Origin: Rhodopirellula islandica | Lineage (GTDB): Bacteria; Planctomycetota; Planctomycetia; Pirellulales; Pirellulaceae | Assembly: GCF_001027925.1 (NCBI RefSeq) | Contig: NZ_LECT01000031.1 | Coordinates: forward strand, 186,001-250,000 | DNA length: 64,000 bases | Direction: 5' to 3' | Shown: positions 1 to 64,000 of the stretch, piece by piece | How positions within the stretch are numbered: position 1 is the first letter of the stretch | Layout: each line of letters begins with the position of its first letter | Notes under the pieces: generated by a model | What the model saw: the letters and a program-made list of their open reading frames with translations, nothing else | What the model was told of the DNA's origin: nothing | Databases searched by the model: none | Position numbers and translations under genes: made by a program

Positions 1-1221
1 AGCCAGGTCACGGACCTCGGCACGGACCTGTTTCCCACCGATGAACTCCAATTCCGTCACCGCCCGATCGTCTTCCAGCATCGACCGAACGGCCGCAACG
101 TTGCTTTCGTTGCCAAACCGACTGATCAGCTGCAGCGCCAGGACGGTCTCGTCCATGGATGCATCCGGAAGCCCCAACACGCGTTCCGCCAAAGGCAATG
201 TCCGCTCAAGGCTCTGTTGCATCGACAACCAAAACACCTCCGGCCAACTCGCTCGATCACACCGCTGGATCCACCCCGCCAACAATGTGCGAAACGGCCC
301 GGCAAGCTGTTCGTCTCGAACCAGCTCCGCCGTGACGCTCATCCGCAGCATTCGCAGCAACGCTTCTTCGTGGATATTGGACAACCTCAAGTCGTGATCG
401 TTGAAACACAGCAACATCGCAAACACGTCCGCTCCGGAGGGAAGCTGCGATTCCAGCAATTGACGGTGCTGGATCCTGGCGATCACTTTTTCCAGTGCCT
501 TCATCCGTGCCTCGGTCCCAACGTCGAGCGACTGGACCAAATCCTGATGTCGCAACATCATTTCGATGAACACCTCCCGTAGCCGTGGACCGTCGCCCAA
601 GATTTCCTGGAAGACATCCCACCCTTCGAACGAACCTGGCTGGCCATCCAGAAAAGAATCGATTCGCCCGGCCACGGCACTGCTGACGATTCCCGAGGCC
701 ACATTTTCGGCTCGCAAACGAACCTCCAAATCGTCGTGTTCGACGGCAGCGTTTCGCAGTGCCGGCAGAGCATCGTCGCCTAGCATCCTCAAGCCCGCCG
801 TTGCCTGTTCACGAATGGCAAATTCGGGAGCACCGAGTTGAGCGATCAACCCCGCTATCTTGGCTTGCCGAATCGTTTCGTCGTCCACCTCAGGCTCTGC
901 GTCGTTCGGATCCGCCGCGGGGCCTTGGGACTCCTCTTCGGCAAACTCCGCTTCAGCCGGTAAAGCTGCATTGGGAAACACCGCCTGAGCCCGAAACACT
1001 TGGGCGATCTTTTCGGGATCCAGCGGGGCTTTTCGAAACGACTTGGTCGACACCGAATCGGTGGTCGTGTCGTTTGGATCGGTGTTCGCGGGCGGAGTCT
1101 TCGGGAGCGAGTCCTGGCCTTCGTCGGCTTGGCCCCATGCCCCCACCGGCGACAGCATCAACGCAGCCACCAGTGTCGCAAAAAGGCGAATCCAATCGGT
1201 TGTAGCGGGGGCTGAAAACAA
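1..1221 (-). CDS. Secreted HEAT/armadillo-repeat protein (3' part missing)
   Basis: A minus-strand frame stays open from about 1221 to the left edge, so the C-terminus lies outside the window. An in-frame TAG sits just upstream of the TTG at 1221-1219, which makes TTG the best start (MFSAPATTDWIRLF...). A hydrophobic stretch (LFATLVAALMLSPVGAWG) follows and looks like a Sec signal peptide with cleavage after AWG. The mature part opens with an acidic linker, then helical repeats resembling HEAT/Arm units (for example FAIREQATAGLRMLGDDALP, then VRLRAENVASGI). Such repeats are protein-binding scaffolds; no enzyme motif is visible. It is divergent from the PLP-enzyme gene at 1519. Function unknown; an envelope or periplasmic scaffold role is inference. 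Confidence 0.72.
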   Translation of the reverse strand, partial: MFSAPATTDWIRLFATLVAALMLSPVGAWGQADEGQDSLPKTPPANTDPNDTTTDSVSTKSFRKAPLDPEKIAQVFRAQAVFPNAALPAEAEFAEEESQGPAADPNDAEPEVDDETIRQAKIAGLIAQLGAPEFAIREQATAGLRMLGDDALPALRNAAVEHDDLEVRLRAENVASGIVSSAVAGRIDSFLDGQPGSFEGWDVFQEILGDGPRLREVFIEMMLRHQDLVQSLDVGTEARMKALEKVIARIQHRQLLESQLPSGADVFAMLLCFNDHDLRLSNIHEEALLRMLRMSVTAELVRDEQLAGPFRTLLAGWIQRCDRASWPEVFWLSMQQSLERTLPLAERVLGLPDASMDETVLALQLISRFGNESNVAAVRSMLEDDRAVTELEFIGGKQVRAEVRDLA

Positions 1222-1518
1222 AACGTTTGCCTAACGGGAAAGGTTTGCACAAAGAGGAAAGCGAACGACCATCGGGTACCTCGAAGTGTACCAAGAACCT
1301 CGTTCCGACAGCAGCGATCCAAGATTTGATTGGGCCACTGCCAAAGCCAACAGGCGGGCCCATTCAAAAGCGTCCCAGGTCGGCAAAAAAATCAGTTGCC
1401 CAAAACCTCCCCCGTGGCTAGGCTGAATGCACGTCGTGGAGAAATCGCATCCCCTCCACTCTGACGTTTGTTTAGGGATTTGCGGCCGCTTGCAGCCTCA
1501 CTGCTAAAAAGCCAACAC
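1222..1518. other. Divergent intergenic region, nothing assigned
   Basis: This 297-bp gap separates the leftward HEAT-repeat gene from the rightward PLP-enzyme pair and must hold both promoters. I looked for a SAM-I or SAM-II riboswitch because of the downstream sulfur-metabolism genes and saw none, nor a convincing terminator or promoter pair. A possible TTG start for the next gene lies at 1468, inside this gap. Confidence 0.4.
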
Positions 1519-2787
1519 ATGAAACCGATCGCCATCGATCCGGTCGAAATGATCGACCAAACGTCCCGTGCCGCGGGACCTTCTCCCACGGGCTTGTCGC
1601 CATCGGGTCTCTCGACTCAGTGCGTGCACGGGAACATTGCCCCGGATGCCCCCTCGCGTCAGCACGCCGAAGGGGCCATCACAACCCCCATTTACTCGGC
1701 CTCCACCTTCACCTTTGAATCCACCGACAAACTGTTGGATTTCGTTGAAGGTCGCGACCAGCGCGAAGAATACGGACGCTACGGCAACCCCAACGAACGG
1801 CTGGTCGAACAGAAACTGGCAGCACTCGACAACGCCGAAGACGCGGTGGTTTACTCCAGCGGCATGGCGGCAATCGTCGGGTTGCTGATGAGCCGCTTGT
1901 CCTCCGGCGACGAAATCATTTTCTTCGATCAGTGCTATCACCGCAGCCGGGAATTCTGTGGCAAGCACCTGGCAAAGTTTGGAGTCGTCACTCGACAGGT
2001 TCCCACCGGCGACTTCGCTGCCATGGAAGCCGCGATCACGCCACGCACCAAAATGCTGGTCAGTGAATCGCCCACCAACCCGCACTTGACCTGCGTCGAT
2101 CTGGAACAGTTTGTCGCGCTCGGCAAAGCCCGTGAAATCGAAACGCTGATCGACGCGACCTTGGCAACTCCAATGAACGTGCGACCGCTTGATCATGGCG
2201 TCGACTACGTTTGGCACTCCGCGACCAAGTATTTGGGCGGGCACAACGACTTGCTGGCGGGAGTCATCTCGGGCCGCAAGGAATTGCTCGATCCCATCCG
2301 GGCTCTTCGTGGATGTTTGGGCAGCGTCTCCTCTCCTCACAGCATGTACTTGCTGGAACGCGGATTGAAGACGTTCTCACTGCGGATGCAGCGTCACAAC
2401 GAAAACGGCCAAGCCGTGGCTGAATTTCTTCATCAACATCCCAAGATCGAACGCGTCTATTACCCGGGCCTGCCAAGTCATCCTTCTCACGCGATCGCGA
2501 AAAAACAGATGCTGGGCTACGGCGGCTTGATCACCTTCACAGTCAAGGATGCGGACTGGAAAACAACGTCACGCGTCGTCGATGGAGCGAAAATTGCTCG
2601 GATCGCCCCCAGCTTGGGCGGCACCGAATCGTTGATCGAACAACCGCTTGTGATGAGCTATTTCAATTACTCACCGGAAGAACGAGCCAGCTTTGGAATC
2701 GCCGACAGTATGATTCGTTACTCCTGTGGCATCGAAGATTCAGCGGATTTGATCGCGGATCTGGACCAAGCTTTGGCGGTGATCTGA
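1519..2787 (+). CDS. Cys/Met metabolism PLP-dependent enzyme (cystathionine gamma-synthase/lyase family), copy 1
   Basis: Protein of about 422 residues from ATG 1519; the frame allows a TTG at 1468, but the added residues are not family-like. Features of the trans-sulfuration PLP family: ITTPIYSASTF near the N-terminus, ERLVEQKLAALDNAEDAVVYS with the SSGMAAI cofactor loop, and SATKYLGGH holding the Schiff-base lysine, followed by SLGGTESLIEQP near the C-terminus. The family makes or breaks cystathionine, homocysteine or methanethiol in the cytosol. The sequence does not separate gamma-synthase, gamma-lyase and O-acetylhomoserine sulfhydrylase. The next gene, a paralogue, starts one base after this stop, so the two are probably co-translated and may form the two arms of a trans-sulfuration step or a hetero-oligomer. 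Confidence 0.9.
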   Translation: MKPIAIDPVEMIDQTSRAAGPSPTGLSPSGLSTQCVHGNIAPDAPSRQHAEGAITTPIYSASTFTFESTDKLLDFVEGRDQREEYGRYGNPNERLVEQKLAALDNAEDAVVYSSGMAAIVGLLMSRLSSGDEIIFFDQCYHRSREFCGKHLAKFGVVTRQVPTGDFAAMEAAITPRTKMLVSESPTNPHLTCVDLEQFVALGKAREIETLIDATLATPMNVRPLDHGVDYVWHSATKYLGGHNDLLAGVISGRKELLDPIRALRGCLGSVSSPHSMYLLERGLKTFSLRMQRHNENGQAVAEFLHQHPKIERVYYPGLPSHPSHAIAKKQMLGYGGLITFTVKDADWKTTSRVVDGAKIARIAPSLGGTESLIEQPLVMSYFNYSPEERASFGIADSMIRYSCGIEDSADLIADLDQALAVI

Positions 2788-2788
2788 G

Positions 2789-3982
2789 ATGAACCCATCC
2801 AAACCAAACGCCGAATTTCGAACGCGTGCCATCCACGTTGGCAACGAAGTTGATCCATCGACCGGCGCCGTCGTCCCACCCATCCACTTTGCCAGCACAT
2901 TCCGCCAACCCGGTGCAGGCGAGTGGGGCCAATACGACTACTCACGCAGCGGCAACCCAACTCGAACGGGCCTGCAAACCACACTTGCGTCGCTCGAAAA
3001 CGCCTGCGGGACACTGGCGTTTTCATCCGGCATGGCTGCCATCCACGCGGTCACCATGCTGTTGGAATCCGGCGACCACGTCGTCGCGGGAACGGACATC
3101 TATGGCGGTGCCTACCGGTTGCTGCACCAAATTTGCAATCGCAGCGGCATCGAAGTCTGCCTGGTGGATGTCACCGATTTGAGTGCGATTGAAAACGCCA
3201 TCACCAATCGGACCAAACTGATTTGGACCGAATCGATCGGAAATCCTCGGATGACGATCTCCGACTTGCCGGCGATCGCTCGGCTGGCCAAATCCAAGGG
3301 AATCCTCTCCGGCGTCGACAACACGTTCGGCACCCCGGCGCTGTTGCGCCCTTTGGATTTCGGCATCGACATCGTGATGCACTCCGCGACGAAGTACCTC
3401 GGCGGCCACAGCGACTGCCTCGGTGGAACGCTGGCCGTCTCCGATTCTGAACTTCACGACCAACTCTATTTCATTCAGAACGCGACCGGTGCGGTGCTCG
3501 ATCCAATGAGCAGCTTTCTGATCTCGCGTGGCTTGAAAACATTGGACTTGCGAATTCGCGAGCAGTCGCGAACGGCACTCCGATTGGCAAAGTGGCTGGA
3601 AGCTCACCCGCTGGTCCGATCAGTGCTGTATCCCGGCCTGACTTCGCATGACCAGCACAATTTGGCCAGCCAATTGTTCGGGCAGCAGCAACCCGACGAG
3701 GAAGAAACTCACTTCGGTGCGATGATCACGTTCGAACTGAACGCATCGCTGAAACAGGTTTCCAAGGTCTGCCAGTCGACCGAATTGTTTCACCTCGCGG
3801 TCAGTCTGGGCGCAGTGGAATCCTTGATCGAGCAACCCGCCACAATGTCCCATGCGTCTTACGCTCCTGAAGCACGTGCTGCACATGGAATCACGGATTC
3901 GCTGATCCGCCTCTCCGTCGGTCTGGAATCGCCCCGCGATTTGGAAACGGACCTGGAACGGGCGTTCGCCGCGATTTCCTAA
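2789..3982 (+). CDS. Cys/Met metabolism PLP-dependent enzyme, copy 2
   Basis: This 397-residue protein is of the usual length for cystathionine gamma-synthase/lyase. Visible motifs are TRAIHVGNEVDPSTGAVVPP (typical N-terminus), YSRSGNPTR, FSSGMAAIHAV, and SATKYLGGHSD with the PLP-binding lysine, then SLGAVESLIEQPATM at the substrate-discriminating C-terminal region. It acts in the cytosol on cystathionine, homoserine esters or cysteine. ATG 2789 follows the previous stop by one base, a spacing typical of translational coupling. The paralogues differ enough that a recent duplication is unlikely; one may run the lyase reaction and the other the synthase reaction. The exact EC activity is not assigned. 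Confidence 0.9.
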   Translation: MNPSKPNAEFRTRAIHVGNEVDPSTGAVVPPIHFASTFRQPGAGEWGQYDYSRSGNPTRTGLQTTLASLENACGTLAFSSGMAAIHAVTMLLESGDHVVAGTDIYGGAYRLLHQICNRSGIEVCLVDVTDLSAIENAITNRTKLIWTESIGNPRMTISDLPAIARLAKSKGILSGVDNTFGTPALLRPLDFGIDIVMHSATKYLGGHSDCLGGTLAVSDSELHDQLYFIQNATGAVLDPMSSFLISRGLKTLDLRIREQSRTALRLAKWLEAHPLVRSVLYPGLTSHDQHNLASQLFGQQQPDEEETHFGAMITFELNASLKQVSKVCQSTELFHLAVSLGAVESLIEQPATMSHASYAPEARAAHGITDSLIRLSVGLESPRDLETDLERAFAAIS

Positions 3983-4149
3983 CCCCCTCCATGGCCGGAG
4001 GCGACCTGCCAAGGACCGGATCGACTCGTCCGGAGAAGGAGACGCCAAGCGGGGAAGAGTTCGCTTTGCTCAGCGACTTTCGGCTCCCGTTGCATTAGGA
4101 TAGGGGGACGATTTCGCCTCCGCTTGCCGCCTTCCTGCCCCAGCCCACC

Positions 4150-5160
4150 ATGCGTTTCCCCGATCTGTTCACCGCGCGTGATGCGTCGCGTGCCGCCGCG
4201 TTGCAGTGGATCGCGAGACAGGCTGTCGAGGGACTGACCGCGGGTCGCCACCGATCTCCGCACAAAGGGTCCAGCGTCGAGTTCAAAGAGCACCGCCCCT
4301 ACGTTCCCGGCGATGAACTGCGGAACATCGATTGGCGTGCGTTCGGCAAAAGCGATCGTCTCTACATTCGCGAATTCGAAGAAGAGACCAATCTACGGTG
4401 CACGCTGCTGGTCGACCGCAGCGGCAGCATGCAATACGCCGGCAGCCGAGCGTTGCAACTGACAGACTCCCGGGCCTCCCTGGGCAATCGCAAGCAAGAT
4501 TATGCGACCGCGATCGCCGCGGCGATCGCTTACATGATGCTCTCCAGCCAAGATGCGGTTGGATTGATGACGTTTGACGACAAGATCAGTGACTCGCTGC
4601 CACCGCGAACCATGCCGTCGCACCTCCAAGCCTTGCTTGCGATCTTGGCCAGTGATTCTGGTGGCGGTGAAACGGACTTGGGCACCGTCATCCGCCAAGC
4701 GATGCTGAAACTGCCACGACGTTCGCTGGTGGTTCTGATCTCCGATGGCCTTGGTGATCCTGAATCACTCGGCAAATCACTCGCGTCCTTGCGAGCTCAA
4801 CGACAAGAGGTCGTGTTTCTACAAATCCTCGATCCGGATGAAGTCGACTTCCCCTTCCATGACCGAATCGAATTTCGCGATTTAGAGAACGGCGATCATC
4901 GTGAGATCATCGATTCGCGACAGATTCGTTCACGCTACATTGAGTCCCTGAATCGTCACAACGCGACGATCGAAGCAGCCTGCCGTCGCAACCGTGTCGA
5001 CCATGCCATGATCACCACCGATGTTCCCGTCGTCGACGCGCTCGCGAGGTTCGTGACGCTGCGGCGTGGTGGTGGCATCAGCGGTTCACTGACCTTCCCC
5101 GGTTCCGTCTTGGCAAGCTCCCAACCGAATGCCTCGGCGGAGGGCGATTCTTCGAGATGA
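4150..5160 (+). CDS. DUF58-family protein with VWA-like MIDAS
   Basis: This 336-residue protein carries the DUF58 signature: an N-terminal AxxWIxRQAVEGLTAGRHRS segment, then the family hallmark EFKEHRPYVPGDELRNIDWR, then a VWA-like fold with the metal site DRSGSM (DxSxS, all residues present) and SDGLGDPES. DUF58 proteins are usually encoded with a MoxR AAA+ ATPase and membrane VWA proteins (Bat-type operons) and are thought to act in chaperone or assembly complexes. No MoxR gene lies upstream here: the neighbours on that side are the PLP enzymes. The gene opens a five-gene operon; its TGA overlaps the next ATG (ATGA). Family assignment is secure; substrate unknown. Confidence 0.9.
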   Translation: MRFPDLFTARDASRAAALQWIARQAVEGLTAGRHRSPHKGSSVEFKEHRPYVPGDELRNIDWRAFGKSDRLYIREFEEETNLRCTLLVDRSGSMQYAGSRALQLTDSRASLGNRKQDYATAIAAAIAYMMLSSQDAVGLMTFDDKISDSLPPRTMPSHLQALLAILASDSGGGETDLGTVIRQAMLKLPRRSLVVLISDGLGDPESLGKSLASLRAQRQEVVFLQILDPDEVDFPFHDRIEFRDLENGDHREIIDSRQIRSRYIESLNRHNATIEAACRRNRVDHAMITTDVPVVDALARFVTLRRGGGISGSLTFPGSVLASSQPNASAEGDSSR

Positions 5161-7460
5161 ATTTCCTCAACCTCGGACTCCTCGCCGGCGCACTCGCATT
5201 TGTCGTTCCCCTGGCAATCCACTTGTTGTTCCGCAGTCGCTATCGATCGATGGATTGGGGAGCGATGTTCTTGCTTCAGGACGTCGTTGCGAAAAACCGC
5301 CGACGCATGCAGTGGCATCAATGGATCCTGCTGGCACTTCGATGTGCGATTCCGATTTTGCTGGCGCTCGCGATGGCTCGTCCATTGCTCTCGTCGGCTC
5401 GCGCCTTGCCTGGGTCCGAACCGCTGACGCTGATCCTGTGTGTCGACGACAGTCGCTCCATGCAGGCTGCCGGACGTCACGATCGCGTTCGAAAAGCAGC
5501 CACCGGACTGATTGAAAATCTATCACGCGGTGACGAGGTGATTGTGATTCGGGCCAGTCAGCTCACGGCGGCGTTCCAGCGATCCGCCCCTCGCGATGCT
5601 TTGGTCGGCTTGTCCGAACTTCCATTCGACGGTCCTCCATCGGACTACGTCCAAGCGTTGGACACTTGCCTGGACGCATGCAAGGAGGCCTCGCATCCGA
5701 ATCGTCGAATTGTGCTTTGCGGCGACTTTCAATCCAACTGTTTGGCTGCTGGGAATCAATGGATCGATGCGGTCGAAGACGCTCGCGTTCAACTGGATCG
5801 CATGACACCGCCACCGCGAGTCGACTTCCTCAACGTTGCTCAAGCCGACGCCATGCTCGACAACTTGGTGGTGGAATCACTCGACGCCAATGCCCCAGCG
5901 GTTTTGAAAGATCGATTGGTCAACTTCACCGCAAAGATCCGGAATGATTCAGATCGCTCCGTCAGTCGATTGACCGGACGATGGTTCTACGACGGGCAGA
6001 CCGTGCAAACCGCAACCCTCGACATCGCTCCTCGCAGTTCATCCACTCTCTCGTTCACGCACACCCCGGAAACAGGTGGCGACCATTCGCTGGCATTCGC
6101 CGTCGAACACACGGACGCAATCGCGGCGGACAATCGTCGCAGACTTGCCATCCACGTCCTGCCCCAAATCCGGGTGTGGTTGGTCGATGGAAATCCATCC
6201 AACGAACCGTTGCAAAGCGAAACGGACTTCTTGCGTTTGGCACTCAGTCCCTTTGCCTTCGCGAGCGTCAATGAGAGTGCACGAGCAGACCAGAATGCTC
6301 GTTCGGATTTGGTTAGCAGCCGAGTCTTTTCGGGTTCGCGATGGTCCCCTGAACTGGCAACCCAAATGGACACCGCCGAACGTCCCGACGTCATCATCTT
6401 TGCCAACGTCAAACAGATCGACTCGCGAGATGACTCTGACAACAAGTTGCTCGAACAGTTTCTTGCTCACAATGGAAAGCTCGTCTTCTTCGACGGCGAT
6501 CAAGTGGCCGCAGACCAGTGGAACAACGTCCCATGGTTGCCAGCCAAACTGGATCGACTCATCACCGCTTCGGACGTCGAAGCCGTCTTGGAGAGCGAGA
6601 ACTCCGTCACGACGGAAGAACAAGACCGCCTTGGATTCACCATCCAACCGCCGCGTGGCAGACAGAGTGTTTGGGGATCACTGCAAGAGGCCGGCGATGG
6701 CATCTGGGAAGAAGTTCGAGTTGGACGGTATCGTCGGTTGCTGATCGAGGATTCTGCCACGGAGTCCACCCAGGTCTTGTTGCGAACATCGGATCAAGCC
6801 GTTTTAGCAGTTCGTCGATCCAACGTGATTCAGTTTGCCATTGGCTGCGATACAGAATGGTCCACGCTGCCACTGCGTGCGGTTTACTTGCCGATGATGC
6901 AGCAGCTGATACTGGACTTGGTAGGCAGCCAAGAATCCATGAACGTGGTGGCAGGCCAACCGATGCTGGTTCCAGGCCCGACAGCCTCTTGGACGGTGAC
7001 GTCGCCGGATGGTTCCAGTTCCGAACTCCAATTTCCTCTCGATCCAGCTCCTGAAAACGACGCTCCGAACATCTCATCGGGCGTTTTCAGCGACACCCAA
7101 ATCGCTGGCATCTATCGTTTTCGGCCGAAGGCCCCAACCACAGAGTCCAGCGATGGCCCCGCCACGACTCTTCTTCGCGTCGCAGAAATCCCCGCCTTTG
7201 AATCGGATCTCCGAACGTTGGAACCCAGCCAAATCGAAACCTTCGCGGACCGTCTGCAAGCACGTTTGTTTGACACACCAGAAGACGTGGTGGAGGCGAC
7301 CGCAACCGATCGATTTGGCCAAGAAATCTGGCGACCGCTGATGTTCTTGGTGCTGCTTGTCCTGATCGCGGAACTCCTCTGGCAACAATTTGCCGGGCGT
7401 CCCAAATCGGCCGCCACCGCTTGGAACGCTCCCGCCGCTTCCGCAGGGAGTCATCGATGA
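5157..7460 (+). CDS. BatA-like membrane protein with VWA domain
   Basis: 767 residues. The N-terminus (MNFLNLGLLAGALAF...IHLLFRSRY) matches the BatA/aerotolerance N-terminal domain, with one helix near residues 5-25, a basic linker (KNRRRMQWHQW) and a second helix near 60-80. A VWA domain follows with CVDDSRSM (intact DxSxS metal site) around residues 97-104. The middle is extracytoplasmic beta-rich sequence. A last helix (PLMFLVLLVLIAELLWQ) near 725-745 anchors the C-terminus. It starts at ATG 5157 overlapping the DUF58 stop and ends by overlapping the next gene's ATG. Bat-type proteins are thought to form membrane complexes with DUF58 and MoxR proteins; the client here is unknown. Confidence 0.85.
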   Translation: MNFLNLGLLAGALAFVVPLAIHLLFRSRYRSMDWGAMFLLQDVVAKNRRRMQWHQWILLALRCAIPILLALAMARPLLSSARALPGSEPLTLILCVDDSRSMQAAGRHDRVRKAATGLIENLSRGDEVIVIRASQLTAAFQRSAPRDALVGLSELPFDGPPSDYVQALDTCLDACKEASHPNRRIVLCGDFQSNCLAAGNQWIDAVEDARVQLDRMTPPPRVDFLNVAQADAMLDNLVVESLDANAPAVLKDRLVNFTAKIRNDSDRSVSRLTGRWFYDGQTVQTATLDIAPRSSSTLSFTHTPETGGDHSLAFAVEHTDAIAADNRRRLAIHVLPQIRVWLVDGNPSNEPLQSETDFLRLALSPFAFASVNESARADQNARSDLVSSRVFSGSRWSPELATQMDTAERPDVIIFANVKQIDSRDDSDNKLLEQFLAHNGKLVFFDGDQVAADQWNNVPWLPAKLDRLITASDVEAVLESENSVTTEEQDRLGFTIQPPRGRQSVWGSLQEAGDGIWEEVRVGRYRRLLIEDSATESTQVLLRTSDQAVLAVRRSNVIQFAIGCDTEWSTLPLRAVYLPMMQQLILDLVGSQESMNVVAGQPMLVPGPTASWTVTSPDGSSSELQFPLDPAPENDAPNISSGVFSDTQIAGIYRFRPKAPTTESSDGPATTLLRVAEIPAFESDLRTLEPSQIETFADRLQARLFDTPEDVVEATATDRFGQEIWRPLMFLVLLVLIAELLWQQFAGRPKSAATAWNAPAASAGSHR

Positions 7461-9931
7461 TGACTGATTGTCCTCGATCGAACCTTGCCAGTTTGCGGTT
7501 TTCGTGGGATCTCCCGACTTGGGCAATCCTTGCCATCGCGATCCTCACCGGACTGGCTGCGGCATGGTTGTACCTGAAAGAAACCAGGCAACTGGCAGGC
7601 ACTGCCGCCTGGGTGCTTCCTGCCCTGCGTTCGACCGCGATCATCCTCACCATTCTGCTCTTGGCTGGCCCGATTTGGCACCACCGCCAAGTCATCGGCC
7701 AGCCCGCCAGACTCATTTTCGCGGTTGACCAGTCGTTGAGCATGAGTGAACGAGACTCATCGGACCGTGAGTCCCCTGATCGCTTGCGCCGTTCTGTTGA
7801 AATGCTGTTCGGCAAAAATGAAAGCGAGGGTTGGATTCAAACGCTGCAATCGACTCACTTGATCGACGTGATGAGTTTTGACGCCACCGCTCAACCACGA
7901 TGGAAGTCTTACGATCTCGACTCTGAGAGCGAACGCGAATCGACCGAAATCATCCTGGGTGAAGCCAACGGATCCACCACGAATTTGGCAGCTGCGTTGC
8001 GCCCCATGCTGCCGCGGTCAGGCAACAGGGATCCGGCCCAATCCTTCGTCCAGCCCGATGAACCGGCTGGCACCGCGGCCTCCCCACTGGCAGTGGTGCT
8101 GATGACCGACGGACGCGACTCCGCCGGCGTGGACGATGCCTCCGATTTGGCTTGGCAACTTTCGCAGTCGGGGTGGCAAGTTCACACGGTTGGTCTGGGC
8201 AGCGTCGACGAACCGACCGACATCGGCATCACCAACGTCCTGCATCCCGAGCGAATTGCTGCGGATGGTCGCCTGACGGGAACCATTGTGGCCAAGCACT
8301 ATGGGGTAACCAACGACACGCTTCAAATCGAACTTCGATCGGGTGAGACGCTGGTTTGGTCCGACAGTTTTGTGGCCACCCAGGACGGACAAACCGAAAT
8401 CGACTTTGACCTTCCCGTGGAGCCACTCACGAACCGTCTCGCCAACCAAGAAGCCCGAGGCGTGGACCGCGATAGCCTTGTCTTGCCCTTCACCGCATCC
8501 ATTCGCAGGGCCGATCCCACCGTCCCAACCACCTTGGGCCAACCCGAAAACGATTCCTGGGATTTTCGAATTGCAGCGGCCAGTCGTGACCGTCGGCTAT
8601 TGATCCTCGACGGCTCATCGCGGTGGGAAACACGTTATCTGCGGAACCTGTTCGCTCGGGATCCCGCTTGGCAAGTGAACACGGTTCTGTTCGGCCCGGG
8701 CACGGACTCCCCCCAAATTTCACGGGGGGACAACGACGGAGAGGTGCCGGCCACAACCGAAGACTGGAACCGATTCGACGCAATCGTGTTGGGCGAAGTT
8801 CCACCAGAACAATGGACCGAGGCGGACTCCGTTGGCTTGCGAGAATTCGTTCGTCGCGGTGGCGGACTCATCATGCTCAATGGTCGTTACAACCGTCTGT
8901 CACGAATCGAGTCGCTGAACGACCTGTTGCCCGTCGAATTCGTCGACCCTGCGGGCTCCTCCGAAAACAACGACCTGCTTCGATACCAACGACAACAACC
9001 ATCCGTTCAGTCCATTGGCCCCACAGCGACGGGACGTTCTCAACCGGTGATGTTGCTGAGTTCTGAGATCGCGTCCAACGAGCAACTCTGGCGCAGCATG
9101 CCGGTCCCGGGCGTGATTCCCGTCACAACGGCTCGGGCGGATGCCGAAGTCTGGGCAGATGCTTTGGTAGAAGCAACTGAGACATCTTCTCCAACCGACA
9201 GCCGCGTCCCTTGGTTGGTCACCCGTCTGTTTGGTGCAGGGCGTGTGTTCTTTCTGGCAACGGATCAAACTTGGCGTTGGCGTTACAAGATCGAGAGTCA
9301 ACTGCACGGCCGTTTCTGGAATCAGATGCTGACCGCCGCGATGCAACCGCCGTACGCCGTGCGGGACGACTATGTTGCGATCGGAACCGACAAAATCGAT
9401 TACGACTCCGGCCAATCAGCGCTGATCCGGGTCCGGCTGCTCGACAATGAAACACCGTTCGGCGAGGGAGCGTCCCCCAACACCCCGGCGACGGTGGATG
9501 CCTTGTTGATTCGCGACGACCAAATCGTTGCCACCCTTCCGATGAACCTTGACGACGAGTCTCGTCGAACGTACTTGGCCCAAACCGATTCTCTGCCGCC
9601 CGGTGCCTATCACGTGCGAGTTCGCGCCAGTGGCTATGACGCTTCCGCCTTGAAAGCAACCGCACCGATTTGGGTGGAACCGTCCCGCAAGGGTGAACTG
9701 GATCGTGTGGCGGTGGACGAGGACACTCTGAAAGAGATTGCGAGCGCCGGCGGTGGCACCTACGTCCACGAGTCGTCCGCAGAAGAGATGCTGAGCCAGC
9801 TGCTGCCGTTGTCTCGCGGCCAAATCATTGAAACCGACACGTTGATGTGGGAATCATGGTGGCTGTTTGTGGCCATCCTGGGACTTCTAGCCGCCGAATG
9901 GTGGATGCGTAAAAAGGTGGGATTGGTATGA
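7457..9931 (+). CDS. Membrane VWA / glutamine-amidotransferase-like protein
   Basis: ATG 7457 overlaps the upstream TGA (ATGATGA), so I prefer it to the longer open frame starting 12 codons earlier; this gives 824 residues. Two N-terminal helices (WAILAIAILTGLAAAWLYL and ALRSTAIILTILLLAGPIW) precede a VWA domain with FAVDQSLSMS (DxSxS present). Further on, a segment around residues 370-500 (LLILDGSSRWETRYLR, ...LREFVRRGGGLIMLNG) resembles the class-I glutamine amidotransferase-like fold found in many planctomycete VWA proteins; no catalytic Cys-His pair is evident. A C-terminal helix (WWLFVAILGLLAAEWWM) closes the protein, which suggests a periplasmic body anchored at both ends. Third gene of the operon; it overlaps the next ATG. 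Confidence 0.82.
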   Translation: MMTDCPRSNLASLRFSWDLPTWAILAIAILTGLAAAWLYLKETRQLAGTAAWVLPALRSTAIILTILLLAGPIWHHRQVIGQPARLIFAVDQSLSMSERDSSDRESPDRLRRSVEMLFGKNESEGWIQTLQSTHLIDVMSFDATAQPRWKSYDLDSESERESTEIILGEANGSTTNLAAALRPMLPRSGNRDPAQSFVQPDEPAGTAASPLAVVLMTDGRDSAGVDDASDLAWQLSQSGWQVHTVGLGSVDEPTDIGITNVLHPERIAADGRLTGTIVAKHYGVTNDTLQIELRSGETLVWSDSFVATQDGQTEIDFDLPVEPLTNRLANQEARGVDRDSLVLPFTASIRRADPTVPTTLGQPENDSWDFRIAAASRDRRLLILDGSSRWETRYLRNLFARDPAWQVNTVLFGPGTDSPQISRGDNDGEVPATTEDWNRFDAIVLGEVPPEQWTEADSVGLREFVRRGGGLIMLNGRYNRLSRIESLNDLLPVEFVDPAGSSENNDLLRYQRQQPSVQSIGPTATGRSQPVMLLSSEIASNEQLWRSMPVPGVIPVTTARADAEVWADALVEATETSSPTDSRVPWLVTRLFGAGRVFFLATDQTWRWRYKIESQLHGRFWNQMLTAAMQPPYAVRDDYVAIGTDKIDYDSGQSALIRVRLLDNETPFGEGASPNTPATVDALLIRDDQIVATLPMNLDDESRRTYLAQTDSLPPGAYHVRVRASGYDASALKATAPIWVEPSRKGELDRVAVDEDTLKEIASAGGGTYVHESSAEEMLSQLLPLSRGQIIETDTLMWESWWLFVAILGLLAAEWWMRKKVGLV

Positions 9932-12900
9932 GCGAACTGCCCTACGGAATGCTGGGCGAACTGCCCAGAACGAACCACCAGGCCCCCAGCGAACTGCTGC
10001 CCGCAACTCGCGATGCGCTGCGTGCCTTCGCCAGACGGCGTGCCACACTGCAAGCGTGTCGTGGTGTCGCCGTGGGCGTGACCATGCTGATCACCGCCAT
10101 GATTGCCCTGGCGTTGATCGACCATTTTGTGCGTCCAAGCACCCTGCCACGCGTCTTGCTGAGTCTGCTTGCGTATGTTGCCGCAGGCTGGGCAGCCTAC
10201 CGAAACGGAATCGCTTCCGCATTTCAAAGTTCCCCCGCCGAAGTCGCCGGAAGCTTTGAAATCGCTCAAAGCAAACTTCGCGGTCAAATCCTGTCCGCCG
10301 TCGAACTCAGTGAAGTCGACCATCTCAATGGCTCGCCTGACTTCAGACGGAAACTGCAATCGCATGTCGCCGATCAGATGGGCGATGTCGAAGTGCGACG
10401 CTTGTTGCCCTGGAAACTGATCCAACAAGCCTTGTGGGTGCTGTTCTCCCTGCTCGTCGCCATCACGGCGTTGGGATTGATCCCGACCCTGGAATTGCCA
10501 CGGCGCTTCGCGCGCGTCCTGCTGCCAATCGCCCCCATCCAACGAGCCTCCCTGACCAAAATCCATTTGCTCCAACCCGCCCCACCATCCGCCATGGTTG
10601 CCGAAGGGGATCTCGTCGGCGTGATGGTGGAAGTGGACCGTTTGGGCCGGTCCGATGTCTGGCTTGAAATCCGCGACGAACTGGGACAAGAACGTCAGCG
10701 CATGGTCCGACGTTCACACGAAGCCCTCGCGAATCAAACACACGATCAGGCAGCCTTGGACGCACCTCGGCTGCCAACCTATTCGGCAAATCTTCCGGTC
10801 CAGCAAACTTCGGTTGAATATCGAATTCTTGCAGGAGATGCGGAGACCCTGTGGTACACGCTGACCCCGCAACCTCGCCCGCGTGCGACTTCGTTTGTCA
10901 AAGAGTATCAGTACCCGTCGCACACCAAACTGCCAAACAAAACCGTCACCGAGAACCATGGTGACCTCACCGCGTTCGTCGGAACCAAGGTCACGATGCG
11001 AGTGGAATTCGATCAACCCGTTCGAGACGCGGAGATGCGTTTCTCTTCGCGCGGTTCTGGGTTTGCCTTGGCATCCGTTTCCCCCGAGGATCAGCAGTTC
11101 GAAATCACCGTTCCGATCTCAACCCCCGGCAGCTATCGCCTGGACGCAACGGGTTCCGACACGGGACTGAACAACCCCTTTTCGCCGAGATACACGATTG
11201 ACCCCGTGATCGACCGCAGCCCCATCGCGGCGTGGGACGAATCGATTCCGCGTCGACAAATTGCCTCGCCAGCGGCGGTGCTTTCGTTGGTCGGACATTT
11301 GGAGGACGACATTCCGATGGACTATGCGATCCAGCAAATCTTGTTGGAAGGTGAAGGGCTGACAGAAACCAAGATTGATTTGAAAGATCCCAGTTCAGTC
11401 GTTCGCGTGGATCTGAACTGGGACCTGGCTCGTTTTGATGGACGCGAAAATGCGGATGCAAAATTGCCGTCCGGCAGTCGCTTGAAGACTCGACTGATCG
11501 CCGTGGATCGAGCAGGCCACCGCGGTCAATCCAATTGGATTGATATTTTCATTGCGCAGTTGGATTTTGATCCCGATCGACATCACGATCTGTTGGCTCA
11601 CCAAGAACTCACACAACAAATCACGCCTTGGTTCGAAGAACTGAACCAGATCAGTCAAGGCATGCAAAACAGCATGAAAGCCGCGATTGAGTCCCCGGAC
11701 ACTGAGTCGTTCCAGTTGAATCCCAATCTTCCCGCTCAATTGCAACAGCTTCGTGTCCGGTGGGAATCGATTTCTGGATTCAATGCCTCGGCCGATGAAA
11801 TCTCACCCGCGCCGGACGAAGCAGCGCCGACCTCCATTCGCAAACTTCTGGCCTCGATGGACGATCCGATACGAATCGACCAATGGTCGCGTCTGGATTC
11901 GGCTGCCACTTTTGCCCTCGAACAGACGTCGCTTCAATACAAAACTTGGCAGCAGATTGGCGAGCAATTCCCCAACGACGATTCCGTGGACCAACGCAAA
12001 CGGCTTTCGAGCTCGCATGTTGGCAAACTAGGCATGCTCACTCGATTGACGTCGCGGTCGATCGAGTTCACGAAAGCGATCCTGGCCATCGAGCTCGCCA
12101 TGGGACTTTCCCAGGACATGGAAACGATTCAAACCAGCGCCGCGATGCTCGGTGACGCGGATGCCAACATCCCCATCACCAGGCTGCCGGGACAAAGCGA
12201 GCTGCTTCATCAGCAACTGCAACAAATCAGTGACCTCCTGAAGTCGATGGAACCGGATCTTCCCGAAGAAGTGCAGCGACACCATGAGCAAATCCATCGC
12301 TTCGTGGATCAACGCACCCAGGTCATCTCGGACGCTCGTGACAAACTTCGCACGTCGCAAGATGGGAATGCGGAGCGTCCCTTCCGCGAAACCATGCAGC
12401 AAATTGCAGAGGAAGTCAAAGCGTTGCGAGTTCATAGTTTGTTGCACGGCAACGTGGCCAACCGAATCGCCGCCGCGATGAAGGAGTTCACCGCGGAATC
12501 CATGGGATGGGCTGGACAGCTCGCAACGCTGAATCGAATCGGCAAGCAATGGCACGACCAACAACGCAAATCGAAATCACTCGCCGAACGCGGCGACTCC
12601 AATGAATTGGCTGAATCCAAATCCGTGGAACGACTGCACCAGGAATCCTTTCAAGGACTTCGCGACACCATCCTGAACCGCCTGCAACAAGCGGAACGTT
12701 TTGAAGAAGCGAGAAGCGATTCCCAGGTGACCGCCAGCTCGGACCTCGACCTCATCGCCCGGACCCTGGACGCCATCACTGCCGATGGATTCGTCTCGCC
12801 GGAAAGTTCGGACCTCGACGAGGTCGCATTTCATGACCAAGTCTCGAAAGCGGTGATGACGCTGGATGCAGGAAACCAATTGCATCGCTTCGAGAAACAG

Positions 12901-15741
12901 TGGCAGTTCGTGGCCGACCGAGAACGGTACCCAGTCAATTCTGCTGACGGGATCATCCATCAACCCATCCGACTCGAACACATCCAAGTCGCCAACGAAA
13001 TCCCGATGGCGCAAGTTCGGCATCTCGGCCTGGATCCCCGTGTCGCCGACCCGCTGCGGGACACTCGTTGGAATCAAGACGCCAGCCAAGCCCGTGATCG
13101 ATTGAACCGTCGTCGCTGGGAAAGCGAAACGCCAGTGTCAGCGGCCATCCCGATTGAGTCGATCCTGAAAACCTATCAATCCAGCTGGAATGATCTCGAC
13201 CCGATGATGGAAGAGGCTCGTGAATTCCTTCGCAGACTCACACCGAGCTTGTCCGACCAGGCACGTGAGGCAGCGGAAGAAGCCAAGCAACAGAGCGATG
13301 CCATTGAAGAAGACCAGTCCAAACGTCCCGAATCCCCCGAACAGGTCGCGACCGAGGCGGAATCCAAGTTCGACGATTTGAAGGAGCAAGTCAGCGCGAT
13401 CGCCGAACAATTGGCGGACCGAGCCAACAACGCGGACTACTCCCAAGCGGACGACGCGCAGGCTGCCCGCGATGCTGACCAGGCCATCGCAGCGATGGAA
13501 CAACAGACCGAACAAGTTGCCAGCCAGCTCCGTGAAAACCAACCGGAAGAGGCTTCGCAATCACTTGCTGACCTTTCGAAAACATTGGAGACCATTGCGG
13601 ACCACTTCGAAGCCATCGACGAAGGTGAAGATGCCTCCGAGACTCGGGACGCCCTCAATGAACTGACGCCCTCTTCGGAAGCAAACCCGTCCATGGACAA
13701 CCAGTTCGACGCAGCGGAAGCGGTCGCCAAAGCCAACCAGATGACTCCCGAGCAATTGCTCGAACAACTTGAAAAGAAGCTGCCCACCGACCAACCGATG
13801 CAAGAATCGCTGCAGGACATCACGAAGCAGACGGTCCGTGCCGCCGAACAAATGATTCGCGAAGCGGCCAACGAAGAAACGTCGCTGCGTCGCAACTTGG
13901 AACGTTCTGACGCAGAGTTCTCGGAACAGAAACGAATCGCTCGGGACGAGTTGCGTTCCATCTCGGATCGCGCCGACGCCGTCGAGAAACACTTGCTGGC
14001 AATGGCAGAGCAAGCCAGTGGGTGGTCCAACGAAAATGCGACACAGCGAGCAATCGAACAGATTCGCGATGATCTCTCCCAAGCAACGCAAGCCAGCAAA
14101 CAGGCACAGAACGACGCGGCCCTGTTGGACGACCTGCAAGACGCCAACCAATCCCTTCGCGAGGCGGTTCAGGATGCCGCGAAACAAACCGCAGCGATCA
14201 ACGAGAAGGCTCGCCAGATGCAGAAACAATCCCTGCACAACAACGAGCAATCACGTGCCAAAGCGGCTCGACAACTGGAAGCAATGCAACGACGGGGAAA
14301 AAACCAATACCTGCAATCGCTTCAGAACGAGAACCAACAGTGGCACCGCAATGTCGATGAGGCGGGCCGCCGAATCCAACAAGCTCAAAACCAAGAACGC
14401 AATGCTCAGCGAAGCCTCGACCAGGCCAAGCAACAACAGAAAAAGCACCCTGGGGAAGAGTGGGCAGAAAAAAACGTGGCAGACAAACAAGCCCAAGTCG
14501 AAAACGCAGCAACCGCGGCGGCAGCCGCCAAGCAAACTCGCGATTTGGCTCGCGAATCGGAGCGTCAGGCGAAACAACGGTATGAAGATGCTCGCAATCG
14601 AGCGGTTGCCAACCTCGATGCTGCCAATCCCGCTGCTGAATTGCTCTCGCGTGTCACTCAGCAGGCCACCGAAGAACTGCAGGACCTCGCCGAATCACTC
14701 GATTCCAACCAAGAATCGCTCGCGATCGACGAATCGCTCGAACCGCCCGCGTCCTCGAATCAACCCCTTGCCGAGCAACAACAGCGACTTCAACACTCTG
14801 TCGCGATGGCAGCGGAAGAACTTCGCAGAGCAGCACGCCACGAAGCACGACTGGGCAACAGGACTTCCGCTGAAAAACTTGACGAGGTTGCCACGGAAAT
14901 CGAAGCCGTCAGTCAACAACCGATGAACGTAGCCCAAGAATCCTTGCAGTCCGGTGAAGCCAGCCAAGCCAATCAGCAGCTCGCTCAAGCGGCCGAGCAA
15001 CTGCAAGCGAAAGCAGATGCACTCGCCCAACAAGCAAGCAGCGATCCAGCCAACAGAGAAGGCGACTCCTCCACTGCTTCGGATGACGCCCCGTCTTCCT
15101 CGCAGAGTCAAAAACTCGCAAAAACACTGGATGAACTGGACCGAGCCCTCCATTCACCGCCCCCGGATCCGGCAGGCAGTGACGCCCAATCCGATCCCTC
15201 TCAGACATCGCAATCGCAGCAAACGCCTGAGAACCAAACCTCAGATCAATCGGCGGATGGTTCCGCGGGAGAATCCTCCTCCGAGGCGTCAGGCAGCCAG
15301 CAGGCCAATCAGCCCAACTCGCCGGCCAGCCCCGGTCAGCAGCAAACGTCGGGACAGGCATCCTCGACACTGGCGGAAGCGGCTCAGCAAGCCATCCGCA
15401 ACCTGGCTCAACAACGCCAACGACAGTTGCAACAGATTGCACAAGCCGGCGATCCATCCCAGCCATCGGATCAAGATTCCTCGCAACCAAGCAGTCCCCA
15501 AGCGAACCATCCAGCCCGCGGCGAAGGGCAAGCACGTGACAACTCTCTGATCGATGCAAGCGATTGGAACATTGCGGACGGGGATTGGGGCGACCTACGA
15601 GAACGTCAAACCGAAGAGGTCATCCAAGACCGTAAAGTGCGTCTTCCGATGACGTACCGCAAAGCGGTCCAGGCGTACTTCGAAGCTGTTTCCGCCGAAG
15701 CGGCCAAGTCCAGTGAATCCAAACCACGATCGGACAGGTGA
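9928..15741 (+). CDS. Giant membrane-anchored coiled-coil protein (DUF4175-like)
   Basis: 1937 residues, fourth in the operon, ATG 9928 overlapping the previous TGA. Predicted helices lie near residues 46-67, 74-92 and 171-191, then a beta-rich extracytoplasmic region (about 200-520) and a long alpha-helical region. Residues about 1080-1700 are very rich in Glu, Gln, Ala and Lys with heptad-like spacing, so a long coiled coil is likely. About 1700-1880 is Ser/Gln/Pro/Asp-rich and probably disordered. The last 50 residues (DWNIADGDWGDLRERQTEEV...YRKAVQAYFEAVS) are ordered again. The layout resembles DUF4175-like proteins found beside VWA and BatA genes. No catalytic motif is seen. A structural tether or adaptor for the VWA complex is inference. 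Confidence 0.75.
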   Translation: MSELPYGMLGELPRTNHQAPSELLPATRDALRAFARRRATLQACRGVAVGVTMLITAMIALALIDHFVRPSTLPRVLLSLLAYVAAGWAAYRNGIASAFQSSPAEVAGSFEIAQSKLRGQILSAVELSEVDHLNGSPDFRRKLQSHVADQMGDVEVRRLLPWKLIQQALWVLFSLLVAITALGLIPTLELPRRFARVLLPIAPIQRASLTKIHLLQPAPPSAMVAEGDLVGVMVEVDRLGRSDVWLEIRDELGQERQRMVRRSHEALANQTHDQAALDAPRLPTYSANLPVQQTSVEYRILAGDAETLWYTLTPQPRPRATSFVKEYQYPSHTKLPNKTVTENHGDLTAFVGTKVTMRVEFDQPVRDAEMRFSSRGSGFALASVSPEDQQFEITVPISTPGSYRLDATGSDTGLNNPFSPRYTIDPVIDRSPIAAWDESIPRRQIASPAAVLSLVGHLEDDIPMDYAIQQILLEGEGLTETKIDLKDPSSVVRVDLNWDLARFDGRENADAKLPSGSRLKTRLIAVDRAGHRGQSNWIDIFIAQLDFDPDRHHDLLAHQELTQQITPWFEELNQISQGMQNSMKAAIESPDTESFQLNPNLPAQLQQLRVRWESISGFNASADEISPAPDEAAPTSIRKLLASMDDPIRIDQWSRLDSAATFALEQTSLQYKTWQQIGEQFPNDDSVDQRKRLSSSHVGKLGMLTRLTSRSIEFTKAILAIELAMGLSQDMETIQTSAAMLGDADANIPITRLPGQSELLHQQLQQISDLLKSMEPDLPEEVQRHHEQIHRFVDQRTQVISDARDKLRTSQDGNAERPFRETMQQIAEEVKALRVHSLLHGNVANRIAAAMKEFTAESMGWAGQLATLNRIGKQWHDQQRKSKSLAERGDSNELAESKSVERLHQESFQGLRDTILNRLQQAERFEEARSDSQVTASSDLDLIARTLDAITADGFVSPESSDLDEVAFHDQVSKAVMTLDAGNQLHRFEKQWQFVADRERYPVNSADGIIHQPIRLEHIQVANEIPMAQVRHLGLDPRVADPLRDTRWNQDASQARDRLNRRRWESETPVSAAIPIESILKTYQSSWNDLDPMMEEAREFLRRLTPSLSDQAREAAEEAKQQSDAIEEDQSKRPESPEQVATEAESKFDDLKEQVSAIAEQLADRANNADYSQADDAQAARDADQAIAAMEQQTEQVASQLRENQPEEASQSLADLSKTLETIADHFEAIDEGEDASETRDALNELTPSSEANPSMDNQFDAAEAVAKANQMTPEQLLEQLEKKLPTDQPMQESLQDITKQTVRAAEQMIREAANEETSLRRNLERSDAEFSEQKRIARDELRSISDRADAVEKHLLAMAEQASGWSNENATQRAIEQIRDDLSQATQASKQAQNDAALLDDLQDANQSLREAVQDAAKQTAAINEKARQMQKQSLHNNEQSRAKAARQLEAMQRRGKNQYLQSLQNENQQWHRNVDEAGRRIQQAQNQERNAQRSLDQAKQQQKKHPGEEWAEKNVADKQAQVENAATAAAAAKQTRDLARESERQAKQRYEDARNRAVANLDAANPAAELLSRVTQQATEELQDLAESLDSNQESLAIDESLEPPASSNQPLAEQQQRLQHSVAMAAEELRRAARHEARLGNRTSAEKLDEVATEIEAVSQQPMNVAQESLQSGEASQANQQLAQAAEQLQAKADALAQQASSDPANREGDSSTASDDAPSSSQSQKLAKTLDELDRALHSPPPDPAGSDAQSDPSQTSQSQQTPENQTSDQSADGSAGESSSEASGSQQANQPNSPASPGQQQTSGQASSTLAEAAQQAIRNLAQQRQRQLQQIAQAGDPSQPSDQDSSQPSSPQANHPARGEGQARDNSLIDASDWNIADGDWGDLRERQTEEVIQDRKVRLPMTYRKAVQAYFEAVSAEAAKSSESKPRSDR

Positions 15742-16889
15742 TTCCTGTGAAAGTTCCTCAGCACGCCCCACTCGACCGCCGATCCTGGCTCGCCCGAGCC
15801 ATGTTTGGTACCGGCATAACGTGTGCAAGCGCACTTGGGCCGGGGGCAAACCGGTTCCTCACTTCAGCCTCCGCAGAAGAGGACCTGACAGATCTCTATG
15901 TTGATGACGCCATTGACCATTCCGTGAACCAGGGCATCCAGTTCCTGTTGCGATTACAGAAGGAGGACGGATCGATCGCCGATCGCGGCAATGCAACGGC
16001 GATGACATCGCTGGTGATCATGGCGTTCGCATCCATCGGAACGATTCCGGAACCAGCGACTCTCGAGGGTCGCGTGATGAGCCGAGCCATCGAGTTTGTG
16101 TTGCAACCTCGCAATCAAACGCAGGGGTACTTTGGCCATCACGATGGGTCTCGCATGTATGGGCACGGCATCACCACGCTGATGCTGACCGAGATATTGG
16201 GCATGGGGGCAACCATCGACCAAAACGAACGGATTCACAACGCTCTGGTGCAAGCGATCCAGGTCATCCTCCAATCGCAAGCCGTCTCCAAACCACAACG
16301 CCTTCAGGGCGGGTGGCGATACAAACCCGATTCCAGAGACTCCGATCTATCCGTTTCGGTTTGGCAAGTCATGGCCTTGCGATCCGCCAAGAATGATGGC
16401 CTGGACGTCCCCTCCGAAGCGATCGATTTGGCAGTGGAGTACCTGAAAGAATCGTACACGTCGCCATTGGACGAAAACGGACAACCAAGAGAAAAGGCCA
16501 GCGGCTTTGCCTACACTCCGGGAACACATCATCCCGCATTCACAATGACCGCGGCCGGTTTGCTCGCCATGCAAACCTGTGGCCAATACGACTCCCCCTT
16601 GGTTGCTGGGGCGGCAGCGTGGTTGCTCGAACACCCTCCTCGAACAAACGAGCGGTTCTTTTTCTACGGCATGTATTACTACGCTCAGGGCATGCACCAA
16701 ATCGGGGGAGAAGCCGCGACCACAGCAGCCAAAATGGTTCCTGAGCTGTTGCTGCGATTGCAAGCCGACAACGGATCTTGGGTCAGTCACCAGGGCGAAG
16801 AACGCAATGTGGGGGTCGCCTACGCCACCGCCTTGGCCATTCTCAGCCTCAGCGTTCGCTACCATTACTTGCCGATTTATCAAAGATAA
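15738..16889 (+). CDS. Tat-exported prenyltransferase/squalene-cyclase-fold protein
   Basis: 383 residues beginning at GTG 15738 (GTGA overlap with the previous stop); GTG 15747 is also possible. A twin-arginine-type leader is visible (LDRRSWLARAMFGTGITCASA). The mature part has repeated alpha/alpha-toroid units: INQGIQFLLRLQKEDGSIAD-like openings, LQGGWRYKPDSRDSDLSVSV, a middle repeat with AGLLAMQTCG, and LLLRLQADNGSWVSHQG, which is the QW-like repeat pattern of terpene cyclases, prenyltransferases and complement-like proteins. The acidic DxDD motif of squalene-hopene cyclase is not seen, so hopanoid synthesis is unlikely. Last gene of the VWA operon; families of this fold are often paired with VWA/MoxR genes in planctomycetes. 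Role unknown. Confidence 0.82.
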   Translation: MIPVKVPQHAPLDRRSWLARAMFGTGITCASALGPGANRFLTSASAEEDLTDLYVDDAIDHSVNQGIQFLLRLQKEDGSIADRGNATAMTSLVIMAFASIGTIPEPATLEGRVMSRAIEFVLQPRNQTQGYFGHHDGSRMYGHGITTLMLTEILGMGATIDQNERIHNALVQAIQVILQSQAVSKPQRLQGGWRYKPDSRDSDLSVSVWQVMALRSAKNDGLDVPSEAIDLAVEYLKESYTSPLDENGQPREKASGFAYTPGTHHPAFTMTAAGLLAMQTCGQYDSPLVAGAAAWLLEHPPRTNERFFFYGMYYYAQGMHQIGGEAATTAAKMVPELLLRLQADNGSWVSHQGEERNVGVAYATALAILSLSVRYHYLPIYQR

Positions 16890-16968
16890 TCGACCGCCAT
16901 GGGGGTGCATTCCCACCGTGAATCGCGACAGATTTGCCAATCACTCAATCCCCACGAAACGAATTGGA

Positions 16969-16997
16969 TTGACAACCGGAACGGACCTGGGAATACT
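16969..16997 (+). promoter_or_regulatory. Sigma70-type promoter of the B12 locus
   Basis: TTGACA at 16969-16974 is a perfect -35 box. A 17-bp spacer follows, then AATACT at 16992-16997 as the -10 (4 of 6 bases). Transcription would start near 17004, a few bases before the 5' stem of the cobalamin riboswitch. Spacing and position together make this stronger than a chance match. Confidence 0.7.
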
Positions 16998-17010
16998 ACC
17001 GGCAACGTTG

Positions 17011-17226
17011 CGTGGTGCCTTTGATCCAAGGCTTGGATCCTAGGAAACAGGGAACTTCGGTGAGATTCCGAGACGGCCCGGCCGCTGTATCCGACGCGAA
17101 GTTGCTGACTCAGTGACTTCCAAGCAAACACTCCTCTTGTGCCATTGTCATTGATCGGAATTTTCCGTGACAGACGAGAAGGCGAGCGTTTGCGAGTTTG
17201 CGTCGGGAGTCAGAAGACCTACCACG
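17011..17226 (+). promoter_or_regulatory. Cobalamin (adenosylcobalamin-class) riboswitch
   Basis: The conserved B12-box is visible at about 17050-17090, with GGGAAC, TTCGGTGAGATTCCGAGACGG and CCCGGCCGCTGTA matching the family core (CGGTGAAAxTCCG, then CCCGCxACTGT). The closing stem P1 pairs CGTGGT (17011-17016) with ACCACG (17221-17226), and the 3' signature GAGTCAGAAGACCTACC lies immediately before it. The 216-nt length is normal for the class. It sits just downstream of a consensus-like promoter and upstream of the pseudopilin gene at 17388. Cobamide binding would be expected to lower expression of the downstream operon. The expression platform is not certain; see the leader entry. Confidence 0.93.
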
Positions 17227-17387
17227 AAACGGACGCTAAGTGATCTTCTTGGGCGAGATCGGCGTCGGGGCGAAATCCAATTTCGCTTGGCTGTTTCGTT
17301 GAATTCCAGTCCGAATGATCAAGGCGACTTCCGCGCGGGTATTTCCCGAGCGATGGGTCCGCATTCGAACTGACTCGATCGCTTTGC
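17227..17387 (+). promoter_or_regulatory. Leader between riboswitch and first gene, with hairpin
   Basis: A perfect 7-bp stem with a 3-nt loop (GCGAAAT-CCA-ATTTCGC) lies at 17270-17286, and a shorter one (GATCT...AGATC) lies between the riboswitch and it. No strong U-run follows, so a classical intrinsic terminator is not obvious. The hairpin may still be part of the expression platform, or control may be at translation. No clear ribosome-binding site precedes ATG 17388. Confidence 0.4.
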
Positions 17388-18203
17388 ATGCTCCCGTCTC
17401 CTCGTTCGCATTGCCGCCGCTACCGAAGCGTTTTCGCGATGGGTTTCACCTTGGTGGAATTGCTGGTCGTGATCGCCATCATCGGCGTCTTGGTCGGTTT
17501 GCTTCTGCCCGCCGTCCAGGCCGCTCGTGAAGCCATGCGGCGTGCGTCTTGCCAAAACAATTTGCACCAAATTGGTTTGGCGTTGCACAACTACCATGCC
17601 GCCCACAACAAGTTTCCACCGGGTGCGATTGAGGTGCGACCTCAGTATCCCAATGGAAAACAATTGGCTTGGTCTGCGTTTGTGTTGCCGTTTCTGGAGC
17701 AATCAGGACTGCACGAACAAATCGACTTTCGGCTCGCGTTTGATGCTCCGGAAAATGAAGTCGCCGCGGCAACCGCCTTGCCGACCTTCCTGTGCCCCAG
17801 CACGCCGCGGACCGATGGACAGATCCAAGGTCGCGGGGCGTCCGACTACGGCGGGATCTACGGTCAGCGAATCACGGGCCGAAACGATCCCCCCAACGGG
17901 ATGATGCTGCACGACCGAGCTCTCGCGATGCGCGACATCTTGGACGGCAGTTCGAACACCGTGATGGTCTCGGAGGATGCCGCGTTTCCGGATGGGCAAT
18001 GGATCAACGGACGCAACTTGTTTGATCAAGCCTTCCCGATCAACCAAGCCCCCGCATTTGAAAACGACATGCGTAGCTTTCACGTCGGTGGCGTGATGGT
18101 CCTTCGCGCGGACAGCTCGGTCACATTTTTGACCGAGCAACTCGACCTAGAGATCCTGGCGGCGCTCTGCACGCGAGCCGGACATGACGACGCCACCCTG
18201 TAA
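17388..18203 (+). CDS. DUF1559-family pseudopilin, first gene after B12 riboswitch
   Basis: 271 residues. The N-terminus has a 19-residue leader followed by the type IV prepilin motif (GFTLVELLVVIAIIGVLVGL) and then the DUF1559 hallmark of LLPAVQAAREAMRRASCQNN and LHQIGLALHNYHAAHNKFPP. The leader should be cut between Gly and Phe and the hydrophobic helix used for pseudopilus or membrane insertion. The usual C-terminal H-X9-DG element is present as FHVGGVMVLRADSSV, so the Gly is replaced by Ser. DUF1559 proteins are massively amplified in planctomycetes and their functions are mostly unknown. Being the first gene behind a cobalamin riboswitch, and overlapping the giant-protein gene by 20 bp, suggests a job in cobamide uptake; that is inference. 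ATG 17439 is an alternative but gives a one-residue leader. Confidence 0.88.
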   Translation: MLPSPRSHCRRYRSVFAMGFTLVELLVVIAIIGVLVGLLLPAVQAAREAMRRASCQNNLHQIGLALHNYHAAHNKFPPGAIEVRPQYPNGKQLAWSAFVLPFLEQSGLHEQIDFRLAFDAPENEVAAATALPTFLCPSTPRTDGQIQGRGASDYGGIYGQRITGRNDPPNGMMLHDRALAMRDILDGSSNTVMVSEDAAFPDGQWINGRNLFDQAFPINQAPAFENDMRSFHVGGVMVLRADSSVTFLTEQLDLEILAALCTRAGHDDATL

Positions 18204-21200
18204 CACATCATTGAATCAAACACTCCCTGGATCTGCCGTGAACCCGCTCAAGCCAAGTCGTTTCGCTCGTCGCCGACAGTTGCATCTGACCATCGAACAA
18301 TTGGAATCGCGTCAGCTCCTTGCCGCGGGCCCTTACGCCCCAGCCGCGAACGAAGTGGGCTCATCCGCAATCGATCGCGAATCGCCCGCCATCGTGGGAT
18401 GGGCCACCGGCGTGGAAGACTACACCCCGGGAGCCGCGGTGGATGAAGTTTGGCAGGAATCCTCTCGAGCTCTCGGTCCCGCTGAAGGACAATCCGGCAG
18501 CATCGTCTCGCTAGGACGAGCGGGAACACTCACGCTGACCTTTGAGGATCCCATTCGAGATGGGTTGGGATTCGACTTTGCTGTGTTTGAGAATTCCTTT
18601 TCAGACACATTTCTCGAACTTGGCTACGTGGAAGTCTCTTCCGACGGAGTCAACTTCGTCCGCTTTGAAAGCGATTCTCGCACCGACTCGGCTGTCGCTG
18701 CGTTCGGGTCCATTGATCCAACCAATTTGAACAACTTGGCGGGCAAGTACCGCGGTGGATTTGGCACGCCGTTCGATCTGCAAGAACTTCGCGGCACCGC
18801 CGGACTGGACGTCACCGCCATCACGCACGTTCGGTTGGTCGACATTTTTGGTGACGGCACCTCGTTGGATGGACAAGGCGACCCGATCTACGACCCCACT
18901 CCCACCACCGGCAGTGCGGGACTGGATGTCGATGGCGTCGCCGTGTTGCACGCCAAACAAACGGGTCCCGCGATCATCGATTTCGAAACGCTCGGTTCCG
19001 AACTCGGTGCCTCCACTTTTTCCAACCAAGCCCCCAACGGTTTCGAGCAAGAAGAACTGTCACTGAACAACGACTACAACTCGCTGTACGGAAGCTGGCA
19101 GGGCTGGTCGATTTCCAAGACAACCGATTCCACCACCGCTGATTTTTCCAATCAATACAGTGCCTTCCCCGGTGAGGGCCATGATGGCTCCGACACCTAC
19201 GCCGTCGGCTTCTATTCCGAGTATGCCAGCCCCGAAAACCGCCCCACACTCGAACTGGATCCTGAAGTCGGTTCCCAGTTTGATTCGCTTTGGATCACCA
19301 ACACAACTTACGCCGCACTTTCGATGACCGAAGGTGACCAATTTGCGAAGCAGTTTGGTGGCGACAGCGGCACGGACCCAGACTTCTACGAAGTCGACAT
19401 CCATGGGCTCGACGACGCGGGAACATCCATCGGCACCGTGACCGTCGTGCTTGCCGATTTCCGGTTTGAGAACTCGGAGGATGATTTCATCGTGGATGAA
19501 TGGATCCAGGTCGATCTGTCATCGCTTGAAAGCGCTCAAGCATTGCAGTTCCAAGTGCGATCTTCGGACATCGGCGACTTTGGAATCAACACTCCAACCT
19601 ACTTTGCGGTCGATGACGTGGTCGTCAAACGCCCACAGGTCGCCTTGGATTTCGAAGACACATCGCTCTTGGAATCCGAATCGATGATCGGGCGAGTCTC
19701 ACGGCCTGCTCTCGATAGCAGTTCGCTGATGACCGTCTCGATCAGCAACTCGAACAGTTCGTTGGTGAACCTGCCAACTCAGGTCACCATTGCAGCAGGC
19801 GCTGACTACGCCGAATTCACCGTTTCCACCTCGGACGATGACTTGGCTGGCCCAAATCAAATGGTTGAGTTCACTGCCACAGCTGAACTGCAGGCCCCAC
19901 GAACTCGAGAACTGAGCGTGCTCGATGACGATGCAACGGGACTCGTCTTTTCAAGCAGTTCTTTGCAACAAACAGAAGGGGCCTCCGCCACCACGCTGAC
20001 GCTTCGCCGCAATGACTTCGACATCTCATCCCCGTTGGCCGTTTCTGTTTCTGCCCAGCCCGATTCACGGTTGAACTACCCTGCATCGCTCACCTTTCCA
20101 GCGGGCCAACGCGAAGTTTCGCTGGTCATCTCGATCACGGATGACGAAAAGTTCTCGCCGGCACAGTCTGTTCAATTGGTCGCCACCGCTGAAGGACACG
20201 CTGAATCGGTTGCAACAGTCGAACTCCTGGATGACGACTCGCGTGCGTTGACCGCCACCAACCCAGCGTCTCCCTTGGAAGAATCCAATCCAAGTCAAAC
20301 CGTCACCGCGATCATCCATCGCAATGATGCGTCGCTCGACCAACCCATGACAATCGGGCTCACCAACCCGAATCCAGAGTTGCTGACGATGCCGGCCTCG
20401 ATTGTGATTCCGTCTGGATTTGATTCCGTCGAAGTCACCATTGGTTTGATCGACAACGACGTCGCAAACACCAGTCACACGTTCACGGTGGTCGCATCCA
20501 ATCCGAACGCCGCCACTGCTGAATTCGATGTCACGGTGATCGACGACGAAGCCCCCACCTTCGTGTTGGCTCTGCTTGACTCGCAGGGCGTCGCCTTGAA
20601 CGAAGTGACAGAAGGACAGTCGGTTCGTTTGTCGGTCACTCGCCCCGCATCCAGCGTGTCTGAATCGGTCACTGTCACGCTGGAACAGTCACTCACCGAA
20701 CGCATCGATGGGCCCTTGGAAGTCACAATCCCCGCGGGAGCAACCGCCGCGGAATTGACTTGGCTGATCGAACCCGATGAGACATTGACTGGAAGTCTGG
20801 ACTGGGTGATCGAAGCCAGCACGCCAGGCTTCGAAACCGCACGACTTGAAACCACTGTCTTGGATTCTGATTCGCCAGCACTGACGATCAGCGGGCCAAC
20901 CGAACCACTGCTGGAATCTGATTCCACCTCGATCGGCGATTTCGAATCGTTCGGGCAAACCTTGGTCGCGGATGAATTCAACAACAACGCCGGACAAGCA
21001 GGTGTCTTCGTCGATGGTGAACTGACATTCGGCAATTCGTTTAGCAACGCGTACGGCTTTGACAGTTGGTCTGGGTTCTCGATCAGTCGCGAGTCGGACA
21101 CAACCACCTCCGGTTTCTTCAACCAGTACGCTGCCATCACCGGCGAGGGCGTTCGCGATTCGAACACCTATGCCATCGGATACAACGGTGCCGATGCCAT

Positions 21201-24200
21201 CATCCGGCGTTCCAATGATTCTCAACCGTTCGAATCCATCGCCGTCACCAACACAACTTACGCCGCACTCTCAATGCTCAACGGCGACGCTTTCGCAAAG
21301 CAATTTGGCGGTGAGTCAGGCGATGATCCCGACACATTCGTCTTGACGATCATCGGCAAGAATGAAAATGGCGAGTCGATTGGCGAAGTTGGATTCCATC
21401 TTGCCGACTATCGTTTTGAAGACAACTCGCTGGACTACATCGTTGATGAATGGACCACCGTTGACCTCACACCGATCGGCCAAGCAACCCAACTGCACTT
21501 TGGATTGTCGTCCACTGACGTGGGCCAATTCGGCATGAACACGCCGGGCTACTTCGCACTGGACGACGTCCAGCTTGCCGCTCCAGGCGAAGGGCTGCCG
21601 CAACTCACCCTCCACCGGCAAACACTCGACAACAGCGAACCGTTGGAAGTGAGCTTGGTTGCTGACCGAACCGACATCCGGATCCCTGAAACGATCGTCA
21701 TCCCTTCTGGGCAAGACAGCGTGTCAGTCCCAGTTCGTTTGATCGACAATCTGCTGGCAGAAGACAATCGAGAGGTCGCGATCACTGCCACGGCAAACGG
21801 GTTTGCCCCTCAAGTCATCTCGTTGACCATCGAAGACAACGACACCCAATCGCTCACGGTGACTCACGATTCAAATGAAACGTTGAATGAGTCACAAATC
21901 ATCGTCATCAACGTGGAAGACACAGGCTCGAGCCTCGATGCCGAATCGTTCCACAACGGCTCTGATCTGTCGGGAGCCATCGTTGCCGGGCCACTTGAAT
22001 TCCCGAACGTCTACAACGAGCAGTACGACTTCTGGAGCGGTTGGGCGGCGTCCAACGTGACGGACGTGGCAACGCCCGGCTATTCCAACCAGTACGCTGC
22101 GTATTCCAACCTCTCTGGGGACCAACCCGGTGGTGGCGATTCTTCTGAGACCTTCTTGATCGGTGCAGGCAGCGGCGACTCCGCTCCCACCCTGACTCTG
22201 CCCGAAACAATGTCCGACGCCCGATTCGCGTCCATTTCATTGACGAACAGCACCTACGCGGCACTCTCAATGCAGCAAGGCGACTCCTTCGCGAAGCAGT
22301 TTGGTGGAGAAACCGGTGACGACCCGGACTACTTCTTGCTGACAATCGTCGGCCTGGATTTGTCTGGTGAGACCGTCGGAAGCGTTGACTTCTACCTTGC
22401 TGACTACCGTTTCGAGAACAACTCACTGGACTACATCGTCGGTGAGTGGACCACCATTGACTTGACCTCCTTGGACGGAGCCTCCCAGCTTCGATTTGAC
22501 CTTTCTTCATCGGATGTCGGTGACTTCGGGATGAACACTCCCGCCTATTTCGCGGCAGACAACGTGATCCTGGACCAAGTGTCCGCGGAGCCAACGTCGG
22601 TGGTGATCCATCGAAATGCAGCCGATTTGAGTTCAGCACTACCGCTCACTTTCGAATCGGACGACCCACGTTTCGCGATCGATGCACCGATCGAGATCCC
22701 CGCGGGAGCTGACTCCGTTCGAATCCCGGTCTCGATACTGAACGACCGCACGGTCAACACCGACGGCAGCGCCCGCTGGACAGTGTCCGCAGACGGCCAC
22801 ATTGCCGGTGACGCCAATGTTTCGATCCAAGACGACGAAACCCCAGGCATCGAGTTGCACCGGTTGCTTCAGCCGTTGGAGGTCATCGAGGGCGAAGCAG
22901 CCAATTTGTACGAGGTTCGTTTATCGCAACGCCCTGCATCAAGTGTCACCGTTTCAGTGGAAGCTTTGATTGAATCCATGGATGCAGGTGAGCAACTCTC
23001 CCTCAGTGCAAACACATTGACATTCACCCCCGACAATTGGTCTGAACCTCAAACGATCACCGTCTCGGCCAACGTGGACACCCTGCAGGAACCCAATCAA
23101 ACAGTTCAGCTAACACTGCAAATTGTCAGCGACCTCAGTGACCCCGGCTATGCCTCCGCGGAATCCCAACAGGACTTCTTCACACTCGTCGACTACCAAC
23201 CAACCGACCTGAGTTTGGCGTTGGAAGCGGAGCAATTGGTCCTGCGTGATCTTCGCAATGATTCGGTTTGGACATCCAACAATCGCGACGAACGTTTCGT
23301 CGTTGTCCTGAATGGTCAAGCTCAATCGTTGTCGGTCGCCTCGCTCGCAGAGGCGACCGGCTTGGTCACCATTGAAATGGGTGCCGGTGACGATCACGTC
23401 TTGCTCGACACCACTTGGTTCACATCGATCGACGGCGGAGAAGGATTCGATCGCTTGATCCTTCAACCATCCGACGGGCTCGCAAATGAAAGCGGCGGAT
23501 CCACCATCGACCTGGCGGCCTGGCTACAAAATCGGGTGGTTGGATTTGAAGAACTGGTGCTGGGTGCATCCAATCCTGACGAGCCCCTGACCTATCGGCT
23601 GGACTCGGCTCGCCTGACCACCTTGCTGGGAACCAATGCTCCCACCATCACCAGCATCGGCAGCCAAAATCTAGAGTTGACCGGAAGCTGGCAACTGGGA
23701 GCGCCCCTCGTCGCGGACGGATTGATTCGCCAACGCCTGGTGTCCGAGACGATCGAAGTTCAAGTGATCACCAGCACCCCCTGGCAAAACGCGATTCGCA
23801 GCGAAGATGTCAACGCCAATGGCGAAGTCACTGCGTTGGATGCATTGACCGTCATCAACCGGCTCAACTCAGGCGAGTCCGATGAATTGCTGACGCCCAA
23901 TGACCCCAATGAACTGATTGGCCGTTTCTACGATGTCTCTGGTGATGGGCGGGTTTCCGCCCTGGATGCGTTGCAAGTGATCAATTATCTGAATGGAGAA
24001 ACCGCCTCAGGCGAACCAGTCACCAGCTCCCCTGATGCTCGATCCATTCAGATCTCGCCGGAATCTTCACGCATCGAAGCGATCACGACGAATCAGCTAA
24101 ACCAAGCTCAAGCATCGGCACTGGATGGCCCTCAGACGCTCGCGTCGATCGTTCCAGAATCGTTGAGGCTTTCCGATCCAGGCGGTTTATCCACGGAGCT

Positions 24201-24309
24201 GATTGATCAGCTGTGGAGTGAATCGGGGCGTGAATCCGACGATGATTCCGACTCGTCCGAAAACGGCGAGTGGATCGATTCCCTCGAGTTGCTGGGTGAC
24301 TCCGCATGA
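18184..24309 (+). CDS. Giant secreted protein: LEPR-XLL-like start, surface domain, 3x DUF4465, Calx-beta-like repeats, dockerin
   Basis: 2041 residues from ATG 18184; GTG 18238 is an alternative start. Order: basic N-terminus and LEQ-type export motif (EQLESRQLLAAG, about 38-49); a beta-domain about 50-257 resembling the surface proteins of Bacteroidota B12 loci (SIVSLGRAGTLTLTFEDP, DFAVFENSF, YVEVSSDGVNF); DUF4465 copy 1 about 265-482; Calx-beta-like repeats about 485-900; DUF4465 copy 2 about 917-1131; a repeat; copy 3 about 1245-1463; more Calx-beta-like sequence; and a dockerin type I pair about 1874-1940 (DVNANGEVTALDALTVINRL, DVSGDGRVSALDALQVINYL). Each DUF4465 copy keeps NTTYAALSM or NSTYAALSM, FAKQFGG and DDPD/TDPD blocks. 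The long acidic repeats suggest a Ca-binding extracellular stalk. A role in capturing cobamide at the surface is inferred from riboswitch control and domain content. Confidence 0.85.
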   Translation: MTTPPCNTSLNQTLPGSAVNPLKPSRFARRRQLHLTIEQLESRQLLAAGPYAPAANEVGSSAIDRESPAIVGWATGVEDYTPGAAVDEVWQESSRALGPAEGQSGSIVSLGRAGTLTLTFEDPIRDGLGFDFAVFENSFSDTFLELGYVEVSSDGVNFVRFESDSRTDSAVAAFGSIDPTNLNNLAGKYRGGFGTPFDLQELRGTAGLDVTAITHVRLVDIFGDGTSLDGQGDPIYDPTPTTGSAGLDVDGVAVLHAKQTGPAIIDFETLGSELGASTFSNQAPNGFEQEELSLNNDYNSLYGSWQGWSISKTTDSTTADFSNQYSAFPGEGHDGSDTYAVGFYSEYASPENRPTLELDPEVGSQFDSLWITNTTYAALSMTEGDQFAKQFGGDSGTDPDFYEVDIHGLDDAGTSIGTVTVVLADFRFENSEDDFIVDEWIQVDLSSLESAQALQFQVRSSDIGDFGINTPTYFAVDDVVVKRPQVALDFEDTSLLESESMIGRVSRPALDSSSLMTVSISNSNSSLVNLPTQVTIAAGADYAEFTVSTSDDDLAGPNQMVEFTATAELQAPRTRELSVLDDDATGLVFSSSSLQQTEGASATTLTLRRNDFDISSPLAVSVSAQPDSRLNYPASLTFPAGQREVSLVISITDDEKFSPAQSVQLVATAEGHAESVATVELLDDDSRALTATNPASPLEESNPSQTVTAIIHRNDASLDQPMTIGLTNPNPELLTMPASIVIPSGFDSVEVTIGLIDNDVANTSHTFTVVASNPNAATAEFDVTVIDDEAPTFVLALLDSQGVALNEVTEGQSVRLSVTRPASSVSESVTVTLEQSLTERIDGPLEVTIPAGATAAELTWLIEPDETLTGSLDWVIEASTPGFETARLETTVLDSDSPALTISGPTEPLLESDSTSIGDFESFGQTLVADEFNNNAGQAGVFVDGELTFGNSFSNAYGFDSWSGFSISRESDTTTSGFFNQYAAITGEGVRDSNTYAIGYNGADAIIRRSNDSQPFESIAVTNTTYAALSMLNGDAFAKQFGGESGDDPDTFVLTIIGKNENGESIGEVGFHLADYRFEDNSLDYIVDEWTTVDLTPIGQATQLHFGLSSTDVGQFGMNTPGYFALDDVQLAAPGEGLPQLTLHRQTLDNSEPLEVSLVADRTDIRIPETIVIPSGQDSVSVPVRLIDNLLAEDNREVAITATANGFAPQVISLTIEDNDTQSLTVTHDSNETLNESQIIVINVEDTGSSLDAESFHNGSDLSGAIVAGPLEFPNVYNEQYDFWSGWAASNVTDVATPGYSNQYAAYSNLSGDQPGGGDSSETFLIGAGSGDSAPTLTLPETMSDARFASISLTNSTYAALSMQQGDSFAKQFGGETGDDPDYFLLTIVGLDLSGETVGSVDFYLADYRFENNSLDYIVGEWTTIDLTSLDGASQLRFDLSSSDVGDFGMNTPAYFAADNVILDQVSAEPTSVVIHRNAADLSSALPLTFESDDPRFAIDAPIEIPAGADSVRIPVSILNDRTVNTDGSARWTVSADGHIAGDANVSIQDDETPGIELHRLLQPLEVIEGEAANLYEVRLSQRPASSVTVSVEALIESMDAGEQLSLSANTLTFTPDNWSEPQTITVSANVDTLQEPNQTVQLTLQIVSDLSDPGYASAESQQDFFTLVDYQPTDLSLALEAEQLVLRDLRNDSVWTSNNRDERFVVVLNGQAQSLSVASLAEATGLVTIEMGAGDDHVLLDTTWFTSIDGGEGFDRLILQPSDGLANESGGSTIDLAAWLQNRVVGFEELVLGASNPDEPLTYRLDSARLTTLLGTNAPTITSIGSQNLELTGSWQLGAPLVADGLIRQRLVSETIEVQVITSTPWQNAIRSEDVNANGEVTALDALTVINRLNSGESDELLTPNDPNELIGRFYDVSGDGRVSALDALQVINYLNGETASGEPVTSSPDARSIQISPESSRIEAITTNQLNQAQASALDGPQTLASIVPESLRLSDPGGLSTELIDQLWSESGRESDDDSDSSENGEWIDSLELLGDSA

Positions 24310-24524
24310 TCCCACCCACCGACACGCCCAAGTCGCCCTGCGTTGGGGTTTGCCAAGTGAATCACCAGCAAATGTGCATCGGATGTTCACGAACTTTGGG
24401 CGAGATTGGCAAATGGTCGATTGCATCCCCAGCAGAAAAACGTTCCATTCTTGAGTTGGTACGCCAGCGGCGGGCCGCTCAAGCTCCACCGGTCCAAACA
24501 GCGCCAGGCGAGACCAACTCGTGA
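24306..24524 (+). CDS. DUF1289-family small cysteine protein
   Basis: 72 residues; ATG 24306 overlaps the giant gene's stop (ATGA). Four cysteines form a CX3C...CX2C pattern (C12, C16, C24, C27) inside SPCVGVC and MCIGCSRTLGEIGKW, then SPAEKRSILELVRQRR, which is the DUF1289 signature. Such a pattern suggests metal binding (Zn or Fe-S). Biochemistry of the family is unknown to me. Its tight coupling to the B12-riboswitch operon is notable: it may be a co-transcribed passenger, or a cytosolic partner of uptake or B12 handling. Confidence 0.88.
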   Translation: MIPPTDTPKSPCVGVCQVNHQQMCIGCSRTLGEIGKWSIASPAEKRSILELVRQRRAAQAPPVQTAPGETNS

Positions 24525-24568
24525 CGTCTCGTCATCCGACGAACATGGCCTGTTGGCCCCTCCTAGTT

Positions 24569-24604
24569 TCCGTACCTTTGAATTTCCCGCCGTACCTTTG
24601 ATTT
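24569..24604 (+). repeat. Short direct repeat (CCGTACCTTTGA x2)
   Basis: Two near-identical 16-base units, CCGTACCTTTGAATTT at 24569-24584 and CCGTACCTTTGATTTT at 24589-24604, are separated by 4 bases. They lie just upstream of the DUF6580 gene. A regulatory-protein site or a small duplication are both possible. Confidence 0.5.
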
Positions 24605-24622
24605 TTTTGATTGAGTGTTCCT

Positions 24623-25180
24623 GTGAATCCAAGTAACAATCTGCAACGTTTTGCAATCGTTTTGGCCATGATCGGCATCGCTGTCGCTTCCCGCCTGCTC
24701 CCGCACCCACCGAACTTCACACCTTTGGCAGCGATGTGCTTGTTTGCCGGTGCGATGACGGTCTCTCCCCGAATCATGGCCGTGTCGGTGATCATCGCGA
24801 TGTTGATCAGCGATGCTGTGCTCGGATTCCATTCTTTGATGCCAGTTGTCTACGGTTGCCTGTTGGCGAACTTTGTCATCGGTCGCAAACTGGTCGGTGC
24901 CAACACCAGCGCGCTCACGGTCTTCGCAGGTTCGCTTGCCGGCAGCGTGCTGTTTTTCCTGGCCACCAACTTTGCCGTCTGGGTCGCGTTCTACCCTTCG
25001 ACTTGGACCGGACTGACCGCATGCTTCGCAGCAGCCGCCCCATTCTTCCAGTACACCTTGGCGGGTGATTTGGTTTACAGCGGTTTGTTCTTCGGCGTCT
25101 ACGCACTGGCAACCAGTGGCGTCGTCTCAACACACGGCAATCTTCAACGAGCTACAGTTCCTGCACGAGCTGGCGAATAG
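24623..25180 (+). CDS. DUF6580-family putative transport membrane protein
   Basis: About 185 residues from GTG 24623; a TTG four codons earlier is also in frame. At least five hydrophobic helices are visible (FAIVLAMIGIAVASRLL, SPRIMAVSVIIAMLISDAVLG, LTVFAGSLAGSVLFFLATNF, LVYSGLFFGVYALAT among them). The PHPPNFTPLAAMCLFAGA segment and the GDLVYSGLFFG end are the DUF6580 hallmarks; the family resembles small integral S-component-like transporters. Position in a B12-riboswitch operon makes a cobamide, cobinamide or cobalt substrate plausible. Its 3' end overlaps the convergent epimerase gene by 29 bp. No ATPase or TonB receptor is nearby, so any energising partner must be elsewhere. Confidence 0.85.
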   Translation: MNPSNNLQRFAIVLAMIGIAVASRLLPHPPNFTPLAAMCLFAGAMTVSPRIMAVSVIIAMLISDAVLGFHSLMPVVYGCLLANFVIGRKLVGANTSALTVFAGSLAGSVLFFLATNFAVWVAFYPSTWTGLTACFAAAAPFFQYTLAGDLVYSGLFFGVYALATSGVVSTHGNLQRATVPARAGE

Positions 25181-26036
25181 TCTCGTCCAGTCTGGATAGC
25201 CCGCCAAATTGAAAGCCAAGTGACTCCAGCTTGGCCGATGACATTTCTCGGCCAGAAGATTTGGGATCACCGGTGAGCATCGCTTTCGAGTTCGTGATTT
25301 CCATCACGCGGCTGGCAATTTCATGCTCCGAGAAAAATCGATCGCAGCAATTGTAGGTTTCTCCCGCGATCGGTGATTCTGTTTCGAGCAAGGTTGCAAT
25401 CGCAGCGGCAACGTCTTTGACATGCACGACTTTTCCGCCGCCATCCGCTGGAACGGACTCCCCACGAGCGACAGCTCGCATCAAGTCAAACCACTTCGAA
25501 TTCTCTAGCGGAGTGTCGACACCGTAGATGGCGACCGGGCGAAGGCTGGCGGCGTTGATTCGGCCTGAACTGCCGTACGCGTGCACCATCGTTTCCATCG
25601 ATGCTTTGCACGCGCCGTACAGAGATCCGGGCCGCAGCGGATGCTGTTCATCCAGTGCAATGCCCTCCACGACGTGCTGGTGAACGGCCCCCGACGAAAC
25701 AAAGACGAACCGCCCAACTGAATGGGCGGCGGCTGTTTCGAGCAGAGCAATCGATCCCATCAAATTGGTCTGGATGTAGTCCAGCGGCTGCTGCGGGACA
25801 TCCATGAAGCCGGCCCCTTCACGCGCCAAAGCGGTGTGGACGACCGCATCGCAGCCGGCGACCAAGCCTTCCACCGAGCCTCGATCGTCCAGCTCACCAC
25901 GGACCCAATCGACCCCCTCTAACTCTGGGGGAGCCGCTTTCCGGGTCCATCCGCGAACGGAGTGGCCGCCCTGCAACAGATTCGAAACGACGTGTCGACC
26001 CAAAAAACCGGTTGCACCGGTGACAGCAACGAGCAT
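25152..26036 (-). CDS. NAD-dependent epimerase/dehydratase (extended SDR)
   Basis: 294 residues read leftward from ATG 26036. The N-terminal Rossmann motif TGATGFLG (residues 6-13) follows the extended SDR consensus; the catalytic set is SS at 114-115 and YGACK with Tyr140 and Lys144. The RPVAIYGVDTP segment is typical of sugar-nucleotide epimerases and reductases. Substrate is not evident; candidates are nucleotide-sugars or other carbonyl compounds. The stop lies inside the DUF6580 gene on the other strand (29-bp overlap), so the two transcripts are convergent. No operon partner is visible on its side. Confidence 0.87.
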   Translation of the reverse strand: MLVAVTGATGFLGRHVVSNLLQGGHSVRGWTRKAAPPELEGVDWVRGELDDRGSVEGLVAGCDAVVHTALAREGAGFMDVPQQPLDYIQTNLMGSIALLETAAAHSVGRFVFVSSGAVHQHVVEGIALDEQHPLRPGSLYGACKASMETMVHAYGSSGRINAASLRPVAIYGVDTPLENSKWFDLMRAVARGESVPADGGGKVVHVKDVAAAIATLLETESPIAGETYNCCDRFFSEHEIASRVMEITNSKAMLTGDPKSSGREMSSAKLESLGFQFGGLSRLDETIRQLVQEL

Positions 26037-26143
26037 CGAAAACCTCTAAATGCAAAAATAAACCCACTTAGACACGCCTAGCGTTGCCGCAGGGCGCACA
26101 AAACGATTTTTGACTGGTTGACTTTCCAATGGGCCGTTAGAAC

Positions 26144-28066
26144 GTGGGCTTCCGCCTGAAACGTTTATCCATTGAAAGTTGTCCTTTGTCTTCCACCGCA
26201 TCCCCTTCTCAAGACGCCGGCACTGAAATCTCGAGCAACACCGCTGTTCGAGAAGAGATCCGAAATGTCGTCATCATCGCACACGTCGACCACGGAAAAA
26301 CCACGCTGGTGGATTGTCTGCTGCGACAAAGTGGTCAGTACCGTGACGCAGAGCTCAAGGGCGAACGGATTCTGGATTCCAATGATATCGAAAAAGAACG
26401 CGGAATCACGATTCTGTCCAAGAACATCGCGGTTCACTACCGCGGCGTGAAGATCAACTTGATCGACACCCCGGGTCACGCGGACTTCGGCGGCGAAGTC
26501 GAACGCGTCGTCCAAATGGCGGACGGTGCCCTGGTGTTGGTCGATGCAGCTGAAGGCCCGATGCCACAAACACGATTTGTGCTTGAAAAGGCACTGCAAG
26601 CCGGCGTCAAACCGATCGTCGTGGTGAACAAGGTCGACCGTCCTGATGGACGTCCTCCCGAAGCACTCGACGAAGCACTCGAATTGTTGGCCGACCTCGG
26701 TGGCGAAGAACAACTCGACAGTGCCGCTTACGTTTTCGCGAGTGCCAAAGAAGGCTACGCCACCGACGATCCCACCAAAGTCACCAAAGACATGACTGCT
26801 TTGTTGGATCTGTTGGTCGATCACCTGCCCGGTCCAACCGTCGATACCAAGTCCGACTTTCAAATGATGGTCACCACGTTGGACTGGAGTGAATACGTTG
26901 GACGAATCGCGGTGGGTCGAGTCAACGCAGGAACAATTGAAACAGGACAGGCAGTCGACGTTCACACCATCGATTCCTCAGGCAATCCAATCGTCCGAAG
27001 AGTCAAAGCATCGTGCTTGCACGTGTTTGACAAATTGGGACGTGTCCCCGCGGAGAGCGCCGGCGCAGGCGACCTGATCGCACTGGAAGGCCTCGATGAC
27101 GTCGAAATCGGTGACACCATCACCGCCTGCGACACAGGAAAGGCGTTGCCACGACTGAAAGTCGATGAGCCGACCTTGGAAATGGTCTTCAGCGTCAACT
27201 CGTCACCGCTGGCTGGCCGCGAAGGCAAGTACGTCACGACGCGTCAAATCAAAGCCCGCTTGGAAAAAGAACTGGAACGCAACGTTGCACTTCGTGTCTC
27301 CATGATCGAAGGCACCGAAGCCTACGCCGTTGCCGGCCGAGGCGTGCTTCACTTGGCCGTCTTGATCGAAACCATGCGTCGCGAAGGCTATGAGCTGAGC
27401 GTTGGAAAACCACGTGTGGTTTTCAAAGAGATCGACGGCAAAAAGCACGAACCATTCGAAACCCTGCGTGTGGAAGTCCCCACCGAAGCGATGGGTCCCG
27501 TCATGGAACTGGTCGGTTTGCGCCGTGGTCAACTGGAAGAAATGAAGCAACGTGGCGACTACAGCCTGCTCCGTTTCATTGTTCCCTCGCGTGGTTTGAT
27601 CGGATTGCGAACTCGATTGCTCAACGCGACTCGCGGAACCGCCATCATTCACCACCGATTTGAAAGCTACCGCGTGGTCGAGGGCGATGTGCCCCGCCGT
27701 GCCAACGGTGTTCTGATTTCGATGGTCGGCGGCAAAACCATGCCGTTTGCCTTGTTTGCATTGCAAGATCGTGCAGAACTGTTCATTCCACCGGGCACCG
27801 AAGTGTACGAGGGGATGATCGTCGGCGAAAACGCTCGCGAAAGTGACATGACCGTGAATCCATGTCGCGAGAAGAAGTTGACCAACATGCGTGCCAGCGG
27901 CAGCGATGAAAACGTCATCCTGAAGCCACCACGCGACATGTCCCTGGAAGCGGCCCTCGAGTACATCGAGGACGATGAATTGGTTGAGGTCACGCCTGAA
28001 TCCATTCGCCTGCGAAAAATCCTGTTGAAGGAATCAGACCGCCGTCGCCAAGGCCGCAACATCTGA
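26144..28066 (+). CDS. typA: TypA/BipA ribosome-associated GTPase
   Basis: 640 residues as read from GTG 26144, about 40 longer than typical because of a Ser-rich leader; TTG 26186 is a plausible shorter start. GTPase motifs: AHVDHGKTT (P-loop), RGITILSKN (switch I), [10 protein letters not shown] (G3), NKVDRPD (G4). EF-G-like domains II, III and V follow, and a C-terminal domain with [11 protein letters not shown] and [19 protein letters not shown]. TypA binds the ribosome and is important under stress and for large-subunit assembly. It is followed nine bases later by the phosphatase gene. Confidence 0.96.
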
Positions 28067-28075
28067 TCCTGACCG

Positions 28076-28834
28076 ATGCAGTTGCTACTCATTCGACACG
28101 CCGAAAGCGAGAACAACGCCAAACCGGTGCACGCTCGCGTTTGTGATCCAAGCATCACGGCGCGAGGTCGACTGCAAGCGGACTGCCTTGGAAAATGGAT
28201 GTCGGGACTGGCCATCGATCAGCTGATCACCAGCCCGTTTCTTCGCACGTTGGAAACGACTCGATTCGTTCTGCAACACGCACACACCGCCCCGCGACGG
28301 TACCCGATCGCGGTTTGGCACGATGTGTTTGAAAATGGTGGCTGCTACCATGGTCATCATGAAAAGAACTTCCGTGGTGCGGAAGGCTTGGGCCGAGAGG
28401 CGATTCACTCGTTCTTTCGAGACATCAGCGATCAACTTCCAGATCGCGAACCGCCTCCTCTCACGGTGGACTCCGAGATCCAAAGCGACGGATGGTGGGG
28501 CGGCAGAGATCCCGAATCTCCTGACCAGATGCGAGCTCGTTCCCGCTCGGTGATCGAACGTTTTGAGAACACGTTCCCACAACGACCGAGTCATGAGCCT
28601 CGCAGTCTTTCCACCGATCCGGTGGTGGTCTTGATCGCGCACGCCGATTTCTTGCGTGAGATGTTGTCGCTGATGCTGGCAGGAACCGTCGCAATGGAGT
28701 CGGTTGGTCCCATCCCCAACACATCCGTCACTTCCCTACAATGGTCAACGACGGGCTGGAAATTGGATTCGCTCAACAGCGTGACCCACTTGCCTCCGCG
28801 ATTGGTGACGGGACATCAAGCGATGCTTTCCTAA
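28076..28834 (+). CDS. Histidine-phosphatase-family protein
   Basis: 252 residues; LLIRHAESENN at the N-terminus holds the RHG-type catalytic His (RHAE), and VLIAHADFLREML near the C-terminus supplies the second conserved His. An extended insert (FENGGCYHGHHEKNFRGAEG) separates the lobes. The family includes phosphoglycerate mutase, fructose-2,6-bisphosphatase and SixA-like phosphatases; which one is not decidable, though the insert argues against canonical dPGM. It lies directly after typA and before the NatA gene, same strand. Confidence 0.86.
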   Translation: MQLLLIRHAESENNAKPVHARVCDPSITARGRLQADCLGKWMSGLAIDQLITSPFLRTLETTRFVLQHAHTAPRRYPIAVWHDVFENGGCYHGHHEKNFRGAEGLGREAIHSFFRDISDQLPDREPPPLTVDSEIQSDGWWGGRDPESPDQMRARSRSVIERFENTFPQRPSHEPRSLSTDPVVVLIAHADFLREMLSLMLAGTVAMESVGPIPNTSVTSLQWSTTGWKLDSLNSVTHLPPRLVTGHQAMLS

Positions 28835-28945
28835 TCCATTGTTTTGGAGGTGGAAGCAGACCCGATGCGTTGTCAGCAACGTAGCAGTTCGTTGCAACGG
28901 CAACTTTCCTTGCTGCTTTCTTCTCCGCCAAGTCCGTTCTCAACC

Positions 28946-29704
28946 ATGCTTTTGATCGATTCGCTGACCAAACGATTCTCGATCGAAGGCGGAACTGTAT
29001 TCGCGGTCGACAGGCTGTCGATGCGAGTCTCCCCCGGAGAGGTATTCGGCCTGTTGGGCCCCAACGGAGCAGGCAAGACAACCACGTTGCGAATGGTGCT
29101 TGGGTTGCTCGAACCAGACGAAGGATATGCGGAAGTCGCTGGCATTCGAACCGCTGAAAACCCGTTCGCAGCCAAGGCCAAACTAGGTTTTGTCTCCGCC
29201 AGCGACGGAGTCTATCCCTGGCTATCGGTTCGCGAGATGCTTCTATATTTCGCAGATCTTTATGGCGTGGCTCCCAAGAAAGCAGCGGATCGACTGAAAG
29301 AACTCGCCAACGTGATGCAAATCGAAGCGTTGCTGGATCGTCGGGCGGGTTCTCTCAGCACCGGGCAGCGGCAACGAGTGACCTTGGTTCGGGGGCTGAT
29401 TCATGACCCGCCCGTGATGTTGCTCGATGAACCGACGCGTGGGTTGGATGTCGTCGGGGTCCAAACCATCTTTGAATACATCGCCCACCTTCGGTCTGCG
29501 GGGAAAGCGGTGGTTGTCTGCACTCACCGATTGGATGAAGCCGAACGGCTTTGTGACCAATTCGGACTGCTTCATCAGGGCCGCATTCGCTACCGCGGCA
29601 CACTGAATGATCTTCGCCAAGAAACCGGACGCGAACATCTCGTGGAGATGTTTGTTGACTTGATGCAATCCACTGAACCGGCGCTGACCGAGGACCACGC
29701 GTGA
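28946..29704 (+). CDS. NatA-like ABC transporter ATPase
   Basis: 252 residues from ATG 28946 ([11 protein letters not shown]); the frame opens 34 codons earlier but those residues do not look like family sequence. Walker A is [16 protein letters not shown], the signature motif reads LSTGQRQR (Gly to Thr at the LSGGQ position), and Walker B is [12 protein letters not shown]. The D-loop and H-loop ([12 protein letters not shown]) are present. It likely powers the NatB-like permease encoded four bases later (GTGA overlap), as in Na-extrusion or multidrug exporters; substrate not determined. Confidence 0.9.
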
Positions 29705-31809
29705 ATCTTTCCTGGTCTCGGCTTGGCCGACTCACACTCAAAGAACTTCGGGAAACTCTGCGAGATCGACGGACAATGCTGACATTGGTGATGATGCCAT
29801 TGTTGGTTTACCCGTTGCTGAGCATGGCCCTGAATCGCTTCTTGCTCTCGTCTGGGATGCCGGCCGAGCAAGCCTTTCTGGTCGGTGTCTCGTCGCCCGC
29901 CGAACGCGATTTTCTGCAGGCGCTGATTGAAGATCCGCGAAGCGCGCCTCCGGAGCCCATCCTGAAGGTCAACGGAGGCCAACTGGCACAGTTCAAGGTC
30001 GTTGTGCCCGAGGAGATGTCCGCCGAAGACGCGTTGTCTCAGAACCGACTCGACATCGCGGTCAAGTTTCAAAACGGCCCTGACTCCGTTCACTCCGTCG
30101 AAATTGTCTCGTACAACAACGATCAAGCCAGCAGCACGGCCCAAAGGATCCTGACGGAGCGTTTGCAATGGCTGCAGTTGGCCGAGACCATGAAGATCGC
30201 TCAGAGGATCGATCCAAACTACCGAGCCATTGATTTGCGAATCCGGTCGATCGGCGAGAAGGCATCGGGCTCGATTCTTGGGACGGTGATTCCCCTGGTT
30301 CTGGTCTTGATGACAATCACGGGAGCGGTCTACCCAGCCATCGACCTGACTGCGGGTGAGCGAGAGCGGGGCACGATGGAGGCCTTGATGGCCTCTCCGG
30401 TTCCGCGCTGGTGGGTGCTGCTCGCGAAATACCTTGCGGTGGTCAGCGTGGCGTTTCTCACCGCCATGGCGAACTTGCTAGCGATGTTTGTGACCATGAA
30501 GGTGACCGGACTGGTCAGCATGCTGGCTGGGGAAGATTCCGCGATTGGCCTACTACAGATTTTGCAGATCCTCGGACTGTTGATGCTCTTCAGTTGCTTC
30601 TTCTCTGCATTGCTGCTCTCGCTCACCAGTTTCGCCAAGTCATTCAAGGAGGCCCAGGCTTATCTGATCCCTGTGATGCTGCTGTCACTCGGTCCCGCCA
30701 TGCTGTCCTTGATGCCGGGCGTGAACCTGGAGGGACCGCTGGCCGTTGCCCCGCTTCTCAACATCGTATTGCTCGCACGCGACATTCTTTCAGGCTCGGC
30801 ATCCACTGCCGGTGCTTTGATTGCCGTCACGAGCACGCTGTTTTATGCAGCGGCAACGCTGGGCATCGCCGCCAAATTGTTTGGCAGTGACGCAGTGGAG
30901 CGGACCAGTCAAAAATCGTTTGGTTCGCTTCTTCAGCGTCCCGAATCGATGACGAACCATCCCAGCGTGAGCCAAGCGGGGTTGGTCGTTGCGTTGCTTC
31001 TACCAGCCTCCTTCCTGATTTCGAATGGCTTGATGCAGTGGCTGCGTGTTCTTTCCGAAAGCATCTCGATCAGCTCCCAGTTGCTGCTCAATGCACTGAG
31101 CTTGATCCTGGTATTCGGTCTGATTCCTCTGATTGCAACCATCATTGGGAAGCATCGCTTTCGGTCCACCTACCGGTTTGCAAAGCCGCCGATGGCCTCT
31201 TTTTTAGGCGCCATCGTGCTTGCCGGAGGCGCGTGGGCATTTGCTCATGAAGCGTTGGCACTCGCCGATCAGTTCGGAATCGCTTTGTTATCCGATGACC
31301 AAATCGAGCGCACCCGGTCCTTGTTGGACAAATGGAAAACCGTCCCGCCTTGGATCCTGCTGCTGACCATGGCAGCGACTCCCGCACTCATCGAAGAACT
31401 CTGTTTTCGCGGGTATTTATTCTCCGCGTTCTCGGCCGTTCTTCGTCCCTGGCAAACGATCGTCGTCACCGCGGTGCTCTTTGGGCTTTTCCATGTGTTC
31501 GTGGGCAGCACGCTCCTCGTCGAACGGTTCCTTCCCACGATGCTGCTGGGACTGCTACTGGGCTGGGTGGCTTACCGAACGGGAAGCGTTTGGCCGGGCG
31601 TCTTGCTCCACTTCGTCCACAACGGGATGCTGGAAATGGCCGCTCGTTATCACGAACGACTGGATTTCTTGGGGCTCAGCGATGCGGATGGCTCCAAACA
31701 CTTGCCACCAGCCTGGATTGCCATTTCAGCGATCCTCGTCCTTGTTGGCCTTTCCATCGTTGCGTGGTCAACACGTAGCAAAACCGTCGTGAACCAGGCA
31801 TCGACCTAG
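29701..31809 (+). CDS. NatB-like ABC permease fused to CPBP (CAAX-type) intramembrane protease
   Basis: 702 residues from GTG 29701, overlapping the natA-like stop. The N-terminal half is an ABC-2-type permease: [21 protein letters not shown], a large periplasmic domain about 40-200, then six helices around 200-400 with [19 protein letters not shown]. The C-terminal third (about 560-650) is a CPBP metalloprotease: [10 protein letters not shown] (EExxxR), FGLFHVF (FxxxH) and HFVHNGM (HxxxN/B), each with catalytic-type residues. The gene's TAG overlaps the convergent wecA-like TAG in the tetranucleotide CTAG at 31806-31809. Fused NatB-CPBP proteins are known in planctomycetes; the protease may process or regulate the transporter's own substrate. 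Confidence 0.88.
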
Positions 31810-33389
31810 CTGGTCGGAGCCGTCTCGACCTCTTCTGTTCCGACCGCCGGCTCTTCGCTCTCAGGCTTCGAGAGCTTGCTCGCTGCGTTCAGTCGCGCGG
31901 CGGCTGTCTTTTTATCCAAGTTCGCGACCAAGTATCGGACTTGCGTCTGCAGTTCTTCAGCGTGCTCGAGGAAATAGCTCAGGTGAGCCAGCGATTCTTG
32001 CGACGAATTCGCAATCACTTCCACCTTGCCGATTGGAACCGCTTCCTCTTCGCCGGGTCGGGTCGCATACAATGGGATCCGCACCACACTCTGAACCGAC
32101 TTTTCTGGCAACCGAACGCTTTGCCACGTCGCGTGATAGCCTTCATGCAACCAAGCCATGTTCGCGTCGATTTGCACCTTGGCAAAATCATGACGCTTCG
32201 CGAATTCGACCAAAGGTTCCCAGACGGGCTCCCAGCAACCTTCGCCTTGAATTTGAACACTCCGCAAATGCTTGGAGGATTCGCAGTCTTGGGGACGAAC
32301 AACGAACGAGTGAGCGAAGTGATACAGACGCCCTAACAGAAGCCTGCACTCCGAATGCCCAAACGTTCGCGTCAGCACCAAGAAACCGAGAACCACAACG
32401 GCCCCGACGAGGACCAACCAATCTTGGTTGAACCGCACCGAAAGAATCGCGATTGCGGAACTGAAGCTGCAAAGTCCTGCCACGACCAACAACATGCCGT
32501 TCGGGCCAAACTTCTCGTTCAACAGGTGGTGCAAGTGACCGCGGTCGGTCGCATACATGCTGCGTCCGGTCATCCATCGTCGAATGATGGCGGCGGTCGA
32601 GTCGAACAGCGGCAGCACCAAAATGGCGACCGGCGCGGCAACCACAACAGCGGACTCCTTCAGCGAACACCACATCGCCAACACGCCAACGATCAACCCG
32701 ATCATCATGCTTCCGGCGTCGCCCAAAAAGATGCTTGCCGGCGGACGGTTGAACACCAAGAACCCGAGCAAAGCACCACACAAGGCGGTGGCAGCAATGA
32801 CGGTGGAGGCCGAATGCCCACTGGATGCACTGAGCAGTGCCAACCCGCCGCAAACGAACGCTCCCACAGTGGTCGCCATCCCATCGGCACCGTCAAGCAG
32901 GTTGAGCGCATTGATTGCAAGCAACAACCACAAAACGCTGACAGGCAGAGCAAAGATCCCCAAGGGGATTTCGAATCCGAACAGTGAAATCGATCGCATG
33001 ACGGTTCCACTTGCGACGACGATCATGGCGATCACGCACTGAGCCAGCAACTTCTGCCGGCCTCGAAGGGCCCATTTGTCGTCGATCAATCCGACAACCA
33101 GAATCGCAGTGGAGGCTCCCAGCAAGACAAACCATCGTGACGACAACTCCGTCATCTTGCTGAACTCCCCCCAGCCGCTTTCATACGCGATGCCGACAAC
33201 AAAAGCGATTCCTGTGGCAAGGAAAACCGCCAATCCGCCGGCCAAGGCGATGGGTCTGTCGTGAAGCTTCCGCTCAGCATCAGGGTTGTCAACCAAACCG
33301 ATTCGAATTGCAAACGCACGCACAACCGGCACCAACACCAACATCGTGACGAAGGCAGCTGCAAGAGTGACGAGGATGAATGGTGTCAT
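31806..33389 (-). CDS. WecA/MraY-like undecaprenyl-phosphate glycosyl-1-phosphate transferase with C-terminal extension
   Basis: 527 residues read leftward from ATG 33389. The polytopic first 360 residues carry the family motifs: DNPDAERKLHDRPIALAGGL, NALNLLDGADGMA (Mg-binding), FLGDAGSMMIG, and DRGHLHHLL (the HHLL loop). It would attach a sugar-phosphate to undecaprenyl phosphate to start O-antigen or exopolysaccharide synthesis. The last 160 residues (from about 365) form a soluble extension, predicted cytosolic, with a mixed alpha/beta pattern and a disordered, acidic tail; I do not recognise the fold. The 600-bp upstream gap is shared with the divergent lipoprotein/Wza genes. Confidence 0.88.
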   Translation of the reverse strand: MTPFILVTLAAAFVTMLVLVPVVRAFAIRIGLVDNPDAERKLHDRPIALAGGLAVFLATGIAFVVGIAYESGWGEFSKMTELSSRWFVLLGASTAILVVGLIDDKWALRGRQKLLAQCVIAMIVVASGTVMRSISLFGFEIPLGIFALPVSVLWLLLAINALNLLDGADGMATTVGAFVCGGLALLSASSGHSASTVIAATALCGALLGFLVFNRPPASIFLGDAGSMMIGLIVGVLAMWCSLKESAVVVAAPVAILVLPLFDSTAAIIRRWMTGRSMYATDRGHLHHLLNEKFGPNGMLLVVAGLCSFSSAIAILSVRFNQDWLVLVGAVVVLGFLVLTRTFGHSECRLLLGRLYHFAHSFVVRPQDCESSKHLRSVQIQGEGCWEPVWEPLVEFAKRHDFAKVQIDANMAWLHEGYHATWQSVRLPEKSVQSVVRIPLYATRPGEEEAVPIGKVEVIANSSQESLAHLSYFLEHAEELQTQVRYLVANLDKKTAAARLNAASKLSKPESEEPAVGTEEVETAPTS

Positions 33390-34002
33390 TGCTAGTTGAT
33401 TGGATCAGAGGAGGGCAGTTTGACACGGATGCATCGAAAAGTACCACCAAGGCAGGCTTGGCGGGCCGTTCATCAGTCAGCAAGGCCGACCGGCAAACCC
33501 TGTGTGACAAGACTACCTCATCATTTTAGTACAACGGTTCCGCGTTGCATCATCTTACGCGTCAGACCGGAATCCACCCCCAGGGGTCACAAAAAGTTCA
33601 ATGATCTTCGTCGGGATTGCGGTCAACAATCGTTGTAACCGAAAGATCTCCCCAAATCCTGCAACTCAAAAGGGGTCGTGGCACCCCTCTTGCGTAGCGA
33701 AAACACTGGGGTTTTCGCGATGAACGCGCCGGGACACCTGAGATTTTCTCGCCTCCCGGAACAGCTTCACTAACCCGACCGACTGCTAGCACCCCCAATT
33801 CGTGCACATTTGGCTAAACCAGAATCCCCGAAGCGGCGATAAAGAATGCGGGGACATCGCTCGCTAGCACAATCGCTACAAGCGGTGCGACCCAGATTCC
33901 GAGAGCCGTTGCAGCCAGTTTTGGGGGCAAGATGGCGACTGGAAATGTTGCACGCACGAGTCGTGTGATCCAGATAGATCCGCCGCTAGGGGAGCCGGCA
34001 TT
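33390..34002. other. 613-bp divergent regulatory region
   Basis: No convincing gene lies here: open frames are short and look like background. It separates wecA-like from the lipoprotein/Wza-like pair and holds a sigma54-type promoter with two inverted repeats (next entries). The rest carries no pattern I can name. Confidence 0.5.
33671..33718 (+). promoter_or_regulatory. Sigma54 (-24/-12) promoter with overlapping inverted repeats
   Basis: TGGCAC at 33679-33684 and TTGC at 33690-33693 are separated by 5 bases, with the GG and GC pairs correctly spaced for RpoN. An inverted repeat AGGGGT...ACCCCT spans 33671-33688 over the -24 element, and GCGAAAAC...GTTTTCGC spans 33697-33718 around the expected start site. 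Both are perfect. It points toward the lipoprotein gene at 34003, about 300 bp away. rpoN lies in this same window. Promoter activity is inferred. Confidence 0.58.
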
Positions 34003-35040
34003 ATGACCCAGCTTAATCGACATGACGCGTCCGTCCGCCCGAAGCAATCGAGGCGAAACATCATTCGCCAACGAGCTCAACGAGCCTTCTTGGCGAGTCT
34101 TGCGGCAGGCCTTTTGACAACGGGAATGACTGGCTGCACCATCATGGGCGGCCTGTCATCCAAAATGACCCGAAGCGAGTGCGTTGATGACTTCATGGTC
34201 TCGCACCGCAACAAGGTCATGGCTTCCAAGGCTTGGTTGCGAAACTCACATTGTCACAAAAACCATCGGCACATGAAGGACCTTCGCAAGGGCTTCATCG
34301 AAGGCTACATGGAAGTTGCCACCGGTGGATCGGGATGCACGCCCGCTGTGGTGTCTCCTGACTACTGGGGTTGGAAGCACCAGTCCGGTGATGGTCAAAG
34401 TGCCGTGAACGCTTGGTTTGAAGGCTTTCCACTCGGTGTGAAAGCAGCGGAACAAGACGGGATTGGATATTACAACCAAATTCGTATCCAAACGCCGACA
34501 CGTCCCGCACCTGCCGCGATGACTGGCTCGATGGCGCCCACGCCGGCCGCCGCTGCTCCGCCCGTCGCAACGACCAACGCCCTGCCACCCGGCATCCAAC
34601 TCGGTGCAGGCGAGACACTCGTGCCAGGCCGAGTCACGTTTGAAGACCCGAATGAACCAGCGGTTGGCTTCCCAGAAGAAGCCCCCGCCAACTTGCCGGT
34701 TCCAGTCAAGCAAGCCAGCGAGAAGATGTCGGATCCCAAATCAGACGCCCTGGATGATCCATTCTCTCAAATGACGCCCACTCAACGTCCTTCGGATCAC
34801 TTTCCGGAAGCGACCGAGTCATTCTTGAGTGATCTTCCCGAGCAAGATACCTCGACGCCGGTTGACCTCGTTCCGAAAGAATTTCAGACACCGGTCAGCA
34901 CGAACGTCGCCGAACCAACGCAAGACGAAATCGACTCGGTGATCGAGGAGATTTTTGGACGGCCAGATCGTCAGGCCCAATCAAACGAAGCAGTCGAATC
35001 GCCTGCAAACAATCAATCGATGCAATTCTTGTTCGATTGA
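34003..35040 (+). CDS. Planctomycete lipoprotein of unknown function
   Basis: 345 residues. The N-terminus is basic and has a hydrophobic stretch ending in a lipobox-like MTGC (LLTTGMTGCTIMGG), so lipid attachment near Cys45 is likely. A Cys/His-rich compact region follows (LRNSHCHKNHRHMKDLRKG, then GCTPAVVSPDYWGW), and the C-terminal half is Pro/Thr/Glu-rich and probably disordered. No known domain is recognised. It sits 73 bp before the Wza-like gene on the same strand, so an envelope role linked to polysaccharide export is plausible but unproven. Confidence 0.72.
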   Translation: MTQLNRHDASVRPKQSRRNIIRQRAQRAFLASLAAGLLTTGMTGCTIMGGLSSKMTRSECVDDFMVSHRNKVMASKAWLRNSHCHKNHRHMKDLRKGFIEGYMEVATGGSGCTPAVVSPDYWGWKHQSGDGQSAVNAWFEGFPLGVKAAEQDGIGYYNQIRIQTPTRPAPAAMTGSMAPTPAAAAPPVATTNALPPGIQLGAGETLVPGRVTFEDPNEPAVGFPEEAPANLPVPVKQASEKMSDPKSDALDDPFSQMTPTQRPSDHFPEATESFLSDLPEQDTSTPVDLVPKEFQTPVSTNVAEPTQDEIDSVIEEIFGRPDRQAQSNEAVESPANNQSMQFLFD

Positions 35041-35113
35041 TTTCAGACCGTTCCTCAACCACAGACCAGTCCGGGCGGCTTTGCACCCGATTGCACTTTC
35101 AGAGAGTTCAAGG

Positions 35114-36463
35114 ATGAACATCAACCTCTTTCAAACCCGAGTGTGGAAACACATTCGCTACACGGTTGGACTTGGCGTTGCCGCGTCGCTGGTCGCTTCA
35201 TTGACCGGCTGCTCGTCGTTGACCCAGCCAATCGATGGCGTGCCGGCTCACCGCTTGCCACCCGAATTCTTCCCGGCTCCCAAGAACAATCTGGTGCCGG
35301 TGGATATCGCGTTGCTATCGCTCGAACCGCCACGTGACTATCAACTGGGCCCGGATGACATCCTCGGCGTCTACATCGAAGGTGTTCTGCCCTTCAACCC
35401 GCCGAACACGCCGCCCGAGCCACCTCCGGTCAACTTCCCAGAACAAGACAGCACTCTGCCGCCATCGATCGGTTACCCCATCGCGGTTCAGGATGACGGC
35501 ACGCTGTCGCTGCCACTGATTGAACCCCTGGAGGTCGAAGGGCTGACGCTCGATCAAGTTCGCGAAAAAATTCGTGAGGCTTACATCGACAATGACATCC
35601 TGCGAGAAGAAAAAGCTCGCCCGATTGTCACACTCATCAAAGAGCGAACCTACGACGTGATCGTGGTCCGCGAAGATGGACTGGGCGAAAGCAACCAACG
35701 TTCACTTCAGGCTCAGTCCAGCGAGTTCATTCGTGGCCGTGACAACTCGGCCAGCGGTGGCTTGGTCAAACTCCCTGCCTACAAGAACGACATTCTGCAC
35801 GCTCTTGTCGAAACAGGTGGTTTGCCGGGGCTCAATGCCAAAAACGAAGTGCGAGTGTTGCGAGCCAGCGAAGCTGACAAACGCAAGCGAGCTCAGTTCG
35901 TCCGAGACTTTTACGCGTCTCAACGCAACGCCATGCTCGATCCCTGTGTCTGCCCGCCTGAACTGCCGCCAGACCCATCGATCCTTCGCATCCCATTGCG
36001 ATTGCCACCAGGAGTCATTCCCAACATCTCACCGGAAGATGTGGAACTGCAAGACGGTGACATTGTTTACATCGAAAACCGCGAAACGGAAGTCTTCTAC
36101 ACCGGTGGCCAGTTGCCCGGCGGCGAATTCCCGCTCCCTCGTGACTATGACTTGGACGTCCTGGGAGCGATGGCTCTCGCTGGAGGAGGCATCGGACAAA
36201 CGACCGGTGGCAGTGGATTCGGAGGAGCACGATCGGTTGGCGGAGTCCCACCAGGAATGCTGTATATCTTGCGTCAAACACCTTGCAACGGACAAGTTGC
36301 GATCGAGGTGGACCTTGCGAGAGCAGTCAACGACCCGCGAAGCCGTCCACTGGTTCAACCTGGCGACACTTTGATCTTGCAATACAAGTGTGAAGAAGAA
36401 CTGCTGAACTTCGGCCTCGGTACTTTCTTCACCTACGGTATCCAAGAACTCCTGCGGAACTGA
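35114..36463 (+). CDS. Wza-like polysaccharide export lipoprotein
   Basis: 449 residues from ATG 35114; a longer open frame starts at 34955, but its residues do not look like a signal peptide. Lipobox LTGCSS near the N-terminus, then the polysaccharide-export domain (DYQLGPDDILGVYIEGVLPF and LSLPLIEPLEVEGLTLDQVREKIR) and SLBB-like repeats later (FYTGGQLPGGEFPLPRDYDL). A putative outer-membrane pore component for exopolysaccharide or capsule export. The lipoprotein gene precedes it, and a strong terminator follows at 36494. No Wzc-like copolymerase is visible here. Confidence 0.86.
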   Translation: MNINLFQTRVWKHIRYTVGLGVAASLVASLTGCSSLTQPIDGVPAHRLPPEFFPAPKNNLVPVDIALLSLEPPRDYQLGPDDILGVYIEGVLPFNPPNTPPEPPPVNFPEQDSTLPPSIGYPIAVQDDGTLSLPLIEPLEVEGLTLDQVREKIREAYIDNDILREEKARPIVTLIKERTYDVIVVREDGLGESNQRSLQAQSSEFIRGRDNSASGGLVKLPAYKNDILHALVETGGLPGLNAKNEVRVLRASEADKRKRAQFVRDFYASQRNAMLDPCVCPPELPPDPSILRIPLRLPPGVIPNISPEDVELQDGDIVYIENRETEVFYTGGQLPGGEFPLPRDYDLDVLGAMALAGGGIGQTTGGSGFGGARSVGGVPPGMLYILRQTPCNGQVAIEVDLARAVNDPRSRPLVQPGDTLILQYKCEEELLNFGLGTFFTYGIQELLRN

Positions 36464-36493
36464 TCCTCGATCACCCTTGAGTCAAACGAACGA

Positions 36494-36526
36494 AACGTCG
36501 TCTTCAAGTTGGAGACGACGTTTTTT
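36494..36526 (+). terminator. Rho-independent terminator of the Wza-like gene
   Basis: A perfect 10-bp stem, AACGTCGTCT (36494-36503) with AGACGACGTT (36513-36522), is followed by a T-run (36521-36526). It lies about 30 bases past the stop of the Wza-like gene. Confidence 0.88.
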
Positions 36527-36553
36527 CGTTGCTGGCCCCAGCGACGCTCGATC

Positions 36554-37249
36554 TCAACGCCCACCCAGCAAACTCGAATCGAGCTTGCTCTTCCAGACCT
36601 CTGGAACGGGTGCTTCAAAGGTCAGGCGTTCTTTTTTTGTTGGATGCATGATCGAGAGCCGCCAACTATGAAGCGCGATCCCGGTCGGCCAAGACCGTTC
36701 GCTTCCATACTTCGTGTCACCCAAAATGGGAAAGCCGGCCTCCGACCACTGCAGGCGAATTTGGTGCTTCCGGCCAGTCAGCGGTTTGACCTTCAACAGC
36801 GTTGAATCGCGTTCGTACCCGGACACGTCAAATTCCAAACGAGCCTCCTTCGCGTCCGCTCTCGGATGATGAGCCACTCGCATGCGATGGGCGGCATCGT
36901 CTTTGTAGACATCATCGACTAACACGCCCTGCTGCTGCTCGACCCGTCCCGCCACCACCGCAAGGTAGGTTTTCTTGGCTCCCTCGCCAGAATGGTTCGC
37001 GAACTGGGGCGTGAGTCGACTGGCTGCTTTGCTCGTCCGCGCCAAGACGATCACCCCTGAGGTCATCGAATCCAGTCGACTGACAATGCCAAGGTAGACC
37101 TTCCCGGGTTTGCTGCAAGTTCGCCGGATGTAGTCACACCCCAACGAATGCAAGGTCGGCTGCCCAGTCGCTCCCATCGTCGCTAACTTAGTGGGCTTGT
37201 TCACCACGAGCAAATGATTGTCTTCGTAAATGACATCGACTTCGCTCAT
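36554..37249 (-). CDS. RluA-family pseudouridine synthase
   Basis: 231 residues read leftward from ATG 37249. The catalytic block reads VSRLDSMTSGVIVLA with the Asp that attacks the uridine (family HRLD, here SRLD). Other family elements are IIYEDNHLLVVNKP-like opening (VIYEDNHLLVVNKPTKL) and LKPLTGRKHQIRLQ. No S4 RNA-binding domain is fused at the N-terminus, as in the smaller RluA/TruC subgroup. The target is probably rRNA or tRNA; the exact position is not predictable. Divergent from recQ with a 37-bp gap. Confidence 0.9.
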   Translation of the reverse strand: MSEVDVIYEDNHLLVVNKPTKLATMGATGQPTLHSLGCDYIRRTCSKPGKVYLGIVSRLDSMTSGVIVLARTSKAASRLTPQFANHSGEGAKKTYLAVVAGRVEQQQGVLVDDVYKDDAAHRMRVAHHPRADAKEARLEFDVSGYERDSTLLKVKPLTGRKHQIRLQWSEAGFPILGDTKYGSERSWPTGIALHSWRLSIMHPTKKERLTFEAPVPEVWKSKLDSSLLGGR

Positions 37250-37286
37250 GATCTTCGAATCCTCAAATTAGAAAGTTGCGTCGCCG

Positions 37287-38780
37287 ATGGATGGTCCCGC
37301 CAACGCGAATTTGAAATCGGACAAGCGTTCGCTTGAGCAAGCCCAACCCATTCTGCGGGATGTATTCGGGCACGAGTCGTTTCGCCCCAGTCAGTCGGCC
37401 GTCATCCAACACATTCTCGCGGCAGAGCACGCCATGGTGATCATGCCCACGGGGCGTGGCAAGTCACTGTGCTTTCAAATCCCCGCCTTGCTCGGATCGG
37501 ACGACGATCTGACGCTGGTGCTTTCACCACTGATTGCGTTGATGCAAGATCAAGTGGATGGGCTGGTCGCGAAAGGCATCGATGCCACTCTCATCAATTC
37601 CTCACTGGATCGGATGGAGCGAGAAAAGCGACAGGAGAAACTGCGTCAGAATCGCTACCGGTTGCTCTACGTCACGCCTGAACGATTCCGGAAGCCTGAG
37701 TTCCTCGACGCTATCTCAGGACGAAACATTCAGCTGCTTGCGATCGACGAAGCTCACTGCGTCAGCCAATGGGGGCACGACTTCCGGCCAGACTACAGCC
37801 GAATTGCCGACATTCGAAAACAACTTGGATCTCCGACGACCATCGCCCTCACCGCAACCGCCACGGCAGAATGTCGCGCCGACATCGTCGATCAGATCGG
37901 ACTCGAAGATGGCGACATGCGACTGTTCCACGAAGGAATTGATCGCCCCAACTTGCGAATCGATGTCGAAACAGTGATGGGTGACGACGAAAAGCTCGAA
38001 CAGATCCTGAAAGCTCTCTCTGAACCGCTGCTTCCGTCACCAACCCCTCAGGCCAGCGGTGGGACGATCCTCTACTTCTCGTTGATCAAGACGTTGACGC
38101 GTTTCAGCGACCTGCTCTTGGCGAGATCCATTGATCATGTCTGCTATCACGGCGATCAATCACGCAAGGATCGACGTCGGATCCAAAACCAATTCATGTC
38201 GGGCGAACGAGATCTCGTCCTGGCCACGCCTGCTTTTGGCATGGGAGTCGACAAGGAAGACATTCGGCTGGTCGTCCACGTCGAAACCCCAGGTTCCATT
38301 GAGTCCTATTACCAAGAGATTGGACGGGCGGGCCGCGACGATCTGCCGAGTCGTTGCCTTTGGCTCTACGATCAAGATGACCTGATGACACAAATGCAGT
38401 TCATCGAGTGGGCCAATCCGGATGCCGATTTCTACGATCGCCTGATGTTCTCACTCGAGAACCACGCGGATCGTTGCATCGCGTATGGCCTGGACTGGCT
38501 TCGCAACGAACTGCAACGGGTCAGCCCGCATGACCACCGGGTCGACACTGCCCTCGCCATGCTCGACCGGCATGGCGTGGTCGCAGGCCCGCGGGAACCA
38601 GAATGCTTCCAATTGATCGGCCCGTTGCCAGAACAATTCCGAAACAACTCGTGGCTCTCAGAGAAACGGCAACGCGATCAAAAACGCCTGTATGCGATGG
38701 TTCAGTTTGCTGCGACACCGAGTGATGAACGCCAAGCTTTTTTAAACCGCTACTTCTTAGAAGATGCGTCGATCCAATGA
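37287..38780 (+). CDS. recQ: RecQ-family ATP-dependent DNA helicase, short form
   Basis: 497 residues (E. coli RecQ has about 610). Helicase motifs: FRPSQSAVIQHIL (motif 0), MPTGRGKS (Walker A, GRGKS replacing GGGKS), LSPLIALMQDQV, DEAHCVSQWGHDFRP, TATATAE, YHGDQSRKDRR, FGMGVDKEDIR and GRAGRDDLPS (motif VI). The zinc-binding part looks degenerate: the usual CRR element is SDERQAF and the protein ends at FLNRYFLEDASIQ, before the CxxC cysteines, and HRDC is absent. It should unwind DNA 3'-5', but winged-helix contacts and zinc structure may differ. Divergent from the RluA-family gene. Confidence 0.92.
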   Translation: MDGPANANLKSDKRSLEQAQPILRDVFGHESFRPSQSAVIQHILAAEHAMVIMPTGRGKSLCFQIPALLGSDDDLTLVLSPLIALMQDQVDGLVAKGIDATLINSSLDRMEREKRQEKLRQNRYRLLYVTPERFRKPEFLDAISGRNIQLLAIDEAHCVSQWGHDFRPDYSRIADIRKQLGSPTTIALTATATAECRADIVDQIGLEDGDMRLFHEGIDRPNLRIDVETVMGDDEKLEQILKALSEPLLPSPTPQASGGTILYFSLIKTLTRFSDLLLARSIDHVCYHGDQSRKDRRRIQNQFMSGERDLVLATPAFGMGVDKEDIRLVVHVETPGSIESYYQEIGRAGRDDLPSRCLWLYDQDDLMTQMQFIEWANPDADFYDRLMFSLENHADRCIAYGLDWLRNELQRVSPHDHRVDTALAMLDRHGVVAGPREPECFQLIGPLPEQFRNNSWLSEKRQRDQKRLYAMVQFAATPSDERQAFLNRYFLEDASIQ

Positions 38781-38788
38781 ACCGTCCA

Positions 38789-39703
38789 TCACGATGCAGC
38801 AGCTCTGGCATCCAAGCCACCCGCTGCTTCAAACAAGTCCAAAGCCTGAACGGTTTCCGCCACGTCATGCACACGAATGACATGAGCACCAGCCGCAGCG
38901 ACTGCCATCGACACCCCCAGCGTGCCAGCCATCGGGTCGTAGTCGTCGCCTGAAAAACGCTCCTTGCTCTGCAACAGCTTCTTAATGAATCCCTTCCGGG
39001 AATGCCCAATCAAAATGGGCGTTCCGTGCGAAGCGAAGCGTTGGGTTGCGGTTAACAAGGTGAGATTGTGCTCGTGGGTCTTCCCAAACCCGATTCCGGG
39101 ATCCAGACAAATACGCTCTGAATCAATCCCAGCGTCCAGGCAAGCTTGCCGGCGAGCCAACAAATACCGTTCGATCTCCGCCACGACATCGTCGTAACGA
39201 GGATCGTCCTGCATCGTTTGCGGGTTGCCTCGCATGTGCATCACGCAGACGCCTGCCGATGTTTCAACGGCGACCGCAGGCATCATGGAATCACCTTCCA
39301 AACCCGTCACATCGTTGATGATCTCTGCGCCGGCGTGGATTGCGGCTCGCGCAACGGAGGCTTTGCTGGTATCGATGCTGATGGGGATGGTCAACTGACT
39401 CGCCAACCGCTCAATCACTGGCACAACACGGCGTACTTCGGTCTCCGCATTCACCGGATCGCTGTAGGGACGCGTGCTCTCACCGCCGATGTCAATCAAG
39501 TCGGCTCCCGCGGATTGCATTTCCAACGCAACGTTGACCGCATCCGCCAAAGTCTTCTCACTCGCAAGTTGCTCACCTGCAGAAACGAAGCGGCCACCGT
39601 CTGAAAAGCTATCCGGCGTGACGTTCAAAATCCCCATCACGAGCGGACGTCGGCCGATTTCCAAGCAACGCCGAGACGTCCGCCACACCGCGCGTCGGAT
39701 CAT
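38789..39703 (-). CDS. folP: Dihydropteroate synthase
   Basis: 304 residues. MGILNVTPDSFSDGGRF and DIGGESTRPYSDPV are the two DHPS signatures, with SIDTSKASVARAAI and GFGKTHEHNLTLL elsewhere. It joins p-aminobenzoate to the pterin diphosphate in folate synthesis, in the cytosol. ATG 39703 overlaps the radical-SAM gene's stop (ATGA), so expression is probably coupled to it. A shorter start at ATG 39637 (MGILNVT) would lose the leader before the core. Confidence 0.94.
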   Translation of the reverse strand: MIRRAVWRTSRRCLEIGRRPLVMGILNVTPDSFSDGGRFVSAGEQLASEKTLADAVNVALEMQSAGADLIDIGGESTRPYSDPVNAETEVRRVVPVIERLASQLTIPISIDTSKASVARAAIHAGAEIINDVTGLEGDSMMPAVAVETSAGVCVMHMRGNPQTMQDDPRYDDVVAEIERYLLARRQACLDAGIDSERICLDPGIGFGKTHEHNLTLLTATQRFASHGTPILIGHSRKGFIKKLLQSKERFSGDDYDPMAGTLGVSMAVAAAGAHVIRVHDVAETVQALDLFEAAGGLDARAAAS

Positions 39704-41046
39704 GTGTAGCGAACGTTCTGGTGCTCAGGCTCAAAGAATGCCGGCAGCAATGAATCCACTCGCAGCAACCCCTCACGAGTCAAACGAACCTCATCGGGAT
39801 GCACTTCTGCCAGGCCTTCTTCCACGTAACCATCCCAAACCGATTTCCAATCCTCCACGATATCAACGCCAAACTTGGATTGGAAATAGTCCCGTTCGAG
39901 GAAACCGCGTTTCAGCAACAAAATCATTTCGCGAATCAACGCTTGGTGCTCGGTCGGAACAAATCCGCGGCCGAGCGGCAACTTCCCTTCCTCAATCGCG
40001 CCGAGGTACTGCTCCATGTGGGGCAGGTTTTGGTAGTGAGCGCCCGCTGCGTGGCCAAAGCTAGCGATGCCAGTTGCTAACAGGTCGGCACCTCGCCAGA
40101 GATTGTCACGGTAAGAGAAGTTCACTTTCCCGGTGTCTTTGACCAACGTGTAAGCGCTGCTGACTTTGTATCCTGCTGATGTCATCTCATCGAAGGCGTA
40201 GCTGACCCAGTCGCGTTTGGTCTGCCAGTCAGCCACCGGGCTGTCAATTTTGTTGCCCAAGATATCGGCGCTGTAAACCGTGTTGAACGGCAGTTCCATT
40301 TGGTAGATCGTCACGCTTTCTGGCGACATGTCGATCGTGCGACGAATGTTGTCTCGCCAGTTCTCCCATGTCTCACCCACCATTCCCGAGATCAGGTCAA
40401 TGTTCACATTGGGGAACTGAGCCGCTTCAATCCACTCCCAAGCCGCGAAAACTTGTTTTGAGAGGTGAGCCCGACCGTTCTCTTCCAACAACTTGTCGGA
40501 GAAGTTTTCAATTCCCAAGCTCAACCGGGTCACACCCAATTGCTCACGCAATGTCTTGACTTTGGTCTCACTCAGCGTGCCTGGTTCACATTCAAAGGTG
40601 ACTTCTTCGGCACCATCCCAAGTGATGTGCTCGCGCAAACGATCGGCGAGTTTGGTCAATTGTTTGGGCGAAAGAAAACTGGGCGTCCCACCGCCGAAGT
40701 AAACAAACCGAAACGGGCGATCACCCATCACCGGCAGTTGACTGACCATCGAAATCTCGTTGCACAACGCATCGACGTAGCGTTGAACTTCTTGAGCTTT
40801 CACGTCCGTGAAAACTTTGAAGTAACAAAACTTACAACGCTTTCGACAAAACGGGATGTGCAGATACAGCCCCAACGGATTCTCGCTGGTCGGTGCGGAA
40901 TCCATGCGTTGCTTCACGTCATCGAGCGAATCCGCTTTCCACTGGCTGTAGGGCGGGTAATTGCTGATGAAGTAGCTGCCGACTTCCGTCTTGCTACCTT
41001 CCGGCTTTTTTTCGCGAGACTCGTCCTGGGTCGATGCAGTCGTCAT
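39700..41046 (-). CDS. HemN/HemW-like radical SAM enzyme (coproporphyrinogen III oxidase family)
   Basis: 448 residues from ATG 41046, with GGGA about eight bases upstream; a frame opening 29 codons earlier exists. LHIPFCRKRCKFCYFKVF holds CX3CX2C for the 4Fe-4S/SAM site, followed by YFGGGTPSFL and FECEPGTLSETK. The C-terminal HemN domain (LTREGLLRVDSLLPAFF) is present. Substrate could be coproporphyrinogen III or the enzyme could be a HemW-type heme chaperone; the CRKRC spacing does not decide. Runs with folP (ATGA overlap) and follows the PQQ-like gene, so an operon of three is likely. Confidence 0.85.
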   Translation of the reverse strand: MTTASTQDESREKKPEGSKTEVGSYFISNYPPYSQWKADSLDDVKQRMDSAPTSENPLGLYLHIPFCRKRCKFCYFKVFTDVKAQEVQRYVDALCNEISMVSQLPVMGDRPFRFVYFGGGTPSFLSPKQLTKLADRLREHITWDGAEEVTFECEPGTLSETKVKTLREQLGVTRLSLGIENFSDKLLEENGRAHLSKQVFAAWEWIEAAQFPNVNIDLISGMVGETWENWRDNIRRTIDMSPESVTIYQMELPFNTVYSADILGNKIDSPVADWQTKRDWVSYAFDEMTSAGYKVSSAYTLVKDTGKVNFSYRDNLWRGADLLATGIASFGHAAGAHYQNLPHMEQYLGAIEEGKLPLGRGFVPTEHQALIREMILLLKRGFLERDYFQSKFGVDIVEDWKSVWDGYVEEGLAEVHPDEVRLTREGLLRVDSLLPAFFEPEHQNVRYT

Positions 41047-41154
41047 AAAATTCCCGTTTGCGTGCGAATGATCAGTTTCAGAATAGTCGATTCGCTGCTC
41101 ACACCGAACCGGTGAGCCTCGAATCCTGGCCAAAAACGCTTCGGTAAAGAAGCC

Positions 41155-42447
41155 TTACTTGGGCCCAAAGCTGCGTACCATGCCTTCATCGTCCGCGATG
41201 ACCAAACGCCCCCCCACAATGGCAGGCTCACCGATGAAGGCACCGCGAATTTCGAAATCCCACTTTTCTCGTCCGTCAAGGAGCGCCAAACGCACGAGTC
41301 GGCCGTCCGTCGATGCGATCCAAACATCCTCGCCCGCAATCACAGGGGAAGCGTCCGCACGCCGTTTCAAAGTCACCCTCCATCGAAGTTGGCCAGTTTC
41401 GCGTTCAATCGCATCCACCGTTTTGTTGCGACTGGTCACGACAACCACTTCGTCGGTGACCGCGACGCTGCCGCGGTATTCCTGGCTTCGATCGGGATCA
41501 CTGTATTCCCAAGTCGGCTCGACGGGAGCATCCGAATCGTTTGATGGTGAGAACGCGTACAGCACGCCATCCATGATCGGAACAAACAATTCCCCTCCCT
41601 GAATCGCGGGTGTGCTGCCCGTTGGGCCTCCCAATGGAATCGCTTCCCGTGAGGCCTTGCCGGTGCTCAGGTCCACCACATGCAACCCGCCATCGCATCC
41701 GCCCAGGTAAGTCTTCCCATCGCCGATGGTCGCGCCACAGCGGATTTGGTCGCCAGTTTCATACTTCCAAATCAGCTCGCCCGAATCCAAAGCAAAACAA
41801 TACAAACTGCCATCCTGGCTGGTGACCAACACCCGCGGCTGCAATTCAATCTCCCCTGCTGAATCAGGCCGGCGCAACACGTAGAAAGAAGGCGACGCGC
41901 TGATTTCGCCACCGGTCAAGCTTTTCCAAAGCTGCTCCCCTGAGACAGGATCCCAAGCGACAACATTGCCTTCGACATCTCCCGAAACCAAAACAGGCGA
42001 CAGGTTTTCGGCCCACGATTGAATTCCTGCCGGTTGCAAAGGACTGGTATTCGCCGGCAGGTCGCTCGCATCCAGAACATTCACAGCTCCCACAGACGGG
42101 CGAACGTCCAGGGGCAAAAACAGGGCAGGGGAAGCGACGAACCCCGTCTCCAACTCGTGCCGCCACATCGACTTTCCCGTTGAAAGCGAGATGGCTTCGA
42201 GACCGCCCATCACATCCACCACGAAAACGTGGTTGCCATCGCTCACGGGAGCGGACTCAATCGCTTCCGCGGTCTTGGTTTCCCATTGCAGCACCAACTC
42301 TTCCGCCAATCCGGTCGCTCGTGCTCCGGTCCCGGCGAAGTTCCCACGTGCCGTTGGCCAAACCGGCGAAACAACATCTTCTGCGAATGCCGCAGGCAAA
42401 ACGCATCCGCCTAGTAACACAGCGAGACAACAACCGACTCGAATCAT
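41155..42447 (-). CDS. Secreted PQQ-like beta-propeller protein
   Basis: 430 residues from ATG 42447, with AAAGG upstream; a longer frame to 42495 is less likely. A signal peptide (RVGCCLAVLLGGCVLPAAFA) precedes propeller-like repeats with the tryptophan-docking pattern: VDVMGGLEAISLSTGKSMWRH, VVAWDPVSGEQLWK, LYCFALDSGELIWKYETG, LHVVDLSTGKAS, VDAIERETGQLRWRV and RLVRLALLDGREKWDF. The blades suggest a BamB/PQQ-like propeller in the periplasm; no quinone-binding or catalytic residues are evident. Located upstream of the radical-SAM and folP genes. Confidence 0.85.
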   Translation of the reverse strand: MIRVGCCLAVLLGGCVLPAAFAEDVVSPVWPTARGNFAGTGARATGLAEELVLQWETKTAEAIESAPVSDGNHVFVVDVMGGLEAISLSTGKSMWRHELETGFVASPALFLPLDVRPSVGAVNVLDASDLPANTSPLQPAGIQSWAENLSPVLVSGDVEGNVVAWDPVSGEQLWKSLTGGEISASPSFYVLRRPDSAGEIELQPRVLVTSQDGSLYCFALDSGELIWKYETGDQIRCGATIGDGKTYLGGCDGGLHVVDLSTGKASREAIPLGGPTGSTPAIQGGELFVPIMDGVLYAFSPSNDSDAPVEPTWEYSDPDRSQEYRGSVAVTDEVVVVTSRNKTVDAIERETGQLRWRVTLKRRADASPVIAGEDVWIASTDGRLVRLALLDGREKWDFEIRGAFIGEPAIVGGRLVIADDEGMVRSFGPK

Positions 42448-42624
42448 GGCGGGAACCTTTTTTGCGGATGCGGTGTCTTGAAAGCAGTGAATCATCGTCC
42501 ATTCAGCACATTTTGTGTGTTTCTGGTTGGCCTCCCGTACTGCCCAGCAGAACGCTGCCGACTATTATAACGACCAGGCGAAGTCTCGCCCCCATCTGCC
42601 CTCATTCACGACCACCGAAGTTTT

Positions 42625-44115
42625 ATGATTTGTGTCAGTCTCGGCCGTGCCCGCCACAAACGCATGATCGCCGAACACCAGTACTTGGTCGAACAAGGCG
42701 CCCAGCTCGTTGAATTGCGTCTGGATTACATTTCGCGCGCAGTGGACCTGAAACGATTACTCAATGACCGTCCCGGGCCCGTGGTCGCCACGGTTCGTCG
42801 CAAAGAGGACGGCGGGCGATGGGAACGATCCGAGCAAGATCGCCTCATGCTGCTACGCAGTGTCATTGCAGCGGGAGCCGAATACGTCGACATCGAAGCC
42901 GATATCGCCTCGCAAATCCCACGATACGGCAACACTAAGCGAATCATCAGCTACCACGACTTCAGTGGCACACCAGAAAATCTCGACGAACTGCACGAGG
43001 CGATGGCAGCCGAAGACGCCGACATCGTCAAAATCGCCTGCATGGCAAATTCATTTTCGGACAACATCCGAATGATCAACCTCTGCAAGAACGCCAAGAT
43101 CCCAACAATCGGGATCTGCATGGGCGAGATCGGCATGCTGACCCGGATCCTCGCCAACCGCGTCGGATCACCCTTCACCTACGCGACGTTCAGCTCGGAC
43201 AAAAAACTTGCTCCGGGCCAATTGAACTGGAAGGAAATGAACAGCGTCTATCACTACGAAACAATCAAAGAAGACACCGCGTTGTTCGGCGTGATCGCAG
43301 ACCCCGTCGCCCATAGCCACAGCCCACTGATTCACAACGCAGCCTTTGTCGACGCGGGGCTGAATGCTCGCTACCTGCCTTTGCGGGTGCCCAAGGATGA
43401 CCTGCCTTCGTTCATGAACACCTGCACGGACCTCGGCATCCAAGGCATCAGCATCACGATTCCCCACAAGGAATCAGCTCTCCAGTACTGCACACAAGCC
43501 GAATCGGCCGCCACTGGCATCGGTGCGATCAACACGATGGTCTTCAACGGGGACGATCGCCTCGGATACAACACCGACTATCGAGCTGCGATGGATTGCA
43601 TCGAAGAAGCATTCAATATCGAACGGGGCACCGAGAATTCCCTGCAAGGAAAAACGGCACTGATCCTAGGAGCCGGCGGCGTTTCGCGAGCCATCGCGTG
43701 GGGACTGCGGCAACGCAAGTGCGACGTCACCATCAGCTCTCGAACCCGGGAACGCGCTGAGATGTTGGCCGCTGACATCGGTTGCCATGTCGTCGACTGG
43801 GAAGAACGCCACGACACGAAAGTCCAACTGCTCATCAATGGGACTCCAATCGGCATGCACCCAGATGTCGACAACACCCCGTTCAACCAGTCCGCTCTGA
43901 ACCAGTTCATGGTTGTCTTCGACACGGTTTACAACCCCGAAAACACGCTGCTGATCAAACAAGCGAAACAGAAACAATCTCGCGTGATCACTGGTGTGGA
44001 CATGTTCGTCCGCCAAGCCGCGTATCAGTTCAAACTCTTCACCGGCCAAGAAGCTTCGATCGAACTGATGCGAAAGAAGATCAAAGAAGCCACGAACCCA
44101 GTCCAGCTGAACTAA
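42625..44115 (+). CDS. aroDE: Bifunctional 3-dehydroquinate dehydratase / shikimate dehydrogenase
   Basis: 496 residues fusing type I DHQ dehydratase (about 1-215) to shikimate dehydrogenase (about 220-490). First half: ELRLDYI, SYHDFSGTPENL with the catalytic His, and VKIACMAN with the Schiff-base Lys. Second half: FGVIADPVAHSHSPLIHN (shikimate site), TIPHKE with Lys, GAGGVSRAIAWGL (NADP loop), NTDY. Together they run two steps of the shikimate pathway. The same order is found in plants and is known in PVC-group bacteria. ATG 42625 is the only good start. Confidence 0.95.
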   Translation: MICVSLGRARHKRMIAEHQYLVEQGAQLVELRLDYISRAVDLKRLLNDRPGPVVATVRRKEDGGRWERSEQDRLMLLRSVIAAGAEYVDIEADIASQIPRYGNTKRIISYHDFSGTPENLDELHEAMAAEDADIVKIACMANSFSDNIRMINLCKNAKIPTIGICMGEIGMLTRILANRVGSPFTYATFSSDKKLAPGQLNWKEMNSVYHYETIKEDTALFGVIADPVAHSHSPLIHNAAFVDAGLNARYLPLRVPKDDLPSFMNTCTDLGIQGISITIPHKESALQYCTQAESAATGIGAINTMVFNGDDRLGYNTDYRAAMDCIEEAFNIERGTENSLQGKTALILGAGGVSRAIAWGLRQRKCDVTISSRTRERAEMLAADIGCHVVDWEERHDTKVQLLINGTPIGMHPDVDNTPFNQSALNQFMVVFDTVYNPENTLLIKQAKQKQSRVITGVDMFVRQAAYQFKLFTGQEASIELMRKKIKEATNPVQLN

Positions 44116-44431
44116 GAGCCCTCACCTTCAGAGGTCGCGCCGGTTTTAAATGCTGAGCCTGTAGCGTCTTGAGAACCCCGCCCGACGAAGTTGGGAGGGG
44201 TCGGAAAGCGAGCGTTCAGCGAGCTTTTCGGGGGAGGGCGGTGCGAACCGCTTCCCGTGCCCGGACCCTTCCTCGCGTACGCCTGAACGGCGTCGCTCGC
44301 CCTCTCCCCCCAAACTTCGTTTCGGGAGAGGTGCATCGTGCGGAAACCCGCTGAAAAACCGTGTCAAAAAACGGCATGACCTCTTCCGTGAAAGTGGCAA
44401 CGGTCGGTCGATCCGACGGTTAGATCGCCAG
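44116..44431. other. Intergenic gap after aroDE containing a repeat
   Basis: The 316-bp stretch is mainly the palindromic element described separately (44176-44331). Its open frames are arginine-rich and non-protein-like. The remainder shows nothing I can name. Confidence 0.5.
44176..44331. repeat. Palindromic REP/MITE-like element
   Basis: Left arm (44176-44200) is CCCCGCCCGACGAAGTT then GGGAGGGG; right arm (44301-44331) begins CCTCTCCC and ends GGGAGAGG around AAACTTCGTTT. Each arm is a palindrome, and the arms are imperfect inverted copies of each other, with flanks AGCGAGCGTTCAG and CTGAACGGCGTCGCTC extending the pairing inward. It resembles dispersed palindromic repeats I recall from planctomycete genomes. 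No transposase is nearby. Confidence 0.7.
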
Positions 44432-45559
44432 CTAAATCGTCAGCTTGCGATCGCGAGCCACCACCTTCCATTGCTCGCTCACACGATGATCCCGCACGCA
44501 TTCCGCGTGCTGATGCAACGCGACCGTCGGACAAATGTGCACCGGGACGCCGTAGAGCACATCGCCACAGCGGAGCGAACAGCGTTCCTTGGTCTGCAAA
44601 ACCAGGTGCTCTTCATTGTGACCAACCACCTCGTGCTCCTCCTCCCAGTTCAACCACTGGACGCGTGGAAGTGGCATCTCCGACGCAATCGCTTTGTGAC
44701 CGAGATCGAGGCAAACGTGCGACTCCGTGGGCCGACTGATCACGCGGGTCATCACAACTGCCGCGGGCTCGAAAGGCATTGCAGGAGAGAAGGTCGGCTG
44801 CCCCGCGTCCCACAACACCGTCGTCCCGGCGCCCGTTTCGATTTCAAGTTGCCGAGCCCGTGCCTCCGCCTGCCAAAAACTGGCGGTGGGCGTCCCTCCC
44901 GCAACCAATCTCGGCTGGGTTTCAGAGTCGTGCTGCCACTCCGCGAGCCACGCCCAAAACGGCTTCATGACGTCATCGAACTGTTGCTTCAAACGCTCGG
45001 CGTCCGTGTCATGCAAGTGACCGTCGTAGACGTGAATCCCAGCGAAAGCAACATGCTCCCTCGACAACAGAGATCGAACCAAATCCGATGCGGCAGCGGA
45101 TGGCGTGATGCCGGTTCGGTTCATGCCAACGTTGACGTCCAACCAGACGCTTCCGCAGACACCGGCCCCTTGAAACGCATTTTCAAGTTGCTCCAACACC
45201 GCAGGTTCATCCACCAAGCACGAGAACAAACAACCGGGATAGCGTTTGATCAGCTTCACCAAACGCTGAATATTTGGTCCCACTGGCTGCACGGCAAGCA
45301 GAACATCCTTGGCCCCGGCTTCGGCGGTCATCTCAGCTTCTGCAATCGTCGCCGTCTTGAACCGAGTGATCCCCGCGGCAATGTTCATCTGGGTGATGGC
45401 GGGCATCTTGTGAGTTTTCACATGGGGCCGCAGACGATCGGAACTTCCCGCCATTTCGATCATCCGATCTAAGTTGGCTTGAACTCGATCGGGGTAGACC
45501 AACAACGCTGGCGAATTGACTTCATCGAGATTGTCCGTTTCGTACCAGGGACGCGACAT
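44432..45559 (-). CDS. D-threonine-aldolase-like PLP enzyme (alanine-racemase fold)
   Basis: 375 residues from ATG 45559; a longer frame to 45679 exists but the residues there look non-native. The fold-III PLP site is RPHVKTHKM with the Schiff-base Lys. The C-terminal HICPT element in VPVHICPTVALHQHAECV resembles the metal-binding HxC motif of D-threonine aldolase and D-serine dehydratase. Expected reaction: D-threonine to glycine and acetaldehyde, or a related D-beta-hydroxyamino acid. The downstream end of the gene abuts the intergenic repeat; the HtrA gene starts upstream on the same strand. Confidence 0.87.
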   Translation of the reverse strand: MSRPWYETDNLDEVNSPALLVYPDRVQANLDRMIEMAGSSDRLRPHVKTHKMPAITQMNIAAGITRFKTATIAEAEMTAEAGAKDVLLAVQPVGPNIQRLVKLIKRYPGCLFSCLVDEPAVLEQLENAFQGAGVCGSVWLDVNVGMNRTGITPSAAASDLVRSLLSREHVAFAGIHVYDGHLHDTDAERLKQQFDDVMKPFWAWLAEWQHDSETQPRLVAGGTPTASFWQAEARARQLEIETGAGTTVLWDAGQPTFSPAMPFEPAAVVMTRVISRPTESHVCLDLGHKAIASEMPLPRVQWLNWEEEHEVVGHNEEHLVLQTKERCSLRCGDVLYGVPVHICPTVALHQHAECVRDHRVSEQWKVVARDRKLTI

Positions 45560-45584
45560 GGGGGCAGGGGAACGAGAAATCCGA

Positions 45585-46820
45585 TCAGTCCAATGTTTCG
45601 AGTTCAACTGGCAAAACCAATTCAGTACCTTGGCGGAGCACCGTGACGTCAACCACGTCACCACGCTCGTAGTTCTCAAAAATCAGCGTCAAATCCGCCG
45701 TCGAAGTGACCTGATGATTGTCCACCGCCACAATGATATCGCCCAGCACGATGTCCCCGAAGCGGGTTCGACGCGTCGGCATCAATCCTGCCTCCGCAGC
45801 GCTGCTGGCATCAGGCACCTCCAGAATCAAGACGCCCGGCGGCAACTTGAACCGCTTGCTCATTGAATCGCTGGCAACCGTGATTGCGATTCCGGGGCGG
45901 ATGATTCGCCCGTGTTCAATCAACTCGGGAACCACCCAACGAACCGTGTCGACAGGAATCGCGAATCCAATTCCGGCGTAAGCTCCCGAGGGGCTGTAGA
46001 TCGCTGTGTTGACGCCAATCAATTGCCCTGAACGATCCAACAACGGCCCGCCACTGTTGCCAGGGTTGATCGCCGCGTCGGTTTGAATCACATCCTTGAT
46101 TGGGATCCCCGAGTCCGACTTGATTTCGCGACCGAGCGCACTGATGACGCCCGTCGTGAGGGTCTGATCCAATCCGAAAGGGTTGCCAATCGCAAGCGCG
46201 GTCCGCCCCACTTCCAAATCAGCTGAGACACCTCGCGGGATAGGACGAAGCCGTTTCGCAGGGGCATCGATTCGCAACACGGCAAGATCTTTGTCCGGGG
46301 CAACGCCCACCAATTTCGCCGGAAAGCTGGTTTGATCATCAAACGCCACCATCGCCACGTCGGCGTTTTGAATGACATGATTGTTGGTCACGATGTGCCC
46401 GACTTTGTCCCAAACAAATCCGGTCCCACTGCCCTGCGGTATCTCCTGCAAGTTCATGCTGAGGAAATCGCGAGCCACCTTGGAGGTCGTGATGTGGACG
46501 ACCGATGGTGATGTCACCCGGAACAGTTCAATCGTCCGCGACTCAGAATCCGGCGTTTCGCTTGCTGCGGAAATGCCCATCGTTTCGCGAGCGACCTCGC
46601 CCTCATTCGCCGTCCGCTCCACTACATACGAATTGCGTCGCGTGGCGGTCTCAGTGGATCCGCTTCCACTTGAACGCGGCCCTGGAGAAGTGACCTCTGT
46701 CGATGGTTGCAAAGACCGATCGACCTCAGAACGGCGAACCAGAAGTGCGATGACCAGGAGTATCAAACTCACATTCATCACCACCAAGCCAACGAAAAGA
46801 GATCGTTTCAAAGCGGACAT
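45585..46820 (-). CDS. HtrA/DegS-type serine protease, membrane-anchored
   Basis: 411 residues. The start ATG at 46820 shares a base with the rpoN stop (TGATG), which supports translational coupling. One N-terminal helix (SLFVGLVVMNVSLILLVIALLV) anchors it, followed by a disordered Ser/Thr linker. Catalytic triad: His in VTNNHVI, Asp in DKDLAVLRI, Ser in NPGNSGGPLL. A PDZ domain follows (about 310-405: GVLILEVPDASSAAEAGLM, GDIVLGDIIVAVDN). Likely a periplasmic quality-control or signalling protease. Being coupled to rpoN is unusual. Confidence 0.92.
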   Translation of the reverse strand: MSALKRSLFVGLVVMNVSLILLVIALLVRRSEVDRSLQPSTEVTSPGPRSSGSGSTETATRRNSYVVERTANEGEVARETMGISAASETPDSESRTIELFRVTSPSVVHITTSKVARDFLSMNLQEIPQGSGTGFVWDKVGHIVTNNHVIQNADVAMVAFDDQTSFPAKLVGVAPDKDLAVLRIDAPAKRLRPIPRGVSADLEVGRTALAIGNPFGLDQTLTTGVISALGREIKSDSGIPIKDVIQTDAAINPGNSGGPLLDRSGQLIGVNTAIYSPSGAYAGIGFAIPVDTVRWVVPELIEHGRIIRPGIAITVASDSMSKRFKLPPGVLILEVPDASSAAEAGLMPTRRTRFGDIVLGDIIVAVDNHQVTSTADLTLIFENYERGDVVDVTVLRQGTELVLPVELETLD

Positions 46821-48316
46821 CACGAAGCGGTGAGACTCCAATCGCGTCGCTGTCGACTGCTGGGAATGCCCATCTTTTTCCGATACTTGGTGACGGTTCG
46901 GCGAGCGACCGTCATCCCGGCTTTCTTCAACTCGTCAACCAGATTCTCGTCGCTGTATGGTTTGCTCTTGTCCTCTTTGTCGATCAATTCTTGCAGCTTC
47001 AAACGGATCGTGTCCCAGGCAACATCCTCCCCATCCTCGGTTTGGGTACCGCCGACGAAGAAACGACGCAGCGGAAGAATCCCTCGCGGGGTTTGAATCC
47101 ATTTGTCATCCACTGCACGACTCACCGTCGTCACGTGAACCCCCACTTTGTCAGCGATTTGCTGCATTTTCAAAGGTTCAATTGCCTCAGGACCTTCATC
47201 GAGAAACCGCTTTTGGTGCTCCACGATGGCTTCCGAGACTCGGGTCAGAGTGCTTCGGCGTTGCTCGATCGAGTCGATCAACCACTGCGCGCCGTTGATC
47301 TTTTGCTTGATGAACTCACGCTCGGCATCCGAGCAATCGGAGGCTTGCAAACGACGCCGGTAGTACTCGCTGATGAACAGTGTTGGAACTCGGTCGTCGT
47401 CCAGACGAACACGATATTCGCCGGATTCATCCTGCTCCAGAATGATGTCCGGTGTCACGTTGGGAACGTACGTCTCCAAAAACGCAGCACCCGGTTTCGG
47501 ATTCAAGAGATGCAACTCTTCACGCAACTCCTGGATCAGCTCAATCGAGAATCCAGTCTTCTTCGAAATCTGTGGCAGACGGTTTTCTGCCAGGTCATTC
47601 AGATGCCCCCGAATCAGGATCGACAACTCGTCGAAATGCTCGATTGACGAGTCCAACTGCGCAATCAAACATTCGCTCAAATTGCGAGCGGCAATGCCAC
47701 TTGGCTCAAGGGACTGCACCACCGCCAGTGCTTCTTCAGCTTTCTCGTAGTCTTCCTTTGAATGTCCGGAGGGAAGCAAATCAGCCAACGGCATCCGCAA
47801 GTAACCACCGTCCGATGCATTCAGCGTGCTGATGATCCGCTCAGCGATTTGCTCCACCTCATCATCGATGTCCATCTCAGCGAGCTGGTGCAGCAGATAA
47901 TCGTTCAGCGACTCAGGACGCGACTGGGCATTCGCCATCATGTCGTGACGACGGTCCGCGTCATCCGACATGCGGTTGGCACTCTGCCGAAAGGAATCAT
48001 CGAAGGTGCTCGGCAGATCCGAATCCATGTTCAACAGACGCTCAAAGTCGTCTTTGTTGTCATGGTCGTTGTCGACCACCAATTCCTTCTCGTTCTCGCT
48101 GCGTGTGTCCTTGTCGGGGACCTCGTCGTCACCTTCATCCGGATTCAGAGGATCTCCGGTTTGCTGCTCCAGCAACGGATTCTCGTTCATCTCCTGCTCG
48201 ATGCGTTCCTGCAATGCCAACGTGGGCATCTGCAGGATCTCCATCGACTGGATCATCCGTGGCGCGAGTTTTTGGACTTGGCTTTGCCGGGCTTGTAGCC
48301 CCACTGACATCCGCAT
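46820..48316 (-). CDS. rpoN: RNA polymerase sigma-54 factor
   Basis: 498 residues. The N-terminal Q-rich activator-interacting region (MSVGLQARQSQVQKLAPRMIQSMEILQMP) is intact, then an acidic linker, core-binding region and DNA-binding domain with the RpoN box ARRTVTKYRKKMGIPSS near the C-terminus. It directs polymerase to -24/-12 promoters with AAA+ activators; a candidate such promoter lies at 33679. Lies between htrA (coupled) and recR with a 100-bp gap on the upstream side. Confidence 0.96.
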   Translation of the reverse strand: MRMSVGLQARQSQVQKLAPRMIQSMEILQMPTLALQERIEQEMNENPLLEQQTGDPLNPDEGDDEVPDKDTRSENEKELVVDNDHDNKDDFERLLNMDSDLPSTFDDSFRQSANRMSDDADRRHDMMANAQSRPESLNDYLLHQLAEMDIDDEVEQIAERIISTLNASDGGYLRMPLADLLPSGHSKEDYEKAEEALAVVQSLEPSGIAARNLSECLIAQLDSSIEHFDELSILIRGHLNDLAENRLPQISKKTGFSIELIQELREELHLLNPKPGAAFLETYVPNVTPDIILEQDESGEYRVRLDDDRVPTLFISEYYRRRLQASDCSDAEREFIKQKINGAQWLIDSIEQRRSTLTRVSEAIVEHQKRFLDEGPEAIEPLKMQQIADKVGVHVTTVSRAVDDKWIQTPRGILPLRRFFVGGTQTEDGEDVAWDTIRLKLQELIDKEDKSKPYSDENLVDELKKAGMTVARRTVTKYRKKMGIPSSRQRRDWSLTAS

Positions 48317-48418
48317 GAGAATCTTTTCTGAAATGCGTGACGTGAATCAAATGGTAGATCGCCCCTCAGAGAATACCGAGTGAGCGAATTCGATGCCAAT
48401 TCATCACTGGCGTCCAGA

Positions 48419-49018
48419 TTATAACCGCTGCCTACCCGTCAACGCATCAGCAATTATTTCGCGATTGGCATATTCCAGGACGCTGCCGGAAGTGATCCCG
48501 CGAGCCAAACGCGTGATTTCCACCGGAAATTCCTGCATTAAATTCGATAAATAAAGGGACGTGCCATCACCCTCGACCGTCGGATTGGTCGCCATGATGA
48601 TCTCAGAAAAATTTCCCGTCCGCACCCGCTCCACCAGCGAATCAATGGTCAATTGGTCGGGTGTGATCCCATCCAGGGGTGCGATCCGGCCAAGCAACAC
48701 GTGATACAACCCCGCGTAGACCCCCGACGCATCGAGACTGAGCAGGTCACGCGGTTGCTCGACGACACACAACCGAGTGGCATCGCGTTTGGGGTCAGCA
48801 CAGATCCGGCACAGCTCGGTCTCGGACAGGTTGTAACAAACCGAGCAATAACGAACGTCGGTGCGAACGCGACGAATCGCGGACGCTAGCGCCAACGCCT
48901 CATCCTCATGGACTCGCAACAAATGGAACGCCAATCTTTCAGCGCTTTTGCGACCGATCCCTGGAAGCTTGCTGAGCTGGTCCACTAAATCGGATACCGC
49001 ACCGGCATGCCCGCTCAT
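48419..49018 (-). CDS. recR: Recombination protein RecR
   Basis: 199 residues, normal length. Helix-hairpin-helix start (LSKLPGIGRKSAERLAFHLL), a four-cysteine zinc motif (CSVCYNLSETELCRIC), and a Toprim domain (LCVVEQPRDLLSLDAS... with YHVLLGRIAPLDGI). RecR with RecF/RecO loads RecA at gaps. ATG 49018 overlaps the ebfC stop, and the cluster is the classic dnaX-ebfC-recR order. Confidence 0.97.
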   Translation of the reverse strand: MSGHAGAVSDLVDQLSKLPGIGRKSAERLAFHLLRVHEDEALALASAIRRVRTDVRYCSVCYNLSETELCRICADPKRDATRLCVVEQPRDLLSLDASGVYAGLYHVLLGRIAPLDGITPDQLTIDSLVERVRTGNFSEIIMATNPTVEGDGTSLYLSNLMQEFPVEITRLARGITSGSVLEYANREIIADALTGRQRL

Positions 49019-49401
49019 CCATTGCCACCCGTCAGGCTCGTCAGCAAGCCATCGACACCGGGCATGTTCAAATCCATGTCCGATGCAAGCTGACTGATCG
49101 CACTGGCGTACAACTGCTTGGCAGCTGCACCGGCCGCGTTGGTCGCATCGCGAATGGCGTGCTGCAGATCTTCGGGGGCAACCACTTCGCTGCCACCGAC
49201 ACCCAAGATCTCGGGTGCAATCTCCACCGATTGGACTTCACCGATCCCATTCATGACCACTTCCACGTGATTGCAAGACGAACTTGCTGAGACACGTTCG
49301 CTGCGCATCTGGTCATTGAGCTCCTGCATTTTCTGCGGGATTTCTTGCAGCTTGCCAACCATCGAAGCGATGTTGCCGAGATTGCCGAGGCCTTTGAACA
49401 T
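49015..49401 (-). CDS. YbaB/EbfC nucleoid-associated protein
   Basis: 128 residues. MFKGLGNLGNIASMVGKLQEIPQKMQELNDQM and VVMNGIGEVQSVEIAPEIL are typical YbaB/EbfC segments; it binds DNA as a dimer. Lies between dnaX (70-bp gap) and recR (4-bp overlap), the usual arrangement. Its C-terminus is Met/Gly-rich. Confidence 0.92.
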   Translation of the reverse strand: MFKGLGNLGNIASMVGKLQEIPQKMQELNDQMRSERVSASSSCNHVEVVMNGIGEVQSVEIAPEILGVGGSEVVAPEDLQHAIRDATNAAGAAAKQLYASAISQLASDMDLNMPGVDGLLTSLTGGNG

Positions 49402-49471
49402 GGGACCAATCCAGTGGAACGAGAGTCAGGGAGATCAAATATAAAACGAACGAATCCGATCGTCACGATGC

Positions 49472-51445
49472 TCAACCGCGAGGGGTGTCCACGCGAACGA
49501 TTTCAGCGCCCAGCAATTCGACGCAGGATTGAACCAAGGGGTTGGCCTGGATCTCGCGCATTCGCTGCATCCGATTTCGATTCTTGGGCTTGGCGGCCGC
49601 AACCGGCTCAGCCTTTTTCACCGCGGTCGCTTCGAATTGCAAGGTAGCACGCCGACCAGTCACCCGGGCAACGGTTCGAAGAATTTCCTCTTTGTGCTCA
49701 GGCATCTGGCACCGACTCAGTGCCAACCCAGAGCTCCCAGGAAACACCAACCGAAGGACACCGGGCTCGGGCGAATCCACCCGCTCGGCTGCTTTGGCCA
49801 ACGTCGCGGTCATCGGATCCATTTCCTGAAGCACCTGCGACCAACCGGACTTGGCTTCTTCACTGGAAATCAGCGGGTAACCATCCGTCGAGGTCGTGGA
49901 TGCAGCTTGCTCGCCCGCAGACTCCGCAGCAGCAGCTGGCTGAGGCACGGCAGCTGACTGGGGCACGGCAGCTGGCTGAGCCACGGCGGGTGACTGGGCC
50001 ACGGCAGGTGATCGACTCGATCCGGTGAGGGACGAGGCTTGCCCGACGGGCGCGGAGGATGGTGACGCTGCGGGCGGGGGACTGGATGCAGCCGCTGCGG
50101 AAGCAACTGGTTGCGCCGGATTGGACGTCGCTTGATGAGCAGAAATGGGTTCCGCCGCGGAATCAACACGCACATTCACCGCGTCACGCTCCGAAGCCGA
50201 ACTGGACTGAGGCGTGGCGGGCGCCGTCGCGGGAGCTGAGCTAGCTACCGGGGCCCGCTTTTTTTTTTCGCTGCCGCCCTTTGCACCGCTGGCACCTGAC
50301 GCAGCCGCCAAATCCGAGATGGCCTGCAAATCGGGCAGGTGACAAACCTGAATGACCGTCGCTTCCAGCAAAACCCGAGCGTGGACACTGTGCCGAATTC
50401 GAACCAACGTTTCATCGACCAAGCCGACAATTGCGAGCACCGTCTGCAAGCCCCAACGACCTGCCAACTCGCCCAACGCACCGTGCATCGATGCAGCCGC
50501 GTATCGCATCAGGGAAGCTTCGCATCCGACGGCAACCGCCATCAGGTCACGGAAGTAACCAAGCATTTGCTCCGCCAACCGCCCCGCGTCGACCCCCTCG
50601 GCAATGGCCTCGTCAATCTGCGAAAGTGCGGCCGCGGCATCTCGTGCCGCCATGGCTTCGGCCAAACGATGCAGACGCTGATCGTCCGCCGTCCCCAGCA
50701 TCGTGTGCACATGGTCGGCCGTCAGGTGCCCATCGCTGAAACTCAGCACTTGCTCGAGCAACGATTGGCTGTCTCGCATTGACCCTGCGGCACGACGTGC
50801 CAACAGTTCCAACGCTTCCTCTTCCACCGTGTTGTTTTCAGCTTCGACAATCTCGCGCAGACGCTGCACGATTTTATCGCTTTCAACCGGCGCAAAATCG
50901 AAACGCTGACAGCGACTGAGCACGGTGATCGGAATTTTCTCCGGATCTGTCGTGCAAAAAATGAACTTGACGTGCTCGGGCGGCTCTTCCAGCGTCTTCA
51001 AGAGCGCGTTGAACGCGGCCCCTGTCAACATGTGGACTTCGTCGATGATGTAAATCTTGTACCGCGAGCGACTGGGCCGCACCCCAACGTTGGCTCGCAA
51101 CGACCGAATTTCATCGATCCCACGATTGCTAGCACCGTCGATCTCAATCACATCGACGTCTTCGCCCGAATCAATGGCCTGTGCGACATCGCTTTCGTTG
51201 TCCGGGTTTGCCGTCGGACCATCGGGGTGATTCAGGGCCTTCGCGAAAATCCGAGCGGTGCTGGTCTTGCCGACCCCGCGGGCCCCCGTGAACAGGTAAG
51301 CATGCCCCACGCGAGAGGTTTCAATCGCACCCTGCAAGGCGCGAGCAACATGGTCCTGACCGACCAGCTGCGTGAAATCTCGCGGCCGATAGCGTCTTGC
51401 AACAACGACGTACGACCCGTCGTCTGCAGAATGATCGTCGCTCAC
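49472..51445 (-). CDS. dnaX: DNA polymerase III subunit tau (gamma by frameshift), DnaX
   Basis: 657 residues from GTG 51445; a longer frame runs to 51514 but enters the SRP RNA gene. Motifs: ARRYRPRDFTQLVGQD, Walker A GARGVGKTS, IDEVHMLTGAAFNALLKTLEEPP, and the SRC motif TVLSRCQRF with the arginine finger. The usual zinc-module cysteines are absent: that stretch reads NHPDGPTANPDNES. Domain III ends near residue 370. The rest is Ala/Pro/Ser-rich with a hexapeptide repeat, then a C-terminal tau-like domain. A run of ten A residues (codons 393-396) may give the short form; see next entry. Confidence 0.93.
   Translation of the reverse strand: MSDDHSADDGSYVVVARRYRPRDFTQLVGQDHVARALQGAIETSRVGHAYLFTGARGVGKTSTARIFAKALNHPDGPTANPDNESDVAQAIDSGEDVDVIEIDGASNRGIDEIRSLRANVGVRPSRSRYKIYIIDEVHMLTGAAFNALLKTLEEPPEHVKFIFCTTDPEKIPITVLSRCQRFDFAPVESDKIVQRLREIVEAENNTVEEEALELLARRAAGSMRDSQSLLEQVLSFSDGHLTADHVHTMLGTADDQRLHRLAEAMAARDAAAALSQIDEAIAEGVDAGRLAEQMLGYFRDLMAVAVGCEASLMRYAAASMHGALGELAGRWGLQTVLAIVGLVDETLVRIRHSVHARVLLEATVIQVCHLPDLQAISDLAAASGASGAKGGSEKKKRAPVASSAPATAPATPQSSSASERDAVNVRVDSAAEPISAHQATSNPAQPVASAAAASSPPPAASPSSAPVGQASSLTGSSRSPAVAQSPAVAQPAAVPQSAAVPQPAAAAESAGEQAASTTSTDGYPLISSEEAKSGWSQVLQEMDPMTATLAKAAERVDSPEPGVLRLVFPGSSGLALSRCQMPEHKEEILRTVARVTGRRATLQFEATAVKKAEPVAAAKPKNRNRMQRMREIQANPLVQSCVELLGAEIVRVDTPRG
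49933..50004 (-). repeat. 18-bp tandem repeats (x4) in dnaX linker
   Basis: Four 18-bp units in the dnaX linker (each close to CAGCTGGCTGAGGCACGG on the plus strand) encode hexapeptide repeats such as PAVAQS, PAVAQP, AAVPQS and AAVPQP on the minus strand. Expected to be flexible linker and prone to length change. Confidence 0.8.
50241..50269 (-). other. Slippery A10 tract in dnaX with flanking stop codons
   Basis: On the minus strand GAA AAA AAA AAG is followed by sequence holding stop codons in both shifted frames. Adding an A (or a -1 ribosomal slip) gives GCG GGC CCC GGT AGC TAG; losing an A (or +1) gives AGC GGG CCC CGG TAG. The in-frame heptamer A AAA AAG is the same as the E. coli dnaX slip site. 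A GCGGG...CCCGC stem is possible downstream. The truncated product would be about 400 residues. Confidence 0.75.
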
Positions 51446-51503
51446 AGATTCACATGAATTCGTAGAAACGGTTAAAAAAACCGGCTGGCAATCGCGTCTG
51501 CTT

Positions 51504-51598
51504 GGTGGAGGCAACCCTCACACAAAGTTACACCGCTTATGGCTGCTCCAGTTAAGGCCTGACCAGGTTCACGACTCACAGTCGCAAGGGTCGCCACC
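51504..51598 (-). ncRNA. ffs: Signal recognition particle RNA (small bacterial 4.5S type)
   Basis: Read leftward, the core GAACCTGGTCAGGCC, then TTAACT, then GGAGCAGCC fits the SRP Alu-free small form: internal loop elements GGTCAGG and AGCAGCC are conserved. The ends pair: 5' GGTGG CGACCCT with 3' AGGGTTG...CCACC. The apical loop is UUAACU (a UAAC tetraloop closed by a U-U if read as URRC) rather than GGAA. It lies just upstream of dnaX, a common place for ffs. Confidence 0.88.
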
Positions 51599-51851
51599 AT
51601 CAAGCAGATCGCTCCGCTAGTTTAGGTCAAGCATCTCTTTTGCGAAACCCATCCCAGCCCCAGTTTGACGAAGTTGCAGGTTGAATCGCTTCGTCGCATC
51701 GATCGCGCATTTCGGTTACCCTGAGGGCACTCGTTGTTCACCATCAACGATGCTTGGGACAGACCGTTCGGACGATCGATTCGCCATCGAATCTGCTGAA
51801 ACAGCCTCCTTGAGCGAAACACAGGTCCAGTCGGGCTGAATCTTGTCGGGA

Positions 51852-52526
51852 ATGGAACAGATGGAAAACGGGTTCGAACCCCAAGCAGAAACAAAATCCG
51901 ACCCCATCGAACAGGTCGAGTTGGAACCAAGCTGGAACGCCTGGCAGTCACTGCCAGAGCGCTGGCAACAAAACCACGGCTCGCTGCTGATGGCTTTCGC
52001 GACCCTGGTCTTTTTGACTGGAATCGGCGTCCTGACTTACCGACAAAACCAGTTCCGCCCGCCGGCCTTTCCAGATGCGTCCAGCATCAATCCCGCCCAC
52101 AACAATTCTTTGACGGCGTTGGACTTGGCCACCGGCGAAGCAGCTGACGCGAACGAGGAACGTGTCCTGATTCGAGTCATCGGCGCCATCCCGAGTGACT
52201 CGCTGGTTTGGCTGGCACTCTACAACGCCGACACTTCGTTCAATGATCCGGAGAATGCGTTGGTCGCCGCCCAATTGCCCATTCAGCCCAATGGCGTGGC
52301 GGCGTGCACGATCCCAATCAGCCAACTCCCAAAACGATTTGCCATTGCTGCGTTCCACGACACAGACAACGACGGCGCCTTGTCCCGAAATCAGTTCGGG
52401 ATCCCCGCTGAGCGTTACGGCTTCAGCAACAACGCTCGCGGAAAATTTGGGCCACCGGATTTCGCAGAAGCGGTGATTGATCGGCCTGAAAACGGCGAGA
52501 CTCCCCTCGACGTGCAGATCTACTGA
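51852..52526 (+). CDS. DUF2141-family membrane-anchored protein
   Basis: 224 residues from ATG 51852 (TTG 51843 and ATG 51861 are alternatives). A single helix (GSLLMAFATLVFLTGIGVLTYR) lies near residues 40-60, so most of the protein is periplasmic. The C-terminal 110 residues match DUF2141: LVWLALYNADTSF, RFAIAAFHDTDNDGALSRNQFGIPAERYGFSNNARG. The conserved DTDNDG and GFSNNARG segments are seen. Function unknown. It is flanked on the left by the SRP RNA/dnaX and on the right by a convergent permease gene. Confidence 0.84.
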   Translation: MEQMENGFEPQAETKSDPIEQVELEPSWNAWQSLPERWQQNHGSLLMAFATLVFLTGIGVLTYRQNQFRPPAFPDASSINPAHNNSLTALDLATGEAADANEERVLIRVIGAIPSDSLVWLALYNADTSFNDPENALVAAQLPIQPNGVAACTIPISQLPKRFAIAAFHDTDNDGALSRNQFGIPAERYGFSNNARGKFGPPDFAEAVIDRPENGETPLDVQIY

Positions 52527-52601
52527 GCCGCAGCTGCCGGTGGCCTCCTCCCGATCACGGTGCGCCAAAAGCATTCTCGGGATCAGCGGGAAGGTCGATC
52601 C

Positions 52602-53552
52602 TCAATTCGCTTCCGCGACCAGCGTGGAGCGTCGGCGTTTGAATTGAGACGCCACCAAGAAGATCAGCAACCCAATCCAAACAAAAACGAACCCCATCTT
52701 TCTGGACGGGTCCAACGGCTCTTCAAACAACACGTAGCCCACCCAAAACTGCAGCGTCGGGCCGACGTACTGCAGAATCCCCATCAGCGATAAATCCACT
52801 CGCTGGACAGCGGCGGCAAAGAACGCCAGCGGTGCAATGGTGATCACCCCAGCCCCCAACAGCATTCCAAACTCGACGGGCGTCCCGGTTTGCATCGTCG
52901 AAACACCCTCTGCCAACCGTAGGCCCAAGTAGATCGCTGCGGGAACCACCAACACCGTGACTTCCAACATCAAACCAAGCAGCACGGGAAGCGTGGCCTT
53001 CTTTTTCACCAAGCCATACACGGCAAAGGAAGACGCCATGGCCATCGAGACCCACGGCAAACCACCGTTGCCGATCGCCATCACCGACACACCCACCGCG
53101 GCGAACCCGACCGCCACCCATTGCGGCCAACGAAGACGCTCGCCCAAGACCACCACTCCCAACAACACGTTCAACAACGGGTTAATGTAGTATCCCAGCG
53201 ACGCCTCCAGAACGCGGTTGTTGTTGACCGCCCAAATGAACGCCAACCAATTGATCGCGATCATCAACGCCGCCACGATATAAACCGCCCAAACACGACG
53301 ACTACGAAGCTCACGCAAGACGACTGAGAAACCTCCCCACCGTCCCCGCCAAAGCATCACAGGCAGCACCAGACCGAGTGTCACGAACGACCACACAATC
53401 CGGTGAGACACCAATTCCATCGAGTCAGCGTTGCCGATCTGTCGCCAATAAATTGGAAACAAACCCCACATCGTGTGAGCCACAATGGCACACACCAATC
53501 CGATTTTGAGTTCACCGCTGTGCGAGTGCTTCGGCGTCTCAGCCACCCGCAT
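52602..53552 (-). CDS. rarD: RarD/EamA-family permease
   Basis: 316 residues with about ten helices, as in the RarD subgroup (MRVAETPKHSHSG..., LKIGLVCAIVAHTMWGLFPIYWRQI; FIWAVNNNRVLEASLGYYINPLLNVLLGVVVLGERL; LQYVGPTLQFWVGYVLFEEPLD). Its ATG at 53552 lies inside the end of the PKS-NRPS gene (14-bp overlap), so it is probably translated from the same mRNA. Cargo unknown; export of the PKS-NRPS product is an inference from the overlap. Confidence 0.88.
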   Translation of the reverse strand: MRVAETPKHSHSGELKIGLVCAIVAHTMWGLFPIYWRQIGNADSMELVSHRIVWSFVTLGLVLPVMLWRGRWGGFSVVLRELRSRRVWAVYIVAALMIAINWLAFIWAVNNNRVLEASLGYYINPLLNVLLGVVVLGERLRWPQWVAVGFAAVGVSVMAIGNGGLPWVSMAMASSFAVYGLVKKKATLPVLLGLMLEVTVLVVPAAIYLGLRLAEGVSTMQTGTPVEFGMLLGAGVITIAPLAFFAAAVQRVDLSLMGILQYVGPTLQFWVGYVLFEEPLDPSRKMGFVFVWIGLLIFLVASQFKRRRSTLVAEAN

Positions 53553-56500
53553 GACTCACATTGGAATTCGAGCGATTCAGATTTGAGCCATTCAGACCGG
53601 AATTCACATCCAAGGAGTCGCAGAGGGAGCGAGCCAAGTGCTTGACGTGAGGATCCTGAACCATGCTGTGGTGGTGCCCAGGAGTTAAAATCACATCCGC
53701 GCGATCCGCCAAATGAGACCAACCACGATCCGCACTGCCTTCCGTCTCGAACGGAACGTCGGTGGGGCGGAACAAGACGATCCGTGTTGCAATGGGTTTC
53801 ATTTTGTACTGGGTGGCCAACTTCAAATGGTGGTGGAACAAGGCTTTCAAATCGTCGATTGCCCGAGCAGCAACGTCAGCAGGTGTGTCTTGATCCAACA
53901 CTCCCAACTTCTCAGCGTGCTGCCACAGGAAAGGCAACTGCTCTTCGCTCGGGAGCTGCAACAACTCGTCCAGCGTCAAATCAATGCCGTATTCCAATCC
54001 CACGTTGGTTTGATCTTCCGCAGGGACCAGGTCACTGGCCCCACTCGGGATGGACGAGTCGAGCAGAATCAATCCCTCGACATCGTGCCCAGAGGAAATC
54101 AATTGCTGGGCAACTTCCATGGCAATGACCCCGCCGACCGACCATCCGCCAATCACGTACGGCCCCTCCGGCCGAACCGAGCGAATTGCGTCGACATACT
54201 CTGCGGCCATTGCCCGCATCGTCTCTGGCAAGGCTTCTTTCCCGTGCAATCCCCGCGAGCGAATCGCGTACATCGGTTGATCATCCGGCAATTTCGCCGC
54301 CAATTCCCGGTAACAAACGACGATGCCTCCCGGCGGGTGAACCATGAACAAAGGAGTCCGCTCCCCAGTGACTTTCAACGGAGCCAGTAATTCATTCAGA
54401 CCGTGATTCTGCTGGATCGCTTGGTCTGCGTAGAACTCAACGGACGACTCCCCAAATCGTCGCGAAAGCTCCTCGGGATACAGTGTTGCCAATCGCCCGG
54501 CCATCGCGGAAATGTCAGCGAGATCAAAGAGCAACGACGAGGGCACATCGACCCCCAAATCTTCACTCAACCGATTCGTCAACATCGCCGCCTGAAGCGA
54601 ACTGCCGCCAAACTCGAAAAAGTTCTGATTGATCCCAATCAACTGCGATCCCAACAGCTCCGTCCAACGATCCGCAAGATGCTGTTCCAAACTCGTTCGC
54701 GGTGGCTGATACGCCGCCAAGGCGGAAGCGTCTTGCGCGAGTTCCGGCAACGCGTTCAAATCCACTTTGCCGCTCGCGGTCACCACAAAGGCCTCCACTT
54801 GCTGCATGTGAGCGGGGCGTTTGTATGGCGGCAAATGCTCCGCCACATGATGCTGCAACGACAACACCACATCGCTCCACTGCGTCCCGCGTTCCGCAGC
54901 ATCGCCTGGATGCCCGTCCGTCGACTCGGGCAAGTCCAACTGCACGAAGGCAACCAACTGGCTCGCCTCGGTGTCGCCAATCTCGCGAGGAACCACGGCC
55001 GCCTGAGCCACTGCAGGATGATCCTTCAGCACACTTTCAATTTCCGTTGGCTCGATGCGGTACCCACGAACTTTCAGCTGCCGATCCATGCGCCCCAAAA
55101 CTTCCACCATGCCATCCACTCGCCGACGACCTTGATCGCCAGTCAGGTAAGCCCGTCTGCCATCGCCCAACGTCACAAACCGCTGATGAGTCAATGGTTC
55201 ATCACCGAGGTACCCGTCGGCCAATCCCTTTCCGACCAAGGCCAACTCGCCCACAAACGTGGACGGCACTTCGCGTCGATCCGAATCCAACACGACCACG
55301 TCGGTATGATCCGCAGGCAAACCCACTGGAATGCGTCGCGGTGAATGAACATCAATGATGCGGTACGCGGTCGCTTCCACCGCGGCCTCTGTCGGACCGT
55401 AGCAATTCCAAATCTGGGCTTCACTGTTTCGACGGATCGTCCGGGGCAGGCTCTCGGGCATGGCTTCGCCACCAATCCAAACGTGCCGCAACGAATGACA
55501 ATGTGCAAACTTGCGATGCGAGGCGACCAAGTCAATCCAGGAAGGCACACCAACCAAGACGGTCACACCTTCGCGAATGATTTGGTCCACCACCGAATCG
55601 ACATCGGCGACTCGATCCACGTCCGGCCAGACAACGCTGGCTCCTTGAGCATAGGCAAACAATGTCATGCCCAACCCGGCATCAAACTGATGCGAGAGTG
55701 GCATCAGCATGCGGTCAGATGAATTCAAGGGCGTGATCCGACCTCGCCATCGCAACGTGTTCGCGATCGCACCCTGCGAAACAACAACGCCCTTCGGAAC
55801 TCCGGTTGTTCCCGACGTGTAGATCACGTAAGCCGCGTCCTCGGCTGTGACCACCGGATCCTTCGCCGCACCAGGGAGCGATGATTTGCCGTTCCCATTG
55901 GTCACGCCATTTTGCGAACCGGTCAGCTGATCCCATGTGAACGACTGCAATGCCGAAGGAACCTCCTCGCCGAGTTGATCGACCAAGATCCGGGTGGCTC
56001 CCGTTTGCTGGACCACCAGATCCAGCATCACGGAAGGACGACTGGAATCCAGAGGCACCGGGACGGCACCGATCTGCTGCAACGCCAGAATCAAATCCAT
56101 CGCTTGCTGGCCGGGCTTCGCCAGCACAGGCACAAACTCTCCGCGTTCAAAATGATGCGTCTGCAACCGTCGTGCGATCAAGTCTCGAGTCGCAACCGAT
56201 CCCGCAACCGCCTCATCCGCCAGGTCAGAAAGGGAAGGGCTGGCTGGCTTTAATTTTGGCGACCGGAACAATCGGTTGAAGGATCGTCGCCGCCCACTGC
56301 CGACCTCAGCCTGCTCCTGTGAACTCGATGCCTTGGTCTGCGATTGCTGAGTCGCTCCCTCCAAAATCAACGCATTGAGAGTCGTCCGCTCATTCTCATC
56401 CGCGTCGCTCTTCCGATCAGACTGCAATGATTGCTGGGACGTCGATTGCTGAGCCTGCATCCCCTTGAACAAGTGGATCGAATCAACCAATGCGTTCGGC

Positions 56501-59500
56501 TCAGCCAACAACTTCCCAAGCAGCGACACGAACTGATCCGCCATCGCCTGCATGGTGTCCGCTTCGTACAGGTCCTTGCAATACACAATCATCCCACTCA
56601 GATGATCGCCAGTCATCTCAAAGATGAATTCCAAATCGTAGTGACAGGTTTGGTGCGGAACCGGGTAGCTTTCCTGCTTCAACCCTGCCATTTCCTTGAC
56701 CTGAGTCGCCGATGGAAACAGATATCCGGCACGTCCCTCTTCGTCTCGCACGTGCGCCTTTTCGAACGTGCAAGAGACCTGGATCAGTGGACTGCGGCCC
56801 GTATCACGCGGGGGATCCACATCCCGAACGATTTGTGCAAACGGATATTCTTCGTGCTGCATCGAGTCAACCAAGCGATCGCCCGCCCGGCGGGCCAGAT
56901 CCAGGAACGTTGGATTCCCAGAAACGTCGGCCACCAACGGCAACATATTGACAAAGAAGCCAACCGTGTCCTCCAAATCGGAGTGCGTCCGCCCCGCGAA
57001 AGGACTTCCGATGATGAACTTCTCTTGACCGCTGGCTCGGTGCAACATCACCTGAAGCGCCGCCATGACAACCGAGGACGAAGTCACCTGGGCTTGTTTG
57101 GCAACTTGATTGATCGCCGCGCCGACCTCCTCCGCACATTCGATCCCGACAATCTTGGCAGACTGAGTGAATGTCGTCGGACGGGTTCGATCTGTCGGCA
57201 CTTCCAAGACCTTGGGGACATCCGCCAACGTCTTCGTCCAATACTCTTTCAGCGATTGACCTCGTTGCGAATTCAGCAGTCGACGCTGACGCAACACCAA
57301 CTCGAAGTAGTCCTTCTCGGGCGCAACGATGGATGGAACCGCACCGGTCAAATATTGCGGGTAGAACTGCTTGATCTCGCCCAGAATCAAAATCAACGAC
57401 CAGAAATCAACCACGATGTGATGTGTCGTCGCAACCACCACCCAGTCGTCTTCCGCCAACCGGAACAGACGCGTTCGCATCATCGGTCCATTCTGCAAGT
57501 CGAATGGACGCTGGGTCTCTTCGATCACAGCTCGAAGCAAGGCGTCTTGATCATGCTCGCCATCGATTGATGCCGACCAATCCTCAACCACAAACTCGGG
57601 TTTCAGTTCGTCGTGAACGATCTGCTGAAGCTCGCTCGATGAATCCGTGAACGTTGTCCGCAACGCCGCGTGACGCTGCACCACGCCTTCCATCGACTTC
57701 CGCAATGCATCGACATCCAGCGGCGATCGCAAGCGCGTCGGCAAAAACACATTGAATGCCGTCCCCTTCTGATTGCGACGAAATGCGTACCAGAGTCCCG
57801 TCTGCTGATCCGACATCGGATAACGTTGACGGTCCTGCATCGCCGGATCATCCGCGATCTCATCTTGTTCGTCCGCACCAACTTGCGTTCCCCAGGCTCC
57901 TTCGGAATCACCGGTTTCGGCCGCCAAGGATTCACTGAGCGTTGCCACCAAGGACTTCAAGCTGGATCCACGCATCAGGGAACCAATCTGAAGTTTCAAC
58001 TGCAGCTGGCCCTCGATCCAGTTACGAAGCTCAACCGCCATCAACGAGTCCAACCCCATTTCCAACAGGGGCCGGTCAACATCCAACTCGGCAACGTTTC
58101 CGCCCAGCAACGACGCCAACTTGACCGACACCACTTCGTGCAAGCATCGCTCCCGATCAGAAGCTGCTACCTGACGGAGTGATTCACCGTTGAGCGTCTG
58201 CTCGGTGTGGTTGCCTCCACGAATCAAATGCGCAAATCGAGGGGAGACGTCCTTGGTCAAACCCAACCCGCGCCAACGTGACCAATCCATTCGTAGCACG
58301 CTGCACTGGGTCACTCCACGATGCAAGGCGCGAGCCAAACATTCGGTTGCTTCGGACGACGAGAAATCCAGCACCCCCTGACGCCGCAATCGTTCGCTCA
58401 GGTCTTCCCGTTCAGCCAAGTAGCCAACTTCACCAAGGTGCCCCCAGTTGACCACCGTCGCAGGCAGCCCTGACACACGGCGGTGATGGGCCAACCCGTC
58501 CAGCAACGCATTCGCCGCGGAATAATTCGCTTGCCCGGCGTGCCCAAACACACTCGACAAAGACGAGAACAAAATGAATTGATCCAGAACACGATCCCGA
58601 GTGGCTTGGTGCAAATTCCACCCGCCGAGCACCTTCGGCCACAGCACTCGATCCAAGGTCTCACGATCCAGATCAACGATCAGCCTGTCTTCCAAAACCA
58701 TCGCGGTGTGCAACACGCCACGCAGCGGCGGCAACTGTTCGTCGATGTGATCCAACGTCCGCTGAATCTCATCGGGAACCGTGATATCGCACGGCAGCAC
58801 CACCACCTGAGTCCCGCGAGATCGCATTCTCTCGATCACAGGGACGGCTTGCTCGCGAAGGGTTTTGCTTCGTCCGCTGAGCACCAATGTGCCCGCCCCG
58901 GACTCGGACATCCAATCCGCGATTCGCAAACCGAATCCGCCTAAACCACCGGCCAACCAGTAGGTTCCGTCGCTGCGGAACTGGAATTCACTTTCGTCGC
59001 GAGCTTGCACCTGCACCGGTGGAACGGTGTAGTCAACGATCACCTTGCCAATGTGCTTGGCCTGCTGCATGAACCGGAACGCCGACGCAGCGTCTGACGC
59101 TGCAAAACGTTTTGGAACATGGCCGTGATAAACTCGCGAGTTGAACTTCTGCACCACCGCTCGCAAACGCTTGCCCATTCGCACGGCATGCTGCTGAAAC
59201 AGCTGGTCCAAATCAATCGCGAAGAAGGCAAGGTTGTTGCGCAACGGGTACATGCCCAGCGATTGATCGGCGTAAATGTCTCGTTTGCCAATCTCAAGAA
59301 AACGCCCGCCAACTCGAAGCAAACTCATCCCCGCGGGGATCGCTTCTCCCGGAAGCGAATTCAGAACCGCATCGATCCCCGGTTCACCACGGGACGCCGT
59401 CAAATCGGCGATCTCAGAAACAAAGTTCAGTGAACGGGAATCATGAATGTGCTCAACGCCCAGCGACCGAACATGCTCTCGTTTGAAATCATTGCCTGCC

Positions 59501-62500
59501 GTCGCGAAAACCTCCACGCCCAACTCTTGTGCCACCTCGATCGCCGCCAGCCCCACGCCACCACTGGCGGCGTGAATCAAGATCGATTCATCGTCCCTCA
59601 ACCGAGCGCACGAATTCATCGCGTGATCCGCGGTCAGCCAAGCCACCGGGATTGCGGATGCATCGACCAGGTCCATCGCCTCAGGAGCCTTCGCAACCAA
59701 CGCAGCATTGACCAACACATGCGTCGCAAATCCGCCGGGAGCCACCGCGATGACTTGGTCGCCAATCGCAAATTCTTGGACGTCGTCGCCCACGGCCGTG
59801 ATCGTGCCACTGACTTCGGCACCCAATGCAACCGGGCCAGGAGGCAACCCGGGGTACAGATCCAACACCTTCATCACATCACTGAAATTCAACCCTGCGC
59901 CGGCAACCTGAATCTCAACTTCGTCCGCATGCGGCAATGCTCGACCGAAAGCCTGATGCTTCAGTTCGTCGACTCCCGATGCGGTGCCCTTGACCAACCG
60001 ACAGGCCGAACGCTGCTCTGGATCGATCGCCGTCCAGCGTTCTTCACGATGCGTGTCAGGAACGAAACGGTGGACGTATCGAACGCCATCTCGCAACATC
60101 ACCTCGTCTTCCGCGTCTTCGCGTGCCCATTCAGCAGCCAACCCTTCCAGCGGAAAATTCGCGTTCGGATCGCAATCCACCAAACGTGTTCGCAGCGATC
60201 CGATCTCACTCACAATCACGCGTCCGACACCGACCAAGGGCATCTGAATCGCAGCAACCGGTTGATCCAATTCATCACCCGACTGAGCCCCCAAGGTCAC
60301 AATCGTGAATCGCGTGGCCGGACGATCGGGAATCGCCTCCCAACTTTGAACCAAATGCAGCGGAGCCCGCGTGCTCATCAAGGTGCTGTCACGAAGTGCA
60401 TCACTGGCATCGCTTGGCGACATCGCTTCCAACGTCAGCGGGTCCAACGCATCAATGGCCCACAGATAGACCAAGTGCCAGTCTTCCGTCGACTCATGGA
60501 TCCCGAGTTCAGCCCACAATCGCGAAAAGGATTGCGGGTCATCGGCGTCCACCCAGTAGCAATCCTGATCCACCGAGCCATCGCCCACGAATTGTCCCGC
60601 GTGCTGAGTTGGGTCTTGAATGGGATGCACCCACAAGAAGTCTTCGCGTGACTTTCCCCATCCGCGAACGAGCTCATCGGCGAGATCCGCTGGCGAGAAC
60701 ACCACCATTTTCTCGTTCGTTGAGTTGGACGAGCTTTCCAACTCATCCGCCTGCCAACGATATCGATACAGCAGATCCTTGGTCGATCGTTCGGTCTCGG
60801 CGCCCACGCGTCGGCTTTCGAATCCAACGATCGAACCCAAGTGCGATCCGTCGTCCAGATACAGATCCAAATCCGCCAACAGACGGTGTTCCGTCTTCAG
60901 CCGAATTTTCGCATGCACCGTCAATGACAAATCCAATCCGACCGACTGGATTCTCTCGAGATCGACTTGGATGTCTTTGATTTCATGTGGCAAGTACAAC
61001 CCACCCGGTGAATTGCCGAACAGTGGATCGCAAACCACCATCGCATGAAAACAACTGTCCAGCACCGCAGGATGAACAAGAAACAGCGAGGCCTCCGCGT
61101 CAAAGGCAGGGGTGCGAACAGATGGCTCCAACTGCACCGTCGCAATTGACTCGCCATCGCACCGAACGCCCTCGCGAATGCCTTGGAACGCGGGCCCGTA
61201 GTTCAAGCCGATCGACTGGCAATAGTCGTAACATTCCTCTGCGTCAAAACTTTGTTGGCAACGTTTCCGGCCCGCCTGCAATTGGGCTCGCTTGGCATCG
61301 GCATCGATTGGCGCAGGAGTCCCATGGGTCGCCGCCAAGAGCGCCGTCCAGGCATCGCCCGGAATCTCACTGTATCGAATTTCGATGGAACGTCGGTCGC
61401 CCGCCAAGGAGGTTTCCAATCGATGCGTCTGCGATGGATCCAAGATCATCGCGTTGAGCAACTGCAATCGCTGAAGTCGGATCCGAGTGGGCTCGGGATC
61501 GCCCGCCAATTCGGCGGCCTGAGACAACACCGAGAGCGTTCCTGACAACGCCATCTCGATTCCTGCTGCGGCGGGAAACATCGCCGCACTGCGAACACGG
61601 TGGTCGAGCAAATAGGCTTGGTTGTCACCATCCACTCGGCCACGAAAAACCGGGTCGGCGGATCGGTCCGCGTCACCAAGCAGCGGGTGCACGGAGGTCG
61701 TTAGCCGAGAGCGACGGGATTGTTCCGATTCCTGCCACAACGCTTGCTGCTGCATCGGATAGAGCGGCAACTTAGCCCGTTTCGCCGGCCGAGGAACGAC
61801 CCCCGACCAATCCATTTCAAACCCCAGAGAGAACAAGTCACTGAGACTGCTCAGCCAAAGCCTTTGGTCTTGATCAACCTCCGCGGAATCACTGGATTTC
61901 GATTCTGTTTTCGGTCGCCGTGCCGTCGCAATCAACTGAATGTTCTGGGGTGTGTGCCCGTAACATTCCGTCGTCGCAAACGCCAACACGGGGTGTGGTC
62001 CCAACTCAATCCCCACGCCATGCCCCGCCTTCGCTGCCACCATCACCGCATCGGCAAATCGGACCCCGCTGCGAACGTTCGTCCACCAATACTCACCAGC
62101 CAATGAATCAGCTTCGCTGATCGCACGTCCAGTCACCGTCGAAATCATCGGCGTGTGCAAAGGCCGCGTCTGGATGCCATCGAGCGAACGCAACAACTCG
62201 TCGCGAACCGGGTCCATTTGTGGACTGTGAAAGGCATACTCCACGGCGAGTCGACGACAGAAAATCGAATCCGCTTCGATTGAAACCGCCAATCTTTCGA
62301 TCGCGTCCTTGTCGCCCGACAACGTGATCGAAGCCGGGCCGTTGACCGCGGCAATGGCAACCGTCGCGGGCATCAGCGGATCGATCTTTGCGAGCGCCGC
62401 GATTCGTTTCTCCGCCTCCTTTTCCGTCAAACCAACCGCAATCATCGCACCGCGACTGGTCGCCAGATCCATCGTCCGACCGCGATGAATTGCCACGCGG

Positions 62501-64000
62501 CAAGCATCCGCGAAATCCAGCCCACCGGACAAATGAGCCGCGGCAATTTCACCGACACTGTGCCCAATGATCAAACTTGGACGAATCCCAACCGAAGCCC
62601 ACATCGCGGCTTGCGCCACTTGGATCGCAAACAGGGCTGGCTGCGCGATGGAGGTACGATCCATCCGAGTCGTTTCCGAATCGCGATGCAGTTCTTCGAT
62701 CAGCGACCATTCCGAGGTGTGCTTTTGAAACTCGATCTCAATGCGTTCGATGATCTGACGAAAGACCTTGTTGTCTCGATAAAACCCACGTCCCATCGCC
62801 CACCACTGCGGTCCCTGACCACAGCACAAAAACACAATCCCTTGAGACCGTTCTGCAGCAGGCAAACGAGCTGGCATCAGAGAGGTTTCATTCGAGGCAG
62901 TCGTTGAACGCAACGAATCCGCCAGGGTGTTCAGCTCCGCCTGCAATGATGAAACATCCCCGCCAACAACCAACGTGCGAACATCATGGTGCGTGCGGTG
63001 ATGAGCCGCCGTCGCTGCCACTGCCGCGAGCTCGAACAAACCGTCGCCAGACTGCGATTGTTCGGTCAGCCAACCATTCCACTGATCCGCAACTTCCACC
63101 AATGACTTGCGATCGGTCGCCGAAATGGGCAGGACAACAGGGCGAGTGCCGCCGGGTTCGGCCGGGTTCTCTTCGTCGGAAAAACCACTCGTCGATTGGC
63201 TTGCCACCTTCCCGCGTGGAGCTTCTTCAACGATCAAGTGACCGTTCGCTCCGCCATAGCCGAATCCGTTGATCCCGGCGATTCGAATCGCCCCTTCCGC
63301 TTGCCAAGGTTCCAACTCGGTCGGAACGTGCAGGTTCCAAGCACGCAGATCGATTTCGGGGTTAGGGGTTTGCAAATGCAGGTGAGGTGGGATGGCTTGA
63401 TGGTGCATCGACAGAGCAACCTTGATCAAGCTTGCGATGCCAGCCCCGGCTTCCAAGTGCCCGATGTTTGTTTTGACCGAACCGATTCGGCATGGTGAAT
63501 CGCGGTGGAGCGAACTCGATGCGATGACTCGCCCCAGCGCCCCAGCTTCGATCGGATCCCCAACGGCCGTTCCGGTCCCGTGAGCTTCGAAGTAATGCAC
63601 GTCGGCGGGATCGACCTCGGCCAACTCACACGTGCGCCGGACCAACCGCTCTTGCTGTTCACCGCTGGGGACGGTCAAACCGGGAGTCCGACCGTCCTGA
63701 TTCAGGGCGGTCGCCCGGATCGTGCAGTAGATTCGGTCGCCATCTTGCTGGGCCTCGCGGAGCGGTTTCAGCAGCACCATTCCCGCGCCTTCACTGCGGG
63801 CGTATCCGTTGGCTCGCGAATCAAAGGTTTTGCAACGGCCGTCCGGTGACAGCACGCCGAGCTGACTGAACGCGACATAAAAGTCCGGCATGATCAGCGC
63901 ATTGACACCTCCGGCCAGTGCCGTTTCAGCTTCGCCGTTCCAGATCGCTTGGCAAGCCATGTGCAGCGCAACCAAGGAGGACGAACACGCGGTGTCGACG
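53539..64000 (-). CDS. Hybrid type I PKS-NRPS megasynthase (5' end beyond window)
   Basis: The frame is open from the right edge to TGA 53541-53539; 3478 residues are counted from Met at 63975. The KS active-site DTACSSS lies at the very edge. Domains by residue: KS to 250 (EAHGTGT, NIGHLEAG); AT about 378-700 (GHSVGE Ser473, YAFHSPQ suggests malonyl); DH about 763-1060 (His792, HxxxG is HRVRS; Asp973); non-catalytic KR-like region about 1070-1310; ER about 1330-1655 (AASGGVGLAA); KR about 1670-1880 (AGGLGGFG, Tyr818 numbering 1818); ACP (Ser1977); C (HHIVVD at 2185-2190); A about 2600-3080 (YTSGTTGVPKG, NCYGPTEA); PCP (Ser3126); TE (GWSVGG Ser3279, His near 3435). No methyltransferase domain is recognised. 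The product would be a fully reduced polyketide acyl chain condensed with one amino acid and released by TE. Confidence 0.94.
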   Translation of the reverse strand, partial: VDTACSSSLVALHMACQAIWNGEAETALAGGVNALIMPDFYVAFSQLGVLSPDGRCKTFDSRANGYARSEGAGMVLLKPLREAQQDGDRIYCTIRATALNQDGRTPGLTVPSGEQQERLVRRTCELAEVDPADVHYFEAHGTGTAVGDPIEAGALGRVIASSSLHRDSPCRIGSVKTNIGHLEAGAGIASLIKVALSMHHQAIPPHLHLQTPNPEIDLRAWNLHVPTELEPWQAEGAIRIAGINGFGYGGANGHLIVEEAPRGKVASQSTSGFSDEENPAEPGGTRPVVLPISATDRKSLVEVADQWNGWLTEQSQSGDGLFELAAVAATAAHHRTHHDVRTLVVGGDVSSLQAELNTLADSLRSTTASNETSLMPARLPAAERSQGIVFLCCGQGPQWWAMGRGFYRDNKVFRQIIERIEIEFQKHTSEWSLIEELHRDSETTRMDRTSIAQPALFAIQVAQAAMWASVGIRPSLIIGHSVGEIAAAHLSGGLDFADACRVAIHRGRTMDLATSRGAMIAVGLTEKEAEKRIAALAKIDPLMPATVAIAAVNGPASITLSGDKDAIERLAVSIEADSIFCRRLAVEYAFHSPQMDPVRDELLRSLDGIQTRPLHTPMISTVTGRAISEADSLAGEYWWTNVRSGVRFADAVMVAAKAGHGVGIELGPHPVLAFATTECYGHTPQNIQLIATARRPKTESKSSDSAEVDQDQRLWLSSLSDLFSLGFEMDWSGVVPRPAKRAKLPLYPMQQQALWQESEQSRRSRLTTSVHPLLGDADRSADPVFRGRVDGDNQAYLLDHRVRSAAMFPAAAGIEMALSGTLSVLSQAAELAGDPEPTRIRLQRLQLLNAMILDPSQTHRLETSLAGDRRSIEIRYSEIPGDAWTALLAATHGTPAPIDADAKRAQLQAGRKRCQQSFDAEECYDYCQSIGLNYGPAFQGIREGVRCDGESIATVQLEPSVRTPAFDAEASLFLVHPAVLDSCFHAMVVCDPLFGNSPGGLYLPHEIKDIQVDLERIQSVGLDLSLTVHAKIRLKTEHRLLADLDLYLDDGSHLGSIVGFESRRVGAETERSTKDLLYRYRWQADELESSSNSTNEKMVVFSPADLADELVRGWGKSREDFLWVHPIQDPTQHAGQFVGDGSVDQDCYWVDADDPQSFSRLWAELGIHESTEDWHLVYLWAIDALDPLTLEAMSPSDASDALRDSTLMSTRAPLHLVQSWEAIPDRPATRFTIVTLGAQSGDELDQPVAAIQMPLVGVGRVIVSEIGSLRTRLVDCDPNANFPLEGLAAEWAREDAEDEVMLRDGVRYVHRFVPDTHREERWTAIDPEQRSACRLVKGTASGVDELKHQAFGRALPHADEVEIQVAGAGLNFSDVMKVLDLYPGLPPGPVALGAEVSGTITAVGDDVQEFAIGDQVIAVAPGGFATHVLVNAALVAKAPEAMDLVDASAIPVAWLTADHAMNSCARLRDDESILIHAASGGVGLAAIEVAQELGVEVFATAGNDFKREHVRSLGVEHIHDSRSLNFVSEIADLTASRGEPGIDAVLNSLPGEAIPAGMSLLRVGGRFLEIGKRDIYADQSLGMYPLRNNLAFFAIDLDQLFQQHAVRMGKRLRAVVQKFNSRVYHGHVPKRFAASDAASAFRFMQQAKHIGKVIVDYTVPPVQVQARDESEFQFRSDGTYWLAGGLGGFGLRIADWMSESGAGTLVLSGRSKTLREQAVPVIERMRSRGTQVVVLPCDITVPDEIQRTLDHIDEQLPPLRGVLHTAMVLEDRLIVDLDRETLDRVLWPKVLGGWNLHQATRDRVLDQFILFSSLSSVFGHAGQANYSAANALLDGLAHHRRVSGLPATVVNWGHLGEVGYLAEREDLSERLRRQGVLDFSSSEATECLARALHRGVTQCSVLRMDWSRWRGLGLTKDVSPRFAHLIRGGNHTEQTLNGESLRQVAASDRERCLHEVVSVKLASLLGGNVAELDVDRPLLEMGLDSLMAVELRNWIEGQLQLKLQIGSLMRGSSLKSLVATLSESLAAETGDSEGAWGTQVGADEQDEIADDPAMQDRQRYPMSDQQTGLWYAFRRNQKGTAFNVFLPTRLRSPLDVDALRKSMEGVVQRHAALRTTFTDSSSELQQIVHDELKPEFVVEDWSASIDGEHDQDALLRAVIEETQRPFDLQNGPMMRTRLFRLAEDDWVVVATTHHIVVDFWSLILILGEIKQFYPQYLTGAVPSIVAPEKDYFELVLRQRRLLNSQRGQSLKEYWTKTLADVPKVLEVPTDRTRPTTFTQSAKIVGIECAEEVGAAINQVAKQAQVTSSSVVMAALQVMLHRASGQEKFIIGSPFAGRTHSDLEDTVGFFVNMLPLVADVSGNPTFLDLARRAGDRLVDSMQHEEYPFAQIVRDVDPPRDTGRSPLIQVSCTFEKAHVRDEEGRAGYLFPSATQVKEMAGLKQESYPVPHQTCHYDLEFIFEMTGDHLSGMIVYCKDLYEADTMQAMADQFVSLLGKLLAEPNALVDSIHLFKGMQAQQSTSQQSLQSDRKSDADENERTTLNALILEGATQQSQTKASSSQEQAEVGSGRRRSFNRLFRSPKLKPASPSLSDLADEAVAGSVATRDLIARRLQTHHFERGEFVPVLAKPGQQAMDLILALQQIGAVPVPLDSSRPSVMLDLVVQQTGATRILVDQLGEEVPSALQSFTWDQLTGSQNGVTNGNGKSSLPGAAKDPVVTAEDAAYVIYTSGTTGVPKGVVVSQGAIANTLRWRGRITPLNSSDRMLMPLSHQFDAGLGMTLFAYAQGASVVWPDVDRVADVDSVVDQIIREGVTVLVGVPSWIDLVASHRKFAHCHSLRHVWIGGEAMPESLPRTIRRNSEAQIWNCYGPTEAAVEATAYRIIDVHSPRRIPVGLPADHTDVVVLDSDRREVPSTFVGELALVGKGLADGYLGDEPLTHQRFVTLGDGRRAYLTGDQGRRRVDGMVEVLGRMDRQLKVRGYRIEPTEIESVLKDHPAVAQAAVVPREIGDTEASQLVAFVQLDLPESTDGHPGDAAERGTQWSDVVLSLQHHVAEHLPPYKRPAHMQQVEAFVVTASGKVDLNALPELAQDASALAAYQPPRTSLEQHLADRWTELLGSQLIGINQNFFEFGGSSLQAAMLTNRLSEDLGVDVPSSLLFDLADISAMAGRLATLYPEELSRRFGESSVEFYADQAIQQNHGLNELLAPLKVTGERTPLFMVHPPGGIVVCYRELAAKLPDDQPMYAIRSRGLHGKEALPETMRAMAAEYVDAIRSVRPEGPYVIGGWSVGGVIAMEVAQQLISSGHDVEGLILLDSSIPSGASDLVPAEDQTNVGLEYGIDLTLDELLQLPSEEQLPFLWQHAEKLGVLDQDTPADVAARAIDDLKALFHHHLKLATQYKMKPIATRIVLFRPTDVPFETEGSADRGWSHLADRADVILTPGHHHSMVQDPHVKHLARSLCDSLDVNSGLNGSNLNRSNSNVSHAGG

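Follow-up and report, generated by a model that had tools for sequence, protein, structure and literature searches.

The locus examined here raises the question of how a planctomycete might take up cobamides with an operon that lacks BtuB. In the window, the whole stretch of 64,000 nucleotides of Rhodopirellula islandica DNA that was analysed, a cobalamin riboswitch precedes four genes, for a pseudopilin, a giant secreted protein, a DUF1289 protein and a DUF6580 membrane protein. We regard it as near certain that this operon serves cobamide scavenging. Judged from sequence, a good case can also be made for a particular division of labour, in which a riboswitch-led operon, BtuB-free here, would use the giant protein as catcher, the pseudopilin in BtuB's place and DUF6580 as inner-membrane importer.

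Layout of the riboswitch operon

The features that a sequence-only reading had listed at this locus, namely a promoter, a riboswitch and four identifiable, close-set and co-directional genes, were borne out. Run as that reading had proposed, Infernal with the Rfam covariance model placed the cobalamin aptamer (RF00174) at 16996..17240 (+ strand) with 64.0 bits (E 1.7e-13), twice the gathering threshold of 31.5, and model positions 1-189 cover the whole aptamer. A sigma-70-like promoter, TTGACA-17-AATACT (16969..16997, + strand), is assigned by consensus match only (10/12 positions), with one promoter-like site observed upstream of the riboswitch against 0.3 expected in shuffled sequence. No terminator-like site was found between the riboswitch and the pilin gene. 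If the element acts as known riboswitches do, low B12 would permit expression of the operon.

Pfam matches identify all four genes, each on the + strand. The DUF1559 pseudopilin gene (17388..18203) overlaps the giant gene (18184..24309) by 20 nt, and the latter overlaps the gene for the four-Cys DUF1289 protein (24306..24524, 66.6 bits) by 4 nt. After about 98 nt follows DUF6580 (24623..25180, 160.1 bits), most likely starting at GTG 24623, with an in-frame TTG upstream at 24611.

Predicted cobamide-binding domains and their recurrence in Pirellulaceae

The giant protein, of 2041 aa, contains three DUF4465 domains that total 544 bits in Pfam. All three exceed the PF14717 cut-off and are related by sequence to solved B12-bound members: domain 1 (19087..19620, + strand; TNTTYAALSM, NTPTYF; 198.2 bits) and domain 2 (21058..21570, + strand; TNTTYAALSM, NTPGYF; 187.9 bits) to PDB 9hmu (E 7.5e-20 and 9.8e-21), and domain 3 (22021..22566, + strand; TNSTYAALSM, NTPAYF; 189.3 bits) to PDB 9fct, which is BtuJ1 (E 1.6e-19). 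In the accessible text of a recent paper (PMC13398666, 2026), eight divergent members of the DUF4465 family, among them one from the planctomycete Mucisphaera, are reported to bind B12, and a tyrosine in the HI-loop NTPAYF and another in the DE-helix are named as features. Both the HI-loop NTPxYF and the DE-helix tyrosines are kept in all three domains, and loose patterns for the two tyrosine sites matched 78/95 and 86/95 DUF4465 domains at the Pirellulaceae loci examined. The earlier statement that Bacteroidota B12 loci include DUF4465 proteins was correct (BtuJ1, BtuJ2). Inferring from these relatives, we expect that the giant secreted protein would catch cobamides with its three BtuJ-type domains.

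Ahead of them lies a conserved N-terminal domain (18316..18963, + strand) with no Pfam match and a predicted BtuH-like fold. The fold predicted for it agrees with that of the C-terminal domain of BtuH2, of the B12-binding BtuH type. A profile search also ranked a BtuG1 H-domain at the top, but weakly (E 0.13), and a PDB sequence search with the domain alone gave no match. By analogy with its relatives, the domain probably joins in cobamide capture. The operon points to a B12 role for this domain, which has at least 6349 relatives and no Pfam match here. The remaining parts are a Dockerin_1 domain (residues 1874-1937; 23803..23994, + strand; 57.1 bits), a Planc_extracel N-terminal motif slightly under its cut-off (residues 32-50; 18277..18333, + strand; 24.3 bits against 25.5) and a Calx-beta match likewise slightly under cut-off (26.1 bits, Pfam).

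Among 149 Pirellulaceae genomes, 123 contain a cobalamin riboswitch and 59 contain DUF4465, with 99 matches in 66 open frames. For 46 of the 66 frames a riboswitch of the same orientation is listed no more than 8 kb upstream; Rfam scans of the remainder raised this to 63, including the second frame of a split gene in G289. Two of the three misses end at contig ends (L147, L149) and one is a true miss (L150). Neighbours were examined for 63 of 65 DUF4465 loci. No more than 3 kb away and in the same orientation, 52 of these have a pseudopilin, 23 have DUF1289, 22 have the N-terminal domain and 9 have DUF6580. Gene order varies among loci and the gene set is sometimes split; at three loci (L129-L131 in G289, G202 and G216) the riboswitch is followed by DUF1289-DUF6580 only, with no DUF4465. 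The R. islandica genome has four DUF4465 matches, all behind its two riboswitches, and its second riboswitch locus (L106) holds a lone DUF4465 with no nearby pilin. L106 is one of 11 of the 63 loci with no pilin nearby, an observation that counts against our best reading.

In the survey of relatives that the sequence-only reading had proposed, DUF4465 recurred behind riboswitches; DUF6580 was present in just 9 of 63 DUF4465 loci. The wider proposal of a cobamide-capture system gains from the riboswitch linkage (63/66), the pilin partner (52/63) and the published B12 binding by DUF4465 relatives, and on these sequence associations it appears sound. The sequence-only reading had not recognised the BtuH-like domain, the S-component fold predicted for DUF6580 or the TonB receptor that takes the pilin's place in operons of other phyla. 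We found no literature joining planctomycetes with a cobalamin riboswitch, in a search whose coverage left out most subscription papers.

The pilin and a proposed route across the membranes

The pseudopilin matches PF07596 with 224.4 bits and N_methyl barely above cut-off (21.6 against 21.2). Both are shared with planctomycete DUF1559 pseudopilins at large; the tie to a B12 operon is peculiar to one clade. In a tree of 44 of the 52 operon pilins (the trimming motif was not found in the remainder) and 30 of the 70 DUF1559 matches in the R. islandica genome, 43 of the 44 form one clade separate from the 30 own-genome paralogues (support 100/99), the exception being the pilin of L287, some 1.4 kb past the DUF4465 gene of its locus. 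The operon pilin is therefore of a dedicated clade, distinct from the genome's other DUF1559 members in the tree. The accessible part of PMC10632474 assigns no known function to the DUF1559 family and counts 68 paralogues in P. limnophila; the operon would for the first time link a DUF1559 pilin to concrete partners, a regulator and a likely substrate. In 10 of 63 loci an in-frame fusion places DUF1289 before the pilin FTLVELL motif, Pfam having been run on one of these proteins. Prepilin cleavage would keep the DUF1289 part of such a fusion in the cytoplasm. Gene fusion thus suggests that DUF1289 is a small pilin partner, and our guess would be a cytoplasmic helper in pilin assembly; the DUF1289 papers listed show no visible B12 link.

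The N-terminal domain permitted a comparison across many phyla, limited to the best 80 of 530 loci, with pilins found by motif. A TonB receptor is present at 52 of the 80, a pilin at 18, neither at 10 and both at none (Fisher p 3.7e-11, kinship ignored). Grouped by record title, planctomycete loci (n=18) divide into 16 with a pilin, 0 with TonB and 2 with neither; verrucomicrobial and kiritimatiellal loci (n=15) into 2, 9 and 4; and other phyla (n=47) into 0, 43 and 4. With 16 of 18 planctomycete loci on the pilin side and 43 of 47 loci of other phyla on the TonB side, the exclusivity partly reflects lineage; both solutions occur within the verrucomicrobial/kiritimatiellal group. By this comparison of gene positions, the pilin occupies the operon position held by a TonB receptor (BtuB) in other phyla. 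One locus scored as neither, L211, has a pilin-like frame by model search.

Seven pilin loci lie outside the giant-protein type of Rhodopirellula and Rubripirellula-like genomes. A cobalamin riboswitch is present in six (L205, L223, L225, L233, L237, L258) and was not found in L230. The pilins of L205, L223, L230, L237 and L258 fall below the DUF1559 cut-off and have in common an HFRHxGxANVxWxDGH-like stretch; for the propeller-like gene of L225, a search of PDB sequences found nothing at E up to 1. Among the 80 loci of the N-terminal domain our own riboswitch pattern matched 18; it recovered 40 of 44 known riboswitches and gave no match in reversed sequences; the counts given here use Rfam instead.

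Within Pirellulaceae, a TonB plug lies 215-443 nt behind a riboswitch in at least 34 genomes. DUF4465 occurs in 2 of the 34 listed genomes with a riboswitch-linked plug (G311, G337) versus 57 of the 115 others (p 1.8e-6, with lower-bound counts and kinship ignored). The plug-riboswitch pairs were picked by eye as entries on the same contig, and the counts of linked riboswitches, plugs and FecCD are lower bounds. Of the 59 genomes with DUF4465, 31 contain a plug domain at some position, as do 11 of the 18 with a multi-domain protein, so that it would be unsafe to suppose TonB-free uptake in every carrier.

The R. islandica genome (99.94% complete, 4.27% contamination) gave no match to the TonB plug (PF07715), CbiQ (ECF-T, PF02361) or CbiC. 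For a BtuC-type permease (FecCD) it gave two weak matches (best E 9.0e-5); 25 relatives reach E <=1e-80, and riboswitch-linked FecCD was picked by eye in at least 12 genomes. The single-contig relative G327 (7,145,576 bases) gave the same picture, with no match to plug, CbiQ or CbiC and weak FecCD matches only. CbiC occurs in 2 of the 149 genomes, so most Pirellulaceae probably rely on external cobamides; a B12 requirement is stated for some planctomycetes in the accessible part of PMC3538630.

The predicted structure of DUF6580 has an ECF S-component fold, and among compared folds the B12 protein BtuM ranks first, with other S-components within about one Z unit of it. We considered DUF6580 as a member of the BtuM family and rejected this, there being no profile relation (hhalign probability 0.6%, E 0.1). 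BtuM, a solitary S-component-like B12 importer, has a conserved cobalt-binding Cys80, whereas DUF6580 has an invariant Cys138 that no alignment sets against it. A PDB sequence search with DUF6580 alone gave no match, and its profile gave matches of E 1.4 or worse only. DUF6580 occurs in 128 of the 149 genomes and is absent from 12 of the 25 with strong FecCD versus 9 of the 124 others (kinship ignored). It is riboswitch-linked in at least 14 of the 128 genomes, counted over all 134 DUF6580 entries, and an Rfam scan of 10 other Pirellulaceae DUF6580 loci found a riboswitch at none. No paper on DUF6580 was found in the literature covered, which omits most subscription papers. A B12 role for DUF6580 is indicated by the operon, and this S-component-like protein would replace BtuCD as the inner-membrane carrier of cobamide.

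For the outer membrane, the pseudopilin would most likely form or cap a pilus-type fibre. This fibre would hold the binding protein and deliver captured cobamide to the periplasm by way of a secretin-type opening; secretin domains occur in six open frames of the R. islandica genome. That a pilus moves B12 over the outer membrane is what we infer from the operon's composition. B12 binding by DUF4465 is already published; a link between pilins and B12 was not found in the literature, and no paper on B12 uptake by pili emerged from titles and abstract openings, with subscription literature mostly uncovered.

Alternative readings and known systems

Pseudopilins are components of secretion machines, and the chief rival to pilin uptake is a pilin used for export or anchoring only: a T2S-like pseudopilus would display the giant protein, an unlinked porin or receptor would pass the cobamide and DUF6580 would import it. 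The secretin domains of R. islandica, the plugs present somewhere in 31 of the 59 DUF4465 genomes and the 11 loci that manage without a nearby pilin all fit such an arrangement. Yet the 47 loci beyond Planctomycetes, Verrucomicrobia and Kiritimatiellae (43 TonB, 4 neither) hold binding proteins with no nearby pilin, several such pilin-free proteins carry PEP-CTERM signals, and among the best 80 of 530 loci no pilin occurs wherever a TonB receptor is present. We judge export or anchoring unlikely, with appreciable weight.

Much less probable is that the operon stores or sequesters B12 on the cell surface, as a means of competition or on vesicles, with import by other genes and with pilin and DUF6580 doing unrelated jobs under shared control. 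According to the accessible part of PMC12751083, BtuJ proteins load vesicles in B. theta, which would agree with storage, as would the lone DUF4465 under the second R. islandica riboswitch and the mostly unlinked DUF6580. Storage is harder to reconcile with a genome in which no BtuB- or convincing BtuC-type importer gene was found, with the lower frequency of DUF6580 where strong FecCD occurs and with the riboswitch-DUF1289-DUF6580 loci that lack DUF4465. Chance neighbourhood, with the riboswitch governing the first gene only and the others unrelated, has next to no probability: about 68 DUF1559 open frames in the genome mean that a pilin neighbour could be accidental, but the operon genes overlap, the same families recur in varied orders and splits, and the recurrence counts across Pirellulaceae loci rule it out.

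Scavenging by catcher, pilin and DUF6580 remains the preferred reading for this operon. It would be B12 acquisition without a TonB receptor and probably without a BtuCDF importer. More tentatively, and with somewhat less than even confidence, we propose that Planctomycetes and some Verrucomicrobia and Kiritimatiellae move B12 over the outer membrane BtuB-free, on a riboswitch-controlled dedicated pseudopilus beside multi-site B12 binders. If true, the large pilin families of planctomycetes would consist of uptake pilins, each specific for a substrate.

A parallel within the phylum is offered by the crateriform structures, whose pili-like fibres bind dextran that seems in part to be internalised, as described in the accessible part of PMC5394234. 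Such behaviour makes a fibre route for B12 plausible; fibre-bound nutrient and phylum are shared, whereas the substrate there is a polysaccharide. A single vitamin would offer a testable case for large-nutrient uptake via planctomycete fibres and crateriform structures. With the cobamide loci of B. thetaiotaomicron (BtuB, BtuG, BtuH, BtuJ, BtuK, BtuL; accessible parts of PMC8941943, PMC10404256, PMC12751083 and PMC13398666) the operon shares cobalamin riboswitches, DUF4465 (BtuJ) and a BtuH-type domain. Those loci combine BtuB with ABC importer genes and small lipoproteins, whereas in R. islandica a pseudopilin and DUF6580 accompany a single 2041-aa protein. Proteobacterial riboswitch operons (L216, L228, L208, L241) likewise hold an N-terminal-type domain and DUF4465, fused in L208, but have a TonB receptor in the pilin's place, with no DUF1289 or DUF6580 seen there.

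Domain family and neighbouring features

The N-terminal domain of the giant DUF4465 protein (window 18316-18963), with a predicted BtuH-like fold, gave no Pfam family match and has at least 6349 relatives, some of them named PEP-CTERM protein. Directly 3' of the operon lies a convergent epimerase-like gene (window 25152-26036), and such a gene adjoins DUF4465 or DUF6580 in several relatives (loci L126, L127, L146, L148 and L150 from other genomes). The gene upstream of the riboswitch (window 15738-16889) resembles squalene cyclases, with a match below the cut-off, and a bacterial small SRP RNA was detected on the minus strand (window 51504-51598, 43 bits).

Pilin variants

DUF1289 is fused N-terminal to the prepilin motif of a pilin in L112, L124, L125, L151, L157, L160, L162, L277, L282 and L285, which places the four-Cys domain on the leader side of the pilin. 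Loci from Planctomycetes, Kiritimatiellae and Verrucomicrobia encode a pilin type outside DUF1559, marked by an HFRHxGxANVxWxDGH-like stretch, immediately 3' of genes for predicted B12-binding proteins (L205:6732-7532, L223:6812-7660, L230:1886-2752, L237:4652-5473 and L258:6693-7466).

Riboswitch series and propeller-like genes

In two deltaproteobacterial loci (L206:1935-5404 and L212:1156-6738), cobalamin riboswitches followed by a c-di-GMP-I-GGC riboswitch precede predicted B12-binding surface genes; B12 and a cyclic dinucleotide may act jointly as control signals there. Elsewhere, a propeller-like gene, an N-terminal-type domain and a pilin share one operon (L223:4808-7660 and L225:5914-8734). 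These propeller-like genes weakly match SGL or Lactonase and are possibly BtuG-like.
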